From positions 1 through 33,799 of the forward strand of contig JAFTQT010000160.1 of the NCBI GenBank assembly GCA_017462615.1: a stretch of DNA of 33,799 nucleotides, in the 5' to 3' direction. Positions 1 to 33,799 of the stretch are shown here, one piece after another (within the stretch, counting starts at the first letter, position 1; every line of letters starts with the position of its first letter). A program made the translations under genes and the position numbers. The notes beneath the pieces were generated by a model. That model was not told the DNA's origin. It made no database searches and saw nothing but the letters and a program-made list of their open reading frames with translations. The stretch comes from Clostridia bacterium. Lineage in GTDB: Bacteria; Bacillota; Clostridia; Oscillospirales; CAG-272.

Positions 1-433
1 CGAAAAAGATATTAAGGCACTCGTTATCTCACTTGGCAAGACCGAGGGTACAAATGCCGAGAAATATATCCTGGAACAGATTGACGAGCTTCACGAAAAG
101 GGCGAAGGCTTGAAGAAACGCCTTGCCGAGCTTGAAGCAATTATGCAGCAGCACGATCTTGCGGAAATCGAATTTGACCTTATTCGTCAGTTGCTCTCTA
201 CTATGGGTGAGAATATCGAGGAATACAGCGTTGAGCAAAAACGTGCCGCCATCAGAACATTTATCCGTAAAATCGTATGGGACGGAGAAAATGCCCATGT
301 GTATCTGTTCCACAATGACGGGGACTATGAATTTCCCAACCCGCCCGATGGTGGAAATACCCCCAAAAATGACAAAAATCCTAACGGGGATTCGTCAGAA
401 TATGACGAGCCGTTAGGAGAGGATAGCGAATGA
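1..433 (+). mobile_element. Right end of a skin-type element inserted in sigK (continues off the window to the left)
   Basis: The window opens inside an element whose right border lies at 429-433, where the recombinase gene ends and the sigK 3' half begins. Visible: a large serine recombinase gene runs up to the border, and immediately beyond it lies a sigK fragment that starts in mid-gene. Known: in Bacillus subtilis and Clostridioides difficile, sigK is split by the skin element, which a serine recombinase (SpoIVCA) excises in the mother cell. Inferred: this is an element of the same type. Its size, cargo and left end are outside the window. Confidence 0.8.
1..433 (+). CDS. Large serine recombinase, C-terminal part (SpoIVCA-like), 5' end outside window
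   Basis: The reading frame is open from base 2 and encodes the last 143 residues of a site-specific recombinase. The visible part has a charged coiled-coil-like segment (IDELHEKGEGLKKRLAELE and onward) and the closing motif FIRKIVWDGENAHVYLF, which is typical of the C-terminal DNA-binding region of large serine recombinases from Clostridia. The last ~35 residues are a polar tail rich in D, N, P and G. The catalytic serine domain lies outside the window. The stop codon TGA (431-433) falls inside the AATGA crossover sequence shared with sigK. By position it should be the recombinase that excises the element and rebuilds sigK during sporulation. Base composition is more AT-rich than the chromosomal genes that follow, as expected of an acquired element. 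Confidence 0.85.
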   Translation, partial: EKDIKALVISLGKTEGTNAEKYILEQIDELHEKGEGLKKRLAELEAIMQQHDLAEIEFDLIRQLLSTMGENIEEYSVEQKRAAIRTFIRKIVWDGENAHVYLFHNDGDYEFPNPPDGGNTPKNDKNPNGDSSEYDEPLGEDSE

Positions 434-440
434 AATACTC
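424..440 (+). other. Skin-type recombination junction (attR-like) with AATGA core
   Basis: AATGA at 429-433 is the pentamer reported, as I recall, as the crossover repeat of the B. subtilis skin element. Read in the sigK frame, bases 429-446 encode Asn-Glu-Ile-Leu-Met-His, which matches the ENEILMH stretch of intact SigK. The break therefore falls at the same codons as in B. subtilis. Read in the recombinase frame, the same bases are the last two bases of the final Glu codon plus the TGA stop. The partner AATGA copy must lie at the left end of the element, outside the window. Confidence 0.7.
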
Positions 441-779
441 ATGCACTTTCGCTCACAAAAGAAGCTGTCGGCGGAGGTCTCCATCAACGAGACCATTGAC
501 GTGGACAGGGATGGCAACCCCCTCACGTACATGGACGTGATCGCCGTGGAGGATCACGTGGAGGAGGAGGTTGATGCCCGCATCAAGTCCGCTCGGGTAC
601 GGCGGCTGGTAGAAACGGTGCTTTGCGAGCGGGAGCGCCAGATCATCACGCTGCGCTACGGTCTTGGCGGCCAGGCGCCGCTCACGCAGCGGGAGGTGGC
701 GGAGCTGCTGGGCATTTCCCGCTCCTACGTCAGCCGCATTGAAAAGGGTGCGCTGGAGGTGCTGCGGGAGCATTGCTGA
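441..779 (+). CDS. sigK: 3' half of split sigK (spoIIIC-like): sigma-K regions 3-4
   Basis: Encodes the C-terminal part of the mother-cell sporulation sigma factor. The protein starts MHFRSQKK, equivalent to the MHLRALKK stretch in the middle of B. subtilis SigK. It ends with region 4: a DREKEV-like segment (CERERQIITLRYGL) followed by the promoter -35-binding helix-turn-helix TQREVAELLGISRSYVSRIE. Homology continues upstream of this Met to Asn-Glu-Ile-Leu at 429-440, so the Met is internal to the real protein and no good Shine-Dalgarno sequence precedes it. The half lacks regions 1-2, which bind core polymerase and the -10 element, so it should be inactive until the element at its 5' side is excised and it is joined to the N-terminal half. 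It is not a decayed pseudogene: the frame is intact and the motifs are conserved. Confidence 0.88.
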   Translation: MHFRSQKKLSAEVSINETIDVDRDGNPLTYMDVIAVEDHVEEEVDARIKSARVRRLVETVLCERERQIITLRYGLGGQAPLTQREVAELLGISRSYVSRIEKGALEVLREHC

Positions 780-787
780 GAAAATCA

Positions 788-820
788 AATCCCCCCGAGA
801 GCAATACTCTCGGGGGGATT
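788..820. terminator. Bidirectional terminator between sigK and the hexosaminidase gene
   Basis: A 14-bp perfect stem (AATCCCCCCGAGAG and its complement) with loop CAATA sits between two convergent genes. The minus-strand side is followed by a T-rich tail (ATTTGATTTT). The plus side has no long T run. Confidence 0.85.
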
Positions 821-826
821 GCGACA

Positions 827-2686
827 TTACAGTATGCACGCGCTGGCGCTTCTTCTCCAGTTATTGAAGTTGACGTAAGGGTTGTCACCGCCAATGGGCA
901 GCATGGGTAGCACGGGCTCCAGCAGCTCGGGAATGGCATTGGCCTCGTCTGCAAGATATGCTTCGATACGCGCTTTGGCGGAAAGGAGTCTTGCCCGCAG
1001 ACCACCGATACGAAGCTCCTGTACCGAGAAGCCGTAAGACTTATTCTCACAGTACCACTGCTCACGGTAAACGGCAAGGAAGGCATCAAGGTCAGCCACA
1101 ATCACGTCCAGCTCCTCGGCTAATGCCGCCAGAGCTCCCTTTTCTCCGGAGAGATACGCGGCGCGCAAGCGCACGGTGAAGTCCGACTTGCGGGTCAGCA
1201 CGCGGCAAAGAGCGGCGAGAGACTTGTAGATATAGCCAAACTCCTTGTGGTCGGCAAAAGCCAGCAGCTGCTTTTCTGCCTCGGCGTAATCGGCGGCCAC
1301 GCGGGTGGGATCCATGTGAGCGTCAAGAAGACCCTCGATGGGATCGTTAAAGAGCAGGTATTTGGTGGGGCAAAGAGGATGCTCCACCTCGTTGGCGTGG
1401 GCGTCAGGCGCATCCAGCGTCAACAGATCCTCAAAGCCGATGCCAAAGCAATCCTGTGCACGTGCCTCCAGCTTTTCTGTACAGGGCTTGCCGCCGTAGG
1501 CGTACTCAGCGTAGTACAGGAGGGTGGTCAGACACGCAAAATTGGTACATTCGCGGCCGTTGTCGCCCCAGCAGGTGACGATCTGATCGGTCATGCTGTA
1601 CTTATAGCAAGCATCCAGCTGCAGCTCCGTGGATTTGATGGAGAAGCGGGAATGAGGTGCAAAGCCGGACCAGGCCCACGCACCTCCGGCAAAGGCGGTG
1701 GGGTTATGGAACTTTTTATGGCAGTCCAGCATGTGAGAGAAGCGCTTCTGCGTTCTCTCGGTGGTGTAATAATCCCAGAAGATCAAGGTGAGCCCTTCAG
1801 GCACCTTGGCCATGACCTCCTCGGAGATTTCCCCCTCCTCCACGTAATATTTGCCGCCAAAGGCCATGCGGAAGAACATATCGCTCCAGATCATGGGCTG
1901 ATAGCCGTTCTGGCGGCACAGATCGACCACGCGCTCCAGATGCTCCAGCATAATATCCGTGGATTTGCGGTAGCCGTTTTTATCCAGATACTTGCCACGG
2001 CCGAGATTGTGCGCCTCGTCCATGCCAAGGTTGATGCGGGGGGAGCGGAAGCATTCGCGGCAGACCTTCAGCATGGCATCCACCATTTCGTAGGTCTTTT
2101 CCTCGCCAACCAGCATAATATCGTCAATATCGTGCACGTTGCCAAAGGCCTTCCATTGCAAGGCCTGCATCAGGTGCGCCAGCGTCTGGATGCAAGGAAT
2201 GACCTCAATACCCAGCTCGAAGGCGTAATCGTCGATCTCCTTCAGCTCCTCCTTGGAGTAGCGGCCTCGCATACGGCCAAAATAAGGATAGCCGGGCAGC
2301 TCGTAGGTATCCTCGGCGTAGAGCATCAGGGAGTCCATGCCCATCAGGGCAAGATAGCGGATCATTCGCTTGACGGAGGCCACGTTCATGACGGCATTTC
2401 TCGAAACGTCCGCCATCAGACAAAGCATCGTCGCCTTGCAGCTCTCCTCCACGTCGGCCTTGCCCGCAAGCTTGCCGGGCAGATAGGAAAGCGCGCGGAA
2501 ATACTCCTTTTTGCCCTCGGCTACAATATGCACACCGCCAGCCTCGGAGGTAACCGAAAGCCCCTTGCCCACCTCAACGGTAACGGGAATACCGGTCGCA
2601 TCCACCGCAAGAGAAAGCTGAGGCAGCAGCGCCTCGGTGCCCTTTTCCCAATCCTTAGGAAGATTTCTGAAACAAATCTTTTGCAT
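827..2686 (-). CDS. Glycoside hydrolase family 20-type beta-N-acetylhexosaminidase
   Basis: A 619-residue protein expected to remove terminal beta-linked N-acetylhexosamine residues. Residues 1-90 form a GH20b-like N-terminal domain. The TIM barrel then begins near 91 with MADVSRNAVM, and LMLYAEDTYELPGYPYFG matches bacterial GH20-like enzymes. The catalytic Asp-Glu pair is in GMDEAH (D223, E224). There is no signal peptide, so it probably works in the cytoplasm on imported or recycled amino sugars. Two start codons six bases apart are possible. The second (2686) has GAGG nine bases upstream, while the first (2692) is only three bases from it, so I chose 2686. It lies behind the flippase gene on the same strand but has its own candidate promoter. 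Exact substrate unknown. Confidence 0.85.
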   Translation of the reverse strand: MQKICFRNLPKDWEKGTEALLPQLSLAVDATGIPVTVEVGKGLSVTSEAGGVHIVAEGKKEYFRALSYLPGKLAGKADVEESCKATMLCLMADVSRNAVMNVASVKRMIRYLALMGMDSLMLYAEDTYELPGYPYFGRMRGRYSKEELKEIDDYAFELGIEVIPCIQTLAHLMQALQWKAFGNVHDIDDIMLVGEEKTYEMVDAMLKVCRECFRSPRINLGMDEAHNLGRGKYLDKNGYRKSTDIMLEHLERVVDLCRQNGYQPMIWSDMFFRMAFGGKYYVEEGEISEEVMAKVPEGLTLIFWDYYTTERTQKRFSHMLDCHKKFHNPTAFAGGAWAWSGFAPHSRFSIKSTELQLDACYKYSMTDQIVTCWGDNGRECTNFACLTTLLYYAEYAYGGKPCTEKLEARAQDCFGIGFEDLLTLDAPDAHANEVEHPLCPTKYLLFNDPIEGLLDAHMDPTRVAADYAEAEKQLLAFADHKEFGYIYKSLAALCRVLTRKSDFTVRLRAAYLSGEKGALAALAEELDVIVADLDAFLAVYREQWYCENKSYGFSVQELRIGGLRARLLSAKARIEAYLADEANAIPELLEPVLPMLPIGGDNPYVNFNNWRRSASACIL

Positions 2687-2743
2687 CGTCATATACCTCG
2701 TTTTTTATAAAATTCAACAATAGATCAGCCTATCTTGCTTTTT

Positions 2744-2773
2744 ATCATACCACAAACCCGGCGGCGTTGTCTA
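2744..2773 (-). promoter_or_regulatory. Candidate sigma-A promoter of the hexosaminidase gene
   Basis: On the minus strand TAGACA (2768-2773) and TATGAT (2744-2749) are separated by 18 bases. It lies about 60 bases upstream of the start codon, in the 113-base gap after the flippase gene. Confidence 0.5.
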
Positions 2774-2799
2774 TAAAAATGTTGCCATCTTTTGCTCTG

Positions 2800-4245
2800 T
2801 TATTGCTTTTTCCGCAGTTTGGAACAAAGTGCATGATACACCACCTGCAGCTCCGGGAAAAGCACCTTCACCGCTACGGGCAGCATGCCTGCCAGCACCG
2901 CCACACTCCAAATGGGCGTAAGACGTAAAAACACCAATGCCACCAAGACAGCCAGCGGCAAGAACCACAAAAGATGCCATAAGCGCAGGCGCAGACGAGC
3001 GCCCCGACAAAGCGCCACAAGGCGGATGGCCACCGTTACCGTCCAACCGCAAAGGAACGAGATATTAGCAGCCTCTACACCAAGTCCCAGGCGGAAAAGG
3101 CCAAGGATCATCACCACGTTGATCAGAGCCCCCGCCAGCGTGGAGAGCAAAATGATACCGGTTTTTCTCGCCGCGCCAAAAATGGGATCCAAAAAGGAGC
3201 TGAACACAGAAAGGAAGGCACCGAAAAAGGCGAGGGGCAAAAGCTTCACCGCCTCGGCATACGAAGCGTGAATAAAATTTGGGAAGATCCAAAGGCCTAT
3301 ACGGATAGCGGGCAAAAGCAACAGCAGCATAGCCATGAAAACGCGCAGGAAAAGGTCGGTTTTTTCGGAATAATAGCGACAGCTTTCCGCACCCTCGTCG
3401 AAGCCCCTGGCAAAGGAGACCTCCTGCCAGGCAAATTGGAAGCAGGTGGAGACAAACACCAAAATTTGTGTAAATTTCAGGGCAATGGCATAATAACCGT
3501 TGGCCTCGGCACCGAGACAGGCCGTTACCAGCACGCGGTTGAGGGAATTCAGCAGCCAGAAGGCGGCGGAATTGAGCCCCAGCGGCAAACAAAAGGCCAG
3601 CAGCCGTCTGCAAACCACGCGCGAGACCAAGTGCCATTTGCAAACGGAGAGAATACGGCAACGCAGGCAAAGCATCAGAATACAAACGCCGGCACCAACG
3701 CAAAACGCGATATAAAGCGACTGATAGCCCATGCCCAAGCCAAGGATCAGCACCAGATTGACCGCCACCTGCAGCAGCGTGGGCACCGCCCCCGAAAGGG
3801 CGAAAAAGGCATGATGTCCCTGTGCGCGGGTCACGTATCCTAACGCCATCATGACAGCGTTCAAGAGGCCGTACAGCACGATTAGAGGATAATACGGGAT
3901 CTCCAGAAAAAACGCCGCCACGCCGCAGCCGCCGGCGTAAAGAAGGCCTGACAGTAGCATCAGGAAAAGGCCGGAGGCCAGTACCCGCGAGGCATCCTCC
4001 CCTTCTCTGTTTGCCTCCAGCATAAAGCGCATCAGCCCCACGCCAATATCGAGAAACAAGACGGAGGAAACGAGAATTGCCACCGCTACGGCGGTATCAT
4101 AGGTGCCCATATCCGCCGAGGGGATTTTGGCGGTATAGAGGGGCAGCATAAAGAACACCGCCAGCTTGGAAAGCGTGCTACCAAGGAGATAGCATAGTGA
4201 GGAGCGCCAGAAGCGCGGCGCTATATTTGATTTTTCAGCCTGCAT
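2800..4245 (-). CDS. Polysaccharide flippase (Wzx/MVF-type membrane transporter)
   Basis: A 481-residue polytopic membrane protein with about 12-14 hydrophobic segments along its whole length. It begins with a short polar N-terminus and the typical opening of the polysaccharide biosynthesis exporter family (WRSSLCYLLGSTLSKLAVFFM, then LPLYTAKIPSADMGTYD). Such proteins move lipid-linked repeat units across the membrane. The start at 4245 has AGGAG six bases upstream; the frame is open 24 codons further but without a ribosome site. It is the third gene of a run with a glycosyltransferase and an EpsG-like polymerase, which supports an exopolysaccharide role. The C-terminus is short and basic. 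Confidence 0.88.
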   Translation of the reverse strand: MQAEKSNIAPRFWRSSLCYLLGSTLSKLAVFFMLPLYTAKIPSADMGTYDTAVAVAILVSSVLFLDIGVGLMRFMLEANREGEDASRVLASGLFLMLLSGLLYAGGCGVAAFFLEIPYYPLIVLYGLLNAVMMALGYVTRAQGHHAFFALSGAVPTLLQVAVNLVLILGLGMGYQSLYIAFCVGAGVCILMLCLRCRILSVCKWHLVSRVVCRRLLAFCLPLGLNSAAFWLLNSLNRVLVTACLGAEANGYYAIALKFTQILVFVSTCFQFAWQEVSFARGFDEGAESCRYYSEKTDLFLRVFMAMLLLLLPAIRIGLWIFPNFIHASYAEAVKLLPLAFFGAFLSVFSSFLDPIFGAARKTGIILLSTLAGALINVVMILGLFRLGLGVEAANISFLCGWTVTVAIRLVALCRGARLRLRLWHLLWFLPLAVLVALVFLRLTPIWSVAVLAGMLPVAVKVLFPELQVVYHALCSKLRKKQ

Positions 4246-4280
4246 CTGACACTCCTTTCCTGCCAAGGGCGGATTTGATA

Positions 4281-5390
4281 TTACCAGAAAAAGCGGTATG
4301 GCATGGCGTCGTACCAAAGGCCGCTGCGCAAAAACAGCAGCACCAAAAAGTAAGCGACGGCAACGCCAAGCACCAGCATGGTTTCAATTGGAACGGCCAC
4401 GCGCCCCTTTTTCTCACAAAAGAGCGGCGGCACGATTGCGGGCAGCCACAAAAGATAAAACAGCTCAAAATAATGAAACAGCCTTTGCAGCTGACCAAAG
4501 CCGGTCATCATTGCCGCCAGCACCACACCCAACAGCATCATTAGTGTAAGAAAGCTTCGCTCGTCAAACCCGTTTTCCTGCACGGGCAAAAGTGTGTCGC
4601 CCTCTGACGTCAAATAGAGCCGGAAAAGGCCATAGACCGTCACAACAAGGAAAAAGGCGAAAAAGCCGTACAGCGCAAGGAAAGTGGTGGGCTCATAATC
4701 GGCATATTTCGGAAAAAGCCGCTGCGCAAAGGTGATAATAGGGCGCACAAATATCAGGCAAATCACTGCCAGCACACCTGTGGCGGGCAAAAGCCAACGA
4801 AGGCGCTTGCGGGTCACGCGCAGGAGCGTGAGGAACGGACAGGCCAAAAAGATCAGTACGCTGGTGTGAAAGGTAGCGGCCAACAGCACGATCAGCACGT
4901 AGGGCAACCATTTTTTCTTCTTCAAAAAGCCGTAAGCGAAAAGAAAAATGGCCACCGCCAAGGCCTGGCGCATAATGCAGAGATACAGAGGATAGATCAT
5001 CAGCGCCATATAAAGGAACAGCCCAAGGTAGGGATTTTTGGCGTGCCGATAGAGGAAATACGTCACCGAGCCGTGTATGATCACGCTGGTCAAAACGATC
5101 AGCCATTGACCGTTTTTGGTAAAAAGACCAATGAGGGCACAAAGCAGCCGAAAACCCGGCTCCGTCCAGGAGGAGAACTGCAAAACATCCAGGATATCCC
5201 GCCCCTCCACCTTCAGAAACACGTCGATAAAGGAAGCGGTATCCCGTCCCACCGTCGGGTGTCGCAGTGCGGAAAAAGCGATCAGTAAAAGGCCGGAGAC
5301 AACGCAAAAGATGCGGCGATTGCGCCTTGTGTCCTCTCGCAAAAAAACGCGCAGCACGGCCATAAGGGCTAAAATGCAAACGTATCCCAC
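4281..5390 (-). CDS. EpsG family polysaccharide polymerase (membrane protein)
   Basis: A 369-residue integral membrane protein with around ten hydrophobic segments. Family marks include the arginine-rich loop with RHPTVGRDTASF, the MRQALAVAIFLFAYGFLKKKKW segment in the middle, and FHTSVLIF just after it. EpsG proteins are thought to polymerise repeat units of exopolysaccharides. Start is GTG at 5390, supported by AAAGGAGG seven bases upstream. It lies 18 bases after the glycosyltransferase gene and 35 bases before the flippase start, so the three are most likely one transcript. Glycan structure cannot be predicted. Confidence 0.85.
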   Translation of the reverse strand: MGYVCILALMAVLRVFLREDTRRNRRIFCVVSGLLLIAFSALRHPTVGRDTASFIDVFLKVEGRDILDVLQFSSWTEPGFRLLCALIGLFTKNGQWLIVLTSVIIHGSVTYFLYRHAKNPYLGLFLYMALMIYPLYLCIMRQALAVAIFLFAYGFLKKKKWLPYVLIVLLAATFHTSVLIFLACPFLTLLRVTRKRLRWLLPATGVLAVICLIFVRPIITFAQRLFPKYADYEPTTFLALYGFFAFFLVVTVYGLFRLYLTSEGDTLLPVQENGFDERSFLTLMMLLGVVLAAMMTGFGQLQRLFHYFELFYLLWLPAIVPPLFCEKKGRVAVPIETMLVLGVAVAYFLVLLFLRSGLWYDAMPYRFFW

Positions 5391-5408
5391 GGTGTCTCCT
5401 CCTTTCCG

Positions 5409-6488
5409 TTACTTTTTACTTTGATAAAATTGATAGAGCCGCTCCGCCGCATCGGTAAGAGAAAAGCCGGCTTGCAAAACAGCCTCTGCATAAGCCTCTC
5501 GCGGTAATGCGGGGGAATGCTCCAGCGCATCGCAAAACGCATTTCCATCCTCCACGCTCGCAAAACGCACAAGGTCTGTCAACGCCACCTCAGGCGACAC
5601 GGTATCGGACACGGCGGCGGGCAGCCCCGCACTTTGTGCCTCTACCAGCGTAATGGGAAAGCCCTCAAATCGCGAGGGGAGCAAAAATCTGTCCATTGCG
5701 TCATACAGCGGCGCAACGTCCTCACGCACACCAAGAAAGCGAACTGCCCCTGTCGGAAAACGCTTTGCTGCCGCGGCCTCGATCTCCGGGCGCAGCTCAC
5801 CGTCTCCCACCAACAGCAGAACGGCGTTTGGGTGGCGGCGGAAAAAGCACTCAAAAATATCCAGCGCCGCACCGTGATTTTTCTGGGGGCTGAAGCGTGC
5901 CACCATACCGATTGCAAGCGCATCCTCCGCCAGATCCAGCTCCTGCCGCATTGCAGCGCGGCGCACAGGGTCAAAACGGAATTTTTCAACGTCAATGCCG
6001 TTCGGTAGTAGCACCACGCCGCCCTCTTGTAGAAGGCGTTCGCCGAAGGCCGTACGGGCAGCCGCTTCACCGCAGGCAAAATAGTCCGTAGCGGCGCGTC
6101 GGCCAAGACGGAACCGCAATGCAAGAGAGGGAGAAACAGGACACCTCCATGCAGCGTGAGAGTGCTGGATCCGCACCGGCACCGCGCAACGCCTAGCTAT
6201 CTGCAGTGCAAGAAAGCCCCATTCCGTGGTGTGCACGTGCACCACCTCCGGCCGATACTGCAGAAAAAGCGCTCGCAACGCCCTTTGATGTGCGAAAGGC
6301 CTCTTGCGCCGAGGAATCAAGTGGATTTCTGCGCCAAGGGCTGCCAGCCGATCCCGACAGGCGGGAACGGTCACGTCGTGGGCTACAATATGAAATTCAA
6401 TATCTCGCGGCATTGCGGCGATCCAACGCTCCAGCAGCATCTCCACGCCGCCGTTTTCAAAGCCGGATATGATATGAAAAACGCGCAC
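5409..6488 (-). CDS. Glycosyltransferase family 4 (EpsF-like)
   Basis: A 359-residue cytoplasmic GT-B glycosyltransferase. The N-terminal domain opens MRVFHIISGFENGGVE, with the glycine loop GGVE at 13-16. The C-terminal nucleotide-sugar domain has NGIDVEKF (163-170), GMVARFSPQKNH (194-205) and the E-x7-E pair E275/E283 in FEGFPITLVEAQSAGLP. This organisation matches GT4 enzymes of exopolysaccharide clusters such as EpsF. Start is GTG with a purine-rich GGGGAGG site upstream. It is the first gene of the glycan operon and follows a strong promoter. Donor and acceptor sugars are unknown. No initiating phosphoglycosyltransferase is next to it. Confidence 0.88.
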   Translation of the reverse strand: MRVFHIISGFENGGVEMLLERWIAAMPRDIEFHIVAHDVTVPACRDRLAALGAEIHLIPRRKRPFAHQRALRALFLQYRPEVVHVHTTEWGFLALQIARRCAVPVRIQHSHAAWRCPVSPSLALRFRLGRRAATDYFACGEAAARTAFGERLLQEGGVVLLPNGIDVEKFRFDPVRRAAMRQELDLAEDALAIGMVARFSPQKNHGAALDIFECFFRRHPNAVLLLVGDGELRPEIEAAAAKRFPTGAVRFLGVREDVAPLYDAMDRFLLPSRFEGFPITLVEAQSAGLPAAVSDTVSPEVALTDLVRFASVEDGNAFCDALEHSPALPREAYAEAVLQAGFSLTDAAERLYQFYQSKK

Positions 6489-6520
6489 GCGCTCCCCTCC
6501 CCTCGCATAATCTATCTATC

Positions 6521-6549
6521 ATTATACAATATTTGATTTATAAAATCAA
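6521..6549 (-). promoter_or_regulatory. Sigma-A promoter of the glycan operon
   Basis: On the minus strand TTGATT (6544-6549), 17 bases, then a perfect TATAAT (6521-6526). Transcription would start near 6514, about 26 bases before the GTG of the glycosyltransferase gene. Confidence 0.8.
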
Positions 6550-6559
6550 GTATATAAGC

Positions 6560-6593
6560 AGAAATACCGTGCGCCGCAGCGCACGGTATTTCT
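6560..6593 (-). terminator. Terminator of the PRPP synthetase/DUF1385 transcript
   Basis: A 15-bp perfect stem (AGAAATACCGTGCGC and its complement) with loop CGCA begins 8 bases beyond the DUF1385 stop codon and separates it from the glycan promoter. The A-T-rich foot of the stem and the following minus-strand sequence (GCTTATATACTTG) give a moderate U-rich tail. Confidence 0.8.
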
Positions 6594-6600
6594 TTGCGTA

Positions 6601-7638
6601 TTACGCTTCGTTGTTCTTTTGCTCCGCTTGGGGCTCGGTTTCCCGCTCCCCCTCGGGAATTACGGCCACAAAGGCCTTGATGGCGCACTCGATCATATCC
6701 TCGGTGGGCTCCCACACGGTGATGTGCTGCAGCCACACGCCGGGGGCGGAAATGATGCGGGTAAGGAGGTTATCGTGGCGCCCGGCTAGCTTCAACAGCT
6801 CATAGCCGATGCCCATGTTCAGCGGAACAAGTAATAGGCCGATAGCGGCACGAATTACGGTATATAATCCCGGCGAAACTCCCTCGAATTCTGCAGGAAT
6901 CAAAAAACCAACCAAAATGCTGACCAACATCATCAAAATAATGAACGATGTACCACAGCGAGGATGGAAGCGGCGTTCCTTTTTCACATTCTCCACCGTA
7001 AGAGGCTGGCCGTGCTCGTAGCAGAAGATAGTTTTATGCTCCGCGCCGTGATACATAAAGGTACGGCGAATATCCTTCATCAACAGCATTAAGGACATAT
7101 ATCCTACCATTACCAGCACCTTGAAAACACCTTCAAAGGCAGAACGCAACCAACGGTTTCCCACCCAGCTCTCCGGCATGATCAGCTCCAACTTGGAGTA
7201 CAAGAACGCCGGAAGCCATTTTAATAAAACAACAACAACGGCCAAAGCCAATATCATCGAAAGAACTGCTACCGCCGTCATCGTGCCCTTACTAAAGGCG
7301 CTCTGCGGCTCCTTCTGCTCGGTGGCGGGCGCGTCGGAGGGCTTTGCTTCAGCCTCCTCGGGCGTTTCCTCCACGAAAATTTCAGAGGAACGCATCAGAG
7401 CCTTATAGCCCATTGCCATCGAATCGATAAAGCCAAACACGCCGCGCACCACGGGCCAGCGGCAGAAGGCGGGGCGCTTCTTTTTGACGATCACCTCTTC
7501 CTCGAAAAAGATCTCGCCATTGGGGCGGCGCACCGCCATGGCGCTCTTTTCCGGGCCGCGCATCATAATGCCCTCAATGAGGGCCTGCCCACCGATGGAG
7601 GTCTTGCGGCAGGGGGGACATTTTTCTTTTTTGCTCAT
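6601..7638 (-). CDS. yqhQ: DUF1385 family membrane protein (YqhQ-like)
   Basis: A 345-residue membrane protein of the DUF1385 family, whose B. subtilis member is YqhQ; biochemical function is not established. Family marks: the N-terminal GGQALIEGIMMRGP, the segment YHGAEHKTIFCYEHG with conserved His and Glu, and RFHPRCGTSFIILMM. An acidic, proline-containing linker (about residues 90-115) precedes two to three pairs of membrane segments. The C-terminal tail is rich in E and Q. The start at 7638 has AAAGG five bases upstream; a TTG codon five residues earlier lies upstream of that ribosome site and was rejected. It follows the PRPP synthetase gene by 78 bases on the same strand. Confidence 0.85.
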   Translation of the reverse strand: MSKKEKCPPCRKTSIGGQALIEGIMMRGPEKSAMAVRRPNGEIFFEEEVIVKKKRPAFCRWPVVRGVFGFIDSMAMGYKALMRSSEIFVEETPEEAEAKPSDAPATEQKEPQSAFSKGTMTAVAVLSMILALAVVVVLLKWLPAFLYSKLELIMPESWVGNRWLRSAFEGVFKVLVMVGYMSLMLLMKDIRRTFMYHGAEHKTIFCYEHGQPLTVENVKKERRFHPRCGTSFIILMMLVSILVGFLIPAEFEGVSPGLYTVIRAAIGLLLVPLNMGIGYELLKLAGRHDNLLTRIISAPGVWLQHITVWEPTEDMIECAIKAFVAVIPEGERETEPQAEQKNNEA

Positions 7639-7716
7639 AGTTGCCTTTCTCAAAAGCAGACCGCCGGCAGCAAGATGTTTGCAGATCCTGTAAGCCGACG
7701 GTGCTTTGTATGTGAA

Positions 7717-8871
7717 TTATTTCTTGTGACCGTTGAAATCCATCTTCATCTGACCGCCCTGAGCCTTCTGATGCTGATCCAGCAGCTTCTGGATGCGCTT
7801 GGCAGGGTTGAGCAGATTGCTGATGGTCTCGTCGTGGTTGAGAGTGTCAATAATGTAAGAAACGTACTTACACATATTCACCTCCACGTACCACTTTTTG
7901 GAAAGCAGCTCGGGCGTACGGTACACCAGGTTGGTGGTAAAGATGCGGGTGATGACACCGTCCTTGAAAGCCTTGTCAAACTTCTCAAAGCCATCGGTAA
8001 AGAGGCCGAAGGTGGCAAAGTTGAAGATGCGGTTTGCACCCTTTTCCTTCAGCTGCAATGCCACGTCAAGCAGGGACTCGCCGGAGGAGATCATATCGTC
8101 AACGATGATCACATCCTTGCCGGTAAGATCCTTACCCAAATACTCGTGTGCCACGATGGGGTTGCGGCCATTGACGATCTTGGAGTAGTCGCGGCGCTTG
8201 TAGAAGGTGCCGATATCCAGACCCAGCATAGAGGAGAAATACATGCAACGACCCATAGCGCCCTCGTCGGGAGAAATGATCATCATATGATCCTTGTCAA
8301 TAACAAGATCGGGATACTGGCGCACCATAGCCTTGATCATCTGGTAGGTGGGGCGTACATCGTCAAAGCCGCTGAGCGGAATCGCGTTCTGTACACGAGG
8401 ATCGTGGGCATCGAAGGTGATGATGTTCTTCACACCCATATTGCTCAGCTCCTGCAGCATCAGCGCACAGTCCAACGACTCGCGCGTGGAACGCTTGTGC
8501 TGGCGACCCTCGTAGAGCATGGGCATAATAACGGATACGCGGCGTGCCTTGCCCTCAATGGCGGCAATCACGCGCTTCAGATCGGCAAAATGATCGTCGG
8601 GGCTCATGGGCACCTCTTTGCCGTACATTTTGTAAGTAACACCGTAGTTAAAGGGATCGCAGATGATGTAAACGTCCTGGCCGCGCATAGACTGGTGAAG
8701 CAGTGCCTTTGCCTCGCCGGTGCTGAAGCGGGGACACTCAACAGAGGCCACAAAGGACTCATCGCCACCGTGGCGCCGCCATTCCTTCAAATAGTTATCA
8801 ACCTGCTGAACAAACGGCTCACAGCCTCGCATACCAACTACACACAGTTCTCCGTAAAGTGATTCCTTCAT
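7717..8871 (-). CDS. prs: Ribose-phosphate pyrophosphokinase (PRPP synthetase), divergent long form
   Basis: Makes 5-phosphoribosyl-1-diphosphate from ribose 5-phosphate and ATP, the precursor for purine, pyrimidine, NAD, His and Trp synthesis. The PRPP-binding loop is VIIVDDMISSGES (254-266). GRQHKRSTRES (122-132) stands where the usual YARQDRK catalytic loop would be, and FDAHDP (153-158) replaces the usual DLHA. At 384 residues it is longer than the ~315 of ordinary Prs, with an extended N-terminal domain and a C-terminal tail rich in K, Q and H. I assign it to the divergent Prs group found in Clostridia. Start at 8871 has GGAGG seven bases upstream. It has its own promoter. Confidence 0.85.
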   Translation of the reverse strand: MKESLYGELCVVGMRGCEPFVQQVDNYLKEWRRHGGDESFVASVECPRFSTGEAKALLHQSMRGQDVYIICDPFNYGVTYKMYGKEVPMSPDDHFADLKRVIAAIEGKARRVSVIMPMLYEGRQHKRSTRESLDCALMLQELSNMGVKNIITFDAHDPRVQNAIPLSGFDDVRPTYQMIKAMVRQYPDLVIDKDHMMIISPDEGAMGRCMYFSSMLGLDIGTFYKRRDYSKIVNGRNPIVAHEYLGKDLTGKDVIIVDDMISSGESLLDVALQLKEKGANRIFNFATFGLFTDGFEKFDKAFKDGVITRIFTTNLVYRTPELLSKKWYVEVNMCKYVSYIIDTLNHDETISNLLNPAKRIQKLLDQHQKAQGGQMKMDFNGHKK

Positions 8872-8927
8872 TGTAGATCCTCCGCGCGTTTTATTATTTT
8901 ATTTTGTACTGCGTTGAAATATATAAT

Positions 8928-8956
8928 ATTATATCACAAATGTTCATGTTTGAAAA
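8928..8956 (-). promoter_or_regulatory. Sigma-A promoter of prs
   Basis: On the minus strand TTTTCA (8951-8956), 17 bases, then a perfect TATAAT (8928-8933). The leader before the prs start codon is about 50 bases and very AT-rich. Confidence 0.65.
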
Positions 8957-8968
8957 GGGTTTTGCGAG

Positions 8969-9033
8969 AAAAAAATACTTTTCTGCGTTTTTTGTCATTT
9001 TCGCACAGTTATGCTTTCGTTCTATTCGCAGAA
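8969..9033 (-). terminator. Possible terminator after mutS2
   Basis: Downstream of the mutS2 stop on the minus strand, TTCTGCG (9027-9033) can pair with CGCAGAA (8981-8987), followed five bases later by seven T residues. The loop is large (39 bases), so this is tentative. Confidence 0.3.
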
Positions 9034-9047
9034 TACACAAAGGGGCG

Positions 9048-11438
9048 TTATTTCAGCTCCACCACTGTGACGCCACCATCTCCCTCGCCAAAGCGACCGA
9101 TGCGAAAGCTCTGTACGCGGCGATCCCGCTTCAAATACGTCCAAAGTGAGGCGCGCAGCGCGCCGGTGCCCTTGCCGTGAATGAGACGCACGGTATGGAA
9201 ACCGGCAATGAGGGCGGTATCGAAATACTTATCCACCATAAACCAGGCCTCATCGCCTGTTCGGCCTCGCAGATCGATCTCGTCCCGAAAATCTCTCGAA
9301 ACGCTGACGCGGAAATCCCGCGCGGCGGTCTTTTTCTCGCCCGGTGCGCCCACGCCCGGCTCGTTTTCGATCAGCCGCAGGTTGGCAACCTTGGAGCGGG
9401 TACGGATAATTCCCGCCTGCACCATCACGTTACCGCCGTGGTCGGGATCGGAAAGCAGCACGCCCTTTTTATCGATATCCACCAGATAGACCTCGTCGCC
9501 CTTTCTGAGGGGACGCGGCAGCTTATATTCCTCGTTGCTGCGCTCCTCCACAGGATTGAAGCGCGCCTCGTTCTCCCGCAGATGCGCTCGCACCGCCCGG
9601 CGGGTCTTCTCCAGCTCCTCGCCAAGCCGCTCGGATTCCCGCTGGCGGCGTACCTCCTCCAGCTGCATAAAGACAAACTCGCTGGAAGCGCGGGCACTTT
9701 CTACCAACGCGGAGGCCTTGGCCTGCGCGGTGTCCAGCTCTTTTTTCGCCTGTGCGCGCAGCGCCTCGGCCGCAGCCAGAGCACCTCCCCGCTGTGCCTC
9801 CAGCTCGGCGCGCAGCTTGGCTGCAGCCTCGCGGTCACGTTCCATTTCAAGGCGGGTACGCTCTAACTCCTCGATGACGCGCTCAAAGTGCCGATTCTCC
9901 TCGCTGATGCGGGATTTGGCATCCGCCACCACCGCCGCCGGCAATCCCAGCTTTTCGGAAATGGCAAAGGCGTTGGATTTTCCGGGCGCACCGATGATCA
10001 GACGATAGGTGGGCCGCAGGGTCGCCACGTCAAATTCGCAGGAGGCGTTCTGTACACCCTCCGTGTCCAGCGCAAAGGCCTTCAGCTCCGCATAGTGAGT
10101 GGTGGCCGCCGTCAGCGCCCCCGCCCGTCGCATTTCGGAAATGATGGCCACCGCCAGCGCCGCACCCTCCACAGGGTCTGTGCCGGCGCCAAGCTCGTCG
10201 AAAAGCACCAAGGAGCGATCCGTTACACTGTTCACGATGGAAACGATATGCACCATGTGCGAGGAGAAGGTGGAAAGGGACTGCTCAATGCTCTGCTCGT
10301 CGCCAAGGTCTACTAAAATCTGGTCAAAGAGGCAAAGCTCCGAGCCCTCGTCCGCCGGAATATGCAGCCCCGACTGCGCCATCAGGGCAAAAAGCCCGAG
10401 AGTCTTGAGGGTAACGGTCTTACCGCCGGTATTGGGGCCGGTGATGATCAACGTATCCCACTCGGCTCCAAGGGAAACCGAAACCGGCACGACTCTGTCC
10501 TTATCGATAAGCGGGTGCCTTGCCCGCAGCAGCTTCACGCGGCGCTCTTCACAGATGACGGGTGAGGTGGCATCCATATTCTCCGCCAGCTTGCCGCAGG
10601 CAAATACGAAGGCAAGCTCGGTAATGTTCTGATAATCGAGCAGAAGAGCGCTGCCCTCAGAGGCGGCCTGCTGGGAGAGCTCCGCGAGGATCCGCTCAAT
10701 CTCGTATTGCTCCTTTGCCTCCAGCATGCGCAGCTCGTTGTTGGCATCCACCACCGCCATTGGCTCCACGAACACGGTGGCGCCGGAGGAGGAGGTATCG
10801 TGCACAAGACCCTTGATCTCGTTTTTGCTCTCTACGCGCACGGGAATAACGTAACGGCCGTTTCGCATGGTCACGATGTTTTCCTGCAGCGCCTTTGAGT
10901 AGGTGCTGCTGGTGATATAATGCTGCAGCGTTTCCTTGATGCGACTGTTGGCGGCGCGGATCTTGCGACGGATGTCGCCAAGGGCGGGGCTGGCCTCGTC
11001 TGCGATCACATCCTCCGCAATGATGGTACGATAGATCCTGTCCTCCAATCTGCGATCCGGCAGCAAACGCTCAAAGATCTCGTCCAGCACCGTTTCAAAA
11101 TGCCGATTGACGCGACTGTAATCCAAAAGCCCGCGGGAGGTACGCAGCACGTTGCCGATATCCAGAAGCTCCCGCGTGGTCAGCGTGGAGCCCTTCCCTG
11201 CCCGCTCCAGCGCCTCAGAAATATCGGAGACCGAGCCGAAGGAGGGCATGCCCTTATCTGCCAGAAGCCGCCGCGCGTCTGCCGTGCGCTGCAAATTGCG
11301 ACAAACGGCCACCCGATCGTCATCCGGCAAAAGCGCCAGGGCCATATCCCGCGCGCCGGCCGTGGGGGCTACGGCAGCCAGCATTTGGAGAACCTTATTA
11401 TACTCCAGCGTATGGAGGGTTCGTTTTGCTTGTATCAT
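9048..11438 (-). CDS. mutS2: Endonuclease MutS2 (Smr-domain MutS paralogue)
   Basis: A 796-residue ATPase-nuclease of the MutS2 family, linked to suppression of homologous recombination and, in Bacillota, to recognition of collided ribosomes. The MutS core comes first (clamp and lever region about 1-300). Walker A is GPNTGGKT (334-341) and Walker B is LVLFDELGAG (410-419). A long E/R/A-rich coiled coil follows from about 510 to 640. The C-terminal Smr domain starts near 717 with DLRGR (722-726) and HGKGTG (754-759), both typical of active Smr nucleases. The start codon overlaps the recO stop (ATGA), so the two are translationally coupled. It is the last gene of the yqfC-to-mutS2 operon. Confidence 0.95.
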   Translation of the reverse strand: MIQAKRTLHTLEYNKVLQMLAAVAPTAGARDMALALLPDDDRVAVCRNLQRTADARRLLADKGMPSFGSVSDISEALERAGKGSTLTTRELLDIGNVLRTSRGLLDYSRVNRHFETVLDEIFERLLPDRRLEDRIYRTIIAEDVIADEASPALGDIRRKIRAANSRIKETLQHYITSSTYSKALQENIVTMRNGRYVIPVRVESKNEIKGLVHDTSSSGATVFVEPMAVVDANNELRMLEAKEQYEIERILAELSQQAASEGSALLLDYQNITELAFVFACGKLAENMDATSPVICEERRVKLLRARHPLIDKDRVVPVSVSLGAEWDTLIITGPNTGGKTVTLKTLGLFALMAQSGLHIPADEGSELCLFDQILVDLGDEQSIEQSLSTFSSHMVHIVSIVNSVTDRSLVLFDELGAGTDPVEGAALAVAIISEMRRAGALTAATTHYAELKAFALDTEGVQNASCEFDVATLRPTYRLIIGAPGKSNAFAISEKLGLPAAVVADAKSRISEENRHFERVIEELERTRLEMERDREAAAKLRAELEAQRGGALAAAEALRAQAKKELDTAQAKASALVESARASSEFVFMQLEEVRRQRESERLGEELEKTRRAVRAHLRENEARFNPVEERSNEEYKLPRPLRKGDEVYLVDIDKKGVLLSDPDHGGNVMVQAGIIRTRSKVANLRLIENEPGVGAPGEKKTAARDFRVSVSRDFRDEIDLRGRTGDEAWFMVDKYFDTALIAGFHTVRLIHGKGTGALRASLWTYLKRDRRVQSFRIGRFGEGDGGVTVVELK

Positions 11439-12280
11439 ATATCCTCTGTTCTTGTTAAAATACTGTTTTGAAACAAATGGGGGTGCGGCGCTTGCATCCG
11501 CTTATAGCTTTCCAGCGTGGGGAAGCCTCGCTCCAGATGGTGCAGCAGGTAGGCCTCCGTGGCTCTGGCGAACAGGTTTCTGGAAAGCTCATCCTTCAGC
11601 TGAAAGGCGAAGATCCGCTTTTGATCCGCCTTGATCACATAATCCATTGCCGCTGCAGCAGATGCCGTGAGGGGACAAAGGATCGACCGCTCACCCATCT
11701 CGCTGACCTCCGGGATTGGACGCATCGCAGACGCCGTTTGCAAGCACGCGCCGCAAATGACAGCGCCACCCATCACGTCAAGATAGCACTGCTCACCAAC
11801 GGCTCCACCGCATCGTTGACAGTGATCCACCTCCGGCATAAAGCCGGCCACGGCAGCCGCCCGCCATTCAAAAACCGCCTTGATATGCTGCCTTTCCTCC
11901 TTCGAGGAGGAGAGCATATGCAGCGTGTTCAGCGTGAGGGGCAGAATTTCACCGCCGTCCTCACGCTCGTCCGAGAGCTCTGCTGCCACCTCTGCCACGT
12001 ACGCAGCAAGGAACAGCTTGTCCATATCGGTACGCAGACCCGGAAAGGTCTCCACAGCCGTGGCATTTTTCACCCACTTCACGCCGTTTTTTTCATAAAA
12101 TTCCATATTGCTGAGGGTATAGGGCTCCGTCGCCGCCACCTCCCGGTGACGCATGGAGCCGGCCCCCTTCAATATGGCGTAAAACCGACCAAATTTCGGT
12201 GCCAGCACCATCAGGAGCTTGTCGTGATCGCCACGAGGCGTTGCCCGCAGGATCAAAGCATCCGTCGAAAAGTGTTGCAC
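11435..12280 (-). CDS. recO: DNA repair protein RecO
   Basis: A 281-residue protein of the RecFOR pathway that helps RecA replace SSB on single-stranded DNA. The N-terminal OB fold opens with the usual FSTDALILRATPRGDHDKLL and contains GRFYAILKGA. The helical C-terminal part carries a four-Cys zinc site, C154-x2-C157 and C176-x2-C179. Start is GTG at 12280, with GGAGG ten bases upstream lying inside the end of era; the two genes are separated by two bases. The 3' end overlaps mutS2 by four bases. Confidence 0.93.
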   Translation of the reverse strand: MQHFSTDALILRATPRGDHDKLLMVLAPKFGRFYAILKGAGSMRHREVAATEPYTLSNMEFYEKNGVKWVKNATAVETFPGLRTDMDKLFLAAYVAEVAAELSDEREDGGEILPLTLNTLHMLSSSKEERQHIKAVFEWRAAAVAGFMPEVDHCQRCGGAVGEQCYLDVMGGAVICGACLQTASAMRPIPEVSEMGERSILCPLTASAAAAMDYVIKADQKRIFAFQLKDELSRNLFARATEAYLLHHLERGFPTLESYKRMQAPHPHLFQNSILTRTEDI

Positions 12281-12282
12281 GG

Positions 12283-13170
12283 TTATTTTTCCTCCCGGTA
12301 ACCGAAGTTGCCTACCGCAGCGCGGCTGTCACGCCAGTTTTCCTTCACCTTGACCCAAAGATTGAGATAGACCTTGGTACCAAAGAGCTTTTCCAGATCC
12401 TCGCGAGCATAGGAGCCGACGCGCTTCAGCTCCGCGCCGTTTTTGCCGACGATGATGCCCTTGTGGGAGGCCTTTTCGCAGAAGATCTCCGCGCGGATGC
12501 TGATCAGCGTGCCCTCGTCCTTGAACTCCTCAATGACCACAGCAACACCGTGGGGCACCTCCTTGTTCAGCGTGCGTAGAATTTTCTCTCGGATGATTTC
12601 AGCCGCCATCTGACGCTCGGGCTGGTCGGTGATCATATCCTCCGGGAAGAACCACTCGGACTCCGGCAAAAGCTTGGCACATTCCGTCAGCACATCCTTC
12701 ACCTGCTTGCCGTTTTTGGCGGAAAGCGGCACAAAGGCGGCAAAATCATGAAGCGCCGCATAGCGTTGAATGGATTCCGCGATCTCCGTGGGAGTATAAA
12801 GATCGGTCTTGTTCAGCGCCAGCACCGCAGGCACGCCGGACTGCTTCAGATAACGGATGACGTTTTCCTCCACGGTGGTCACCTCGCGGCCCGCATCCAC
12901 CATCAGTACCAGTCCGTCCGCCTCCTTCATGGAGGCATTGGCCGTTTCTACCATAAAGTCACCGAGGCTGTTCTGAGGCTTGTGGATACCGGGAGTATCC
13001 ACGAAAATAAACTGACTTTCGCCTTCCGTGAGAATACCGAGAATGCGGTTCCGCGTGGTCTGGGGCTTGCTGGATACAATGGCGATCTTTTCCCCCAGCA
13101 TCGCGTTCATCAGGGTGGATTTTCCTACATTGGGGCGTCCTACGATTGCAATAAAGCCTGCTTTTTTCAT
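12283..13170 (-). CDS. era: GTPase Era
   Basis: A 295-residue GTPase that binds the 3' end of 16S rRNA and acts in 30S subunit maturation. G1 is GRPNVGKS (11-18), switch I contains PQTTRNRI (36-43), G3 is DTPG (58-61) and G4 is NKTD (120-123). The C-terminal KH domain has HKGIIVGKNGAELKRVG. Length matches the family. It follows ybeY with one base between the stop and the ATG. Confidence 0.97.
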   Translation of the reverse strand: MKKAGFIAIVGRPNVGKSTLMNAMLGEKIAIVSSKPQTTRNRILGILTEGESQFIFVDTPGIHKPQNSLGDFMVETANASMKEADGLVLMVDAGREVTTVEENVIRYLKQSGVPAVLALNKTDLYTPTEIAESIQRYAALHDFAAFVPLSAKNGKQVKDVLTECAKLLPESEWFFPEDMITDQPERQMAAEIIREKILRTLNKEVPHGVAVVIEEFKDEGTLISIRAEIFCEKASHKGIIVGKNGAELKRVGSYAREDLEKLFGTKVYLNLWVKVKENWRDSRAAVGNFGYREEK

Positions 13171-13171
13171 G

Positions 13172-13648
13172 TCATTCCATCTCCTTTACACCAAGTCCCA
13201 TACCGTTCACAATGGCCGTCTGGCGGGCGCGCATATCCGCGTCCTCCGCGTCGCTGTCCACGTGGTCGTATCCCAACAAATGCAGGGTGGAATGTACCGT
13301 TAAAAAGGCGCACTCCCGCTGAAAGCTGTGGCCGAATTCCTCTGCCTGTGCCCGACATTTTTCAAGGGAAAGCACGATATCTCCCAGCATATGTCCGAAT
13401 TCCGCCCCGCCGGGTCCTTCCTCAAACAGCGGGAAGGAAAGCACGTCCGTCGCGGCATCCACACCGCGAAACCGAGCGTTCAGCTCCTTGATGCCCTCGT
13501 TATCCGTAAAGGTGACGGAGACCTCGCTGTGCCCCATCACGCCCTCGTAGGCAAGGGTGGCAAGGATCGCCCTGCGGATCAGCATTTTCAGCGCGTAGGT
13601 CACCGTTTCCTTCATTTGTCCGTTTTCAAAATAAATTTTCAAGCTCAT
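13172..13648 (-). CDS. ybeY: Endoribonuclease YbeY (rRNA maturation factor)
   Basis: A 158-residue metal-dependent RNase that matures the 16S rRNA 3' end and takes part in ribosome quality control. The zinc motif H-x3-H-x5-H is present as HSTLHLLGYDH (H119, H123, H129). The preceding family motif LNARFRGVDAATDVLSFP is intact. It overlaps the phoH stop by four bases, the standard phoH-ybeY-era order of Bacillota. Confidence 0.96.
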   Translation of the reverse strand: MSLKIYFENGQMKETVTYALKMLIRRAILATLAYEGVMGHSEVSVTFTDNEGIKELNARFRGVDAATDVLSFPLFEEGPGGAEFGHMLGDIVLSLEKCRAQAEEFGHSFQRECAFLTVHSTLHLLGYDHVDSDAEDADMRARQTAIVNGMGLGVKEME

Positions 13649-14658
13649 TTGTTTGTCCTCTCCGTCTTTTTGGGCGTTTTGGGGCGTTGCTGCTCCCGTT
13701 CGTATTTTTCATATGCCAGAATGATCTTTTGCACCAGCTTGTGGCGCACCACGTCCTTATCGGTGAAATAGTGGATCTTGATATCCGAAATGCCCGACAA
13801 GATCTTCACCGCTGCCGCAAGGCCGCTTTTTTGTCCGGAGGGCAGGTCGGTCTGGGTGAGGTCACCGGTCACCACCGCCTTGGAGTTGAAGCCGAGGCGC
13901 GTCAAAAACATCTTCATCTGCTCGGGCGTGGCATTCTGTGCCTCGTCCAAAATAATGAAGGAATCATCCAACGTACGGCCGCGCATATAGGCAAGGGGCG
14001 CGATCTCGATCACCTGCTTTTCCACCAGTCGCGCGTAGTTTTCCGCGCCCATCATTTCATAAAGCGCGTCGTAAAGTGGACGCAGATAGGGGTCGATCTT
14101 GCTCTGCAGATCACCCGGCAAAAAGCCCAGCTTTTCTCCCGCCTCAATGGCCGGGCGGGTCAGAATGATGCGGCTGACCTCCTTGGCGCGCAGCGCCTTT
14201 ACCGCCATGGCAACCGCAAGAAAGGTCTTGCCGGTTCCGGCAGGGCCCACGCCCAGGATCACGGTATTTTTGGCAATGGCATCCACGTATTGCTTCTGTC
14301 CCACGGTCTTGGCCTTTACGGGCTTGCCGCGGCTGGTGAGGCAGATGGTACTGCCATCCAGCGCACCCAGATCCTCGCCCTGACCGTCCCTGATCATCCC
14401 GATCACGTAGGCCACGCGCTGCTCCGAAATCTCCTCACTGCCGCCGGCCTCGTCCCGCAGGCGGCGGATCACCTCTGCGGCAAGCCGCACGTTCTCGTCG
14501 GACGCGCCGGAAATCACGATGGCATCACCGCCGCCCTCCGAGCGATTGCGGATATCTACCCCGAAGGCGGACTCGATCTCCCTTGCGTGGCTGTCAAATA
14601 CACCAAAAATGCGCGCTGTGGTATCGCTGCTGTCGGTATGCACGATTTCTTGACTCAT
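13645..14658 (-). CDS. phoH: PhoH family ATPase (PhoH/PhoL)
   Basis: A 337-residue P-loop ATPase related to the helicase-like PhoH group, associated with RNA metabolism through its link to YbeY. After an N-terminal KH-like segment, Walker A is GPAGTGKT (138-145) and Walker B is FIILDEAQN. RPAIEAGEKLGFLPGDL and the arginine-containing VVTGDLTQTDLP segment are typical. The basic C-terminal tail ends KTPKKTERTNK. Gap to yqfD is 26 bases. Confidence 0.94.
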   Translation of the reverse strand: MSQEIVHTDSSDTTARIFGVFDSHAREIESAFGVDIRNRSEGGGDAIVISGASDENVRLAAEVIRRLRDEAGGSEEISEQRVAYVIGMIRDGQGEDLGALDGSTICLTSRGKPVKAKTVGQKQYVDAIAKNTVILGVGPAGTGKTFLAVAMAVKALRAKEVSRIILTRPAIEAGEKLGFLPGDLQSKIDPYLRPLYDALYEMMGAENYARLVEKQVIEIAPLAYMRGRTLDDSFIILDEAQNATPEQMKMFLTRLGFNSKAVVTGDLTQTDLPSGQKSGLAAAVKILSGISDIKIHYFTDKDVVRHKLVQKIILAYEKYEREQQRPKTPKKTERTNK

Positions 14659-14684
14659 AAAAACCTCCTGACCGCAAGCCCCAT

Positions 14685-15863
14685 CTACGGCTCAATAGAA
14701 AACTCTACGGTCGTCGCAATATTTTCTTCTGCCACCACGGTACAGATAAGGGTCACTCCCTCAGCGTCCGCCACCGTCTCGATCCGGCGCGATAGCACGC
14801 GCCGCGTGGCACTTTCCTCATATAGCAGCTCGCTCAGCTCCTCCTGAGCCTGGGCATAAGCCTCCTCTACCGTGTAACGCGCCTCTATTAGCTCGTATGC
14901 GAGATACCGGGCGCGTACCCAACCCAGAGGCAACGCCTTACCGCCCACGGAAAGCCACCTTGTTTCTTCTATTATATCACATCTCTCTGTCATTTTTCCA
15001 GTAGTTTTCAAAACTTTTCGGTCAAGTGAGAAGAAAAGCAACGAAATCTCGCTTTTTTCCTCACCGGTGTACACCCTTTTCTCATATAAAAAGGGCACGT
15101 GAACGGTATAGGTGTGCACGGTGCGCGCAAAAATTTCTCCTGCGGCTCTCGTCACGCGCAAGCCGTTGTTATCCGTATCCAGCAGGCCGCTGGCCAGCAG
15201 CTGCCCCTTTCGCACCACGTCCCCCTCCCTCACCAGGCACTTTCCCTCGTAGACGAGTGGCGCCGTCACCACGCCGTCGTACAAGGCCACCAGATTGGCC
15301 GGCAATTTGGCCGTTTTCTTATCCTCTCCTTCCTTTGCCTCGCGGATCTGCACCTTGGCCACCGTTCCCTGCAGATTGATGGCAACGTACGCGATGCGCT
15401 GATCACCCTGCCGCAACGCCGACGCCACGGCGTCCGTATCCAGCTTTGGCAAAAATCCTCCCAAGCGCAGCCCACAGGCAGAAAGCTCCCGACGCAGCTC
15501 GTCTGCCCCGATGGCTTCGTTCCCCGTGATCTCCACGCCGAAAAGGAACATCCTGGACGCCAGGATCAGCGTCAACGCCAACGAAAGACCCAATATCATT
15601 CCCGGCCTTTTGAGGATCCGATAGCCAAGGTATGGAAGGCCGCCGTAGCGCTTTCGATAGAGAGGAAGCCCGCTCTGCCGCGCCGCCTCCAGCACCCGAC
15701 CGGCCTGCCGGGCAAAAAACACGCAGCACACCTGCCCCGTTCGCGTTTTTTTCACCCGTCGGGGCTGCCATCCCCCGGCACGGCAGCACTCGAAAAAAGC
15801 CCCCGCAAGCGCAGGCTCGATCTCCATTTCGCAAAAGCCGAAAAGAAGCAGCAGCAAAATCAT
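14685..15863 (-). CDS. yqfD: Sporulation protein YqfD
   Basis: A 392-residue membrane protein of the YqfD (SpoIV-associated) family, expressed in the mother cell of B. subtilis and needed for efficient sporulation; molecular role unclear. The short N-terminal part is followed by one clear membrane helix near GMILGLSLALTLILASRMFLF. The rest is extracytoplasmic, with QRIAYVAINLQGTVAKVQI typical of the family. The start at 15863 overlaps the yqfC stop (ATGA) and has GGGGAGG upstream. The frame is open 33 codons further, but that stretch lies over yqfC and was rejected. Confidence 0.92.
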   Translation of the reverse strand: MILLLLLFGFCEMEIEPALAGAFFECCRAGGWQPRRVKKTRTGQVCCVFFARQAGRVLEAARQSGLPLYRKRYGGLPYLGYRILKRPGMILGLSLALTLILASRMFLFGVEITGNEAIGADELRRELSACGLRLGGFLPKLDTDAVASALRQGDQRIAYVAINLQGTVAKVQIREAKEGEDKKTAKLPANLVALYDGVVTAPLVYEGKCLVREGDVVRKGQLLASGLLDTDNNGLRVTRAAGEIFARTVHTYTVHVPFLYEKRVYTGEEKSEISLLFFSLDRKVLKTTGKMTERCDIIEETRWLSVGGKALPLGWVRARYLAYELIEARYTVEEAYAQAQEELSELLYEESATRRVLSRRIETVADAEGVTLICTVVAEENIATTVEFSIEP

Positions 15864-16144
15864 CCCTCTGCCTCCCCAAATCGCAGGGAAACGATCCATC
15901 CCCGCACCGTGACGCCTCCGTTTCCAAAGGAGGCACAAAGCAGCTCCTTGCCGCATACGCACAGCACCGTTTTCCCCACCCGCAGTCGGATCTCCTCGTC
16001 ACCGTAATGCAAAATGCGACGACACCCTCGCACCGTCAGCTCTCTTTGTCCAGATAATTCCACGCCAAACCCGCCGGGCAGCGCCTCGCCCGGGATATCC
16101 AGCCTTGCCGTCAAACCTGCCAGCAGCCCTTGCTTTTTTCTCAT
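15860..16144 (-). CDS. yqfC: Sporulation protein YqfC
   Basis: A 94-residue protein of the YqfC family, co-transcribed with yqfD in spore-formers; a partner for YqfD is suspected but not shown. Residues LTVRGCRRILHYGDEEIRLRVG match the conserved centre of the family. Start at 16144 has AGGAGGG upstream. It is the first gene of the operon that continues to mutS2 and follows a sigma-E-like promoter. Confidence 0.9.
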   Translation of the reverse strand: MRKKQGLLAGLTARLDIPGEALPGGFGVELSGQRELTVRGCRRILHYGDEEIRLRVGKTVLCVCGKELLCASFGNGGVTVRGWIVSLRFGEAEG

Positions 16145-16179
16145 AAATCACCCTCCTACCGCATAACCTGTAGTGCTTT

Positions 16180-16208
16180 ACATTATGCCGGAAAGGGTGG
16201 GATTATGC
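16180..16208 (-). promoter_or_regulatory. Sigma-E-like promoter of yqfC
   Basis: On the minus strand GCATAAT (16202-16208), 14 bases, then CATAATGT (16180-16187). This compares with the B. subtilis sigma-E consensus KMATATT-N14-CATACANT: 6 of 7 and 6 of 8 positions agree. Transcription would begin about 25-30 bases before yqfC. Known sigma-E control of yqfC-yqfD in B. subtilis supports the call. Confidence 0.55.
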
Positions 16209-16209
16209 C

Positions 16210-17298
16210 GTGAGAAGTCGGGCGGGAAGCCGCGCCTGTTGGCCCTTGCTTTTAGTGGGAATTTTATTTCTATCGTTACTATGGAACGCGGATATCGCAA
16301 TGGAAGGCGTCCGACGCGGCATTGCGCTGACGACCAATACACTCTTCCCTTCTCTTTTTCCCTTCCTTGTGCTTTCGGAGCTGCTGGTCACGCTGGGGGC
16401 AGGCGAGGTACTGGGCAAGGGGCTGCAAAAGCCGCTGCGATTGCTGTTCGGCGTATCGGGCAGCGGCGCCGCCGCCTTTTTGCTGGGCGCACTTTGCGGC
16501 TTCCCCACCGGAACCGCTACCGCTGTGGCCCTCTACAAGAAAAACGCCATATCAAAGGAGGAGCTGGCACGCCTCTTTCTCTTTGTCAATAATCCAAGCC
16601 CGGGATTTCTCGTCAGCGTGGTGGGCGGTGCCATGCTGGGAAACGCATCCGCCGGCGCCGCGTTGTTCGCGGCCACCACCCTCTCCTCCGTGCTGATCGG
16701 CATCACGCTCCGCCTGCTTCTCGGCCCCGTGCCGGAAAGGCCTCCGGCGGCCCCCGCATCTCCCCCACCGTTTTCCGCCGGTGACGTTGGCGCCGCTATC
16801 AAGCGAGGATTTTCCACCATGCTGCAGGTGGTAGCGCTGGTGCTGTTTTTCTCTGCCATGACCGCCTGTCTTACAGAGAGGCTTCATATGCTCTCGACGC
16901 CAAAATATTTTGAGGTGTGCCTGATCGGTATACTGGAGCTGACCTCCGGTGTCAACGCCGCCGTCACAGCCCTCCCGCCCTACACGGCTTTTCTTCTTTG
17001 CGCCTTTTTCGCCGGCTTTTCCGGTCTTTCGGTCTGTATGCAGGTGCTTGCCGTGGCCGAGGAGCAAAAGCTTTCCGTATGGCCGTATTTGCTTTCTAAG
17101 ATCGCCCAGGGAGCGCTTTCGCTGGGTCTTGCCGCCGGTTATCTTAAAATATGGCAGCCCACGCTGAAGCCCAGCGAGGCTGTCTTTTACCCCACAGAGC
17201 CAAAGATCACCACACCCGGTTATCTCGTTTTTTTCACCCTTTTTTTCCTGTTTCTCGCCATACTGGCAATGGCACTCAAAAGAAAAACCACCCGCTAA
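16210..17298 (+). CDS. ylbJ: Sporulation integral membrane protein YlbJ
   Basis: A 362-residue polytopic membrane protein. YlbJ is a sigma-E-dependent protein required for a normal spore cortex and heat resistance in B. subtilis. It carries the nucleoside-recognition (Gate) fold, with NTLFPSLFPFLVLSELL, then LCGFPTGTATAVALYKK and FVNNPSPGFLVS. A proline/alanine-rich cytoplasmic loop (about 175-195) separates the two halves. Start is GTG at 16210, with AAAGGGTGG about nine bases upstream; no nearer ATG is in frame. It is divergent from yqfC with a 65-base gap. Confidence 0.92.
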   Translation: MRSRAGSRACWPLLLVGILFLSLLWNADIAMEGVRRGIALTTNTLFPSLFPFLVLSELLVTLGAGEVLGKGLQKPLRLLFGVSGSGAAAFLLGALCGFPTGTATAVALYKKNAISKEELARLFLFVNNPSPGFLVSVVGGAMLGNASAGAALFAATTLSSVLIGITLRLLLGPVPERPPAAPASPPPFSAGDVGAAIKRGFSTMLQVVALVLFFSAMTACLTERLHMLSTPKYFEVCLIGILELTSGVNAAVTALPPYTAFLLCAFFAGFSGLSVCMQVLAVAEEQKLSVWPYLLSKIAQGALSLGLAAGYLKIWQPTLKPSEAVFYPTEPKITTPGYLVFFTLFFLFLAILAMALKRKTTR

Positions 17299-17299
17299 T

Positions 17300-17337
17300 A
17301 AGCAAGGGCGCTGCTCACGCAGCGCCCTTGCTTCTGT
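17300..17337 (+). terminator. Terminator of ylbJ
   Basis: A 15-bp perfect stem (AAGCAAGGGCGCTGC and its complement, loop TCAC) is followed by CTGTTTT, starting two bases after the ylbJ stop. It may also stop transcription of the convergent small-protein genes, though the minus side lacks a T run. Confidence 0.85.
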
Positions 17338-17339
17338 TT

Positions 17340-17642
17340 TCAGTTCTTTTTTGCAGCGTCGTAGCGCGCGTTGGCCGCTTCGGTTCTTGCGTTTGCCTCG
17401 GCAATTCTTGCGTCGCGGGCTTCCTGATCCTTGGCGGCTCTCTCGGCAGGACTCATGTGCGCGTCGTCCCAGCTTTTCTTGGCATCGGCCTTTGCTTTTT
17501 TGAAGCTGTTGCGGCCTCTATTTTCCTCAAAATTTGCCTTTGCCTCAGCCTTAGCGGCCCGGAATTCGGCTTTATCTACCTCGTGCTGTGCCTTGGCGCT
17601 CTCCTTCATATCGCGGAATGCCTTCTTGAAAAATTCTCCCAT
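17340..17642 (-). CDS. Small highly charged coiled-coil protein, function unknown
   Basis: A 100-residue protein made almost entirely of K, E, A, D, R and N, with no hydrophobic segment. Residues 10-50 (KAFRDMKESAKAQHEVDKAE and on) and 66-100 look like continuous amphipathic helices, so it is probably an elongated coiled-coil or a disordered helix. Start has AAGGAG eight bases upstream, a strong sign it is translated. It follows the next gene by 49 bases in the same orientation. I do not recognise a family. Confidence 0.7.
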   Translation of the reverse strand: MGEFFKKAFRDMKESAKAQHEVDKAEFRAAKAEAKANFEENRGRNSFKKAKADAKKSWDDAHMSPAERAAKDQEARDARIAEANARTEAANARYDAAKKN

Positions 17643-17691
17643 GATAAAATCTCCTTTTTTAATTCTTCAAAATAGTTGCTTGAGGTGAAAA

Positions 17692-18066
17692 TTACGCCTG
17701 CAGCAGTTCTTCGGAAAGCCGCAGGATCTCGGGAGCAAGCTGCTCCTTCGTTCTTCTCGAAATACGCTTGTAGATGGGATAAGCGGGCAGCATGGTCAGC
17801 ACGCCGGCACCACCGAAGGCCAGCGTCAGCCAATCAGCGCCGCCGAACACATCGAGGCCAAAGCACATTCCCACGCCGAACACAAGGCATCCCACCACGC
17901 CAATGCAAATCGCGGGGATGACACCGGCCATACGCACGCGAGCGTCCAATCGGCGGAGCACTTCCAGCTTGCTTCCCTCATGAGCAACGTATTTGTCGCG
18001 AATACGTGCAACCTCTGCTGCCTGCTTGGCAGAATACTGATACGTGAATGCGTTATTGTTTTCCAT
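17692..18066 (-). CDS. Small membrane protein with two predicted helices, function unknown
   Basis: A 124-residue protein: a polar N-terminus with FTYQYSAKQAAEVARIRDKY, two membrane helices (about residues 50-68 and 73-97), and a C-terminal amphipathic tail with APEILRLSEELL. Similar proteins are common in Clostridia and, as I recall, are sometimes labelled dihydropteridine reductase; I see no nucleotide-binding motif to support that. Start at 18066 has GGAG nine bases upstream. An 18-codon upstream extension without a ribosome site was rejected. Confidence 0.75.
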   Translation of the reverse strand: MENNNAFTYQYSAKQAAEVARIRDKYVAHEGSKLEVLRRLDARVRMAGVIPAICIGVVGCLVFGVGMCFGLDVFGGADWLTLAFGGAGVLTMLPAYPIYKRISRRTKEQLAPEILRLSEELLQA

Positions 18067-18159
18067 TTTGATTATCTCCTTTTGGATCGTGTTTTTTGAT
18101 TGTGGCCTTATTTTACACACTTGATTTTTGCGTTTTGCTTCTGAAATGTTTCGGTAATA

Positions 18160-18348
18160 TTAAAAATCAAAGCATCGGGGCGAATATTCTGACAACGGCA
18201 CGGACAGACAGATCACCACCATCAGCCCAATGATAGCCGCAATCTCCAGCACCGAGATCATCACAGCAACAATGTACCGCATAGGAATATAATTATACTC
18301 CCGCTCGATGGTTTTGTCCCCCGCCCTGTATTGATAGGTTTTCTTCAT
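18160..18348 (-). CDS. Small single-pass membrane protein, function unknown
   Basis: A 62-residue protein: a charged N-terminus (MKKTYQYRAGDKTIEREYN), one membrane helix (about 27-51, YIVAVMISVLEIAAIIGLMVV), and a short polar tail ending in aromatic residues. Two adjacent ATG codons are possible; 18348 has GGAGG six bases upstream and is preferred over 18351. It precedes the two other small proteins on the same strand and may share their transcript. Confidence 0.65.
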   Translation of the reverse strand: MKKTYQYRAGDKTIEREYNYIPMRYIVAVMISVLEIAAIIGLMVVICLSVPLSEYSPRCFDF

Positions 18349-18446
18349 CATTAGCCTCCGCGCATAGATTTGGATTTTACAAAAAATTTTATCATTTCGT
18401 TGTTTTTGAAGCATTTGCGAAATGTTTCTGTTTTGTTAAGGCAAGC

Positions 18447-18490
18447 AAGCCCCGCAGCACACCTGTCAAAGCAGGCATGCTGCGGGGCTT
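18447..18490 (+). terminator. Strong hairpin with T tail on the plus strand
   Basis: A 13-bp perfect stem (AAGCCCCGCAGCA and its complement) enclosing a smaller CCTG/CAGG stem, followed on the plus strand by TTTTGCG. No plus-strand gene ends before it. It may be a second, bidirectional stop behind rpmF, or the end of an unrecognised plus-strand transcript. Confidence 0.5.
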
Positions 18491-18508
18491 TTGCGTATCT
18501 TCAAACGA

Positions 18509-18536
18509 AAAAAGAGGAGCGTTTGCTCCTCTTTTT
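18509..18536 (-). terminator. Terminator of the yceD-rpmF operon
   Basis: A 12-bp stem (AAAAAGAGGAGC and its complement, loop of four) lies 10 bases after the rpmF stop. On the minus strand it gives a run of T residues ending TTTTTTTCG, a classic intrinsic terminator. Confidence 0.88.
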
Positions 18537-18546
18537 AGCGGTGCGA

Positions 18547-18729
18547 TCAGGCCTCAACCTTAATGACTTCCTTACCGTCGTAAGAACCGCAAGCCTTGCA
18601 CACGTGGTGAGCCAGTACGTACTCGCCACACTTAGCGCACTTGACCATACCGGGCATTTCGAGCTTGGAGTTGTTGGAACGTCTCTTATCTCTGCGCGCT
18701 TTGGAAACTTTTTTCTTCGGAACTGCCAT
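18547..18729 (-). CDS. rpmF: 50S ribosomal protein L32
   Basis: A 60-residue ribosomal protein. It opens [18 protein letters not shown], typical of L32, and holds the zinc ribbon [18 protein letters not shown] with both C-x2-C pairs, so it is the zinc-binding form. It lies 51 bases after yceD, the usual order in bacteria. Confidence 0.97.
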
Positions 18730-18780
18730 TTTTATCTACACCTCCTTGGGTTTGTGTTGAACACAGCGTTATATATTATA

Positions 18781-19299
18781 TCATTTATTTTCCTGTTTGT
18801 CAACCCATTTTTGCAAAACTGCAAGTCTTGGATCGATTTCTTTTTTGGAGCAGCCGCAATCTCCCTCACGAAGGGGCTTGCCGCACTTGGGGCAAAGGCC
18901 GGGACACTCCTCCTGGCAGAGCAGCCGCATGGGGAAGCACATCAAAAGCTCCTCACGAAGCGGTACGTCCACATCCAGCTTACCCTCACGGATCATCACG
19001 TAGGCGTCATCCATTTCCGCAAGCTGCTCCTCGGTGATGGAGCCCTCTGCCGCCACGGTACGCTCAAAATCCAGCGTAAACACGCCGCTGACAGGGTCAA
19101 GACATCTGGCGCACTGCCCCGTATAAGGCAGCGTTGCCTGCAGATACAGCCGCATATAGCCGGCCTCGTCGGTGATGTAGCCCTTTACGTGCGCGTCCTC
19201 GGGAAAGGTCACGTCTGATACCGGATCGGGCGTAAGGTCGTATGCAATCTCCATCCGCGTGATCTCGCCACGCAGGATCGGGCCCATATTCAGTACCAT
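18781..19299 (-). CDS. yceD: DUF177 family protein (YceD-like)
   Basis: A 172-residue protein of the DUF177/YceD family, found next to rpmF in most bacteria and connected with 23S rRNA accumulation. CARCLDPVSGVFTLDFERTV is the family's central motif. A C-terminal Cys cluster (CQEECPGLCPKCGKPL, then DCGC) looks like a metal site, a form common in Bacillota. Start has AAGGGG about six bases upstream, and the gene is read from a consensus promoter. Confidence 0.92.
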   Translation of the reverse strand: MVLNMGPILRGEITRMEIAYDLTPDPVSDVTFPEDAHVKGYITDEAGYMRLYLQATLPYTGQCARCLDPVSGVFTLDFERTVAAEGSITEEQLAEMDDAYVMIREGKLDVDVPLREELLMCFPMRLLCQEECPGLCPKCGKPLREGDCGCSKKEIDPRLAVLQKWVDKQENK

Positions 19300-19352
19300 A
19301 TTTTTCCCCTTTTACACGCATTTTTGGCCGCCTTCAAAAAAGCAACGTATAT

Positions 19353-19381
19353 ATTATAACGATGTAACCCCCACTTGTCAA
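19353..19381 (-). promoter_or_regulatory. Consensus sigma-A promoter of yceD-rpmF
   Basis: On the minus strand TTGACA (19376-19381), exactly 17 bases, then TATAAT (19353-19358): a perfect match in both boxes, suiting a ribosomal protein operon. The leader is about 47 bases. Confidence 0.92.
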
Positions 19382-19459
19382 GAGTTTTTTTGATGTTTTC
19401 AAATTATTTACAAACGCAATGAAAAAAACGCCGTTTTTTACGCAAACATAGACAAAGCC

Positions 19460-19488
19460 TTGCATTTTTTCGCCTTTTATGCTACAAT
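19460..19488 (+). promoter_or_regulatory. Sigma-A promoter of nnrD
   Basis: TTGCAT (19460-19465), 17 bases, then TACAAT (19483-19488), about 31 bases before the nnrD start codon. Confidence 0.8.
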
Positions 19489-19519
19489 GAGCGACAAGAA
19501 TAGAAAAAGGAGTATCCGT

Positions 19520-21007
19520 ATGCAAAAAATTCTGACCGCAGCCGAAATGCGCCGCGACGACGAAGCAAAAATACAAAGCGGCACCCCCTCCCGCGTTCTG
19601 ATGGAGCGGGCAGCCGAGGCCGTGCTGCAAATTCTGCAAAAAGAGTTTGATACTCGCCGGGTATTGGTTCTGTGCGGCTCCGGCAATAACGGTGGCGACG
19701 GCTTTGCCCTGGCACGTATGCTCCGTGAGAGCGGCTCTGCCGTCTCCGTTTGCTATCCCGGCAAAACGCTGCCGGACGGGCATCCCGATCCTGCCGCCAT
19801 GAGCGAGGAATGTGCCCGCCAATATACTTTGCTCCCCGACGACGTTTCCGTTACCGTGAGCCCTCTTTTGGAGGGCATAACGGCAGTGGTGGACGCTCTC
19901 CTTGGCATTGGACTCTCCCGTCCCGTAGAAGGCGCGTATGCCGCCGCTATTGAGGCGGTCAACGCCGCTTCCCTGCCCGTGCTTGCCGTGGATATTCCCT
20001 CCGGTGTGCATACGGATACCGGTGCCATACTCGGCACGGCCATCCGCGCCACCAAGACCGTGGCCATTGCCGCCAAAAAGCGCGGTCATCTTCTCTATCC
20101 CGGTGCCATGCTTTGCGGTGAGGTAGAGATAGTGGAGATCGGCATCCCCGTGGGAGAGGCCGCCGCCCACGTGCTGGAAAAGAGCGACCTATCCGCTCTT
20201 CCCTCCCGCCCTCGGCGGGCACACAAGGGCACCTTTGGCCGCGTGCTGATCGTGGGCGGCTCCGTTGGCATGGCCGGTGCCGCTTATCTCGCAGGCAAGG
20301 CCGCCTACCGCGCCGGCTGCGGCATTGTGGAGCTGCTGGCACCGGAGGAAAACCGCATCATTCATCAGATCCAGCTGCCGGAGGCTGTGCTCACCTGCTA
20401 TACCGAGGCAACCGCCGTGGAAGCGCTGCGTGATGCCATGCGCCGAGCAACCGCCGTTGCCATCGGCATGGGTCTTGGCCAAGGCGCCCTCGCTGCCGCG
20501 CTGACGGAAATCGCGCTGCAGGAGTGTGCGGTGCCGCTTTTGGTGGATGCCGACGCCCTGAATCTCATTGCCGCCTCCTCTGCGCTGACGGCTGCCCTCT
20601 ACCGCCGTAGCGCCCCCACTGTCATCACCCCGCACCTTGGCGAAATGAGCCGCCTTCTCGGCTTTTCCATTCCCAAGATCACAGGCAATCTCATCGGCAC
20701 CGCCTCCACCTTTTCCAAGGCCGCAGGCGTCGTCACCGTGCTGAAGGACGCCCACACCGTGATCTCCGACAGCGTCAATCACTATCTCAACGTGCTGGGC
20801 AACAGCGGTATGGCCACGGGCGGCAGCGGTGACGTGCTGGCCGGCATCATCACCTCCCTGCTGGCACAGGGCGCAACGCCTCTTTGTGCCGCCTCGCTCG
20901 GCGTGCTGCTGCACGCAAGGGCGGGCGACGCGGCCGCAGAAATGCAGACCGCCCGCAGCATCATGGCAAGCGATCTGATACAGGGACTATGCCACGTTTT
21001 TGAGTAA
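19520..21007 (+). CDS. nnrD: Bifunctional NAD(P)H-hydrate epimerase / ADP-dependent dehydratase
   Basis: A 495-residue fusion that repairs hydrated NADH and NADPH. The N-terminal epimerase domain (NnrE, 1-215) has CGSGNNGGDGFALAR (52-66) and LAVDIPSGVHTDTG. The C-terminal ribokinase-like dehydratase domain (NnrD, about 230-495) has KGTFGRVLIVGGS, TPHLGEMSRLL (370-380) and the catalytic loop MATGGSGDVLAG (431-442). Start at 19520 has AAAGGAG seven bases upstream; the frame is open 20 codons further, but that part lies over the promoter. An acetyltransferase gene follows after nine bases. Confidence 0.95.
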   Translation: MQKILTAAEMRRDDEAKIQSGTPSRVLMERAAEAVLQILQKEFDTRRVLVLCGSGNNGGDGFALARMLRESGSAVSVCYPGKTLPDGHPDPAAMSEECARQYTLLPDDVSVTVSPLLEGITAVVDALLGIGLSRPVEGAYAAAIEAVNAASLPVLAVDIPSGVHTDTGAILGTAIRATKTVAIAAKKRGHLLYPGAMLCGEVEIVEIGIPVGEAAAHVLEKSDLSALPSRPRRAHKGTFGRVLIVGGSVGMAGAAYLAGKAAYRAGCGIVELLAPEENRIIHQIQLPEAVLTCYTEATAVEALRDAMRRATAVAIGMGLGQGALAAALTEIALQECAVPLLVDADALNLIAASSALTAALYRRSAPTVITPHLGEMSRLLGFSIPKITGNLIGTASTFSKAAGVVTVLKDAHTVISDSVNHYLNVLGNSGMATGGSGDVLAGIITSLLAQGATPLCAASLGVLLHARAGDAAAEMQTARSIMASDLIQGLCHVFE

Positions 21008-21016
21008 GGAGCAACC

Positions 21017-21799
21017 ATGTTTAGCAAAAAAGAATTGACAGCACAAATTGCCGCCATGGGCATTCTGCCCACGGATACGGTACTGATCCACACCTCCATG
21101 CGCGCCATCGGAGAGGTGGAAAACGGCGCGGACGGCGTCATCGACGCCTTTCGCGACTACCTCACCGACGGCCTGTTTCTCGTTCCCACCCACACTTGGG
21201 CAAACGTACACCGTAAGCAACCGATTTACGACGTCAAAACCGCCGTTCCGAATATTGGAGCTCTTCCCCGTGTCGCCGCCTTTCGCGCCGACGGCGTGCG
21301 CTCCCTGAATCCCACCCACTCCATGTGGGCTTGCGGCAAGGGTGCGGCGGATTTCGTCAAAAATGAAGAAAACGCCCCCACCTCCGGCGCGCCGGGCTTT
21401 GCGTGGGAGCGTCTTGCTCACGTTGGTGCCAAAATTCTTCTGATCGGTGTAGGCAATGACAAAAACACCTTCATTCATGCGGTGGAGGAGCTGGCAAATG
21501 TCCCCGACCGCCTGGAAAAGCCCTACGAGGTCACCATCCGCGACGGCGCGGGTAACGAATATAAGCATCTCTATGCCTCCTACTATTGCAGCAAATGCGA
21601 GGACGTTTCCCACAACTTCGGCAATTTCGAAAAGCCGTTTGTCGCGCTGGGAGCGCAGCACTTTGGCCGCCTTGGCAACGCCGAGGTGCGCGTGGTGGAC
21701 GCTGCGGCATGTCGGGATATCATTTTGAGGATCCTTGGTCGCACAAGCGAGGATCTTTGCCTCGAAAGGCGCGATATCAAAGAGGAGCTTTACCTGTAA
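21017..21799 (+). CDS. AAC(3) family N-acetyltransferase
   Basis: A 260-residue member of the aminoglycoside 3-N-acetyltransferase (Antibiotic_NAT) superfamily, which uses acetyl-CoA. Family marks: DTVLIHTSMRAIG at 19-31, VPTHTW, NPTHSMWACGKGA, and the closing GVGNDKNTFIH segment with conserved Asn and His. Chromosomal members of this family often have other amine substrates, so drug resistance is not implied. A C-x2-C pair in YYCSKCEDVSHNFG is unusual. It lies nine bases after nnrD with AAGGAG five bases before its ATG, so it is probably co-transcribed. Confidence 0.85.
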   Translation: MFSKKELTAQIAAMGILPTDTVLIHTSMRAIGEVENGADGVIDAFRDYLTDGLFLVPTHTWANVHRKQPIYDVKTAVPNIGALPRVAAFRADGVRSLNPTHSMWACGKGAADFVKNEENAPTSGAPGFAWERLAHVGAKILLIGVGNDKNTFIHAVEELANVPDRLEKPYEVTIRDGAGNEYKHLYASYYCSKCEDVSHNFGNFEKPFVALGAQHFGRLGNAEVRVVDAAACRDIILRILGRTSEDLCLERRDIKEELYL

Positions 21800-21805
21800 A
21801 CAGCC

Positions 21806-22495
21806 TTAATCCGCCACAAAAAACGGCACGCCGAAGGCACCGCTGTATCGCTCAAAGTGATAGATGTCTCCCACCCTGTAGCGCTCGTATTCGAGGTGCG
21901 ACACCTCAATATAGTAGCTTTCTCCATCTACGGTCACCTTGAAGCTGTAATCATCCGGCCCCTTGCGACGGTGATCCCAATCCTTTTCCCGGATCACGGA
22001 GCTGCACTGCTCCGGCTTGCTGAAATCAAGCGCGTAATTGAGGTGGGGCAGGAATGCGTACGTTGCCATGGTCACCACAACGACGATCAGAAGGAAATAG
22101 CCTGCCGCTGCTGCGGGATGCGTTTTTCCCCGCAGCCATTTGAACAGCACAAAGGCACCCACAGCCACGCCACAGAGCAAGGGCAGCAGCCAAAACAGCA
22201 CCGGAATGCCATTGATATAGGTGTAATCAAAGCAGGAAAACATCAGCCCGGCGTACGCCGCAAGGCAAAGGATCGCAAGAACCAGCACGACGTAACCGCC
22301 ATATCGCTGTGCAAAAGGAAGCCTTCTCTTTTTCACAACGACCGTCAGCAGTACCGCACACAGCACAAGGCAGATAAGAGATCCGCCAACCACCACCTTG
22401 CGCGGCAGAAAATACTCCGCGCAGAGAGAAAGCAGGAGCAGCCCACACACGATGGCCACCGCCCCCCAAGAAATACGGGAAAAGAATCTTCTCAC
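21806..22495 (-). CDS. Multi-pass membrane protein, function unknown
   Basis: A 229-residue protein with about five hydrophobic helices in its first 150 residues, then a ~75-residue polar domain (from about SKPEQCSSVIREKDWDH) probably outside the membrane. Start is GTG at 22495, fixed by GGAGGAGG seven bases upstream; longer in-frame starts lie over the promoter. It is convergent with the acetyltransferase gene, and only six bases separate the two stop codons. No family recognised. Confidence 0.7.
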   Translation of the reverse strand: MRRFFSRISWGAVAIVCGLLLLSLCAEYFLPRKVVVGGSLICLVLCAVLLTVVVKKRRLPFAQRYGGYVVLVLAILCLAAYAGLMFSCFDYTYINGIPVLFWLLPLLCGVAVGAFVLFKWLRGKTHPAAAAGYFLLIVVVVTMATYAFLPHLNYALDFSKPEQCSSVIREKDWDHRRKGPDDYSFKVTVDGESYYIEVSHLEYERYRVGDIYHFERYSGAFGVPFFVAD

Positions 22496-22529
22496 GATAG
22501 CACCTCCTCCTTCCCTTTTCATATGCTCT

Positions 22530-22558
22530 ATCATAACACAAAATCCTCGGAAAGGCAA
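22530..22558 (-). promoter_or_regulatory. Sigma-A promoter of the membrane protein gene
   Basis: On the minus strand TTGCCT (22553-22558), 17 bases, then TATGAT (22530-22535). The -35 box and spacer lie inside the coaD terminator hairpin. Confidence 0.65.
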
Positions 22559-22576
22559 CCGCCAACCGAGGATTTT
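22540..22576 (-). terminator. Terminator of the uvrC-rsmD-coaD operon
   Basis: An 11-bp stem (AAAATCCTCGG with CCGAGGATTTT) encloses a small GGC-AACC-GCC hairpin. On the minus strand it is followed by TTTTGTG, 12 bases after the coaD stop. Confidence 0.8.
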
Positions 22577-22588
22577 TTCGTTTTATGT

Positions 22589-23074
22589 TCATTTTGCGGC
22601 GTTCTTCTGATCCCGCAGATAGGTCAGCACCGGCGCAGGCAGCAGCCCAGCAGGCCACTCGCCCTTCAGAAGCGCCTCGCGCACCACGGTGGAGGAAACG
22701 GTCTCAAAATCATCCGCCGCCTGCATAAACACCGTTTTGGCGCGTGGATTGTGCTCCAGATTCCACGCCGCCATTTTTTCCTCGTAGGCACGATCCGCGC
22801 AGTTGCGCACGCCCTTGACGATCACGTCAGCCTCTTCACGGTCAAAGAGATCAATCAGCAGTCCCTCGGAGGAAACCACCCGCACGCGGGGCAGCTCTGC
22901 GGTGGCAAGCGTAACCATTCTGGTTCGCTCCGCCATGGGGAACATATAGGTCTTGGCATCATTGTTCATTACGGCCACCACCACCTCGTCGTAATGGGCG
23001 GCGGCTCTTTTGACGATATCCAAATGTCCAAGGGTAATGGGGTCATAGCTTCCGGGTAAGATCGCGCGGCTCAT
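22589..23074 (-). CDS. coaD: Phosphopantetheine adenylyltransferase
   Basis: A 161-residue enzyme that joins ATP and 4'-phosphopantetheine to dephospho-CoA, the penultimate step of CoA synthesis. It has the nucleotidyltransferase motif PGSYDPITLGH (7-17; T-x-G-H at 14-17), the KGVRNCADRAYEEKMA segment, and the second motif VSSTVVRE. Length matches the family. Its ATG shares one base with the rsmD stop. Confidence 0.97.
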   Translation of the reverse strand: MSRAILPGSYDPITLGHLDIVKRAAAHYDEVVVAVMNNDAKTYMFPMAERTRMVTLATAELPRVRVVSSEGLLIDLFDREEADVIVKGVRNCADRAYEEKMAAWNLEHNPRAKTVFMQAADDFETVSSTVVREALLKGEWPAGLLPAPVLTYLRDQKNAAK

Positions 23075-23646
23075 CAGCAGCCCTCCTGTTTTGGTGATAT
23101 GAGTGTAACAAAGGCAACGCCGTAGCGGCTCTCACGCAGCACGTGGAAGCGCGCGGCAAGAGTCTCGTCGCCGTCAAAAACGGCCTCACGGCTTCCCGCC
23201 TCGCAGACCACCACGGCACCGGGAGTCAGCAGCTGACGGGAGGATAGCAGAGTAAGGCACTGAGGGATCAGCCCCAGCGCATAAGGCGGGTCAAGAAAAA
23301 CCAGATGAAAGGGATCGCCCTGATATCCGGAGAGGTACGAGAGTGCGTCGGCGCGCCGGATCTCTGCCCGGTCAAGGAGCCTTGCTTTGGTAGCGTTTTG
23401 GGTGATGATCTCGACGGCTGCCTTTTCCTTGTCCACCAGCACGGCCTTGGCAGCGCCCCGTGAAAGGGCCTCCAGCCCCATCTGGCCGGAGCCGCCAAAG
23501 AGATCCAACACACGCCTGCCGGCAAGGTCGAATTGCAGCATAGAAAACACCGCCTCCTTCGCCCGCTCGGAGGTGGGTCTGGTATTGTCGCCGGAAAGAG
23601 TCGCAAGCTTTACGCCCTTGGCTGTACCGGTAATGATGCGCATCAT
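23074..23646 (-). CDS. rsmD: 16S rRNA (guanine(966)-N(2))-methyltransferase RsmD
   Basis: A 190-residue SAM-dependent methyltransferase of 16S rRNA. Marks: MRIITGTAKG at the start, TRPTSERAKEAVFSML, the SAM-binding VLDLFGGSGQMGLEALSRGA, and the catalytic LDPPYAL. Two adjacent ATG codons are possible; 23646, which overlaps the uvrC stop, sits seven bases from GGGG. It lies upstream of coaD as in many Bacillota. Confidence 0.95.
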   Translation of the reverse strand: MMRIITGTAKGVKLATLSGDNTRPTSERAKEAVFSMLQFDLAGRRVLDLFGGSGQMGLEALSRGAAKAVLVDKEKAAVEIITQNATKARLLDRAEIRRADALSYLSGYQGDPFHLVFLDPPYALGLIPQCLTLLSSRQLLTPGAVVVCEAGSREAVFDGDETLAARFHVLRESRYGVAFVTLISPKQEGC

Positions 23647-25493
23647 ATCTCTTCCCCGTCCTTTCCGTGAAAATAAGCATAAACAGCGGCAGCGATCACG
23701 GGCCCGACACCGGGCGCGTCTGCAAGCTCTCTTTCGCTTGCCCGCTTGATGGCGGCAAGGCCGCCGAAGTGCTTCAGCAGCAGCTTTGCCTTAGCAGCGC
23801 CAACCCCGGGGATCTTTTGTAGCTCCGAGGTGCGCAGCGTGCCGCGCTTGGCGTTGGTCATCTGCCGGATGGCGTAGCGGTGCACCTCCTCCTGAATGCG
23901 ATAGATCAGGTGGAACACCTCCTGCTCCCTTGCAATGGAGATCTCCTCCGCCTCGCCGCAAAGGGCGCGGGTCTTGTGAAATTCATCCTTTACCATACCG
24001 AAGATCGGCACCATGATCCCCATCTCCTCGGCTACCTGCCGCACCGCCGCCACGTGGGTGTGGCCGCCGTCCAGAAGGATCAGGTCAGGCAGAGCGCCGA
24101 ATTTTTCTTCATCCTCGCCAAAATGTGCAAAGCGGCGGGAAAGCGCCTCTCGCATGGAGGCGTAATCGTCAGTTCCCTCTACAGAGCGAATACGGAAGGT
24201 ACGATAATCGCTTTTCTTGAAGGCGCCGTTTTCATACACGATCATACCGCAGGTCTTGTGCTCCGCGCCGAAATTGGAAATATCATAGCTTTCAATGCGC
24301 TGGGGTACCACCTCCAACGACAGGAGAGCGGCCAGACGCACCATGGCCTCGTCGCTTTTTTCGTGCTCACGCAGATAGACCGTCGCGCGTTCCCGCGCGT
24401 TGCTCACAGCCAGCTCACACAGAGTGCGCAGCTCACCGCGCTCCGGCGTGTGCAGCTGCACCCGACGCCCTGCCATAGCGGAAAGCGAGGCCGCAAGCGC
24501 CTCTCGCTCCTCCTCTTCCATGGCAAAGGAAAGCAGTACCCGCGGTGGGATCTCCGAGCAGCGCTTATAGTGCTCGTAAATAAAGGCAGAAAGCGACTCC
24601 TCCTCGGCAAGCAGCTCGTCGCTGCCGAAGACATTTTCCAGCTTATCCACCAGGGCACCCTCACGCACGCAAAAGATGGATACGGCAGAAATAGTCTCGC
24701 CGCGATAAAAGCCGAACACATCCTCAGCAGTATCGGGCGCTGCCACCACCTTCTGCTTTTGGGAAAGCTTTTCCAGTGCAAACAGCGTATCCCGCAGCGT
24801 GGCAGCCTTCTCAAAGCGTTCCTCCTCTGCAGCGCGCATCATTTCCTCGCTGATCTTGCGGCGCGCCCCGGCGGAATTGCCTCGCAAAATATCCGTAGCG
24901 CAGCGGATCAGCTCCGCATATTCCTCCACGCTGACCTCACCCGTGCAAACGCCGCAGCATTGCCCCAGCTGATAATAAAGGCACGGCCGCTCCTTGCCGA
25001 TATCCCTCGGGAACTGTCGCTTGCAGGTGGGCAGCGCCAGCGTCCGCTGCAGAGTGCGCAGCACCGCGCTTGCCACCGAAACACCGGAATAAGGGCCAAA
25101 ATAGCGTCCCTTGTCCGCCGCGCGGGTACGAGTAAACACCAGGCGCGGATACGCCTCGCTGGTAATTTTAATGTAAGGATAGGATTTGGCATCCTTCAGC
25201 TTGATGTTGTATTTGGGCGCGTGCTGCTTGATAAGCGTATTCTCCAGCGCCAGGGCCTCGATCTCGGTGTCGCACAGAAAATAATCGAAATCCGCCACCT
25301 GGGAGACCATCCGCGCGGTTTTAGCACTTTGCTCACCGCTGCGAAAGTATTGCGACACACGATTTTTCAGCTTGCGGGATTTACCAACGTAAATGATCCT
25401 TCCCTGCTCATCCCGCATCAGATATACGCCGGGCTGAAGCGGCAACTGATTGGCCTTTTGCAGCAGTGCCTCGCGCACCGATTCCCGTCCCAT
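23643..25493 (-). CDS. uvrC: Excinuclease ABC subunit C
   Basis: A 616-residue dual-incision nuclease of nucleotide excision repair. The N-terminal GIY-YIG domain has GVYLMRDEQGRIIYVGKS (22-39). A Cys group (C-x10-C-x6-C-C-x2-C around CLYYQLGQCCGVC) follows. The UVR motif, which binds UvrB, lies around EEERFEKAATLRD. The RNase H-like domain begins at ESYDISNFG, and the helix-hairpin-helix pair is at the C-terminus (LQKIPGVGAAKAKLLLKHFG and DAPGVGPVIA). Start has AAAGGAGG six bases upstream. It heads the uvrC-rsmD-coaD overlap operon. Confidence 0.97.
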   Translation of the reverse strand: MGRESVREALLQKANQLPLQPGVYLMRDEQGRIIYVGKSRKLKNRVSQYFRSGEQSAKTARMVSQVADFDYFLCDTEIEALALENTLIKQHAPKYNIKLKDAKSYPYIKITSEAYPRLVFTRTRAADKGRYFGPYSGVSVASAVLRTLQRTLALPTCKRQFPRDIGKERPCLYYQLGQCCGVCTGEVSVEEYAELIRCATDILRGNSAGARRKISEEMMRAAEEERFEKAATLRDTLFALEKLSQKQKVVAAPDTAEDVFGFYRGETISAVSIFCVREGALVDKLENVFGSDELLAEEESLSAFIYEHYKRCSEIPPRVLLSFAMEEEEREALAASLSAMAGRRVQLHTPERGELRTLCELAVSNARERATVYLREHEKSDEAMVRLAALLSLEVVPQRIESYDISNFGAEHKTCGMIVYENGAFKKSDYRTFRIRSVEGTDDYASMREALSRRFAHFGEDEEKFGALPDLILLDGGHTHVAAVRQVAEEMGIMVPIFGMVKDEFHKTRALCGEAEEISIAREQEVFHLIYRIQEEVHRYAIRQMTNAKRGTLRTSELQKIPGVGAAKAKLLLKHFGGLAAIKRASERELADAPGVGPVIAAAVYAYFHGKDGEEI

Positions 25494-25518
25494 GGCGTAC
25501 CTCCTTTTCCATAAAACA

Positions 25519-25538
25519 AGGGCGCCGCTTGGCGCCCT
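25519..25538 (-). terminator. Terminator of the HPr gene
   Basis: An 8-bp GC-rich stem (AGGGCGCC and its complement, four-base loop) followed on the minus strand by TGTTTTATGG. It lies between the HPr gene and uvrC, so uvrC needs read-through or a promoter I could not identify. Confidence 0.75.
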
Positions 25539-25555
25539 GTATCAAAAGTCAAAGC

Positions 25556-25822
25556 TCACTGGCCCTCAAAGCCCGTGCTGATCAGCTCCTGCAGCCCCTC
25601 CAACGCTTCGTTCTCGTCAGAGCCCTCCGCAATCAGCTTGATGGTCATTCCCTGCGCAATACCCAGGGAAAGCACGCCAAGCAGACTCTTGGCATTGACT
25701 TTTCTGTCTTCCTTTTCTACCCAAATCGAGCTTTTGTAGCCATTAGCCTTTTGAATAAAAAAAGTTGCCGGCCGTGCGTGTAGGCCGATAGCATTCGTGA
25801 TGACGACTTCGCGAGTAATCAT
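25556..25822 (-). CDS. ptsH: HPr family phosphocarrier protein
   Basis: An 88-residue phosphocarrier. The active-site His15 is in IGLHARPAT, so it can take phosphate from enzyme I. Ser46, in VNAKSLLGVLSLG, is the HPr kinase site used for carbon catabolite control in Bacillota. Having His15 separates it from Crh. No ptsI is adjacent. Start at 25822 has GGAG about ten bases upstream, and a clear promoter precedes it. Confidence 0.92.
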   Translation of the reverse strand: MITREVVITNAIGLHARPATFFIQKANGYKSSIWVEKEDRKVNAKSLLGVLSLGIAQGMTIKLIAEGSDENEALEGLQELISTGFEGQ

Positions 25823-25887
25823 AAGTCAACGCTCCATTCTTTCTTACCGTTCGACAAAATGTGAACCAGGCAGTAATCTCTAATAAT

Positions 25888-25916
25888 AGTATATCAAAAG
25901 CAACCTTAAAAATCAA
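25888..25916 (-). promoter_or_regulatory. Sigma-A promoter of ptsH
   Basis: On the minus strand TTGATT (25911-25916), 17 bases, then TATACT (25888-25893). The leader is about 60 bases. Confidence 0.75.
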
Positions 25917-25979
25917 TGGGCATTTTTTGGGTATTTTGCCGATTACTGATGAAAAACTATGTGAAATTTGACCATATTG

Positions 25980-26438
25980 TCAATTGCTTTTTTCGATTTC
26001 GACCACGGTCAAACGAAGCGTTGCCGTTTCGCTTTCTGCCAAAAGCGGCATATTCAGCGCCAGTTGCGGGCCGTTCTTCAAAAAGTAGCGTCCGTCCTTT
26101 TGCAAAACCATACAGGTCATGGAGCCGCTGATATTCACCGACCAGTTTCCTCGCATCGTAACGCTTACAGTATCATTCAATGTGCCGAGCGTGACGCGGG
26201 TTCCATCTTCTTCGATATAAAGCACCGTGTCCTTTTGCAGCGCATCCGCCGTACCTTGGGAAATACCCTCCGCCACAAAGCTTACGGTATAAGGCTGATA
26301 AACACCGCCCTCTTCAAAGATCCGCTTCAGATTGCCACGCTGCCACACGCTGATCACGCAAAGAAGCGCAAGCACGATCAGCGCAACGTCCAAAAGATTG
26401 AAGCGCACGCCGGCGCCGCTCTTTTTCTCTTCGCTCAT
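25980..26438 (-). CDS. DUF4330-like membrane-anchored protein (second copy)
   Basis: A 152-residue protein: a charged N-terminus, one membrane helix (about 15-33, LLDVALIVLALLCVISVW), and an extracytoplasmic beta-rich domain beginning YTVSFVAEGISQGTADALQK. It resembles the neighbouring gene's product in layout and in the strand pattern TV.F/Y...I, then ...LGT. I place both in or near DUF4330, whose function is unknown. Two starts are possible: ATG 26438 (GAGG eight bases upstream) is preferred to GTG 26447. It is the last gene of the O-antigen-ligase group. Confidence 0.7.
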   Translation of the reverse strand: MSEEKKSGAGVRFNLLDVALIVLALLCVISVWQRGNLKRIFEEGGVYQPYTVSFVAEGISQGTADALQKDTVLYIEEDGTRVTLGTLNDTVSVTMRGNWSVNISGSMTCMVLQKDGRYFLKNGPQLALNMPLLAESETATLRLTVVEIEKSN

Positions 26439-26448
26439 TCTATCCACC

Positions 26449-26991
26449 TCATTCCTTTACGGCAACAGCAACGCAGCGCGCCGCGCCGTAAATATTCTCA
26501 AACAGTACTTCCACATCATTGCCGGCCGCCACGCGGAAATCGCCAACATAGTAGCCTTGCCCCTGCACGTAGCGTGTTTCGACTGTCAGCGTCAGCACAA
26601 GCACGCTGCTCTTCCCCGCCTCATCAGAGCGCTCCTCTGTTTTTAGCTCATCCACCGTGCCGAGAACGTCCTCGGTGCCAAAAGCGGTCACCGTCATTCC
26701 TTCCCTTACGCGGCCCAGCAGCTCAGTCTGCACATCCGCGATCTCAAGGGTATATTGTACCGTGCGGGTCTCACCCACCCAGTCCTCCTTTGAGCCGGAG
26801 GGCACCCATACGACGTAGGCCAGCAAAGCTCCCGTTGCCACGGCCAGCACCAGCAAAAGATCTACTACCACGTAAAACCAATACAAGCGCCGCTTGTCCT
26901 TTGGTTCATGCCGCAGCGCGTTACCCGAATGCCATCTGAAGGCCTGGCCGGAGCCTTTCTTCCGTCCCGCGCCCAATTTTTTACGATTCAT
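26449..26991 (-). CDS. DUF4330-like membrane-anchored protein (first copy)
   Basis: A 180-residue protein: a strongly basic cytoplasmic N-terminus (RKKLGAGRKKGSG and on), one membrane helix (about 37-60, YVVVDLLLVLAVATGALLAYVV), and an outside domain with VQYTLEIADVQTELLGRVREG. Start at 26991 has GGAGG seven bases upstream; a 41-codon upstream extension overlaps the ligase gene and was rejected. It lies 13 bases after the ligase gene and directly before its look-alike, suggesting a tandem duplication serving the same system. Confidence 0.7.
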   Translation of the reverse strand: MNRKKLGAGRKKGSGQAFRWHSGNALRHEPKDKRRLYWFYVVVDLLLVLAVATGALLAYVVWVPSGSKEDWVGETRTVQYTLEIADVQTELLGRVREGMTVTAFGTEDVLGTVDELKTEERSDEAGKSSVLVLTLTVETRYVQGQGYYVGDFRVAAGNDVEVLFENIYGAARCVAVAVKE

Positions 26992-27004
26992 AAAAATTCC
27001 TCCA

Positions 27005-28951
27005 TTAGTGGTGCGCGCGGTATTCGATCTCAGCGACAAATCGGGTCTGTGCCACGTCGGAATAATTGACGTGGCTGTGCCGATCATGCCGCAGACCGGC
27101 TCCCACCAACGCAATCGCGATAAAGAAGATCAGCAGCGCGGCGGGATCGTACCACGCCGATCTGAAAAAGCTGAGGAACAGCGTGCTTGCCACCAGACAC
27201 ACGCCAACGTAAGCAAGTGCAGGCTTTTCTCTGTATCTCGCGTTTCTCAAAGCGGTAAAGGCGTTTTGCAGTAGCAGGAAGAACAGCAACGCAGGAATGG
27301 CAGCGCCCACGACGCCAAGCTCGCACACCAGCGCCAGCCAAAAGCTGCATGCACCCTCCACAAACTGCGTACCGACAGCACCGAACACCGGATACAACGC
27401 CTCAAGGCCGCCGTTGCCAAGTCCGAAAATGAACCTGGTCACACCGGCAGAGCCCGCCATCACCTCGCGGCCGAAGAAAATCTCAAAAATAGCACCGGTC
27501 ACAGCGTTGCGAGAAAGCGCTCTGTCGGAGGTTTCCTGCAGGAAGGTGACGATCACGGCTTGTACACGGTCGGGCAGGAGAAAATACGTGCCCACTGCCG
27601 CACCGGATCCCAGAAACAGAAATGGGAAGCTGCGCTTTTCAAAGACAAGTGCAAACACCACAACGATCAGCAAAAGTGCGATCCAGGCGCTTTGCACCCA
27701 CGCAAGAACGGTAGCTGTTAGAATCAGCAGGCTCGCAATCGCCGCCAGGGGGCGCAGCGACTTGCGGGAGGTAAAAATAGCGGGAAAGGTAAAGGCAAAG
27801 GCGATCACGAGGAAATACGCAAAGGTCGTATGATCCACAAATCCCGCCTTGACAGCATTCCCCAGCAGCGCCATATCCACGCCGTCCATTTTCACGGCGT
27901 TGATCACAAACTGCAAAATACCCACCACAGACGCCATAGCGGCAGAGAAGGATAGCGTCACTCTGCAGCGTGCCAGCCACTTTGTGGTGGCAACGATATT
28001 CATGATCGGAAAATACGCCAACAAGAGGCACACGTTCGTCAACGCGCGGAAAAGAGCGCCCTCCGCCACGGAAAACGCGGAAAAGCCGAAAAACAGCAGC
28101 AGAGCAACGACAGGAATATCCTGTGCCTCCAGGCGAAACACACGATTACCACGTAGGAGCTTTGCCGAGTAGCCGGCAAGGAACAAAACGGTCACCAGCA
28201 GCAAGAGAGCTTTGCCGTAAGGCACGTAGCCAACGTAGGGCACGTACAGCAAAAACAGCATCACACCGGTTTCGGGCAGAGAAAGCACCATGATCGCCAC
28301 CAGAATGGCCACGGCAGCCCCCAACAGCACCCAAGGCTGCACCAGCATTCCAAGCGCACCCACGGCGGCACCCAGCAGCACGGCAACAAAATAGCGTTGG
28401 CGCCCCTTCTGCTCCGGCTCCTGCACGCCATCATCCGCAAGGCCGAATACGCCGCCGAGGAAGGCCCCGGTCAAGCCATGACAAACGGAATAGGCCACGG
28501 ACTGATCGGAAAAGGTCAGTAGCACACCCGTGAGAAACGCGCAAGCGGCGGCAATGAGATTGCCCCAGTTGGCAACATCGTTGTGCCATACCGTGGTAGC
28601 CAGAATGTACATCAAAGCGGAAAACGCCGCAAAGCTGATAAAAAACAGACCGAAGGTGCGCAGACTGCAGCGTCCCAGAGCCCGAAGCAGCCACCCCGTC
28701 ACACGGGAAAGCACGTTTCGCTCCATCGCGCAAGCCACCGCGCGGCGCGCGGTGTGACGTTTTCTGGCACCGCGCCTTCCGCCGACGTGACCGAGACTGC
28801 CAATATAGGAGTGCCGGATCGCACCGTCCGAGGCGGGATAGGAGGTAAATATTTTGCCAATGAAGCTGGCGGAGATCACGTAATAGATCAAGGTTGACAT
28901 ACGGGTGAAGAATCTTCCAACCGCGCCAAAGCTGAATCTTCCTTTATTCAT
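27005..28951 (-). CDS. O-antigen ligase / polymerase family membrane protein (Wzy_C-like)
   Basis: A 648-residue polytopic protein. The first ~110 residues are cytoplasmic and basic. About a dozen hydrophobic helices follow, and a large polar loop near 470-540 (with FGREVMAGSAGVTRFIFGLGNGG) matches the outside loop of the Wzy_C family. In Gram-positive bacteria such proteins are thought to polymerise or ligate surface glycans. Start has AAGGAGG about seven bases upstream. It lies 24 bases after trmD and 13 bases before the DUF4330-like pair, so these genes may ride on the rimM-trmD transcript. Confidence 0.82.
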   Translation of the reverse strand: MNKGRFSFGAVGRFFTRMSTLIYYVISASFIGKIFTSYPASDGAIRHSYIGSLGHVGGRRGARKRHTARRAVACAMERNVLSRVTGWLLRALGRCSLRTFGLFFISFAAFSALMYILATTVWHNDVANWGNLIAAACAFLTGVLLTFSDQSVAYSVCHGLTGAFLGGVFGLADDGVQEPEQKGRQRYFVAVLLGAAVGALGMLVQPWVLLGAAVAILVAIMVLSLPETGVMLFLLYVPYVGYVPYGKALLLLVTVLFLAGYSAKLLRGNRVFRLEAQDIPVVALLLFFGFSAFSVAEGALFRALTNVCLLLAYFPIMNIVATTKWLARCRVTLSFSAAMASVVGILQFVINAVKMDGVDMALLGNAVKAGFVDHTTFAYFLVIAFAFTFPAIFTSRKSLRPLAAIASLLILTATVLAWVQSAWIALLLIVVVFALVFEKRSFPFLFLGSGAAVGTYFLLPDRVQAVIVTFLQETSDRALSRNAVTGAIFEIFFGREVMAGSAGVTRFIFGLGNGGLEALYPVFGAVGTQFVEGACSFWLALVCELGVVGAAIPALLFFLLLQNAFTALRNARYREKPALAYVGVCLVASTLFLSFFRSAWYDPAALLIFFIAIALVGAGLRHDRHSHVNYSDVAQTRFVAEIEYRAHH

Positions 28952-28975
28952 AGCTCTCCTCCTTTCTCCAAATAA

Positions 28976-29671
28976 TCAGGTTTCTTTTTTCAACAGATCG
29001 GGGCGCAGCCGCTCCGTCGCAGCCAAGGCCTCGGCAGCGCGCCATTTTTCAATGTTGGCATGATGTCCGGAAAGCAGCACCTCCGGCACGGCTCGTCCGC
29101 GAAACTCCGCCGGACGCGTATATTGCGGATATTCCACCAGTCCTGCGGAAAGACTCTCGTTTTCATAGCAAACGGGATCGGCCAGCACGCCGTCCACCAG
29201 CCGCGCCACCGCGTCGGTGAGGATACAGGCCGGGATCTCCCCGCCCGTCAGCACAAAATCGCCAATAGAGATCTCTTCATCCACGATCTCCTCAATGATC
29301 CGGGCATCCACTCCCTCGTAGTGACCGCAAAGGATGATGAGCTGGTCGTACTCCGAGAGCTCCTTGACCTTCTTTTGGTTCAGCACCGGGCCTCTTGGGG
29401 ACATATAGACCACGCGACGCCTTGCTGCCGGATCGCTTTTGGCAAGAATGTCGGTGTAGCAGTCATAAATGGGAGGTGCCATCATCAGCATGCCCTTACC
29501 GCCACCGTAGGGGGTATCATCCACCCGGCGGTGCTTATCCTTGGAGTAGTCCCTGATATGATGCGTGTTCACCTCAATGTGACCGCTACGCTGCGCGCGG
29601 CCGATAATGCTCTCCCCCAGCACGTAGGAAACAAGCTCGGGAAACAGCGTCATAATATCAAATCGCATCAT
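28976..29671 (-). CDS. trmD: tRNA (guanine(37)-N(1))-methyltransferase
   Basis: A 231-residue SPOUT methyltransferase that makes m1G37 in tRNA, preventing frameshifting. Marks: MRFDIMTLFPELV, VDDTPYGGGKGMLM, the knot segment IILCGHYEGVDARI, and SIGDFVLTGGEIP. Length matches the family. Its ATG shares one base with the rimM stop; the second ATG (29668) is less well spaced from GAGGGG. Confidence 0.97.
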   Translation of the reverse strand: MMRFDIMTLFPELVSYVLGESIIGRAQRSGHIEVNTHHIRDYSKDKHRRVDDTPYGGGKGMLMMAPPIYDCYTDILAKSDPAARRRVVYMSPRGPVLNQKKVKELSEYDQLIILCGHYEGVDARIIEEIVDEEISIGDFVLTGGEIPACILTDAVARLVDGVLADPVCYENESLSAGLVEYPQYTRPAEFRGRAVPEVLLSGHHANIEKWRAAEALAATERLRPDLLKKET

Positions 29672-30180
29672 CAGAACATCCCCTCAATGGGCGAGAGCAC
29701 GATGCCCTCGTCAATATCCACCCGCTTTACAAATTCCGGCACCACAGGCACCATTGCCTCGCCGGTGGGCGTTTTGATCACGTAAATATCCGTGGCGCCG
29801 GGGTGGATCACATCGGAAACAGTACCCAGCCGCTTGCCGCTTTGCTCCTCAAAGACGGGAAGACCGATCAGCTCGGCGATCAGCAGCACGCCATCCGGAA
29901 TATGGAGATCGTCCCGTCGGGCATACAGCACCGTGCCTCGCAGCGCGTCGGCAGCCTCCATGGTATCCACGCCCTCCAGCTCCGCGTAAGCAAAATTGCG
30001 GCTGGCCGGCGAGGCCTTTTTCAGCTTGAGAGGGCGAAAGCCTTCCCCCGCCTTCACGTAAACGGCAGGTAACGCCGCAAACACGGCAGGGGTATCGCAC
30101 CAGGTCTCCACCTTCACGCCGCCGTGGCAGCCGTGGGTATTCACGATTTTTCCACATTCGGGATAATCAATATAAGGCAT
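29671..30180 (-). CDS. rimM: Ribosome maturation factor RimM
   Basis: A 169-residue protein that binds S19 and assists 30S assembly. The N-terminal domain has CGKIVNTHGCHGGVKVE, and the C-terminal PRC barrel includes LPVFEEQSGKRLGTVSDVIHPGATDIYVI. It heads the transcript. The usual upstream neighbours rpsP and the KH-domain gene are absent here, replaced by an intergenic region and divergent yajC. Confidence 0.95.
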   Translation of the reverse strand: MPYIDYPECGKIVNTHGCHGGVKVETWCDTPAVFAALPAVYVKAGEGFRPLKLKKASPASRNFAYAELEGVDTMEAADALRGTVLYARRDDLHIPDGVLLIAELIGLPVFEEQSGKRLGTVSDVIHPGATDIYVIKTPTGEAMVPVVPEFVKRVDIDEGIVLSPIEGMF

Positions 30181-30213
30181 AGGATCTCTCCATCTATCGT
30201 ATAATTATCATTT

Positions 30214-30242
30214 AGTATACCATATTTATCCTTCAATTTCAA
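30214..30242 (-). promoter_or_regulatory. Sigma-A promoter of rimM-trmD
   Basis: On the minus strand TTGAAA (30237-30242), 17 bases, then TATACT (30214-30219), about 30 bases before the rimM start. The region 30243-30324 between this and the yajC promoter is AT-rich and shows no gene. Confidence 0.75.
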
Positions 30243-30324
30243 CACTCCCGCGCGAATTTATTGCCGCAAAGCGCAATTTTGGCATTTTTGTGCAGATATT
30301 ATTAAAAATTTTACAATTACGGGC

Positions 30325-30353
30325 TTGTAATATTTTTTTCAAAGTGTTATAAT
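30325..30353 (+). promoter_or_regulatory. Sigma-A promoter of yajC
   Basis: TTGTAA (30325-30330), 17 bases, then a perfect TATAAT (30348-30353), about 28 bases before the yajC start codon. Confidence 0.82.
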
Positions 30354-30386
30354 AATGTGTAATATATTCCATGAAGGAGGAAGAAA

Positions 30387-30668
30387 ATGGACGGCTGGAT
30401 GTCATTTATACTGATTGCCGTTGTTGCTGTTGTATTCTATTTCTTCATTATCCGCCCGCAGAAAAAGCAGGAAAAGGAAGCAAATGATATGCGCAACAAC
30501 CTGACCGTTGGCGACGAGATCACCACCATTGGCGGTATCATCGGCAAGGTCGTCAGCATCAAGGAAGAAACGATGATCATTGAGACCGGACGCGACCACA
30601 CCCGCATCCGTCTCCTGAAGAGCGCCATTCGCAGCGTGGACGTACACGCCGAGGACGCACAGGACTAA
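30387..30668 (+). CDS. yajC: Preprotein translocase subunit YajC
   Basis: A 93-residue single-pass protein that associates with SecDF in the Sec machinery. The membrane helix (about 6-22) is followed by the family motif FFIIRPQKKQEKEAN, and LTVGDEITTIGGIIGKVVSI is the conserved cytoplasmic part. AAGGAGG lies six bases before the start. secD and secF are not adjacent. Confidence 0.96.
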   Translation: MDGWMSFILIAVVAVVFYFFIIRPQKKQEKEANDMRNNLTVGDEITTIGGIIGKVVSIKEETMIIETGRDHTRIRLLKSAIRSVDVHAEDAQD

Positions 30669-30734
30669 AACCACTCCCTCCTTCATATATTGTAGTACTG
30701 TTGTGGTACGCAATTTGTGAAGGAGGGAAAAATT

Positions 30735-31202
30735 ATGCCCATTTTAGGAAAAAAGACAGGAAAAAGAAGCCATCGCCCCGCCACCGACGGTAAGGGAGCG
30801 CTGACGCTGCCGGATCTGTTCAAAAATGCCCTGCTGGCGCTGCCTGTGGCAATGGCCGTCGGGCTTTTGCTGCTTTTGGCAGCAACGGCGCTGCTGCTGA
30901 CGACCCCCAATCCCGGTCAATACGCGGCCATTGCGGGCACCGCGCTGCTGTACGTATGCGCGGCGCTATACGGTAGGCTGACGGTACGCTTCTCCCGAGG
31001 AAAGCTACCACTTTTTGGTGGGCTCTTTTCCGGCGGCGTGCTGCTGTTGCTGCTGTTGCTGCTGGCATGGATTCTGCCCGAGTCTGCCACCGCTTACCAA
31101 AGGCCGCTGATCGTTGGGCTCTATGCCGCAGTTCCCTGTGCCACATTGGCGGGCGCGCTGCTCCCTGCCCGGCGCCAACGCGCCAAAAGAAAAAGAAGAT
31201 AA
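30735..31202 (+). CDS. TIGR04086 family membrane protein
   Basis: A 155-residue protein with four membrane helices (about 37-62, 66-84, 98-118, 124-143) and basic ends (KKTGKRSHR at the start, RRQRAKRKRR at the end). Its topology, length and position directly after yajC match the TIGR04086 family of Clostridia and Bacilli, whose function is unknown. The third helix is a run of leucines coded by CTG/TTG. Start at 30735 has AGGAGGG about eight bases upstream. Confidence 0.75.
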   Translation: MPILGKKTGKRSHRPATDGKGALTLPDLFKNALLALPVAMAVGLLLLLAATALLLTTPNPGQYAAIAGTALLYVCAALYGRLTVRFSRGKLPLFGGLFSGGVLLLLLLLLAWILPESATAYQRPLIVGLYAAVPCATLAGALLPARRQRAKRKRR

Positions 31203-31212
31203 TAATAAAGAA

Positions 31213-31248
31213 GGCCCGGAGGCGCATATGGATATGCGCCTCCGGGCC
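31213..31248. terminator. Strong terminator hairpin between convergent genes
   Basis: A 16-bp perfect stem (GGCCCGGAGGCGCATA and its complement, loop TGGA). The minus-strand side is followed by TTCTTTATTATTA, so it best serves the lipoprotein gene. The plus side lacks a T run but can fold equally well after TIGR04086. A second small hairpin (TTCACCC-ATC-GGGTGAA, 31255-31271) lies between it and the lipoprotein stop. Confidence 0.8.
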
Positions 31249-31298
31249 CGTTGGTTCACCCATCGGGTGAAGGATTCAGTTGTCCGGCGGGGGTAAAA

Positions 31299-32294
31299 TT
31301 ACTTCAAATATGAAAGAATTTCTTCCTCTCTTGAGACTTCAAAAACACTTTCTTTTGCCGAAAGAACATAAATCGAGCCTATATCCGTTAGCGTAACCAG
31401 ATATTCTCCCCCTACTTGTACCCGATTCATAAAGATCGGAGCTGACACAGCACTCCCAACGGCTATATTTCCTTTATAAACGCCCAACACCTCAAGCGTG
31501 CAAAGCTCACGATCTATAACCGATTCTCCAAGACTGCTTTTTTTCTTGATTCTTACACGCGCAACAACATCCGCTTCTGCCAAAATGGTAGAAAGATCCT
31601 CTGCAACAGTATAAGAAGTTCCCCAATACAGAGCCCTATTTTCTTTTTTGTTCAATTCCGTTATGGTATAGGATAAAAAAGCTGATTCATCTGCCGTGGC
31701 ATCTAACACAGTATGATCAAAAAAGCTTGTACCGTGCATCGTGCTATTACTTATATTCTCAGCCGGAAAAAACATGTTACCTGCTGCATTGATATACTCA
31801 TCCCGTTCTTGATAGACGCTGACTTTGCGAAGAAGAACCAAATAATACACCTGGCCGACTTCATACACTACGTCGCGGTGATTATACCGAAAATCCGTGT
31901 CATATACAGTAACGTCTATATTTTCCGAAACCACACACAGCAGGCCATTCGTAATTTCACCGCAATAGCGCTCTCCAACTGAAAACAGATACTCCGTACG
32001 ATAAGCATTTTTTACAATAATTTCTACACATTCTGCTTTCACTACGTCAGTACACCGATCCAGTACCTCCTCATAGGTTAAATATACACTTTCCGTTTCC
32101 GTTTTCACTACGTTTCCGTTTTCGTCCAACTCGTTCCGGATTTCATCACCTATAAAGTTAATTGGCGGATTGTCATCCTTCGGATTCTCCGTGCTCGGAT
32201 TTTCCGCGCTCGGATCCTTGACGGGTTGTGATCGACAAGCAGCCATACTCAATATATAACAAGCAAGTATCAATAAGGCAAGTATCCGCCTCAT
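31299..32294 (-). CDS. Lipoprotein with two similar C-terminal domains, function unknown
   Basis: A 331-residue exported protein. The N-terminus has a signal peptide with a lipobox-like end SMAAC (Cys20), so it is probably lipid-anchored. A D/N/P-rich linker with repeated ENP units follows. Two stretches look alike: about 60-165 (DRCTDVVKAECVEI, then VGQVYYLVLL) and about 215-325 (AEADVVARVRIKKK, EVLGVYKG, then VGGEYLVTL), suggesting an internal duplication of a small beta-rich domain. Start at 32294 has GGAGG seven bases upstream; the ATG six bases earlier is too close to it. It follows the protease gene with its ribosome site inside that gene's end, so the two are coupled. AT-rich compared with neighbours. 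Confidence 0.78.
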   Translation of the reverse strand: MRRILALLILACYILSMAACRSQPVKDPSAENPSTENPKDDNPPINFIGDEIRNELDENGNVVKTETESVYLTYEEVLDRCTDVVKAECVEIIVKNAYRTEYLFSVGERYCGEITNGLLCVVSENIDVTVYDTDFRYNHRDVVYEVGQVYYLVLLRKVSVYQERDEYINAAGNMFFPAENISNSTMHGTSFFDHTVLDATADESAFLSYTITELNKKENRALYWGTSYTVAEDLSTILAEADVVARVRIKKKSSLGESVIDRELCTLEVLGVYKGNIAVGSAVSAPIFMNRVQVGGEYLVTLTDIGSIYVLSAKESVFEVSREEEILSYLK

Positions 32295-32296
32295 CG

Positions 32297-33799
32297 TCAT
32301 TCCTCCTTCAAATAAAAAATTTCGTATACTTGTAGCAAATGTGCAATTTCTCTATCGGTCAAGGTATATTCCGATTTATTGTTCGCGTGCATTACGTCCG
32401 CTGTACGCATGGAATGACCATAATAACCCAGCGCATGGCCAATTTCATGAGTTGCAATATTCTTCTGCTGATTGGCCGTCAAATTTCGATCTACTAAATA
32501 CACTCTAGCATTTGTAAGTTTCTTGGTTGTCTTGTTAGTGGCTCCCCATTTTACATTAACTGCGAACGAAGAATCGATGCTATAACTTGTTAATCCTCCA
32601 GTGCTACTATCTATATTCGCTCCAAGACCAATTAAAGTTGCTTCATCTCCTCCATAACATAGTATTTGCGCATCGTCTTCATTAGTGGTAATGGACACCG
32701 AAATAGGAAGAACTGCGTTCCATTGATCCAAAGCACAACCGACACTAGAAAGCATATAAAAATTGTCGTTTGTGTAACTGTAATTTTGATAATATAATTT
32801 AGGTGAAGAATCCCAGAATCCAACCGAAGCACCACTTCCCGCATTCCAACTCGTCAAACTTAATGGAGATACACGAAGCACCCACATTTCATCATCAGTG
32901 GCAACCCCTAGATTTGATTGCATGCACGAATTTCTGAAATATCGACTTCCTTCCGTTTCCACACCTAAGCATAGTGTATAGTTTGCATATAGTTCTTGAT
33001 AACTGGCACGAGATTGGATTACAACGCCGCTGTGTCCAACAGACAATCTCCACTGTTGCCTCAAAGCAAGCGCTTCGCTGCGGGCTTGCAATGTCACTGC
33101 ATTTTGTGAATCCGCTGTGCCAATCCCAGCTGTTAGCATAAGTCCTGAAGATTTCGTTGAACGTATTTCGAAATATCCATTTCCTAAATTTACTAATTGC
33201 CATTTTTGATCATCTATTTCAGAAAACTGTCGCAATTTAACTGACGAACCATCATCTTGCAAATAATTTCTATATTTTGCATTCTGTATATAATAGATTC
33301 CCGTTTGCAAATCTGCTGTGACATACTGATACACTACCGTCAGTATCGGCGGATAAGGACTTCCGCACAAATAAAACGCCGCGCCATCATTGGGGCACAC
33401 AATGCCAAAGCCATAATTGGGCGCATTGCTATACCAGGATCCCACAAGATAGCTTACGTCAAAATCAATATAGGTTGCGCTGTTTTCTCCCACAGCACTG
33501 TCCACCAAGGTGGTGGACATGCCGTAGTTTTCTTGCTCGGATGCTGAGATATAATTCCAATTGCTCTGCTGGTGCCATGGATACGTAGCCGCGTAAAGCC
33601 GGATCGTATAATCCATGCCGTTATCGGTCCCTTCCTCATCATCATATTGGTATTGCGAATACCAAAGGCTCAGCTCTACGTTTCCGGTAACGACGTTCTC
33701 CGGAAGCTCCGGTAGTGACAGCCATAAATAGCCAATGCTATCATCGGCAAAATAGATCATGTCCCACCCACTATAATCGCCGTAAGGGTCATTGGATGC
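32297..33799 (-). CDS. Secreted metzincin-like metalloprotease with DNRLRE-like and ricin-type domains (N-terminus outside window)
   Basis: The visible 500 residues are open to the window edge, so the start and any signal peptide are missing. From about 1 to 130 is a DNRLRE-like beta domain (VELSLWYSQYQY and onward). From about 140 to 310 is a ricin-type beta-trefoil, with three QxW-like motifs (QKW, QQW, EMW). The C-terminal catalytic domain has HEIGHALGYYGH, with His451, Glu452, His455 and His462, and a Met-turn candidate in TADVMH (Met470). The layout suggests a zinc endopeptidase outside the cell, held to glycans. The spacing to the third His is one residue longer than the classical HExxHxxGxxH. 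Coupled to the lipoprotein gene; AT-rich. Confidence 0.78.
   Translation of the reverse strand, partial: ASNDPYGDYSGWDMIYFADDSIGYLWLSLPELPENVVTGNVELSLWYSQYQYDDEEGTDNGMDYTIRLYAATYPWHQQSNWNYISASEQENYGMSTTLVDSAVGENSATYIDFDVSYLVGSWYSNAPNYGFGIVCPNDGAAFYLCGSPYPPILTVVYQYVTADLQTGIYYIQNAKYRNYLQDDGSSVKLRQFSEIDDQKWQLVNLGNGYFEIRSTKSSGLMLTAGIGTADSQNAVTLQARSEALALRQQWRLSVGHSGVVIQSRASYQELYANYTLCLGVETEGSRYFRNSCMQSNLGVATDDEMWVLRVSPLSLTSWNAGSGASVGFWDSSPKLYYQNYSYTNDNFYMLSSVGCALDQWNAVLPISVSITTNEDDAQILCYGGDEATLIGLGANIDSSTGGLTSYSIDSSFAVNVKWGATNKTTKKLTNARVYLVDRNLTANQQKNIATHEIGHALGYYGHSMRTADVMHANNKSEYTLTDREIAHLLQVYEIFYLKEE

Follow-up and report, generated by a model that had tools for sequence, protein, structure and literature searches.

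A mobile, skin-type island in the sigK gene of a Clostridia bacterium, probably excised for sigma-K, and its mostly non-phage relatives

The window analysed here, i.e. the whole stretch of 33,799 nucleotides from a Clostridia bacterium of the CAG-272 lineage, starts within a large serine recombinase gene, which passes directly into the second half of the sporulation gene sigK (Table 1). This raises the question of what kind of element splits the gene, and how its host could still obtain sigma-K. The window is an entire contig (G000:C96) of an assembly of 2.13 Mb in 172 contigs (78% complete), so that its base 1 is the left limit of the sequence. Its left edge very probably is the right end (attR) of a skin-type island that has inserted in sigK, moves horizontally and, we infer, is excised to allow the production of sigma-K.

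Table 1. Features at the left edge of the window.
Feature	Positions	Strand	Basis
Large serine recombinase, C-terminal 143 residues	2..433	+	Open frame from the contig edge; 94% identical relative
attR, GGATAGCG-AA-TGAAAT	421..436	+	Alignment to 14 further right ends and to 12 left ends
sigK C-terminal half (NEILMH to stop)	429..779	+	TIGR02846 match; identity to congener sigK
Hairpin, perfect-looking, terminator-like	788..820	+	Opposite-strand self-match (91%), directly 3' of the sigK stop

The sequence-only reading had proposed a sigK gene split in mid-protein at NEILMH, and the profiles agree with this. The region 429-776 matched positions 111-222 of the 227 positions of TIGR02846 (E 2.5e-34) and 113-225 of the 235 positions of PRK05803 (E 1.4e-36), i.e. 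the second half alone of the SigK models, in a frame that opens with NEILMH and lies beside a foreign gene. The frame is open and 78-86% identical to the intact sigK of congeners. Among 20 same-genus genomes, sigK is uninterrupted across the split site in 18; of the remaining two, G013 has a truncated N-half running into an element end and G002 gave no sigK-like match other than sigE-like ones. A sigK N-half was searched for in the window's own genome and not found in this 78%-complete assembly, and neither was an intact sigK, which the sequence-only reading had named as evidence against a split. The other sigma factor matches of this genome are sigE-, sigF- and sigG-like loci, identified as such from their scores and open frames, and since these are kept together with a SpoIIID match of 90.6 bits (under the cut-off of 111.5), a sporulation programme is plausible in this organism. 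The window probably represents the native sigK locus, because the GH20 gene found downstream of sigK here also follows the intact gene in 6 of the 18 congener loci compared, whose sequence covers only some 1.5 kb past sigK. The minus strand of positions 830-8871 encodes, besides the GH20 hexosaminidase, a polysaccharide flippase, an EpsG-like protein, a glycosyltransferase, a DUF1385 protein and a ribose-phosphate pyrophosphokinase-like protein.

The adjoining large serine recombinase, the other component of the proposed split, was also identified: its C-terminal 143 residues are encoded at 2-433 and match the C-terminus of a 586-residue recombinase of genome G215 (94% protein identity), in which Resolvase, Recombinase and Zn-ribbon domains are recognized; the 143-residue piece alone had no Pfam match above the cut-off. 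The TGA stop of the recombinase (431-433) lies within the AATGA with which the sigK half begins. Where the host sigK has AAC GAA at this place, the recombinase frame is not terminated at the junction and continues into the sigK region (G215, G330 and G370). The recombinase end was matched (E 1e-10) in 16 of 395 genomes of the same family, own genome included, and in all 15 others the sigK C-half follows it directly; G394 and G034 show the last part of the recombinase alone, since their contigs end there. A search for truncated N-halves, covering these 16 genomes plus G002 and G013, found them in 13 of the 16 (own genome among the 16) and in G013, while sigK proved intact in G034, and neither G230 nor the own genome yielded an N-half. 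A strict right-junction pattern was present in 22 of 394 genomes of the order and 16 of 391 genomes of the class (own genome counted in both), versus 1 and 4 genomes, respectively, for the reversed-pattern control.

A scan of the genome collection with a recombinase alignment revealed at least 585 relatives, of which the best 80 were kept. In 72 of these best 80 loci a sigK C-half starts at most 260 nt after the recombinase match. Among the others, L159 and L166 gave no tblastn match, although a sigK-like start follows the junction in both, the contigs of L133, L181 and L188 end on AAACGA or AAATGA, L137 and L139 have a sigK N-half in convergent orientation, and L145 is apparently not in sigK. 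In L137, L139 and L200 the recombinase faces the convergent N-half, as if the element had been inserted reversed. L145 (Hominifimenecus microfluidus, 142-5535) carries a recombinase of the family that is flanked by an attL-like AATGCTATACTATC and by GGATAGCGAATGCAACC and lies close to a tRNA-like sequence, and an intact sigK is present on a different contig of this genome. An intact sigK is also located elsewhere in G421 and G422, and one genome, G034, has an intact sigK (C9:30429-31070) as well as an attR copy, in which a second C-half (C18:98044-98500; 83% DNA identity) adjoins the element end; here the bin may combine two strains, or the genome may have two such loci. Several of the compared records are metagenome assemblies, others are isolates, some with long contigs. 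Together, the window and its relatives support well the proposal of a skin-type sigK split with a recombinase at its edge. No publication on this family of sigK islands or its cargo was found among the literature listings screened, which cover few subscription papers and preprints.

Alignment of the element ends pointed to the probable site of strand exchange. The motif TAGC[A/G]-AA-[T/C]GA was found at 68 of the 72 C-half starts (attR) in the best 80 of at least 585 scan loci. attL reads AATG in 12 aligned left ends out of 14 that were tried; the search expression did not pick up the other two, G394 and G066, but G394 was found to read AATG as well. The same holds for 14 more complete loci, where L121 and L151 duplicate G208 and G331. 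In the relatives AA is thus common to both ends, mostly as AATG; in the window's element the attR end is seen. The base after AA in attR is T in 59 cases and C in 13, and the host sigK codons vary likewise, whereas in attL it is T in every case seen. Strand exchange therefore should occur at or left of AA, and the predicted crossover dinucleotide is AA at window positions 429-430. The conserved target in sigK reads CA[A/G]-AA-[T/C]GA[A/G]AT, and the putative attP of the family elements nearest to the window is GGATAGCG-AA-TGCTATCC, an imperfect inverted repeat centred on AA with 7 of 8 arm positions complementary.

For 73 loci with both sequences (seven scan records duplicating G genomes were dropped), the identities of recombinases and of sigK C-halves were weakly correlated (Spearman 0.24, 2628 pairs). 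Many pairs combine recombinases that are 95-99.8% identical with sigK halves that are only 39-55% identical, e.g. G215 and L116 (99.8% and 48%), G286 and L119 (99.0% and 49%), Holdemania L174 and Lachnospiraceae L177 (97.4% and 45%), and Oscillibacter L143 and L149 (96.7% and 39%). In seven chosen pairs compared in ungapped 60-nt bins, identity was 88-100% in the element and 13-77% in sigK. The pairing of near-identical recombinases with distant sigK halves, together with this drop of identity at the crossover, shows that the islands move between genera. The window itself provides an example: its element end and that of G394, a genome from a different genus (genera as assigned by the search tool), share 99.2% identity over 124 nt, so the element moved recently, while the sigK bins past the junction are 43-70% identical. 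The Lacrimispora-type loci L179, L184, L192 and L194 (sigK 98-100% identical) look like cases of vertical inheritance.

The window shows 428 bases of its element, and the cargo described below is that of relatives. Both sigK halves lie on one contig, 2.6-28.8 kb apart, in 19 of 30 genomes examined, and on a single contig also in G208 and G331. In each of the 14 elements listed one recombinase was counted by eye. The relatives' cargo includes BREX, PARIS, SIR2-HerA, restriction and pantothenate genes, and glycosidases. Profile searches, of complete elements unless stated otherwise, identified: (i) [NiFe]-hydrogenase, HypF, HypD, HypE, a maturation protease and an alpha-galactosidase-like protein (Clostridium sp. 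Marseille-P2415), (ii) recurring hydrogenase and melibiase genes (Lacrimispora-type elements), (iii) PanB, PanC and PanD ([Clostridium] viride), (iv) a spore-germination permease (Intestinimonas), (v) GH39 (G208), (vi) sialate-esterase and GDSL proteins (G331), and (vii) a PTS transporter and 4-alpha-glucanotransferase (G067, a partial element whose left end is on another contig). With PADLOC, the following defence genes were recognized: (i) type III methylase and nuclease, PARIS AriAB, SIR2 and HerA in L116, of which the 10 kb examined do not include the left end, (ii) PglZ, BrxP and DndA in the record named F. prausnitzii APC923/61-1, (iii) PglZ in Sporomusa ovata and (iv) a type IV restriction system in Pseudoflavonifractor phocaeensis. 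The content of other large elements was judged by eye. The L164 element (252-9584) is full of genes of a [NiFe]-hydrogenase operon, Hyp maturation, alpha-galactosidase-like and cytochrome b5-like proteins. L149 and L195, named Faecalibacterium prausnitzii and Gemmiger formicilis, respectively, carry elements of ~27 and ~29 kb that split sigK, as well as sigE-like genes; the genera of both species are usually regarded as non-sporulating. The left end and the cargo of the window's own element would lie beyond the contig edge, and the variety found in its relatives fits the earlier guess that this cargo could be new.

Could the unseen part of the window's element nevertheless be a phage, as in a classical prophage or prophage-like skin element? 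The sigK elements described in PMC5025042 and PMC13141910 are prophage-like, and the body of the window's element lies beyond the contig. Among the best 80 of 183 IMG/VR relatives obtained with the full recombinase alignment, two (L196 and L197) have the recombinase beside a sigK C-half, so some members of the family may be phage-linked; one more (L200) has a convergent N-half. On the other hand, no capsid, portal or terminase was found in the 74 cargo proteins of 17 smaller relatives (25 of 27 PHROG families listed), in which tail, baseplate and endolysin labels occurred singly, and the nearest fuller relative, L116, carries defence genes; one of its HerA proteins also gave a weak terminase-profile match, as ATPases may. 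At E 1e-60, the recombinase matched a single entry (38% identity) among 50,697 phage records, and six matches at this threshold (40-47%) came from plasmid records; its C-terminus alone had no match in the phage records and no relative in IMG/VR. We consider a phage in the unseen part unlikely.

A fossil, i.e. an island that no longer excises from a dead sigK in a lineage without mature spores, is a reading that might be prompted by the family record L149, which bears the name of F. prausnitzii, a species regarded as non-sporulating. It is improbable for the window, where the C-half is still an open frame at the identity to intact congener copies given above, the near-identity of the element end to that of another genus indicates recent movement, and sigE-, sigF-, sigG- and SpoIIID-like genes remain. 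An assembly chimera, in which an unrelated recombinase end was joined to sigK, might be suspected as the contig starts within the recombinase and the same element end is found in another genus; yet the same architecture, at the same codon, recurs in many independent records, including isolates with long contigs, and makes such an artefact hardly credible.

The relatives also provide a candidate for a factor controlling the direction of recombination, comparable to the factors of skin-Cd and gin (see below). An iterated profile seeded with six of the 17 smaller elements detected a small protein in each of the 17, of which 16 have both sigK halves and the other is L188. It has 53-72 residues as trimmed and the pattern IVHxPxT...ELxxRxAxxH...YIxxLxCPxxQK, its gene lies mostly on the strand opposite to the recombinase, and a small ORF of this kind is also present at the left ends L103, L106 and L107. 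It had no Pfam, NCBIfam or PHROG match, and one member queried against the phage records gave none either. Its constancy, and the parallel with the factors of skin-Cd and gin, make it a candidate directionality factor. A search for sigma-E promoters gave no convincing result upstream of either the recombinase (5 of 19 versus 0.84 in shuffles, with a maximum of 5) or the small ORF (3 of 24 versus 1.0 in shuffles). Inspection by eye showed a TATAAT-like box accompanied by TATGTTAT/ATAACATA half-sites upstream of several recombinases, and L064, L063, L065 and L183 have a similar TATGTTATAATAC upstream of the recombinase, with ATAACATA further down; the TATGTTATAATAC/ATAACATA region is possibly a promoter with an inverted-repeat operator.

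Some contig ends may be traces of excision. In the isolate Lacrimispora defluvii, the N-half contig ends with GAGAATGA, the C-half contig starts with AATGAGATCC, and a separate contig of 7842 bases extends from AATGATATACTATC to CTAGCAAATGA. All three contigs break on one 5-bp core, AATGA, as would be expected if integrated and excised forms were mixed, and the breaks hint at a coexistence of both. At five left ends contigs break 121-139 nt past the crossover, and at two right ends 121-124 nt past it, while six other left ends extend further (0.6-6.6 kb). Such breaks hint that the element is present in more than one context in these samples, for which circles and several hosts would serve alike.

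Known insertions in sigK or gerE allow the island to be placed among described elements. Skin of Bacillus subtilis (recombinase SpoIVCA) is described as prophage-like, 48 kb long and with a five-nucleotide core (PMC13141910); it shares with the elements studied here the split sigK, the large serine recombinase and probably a core of this length, but the relatives examined are of 2.6-29 kb and carry mostly non-phage cargo. Excision of skin-Cd of Clostridioides difficile, which also splits sigK, requires the recombinase CD1231 and a small directionality factor, CD1234 (PMC5025042), to which the constant small ORF of the relatives may be compared, although skin-Cd is described as prophage-like in that account. 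Gin, inserted in gerE of Bacillus cereus ATCC10987, is reported as a non-phage island with a serine recombinase and an accessory factor, restriction-modification genes, a predicted AA cleavage and possible horizontal spread (PMC5595907). As far as these accounts go, gin is the nearest parallel in kind to the islands described here, on account of these properties; it differs in its location in gerE rather than sigK and in its reported hosts, B. cereus and B. toyonensis strains, and it has three recombinases, against the one counted in each of 14 relatives. Alicyclobacillus MMB025 (105 kb, TCTC core) and C. perfringens phiS63 use sigK as their integration site too, but are presented as true phages (PMC13141910). 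Judged by its testable anatomical features, the window's element works like a skin element, but most of its relatives examined are without the prophage content of the known examples. Out of reach of the sequence-only reading was that it belongs to a widespread, horizontally moving family.

A scheme of how such islands may persist can be proposed from these comparisons. The large serine recombinase would join attP to the conserved sigK sequence and so integrate the island in sigK, giving the order N-half (ending in NAIL(S/T) or similar shortly inside the island), cargo, recombinase and C-half, and sigK would remain split in vegetative cells and spores. During sporulation, in the mother cell, the directionality factor would turn the recombinase to excision, by which the island is removed, sigK is joined and sigma-K is made. 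The chromosomes of the spore and of vegetative cells would keep the island, because the mother cell dies. The islands would act as horizontal carriers of mostly non-phage cargo, and we propose that they persist because they are removed solely from the dying mother cell, so that programmed DNA loss makes a damaging insertion site harmless.

In a wider view, sigK is probably a landing pad common to a large family of Firmicutes islands that are mostly non-phage, each with its own sigK-specific recombinase and small directionality factor. They would move between genera and more widely, exchange cargo such as anti-phage defence islands and a [NiFe]-hydrogenase operon, and persist through removal from the dying mother cell only. 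As several hosts are isolates, the persistence of the insertions, the control of direction and the spread of the islands become directly testable. If the islands work as proposed, an essential late sporulation gene is a hotspot for mobile elements, and these spore-formers would complete their spores only after deleting islands of defence or metabolic genes from the mother cell.
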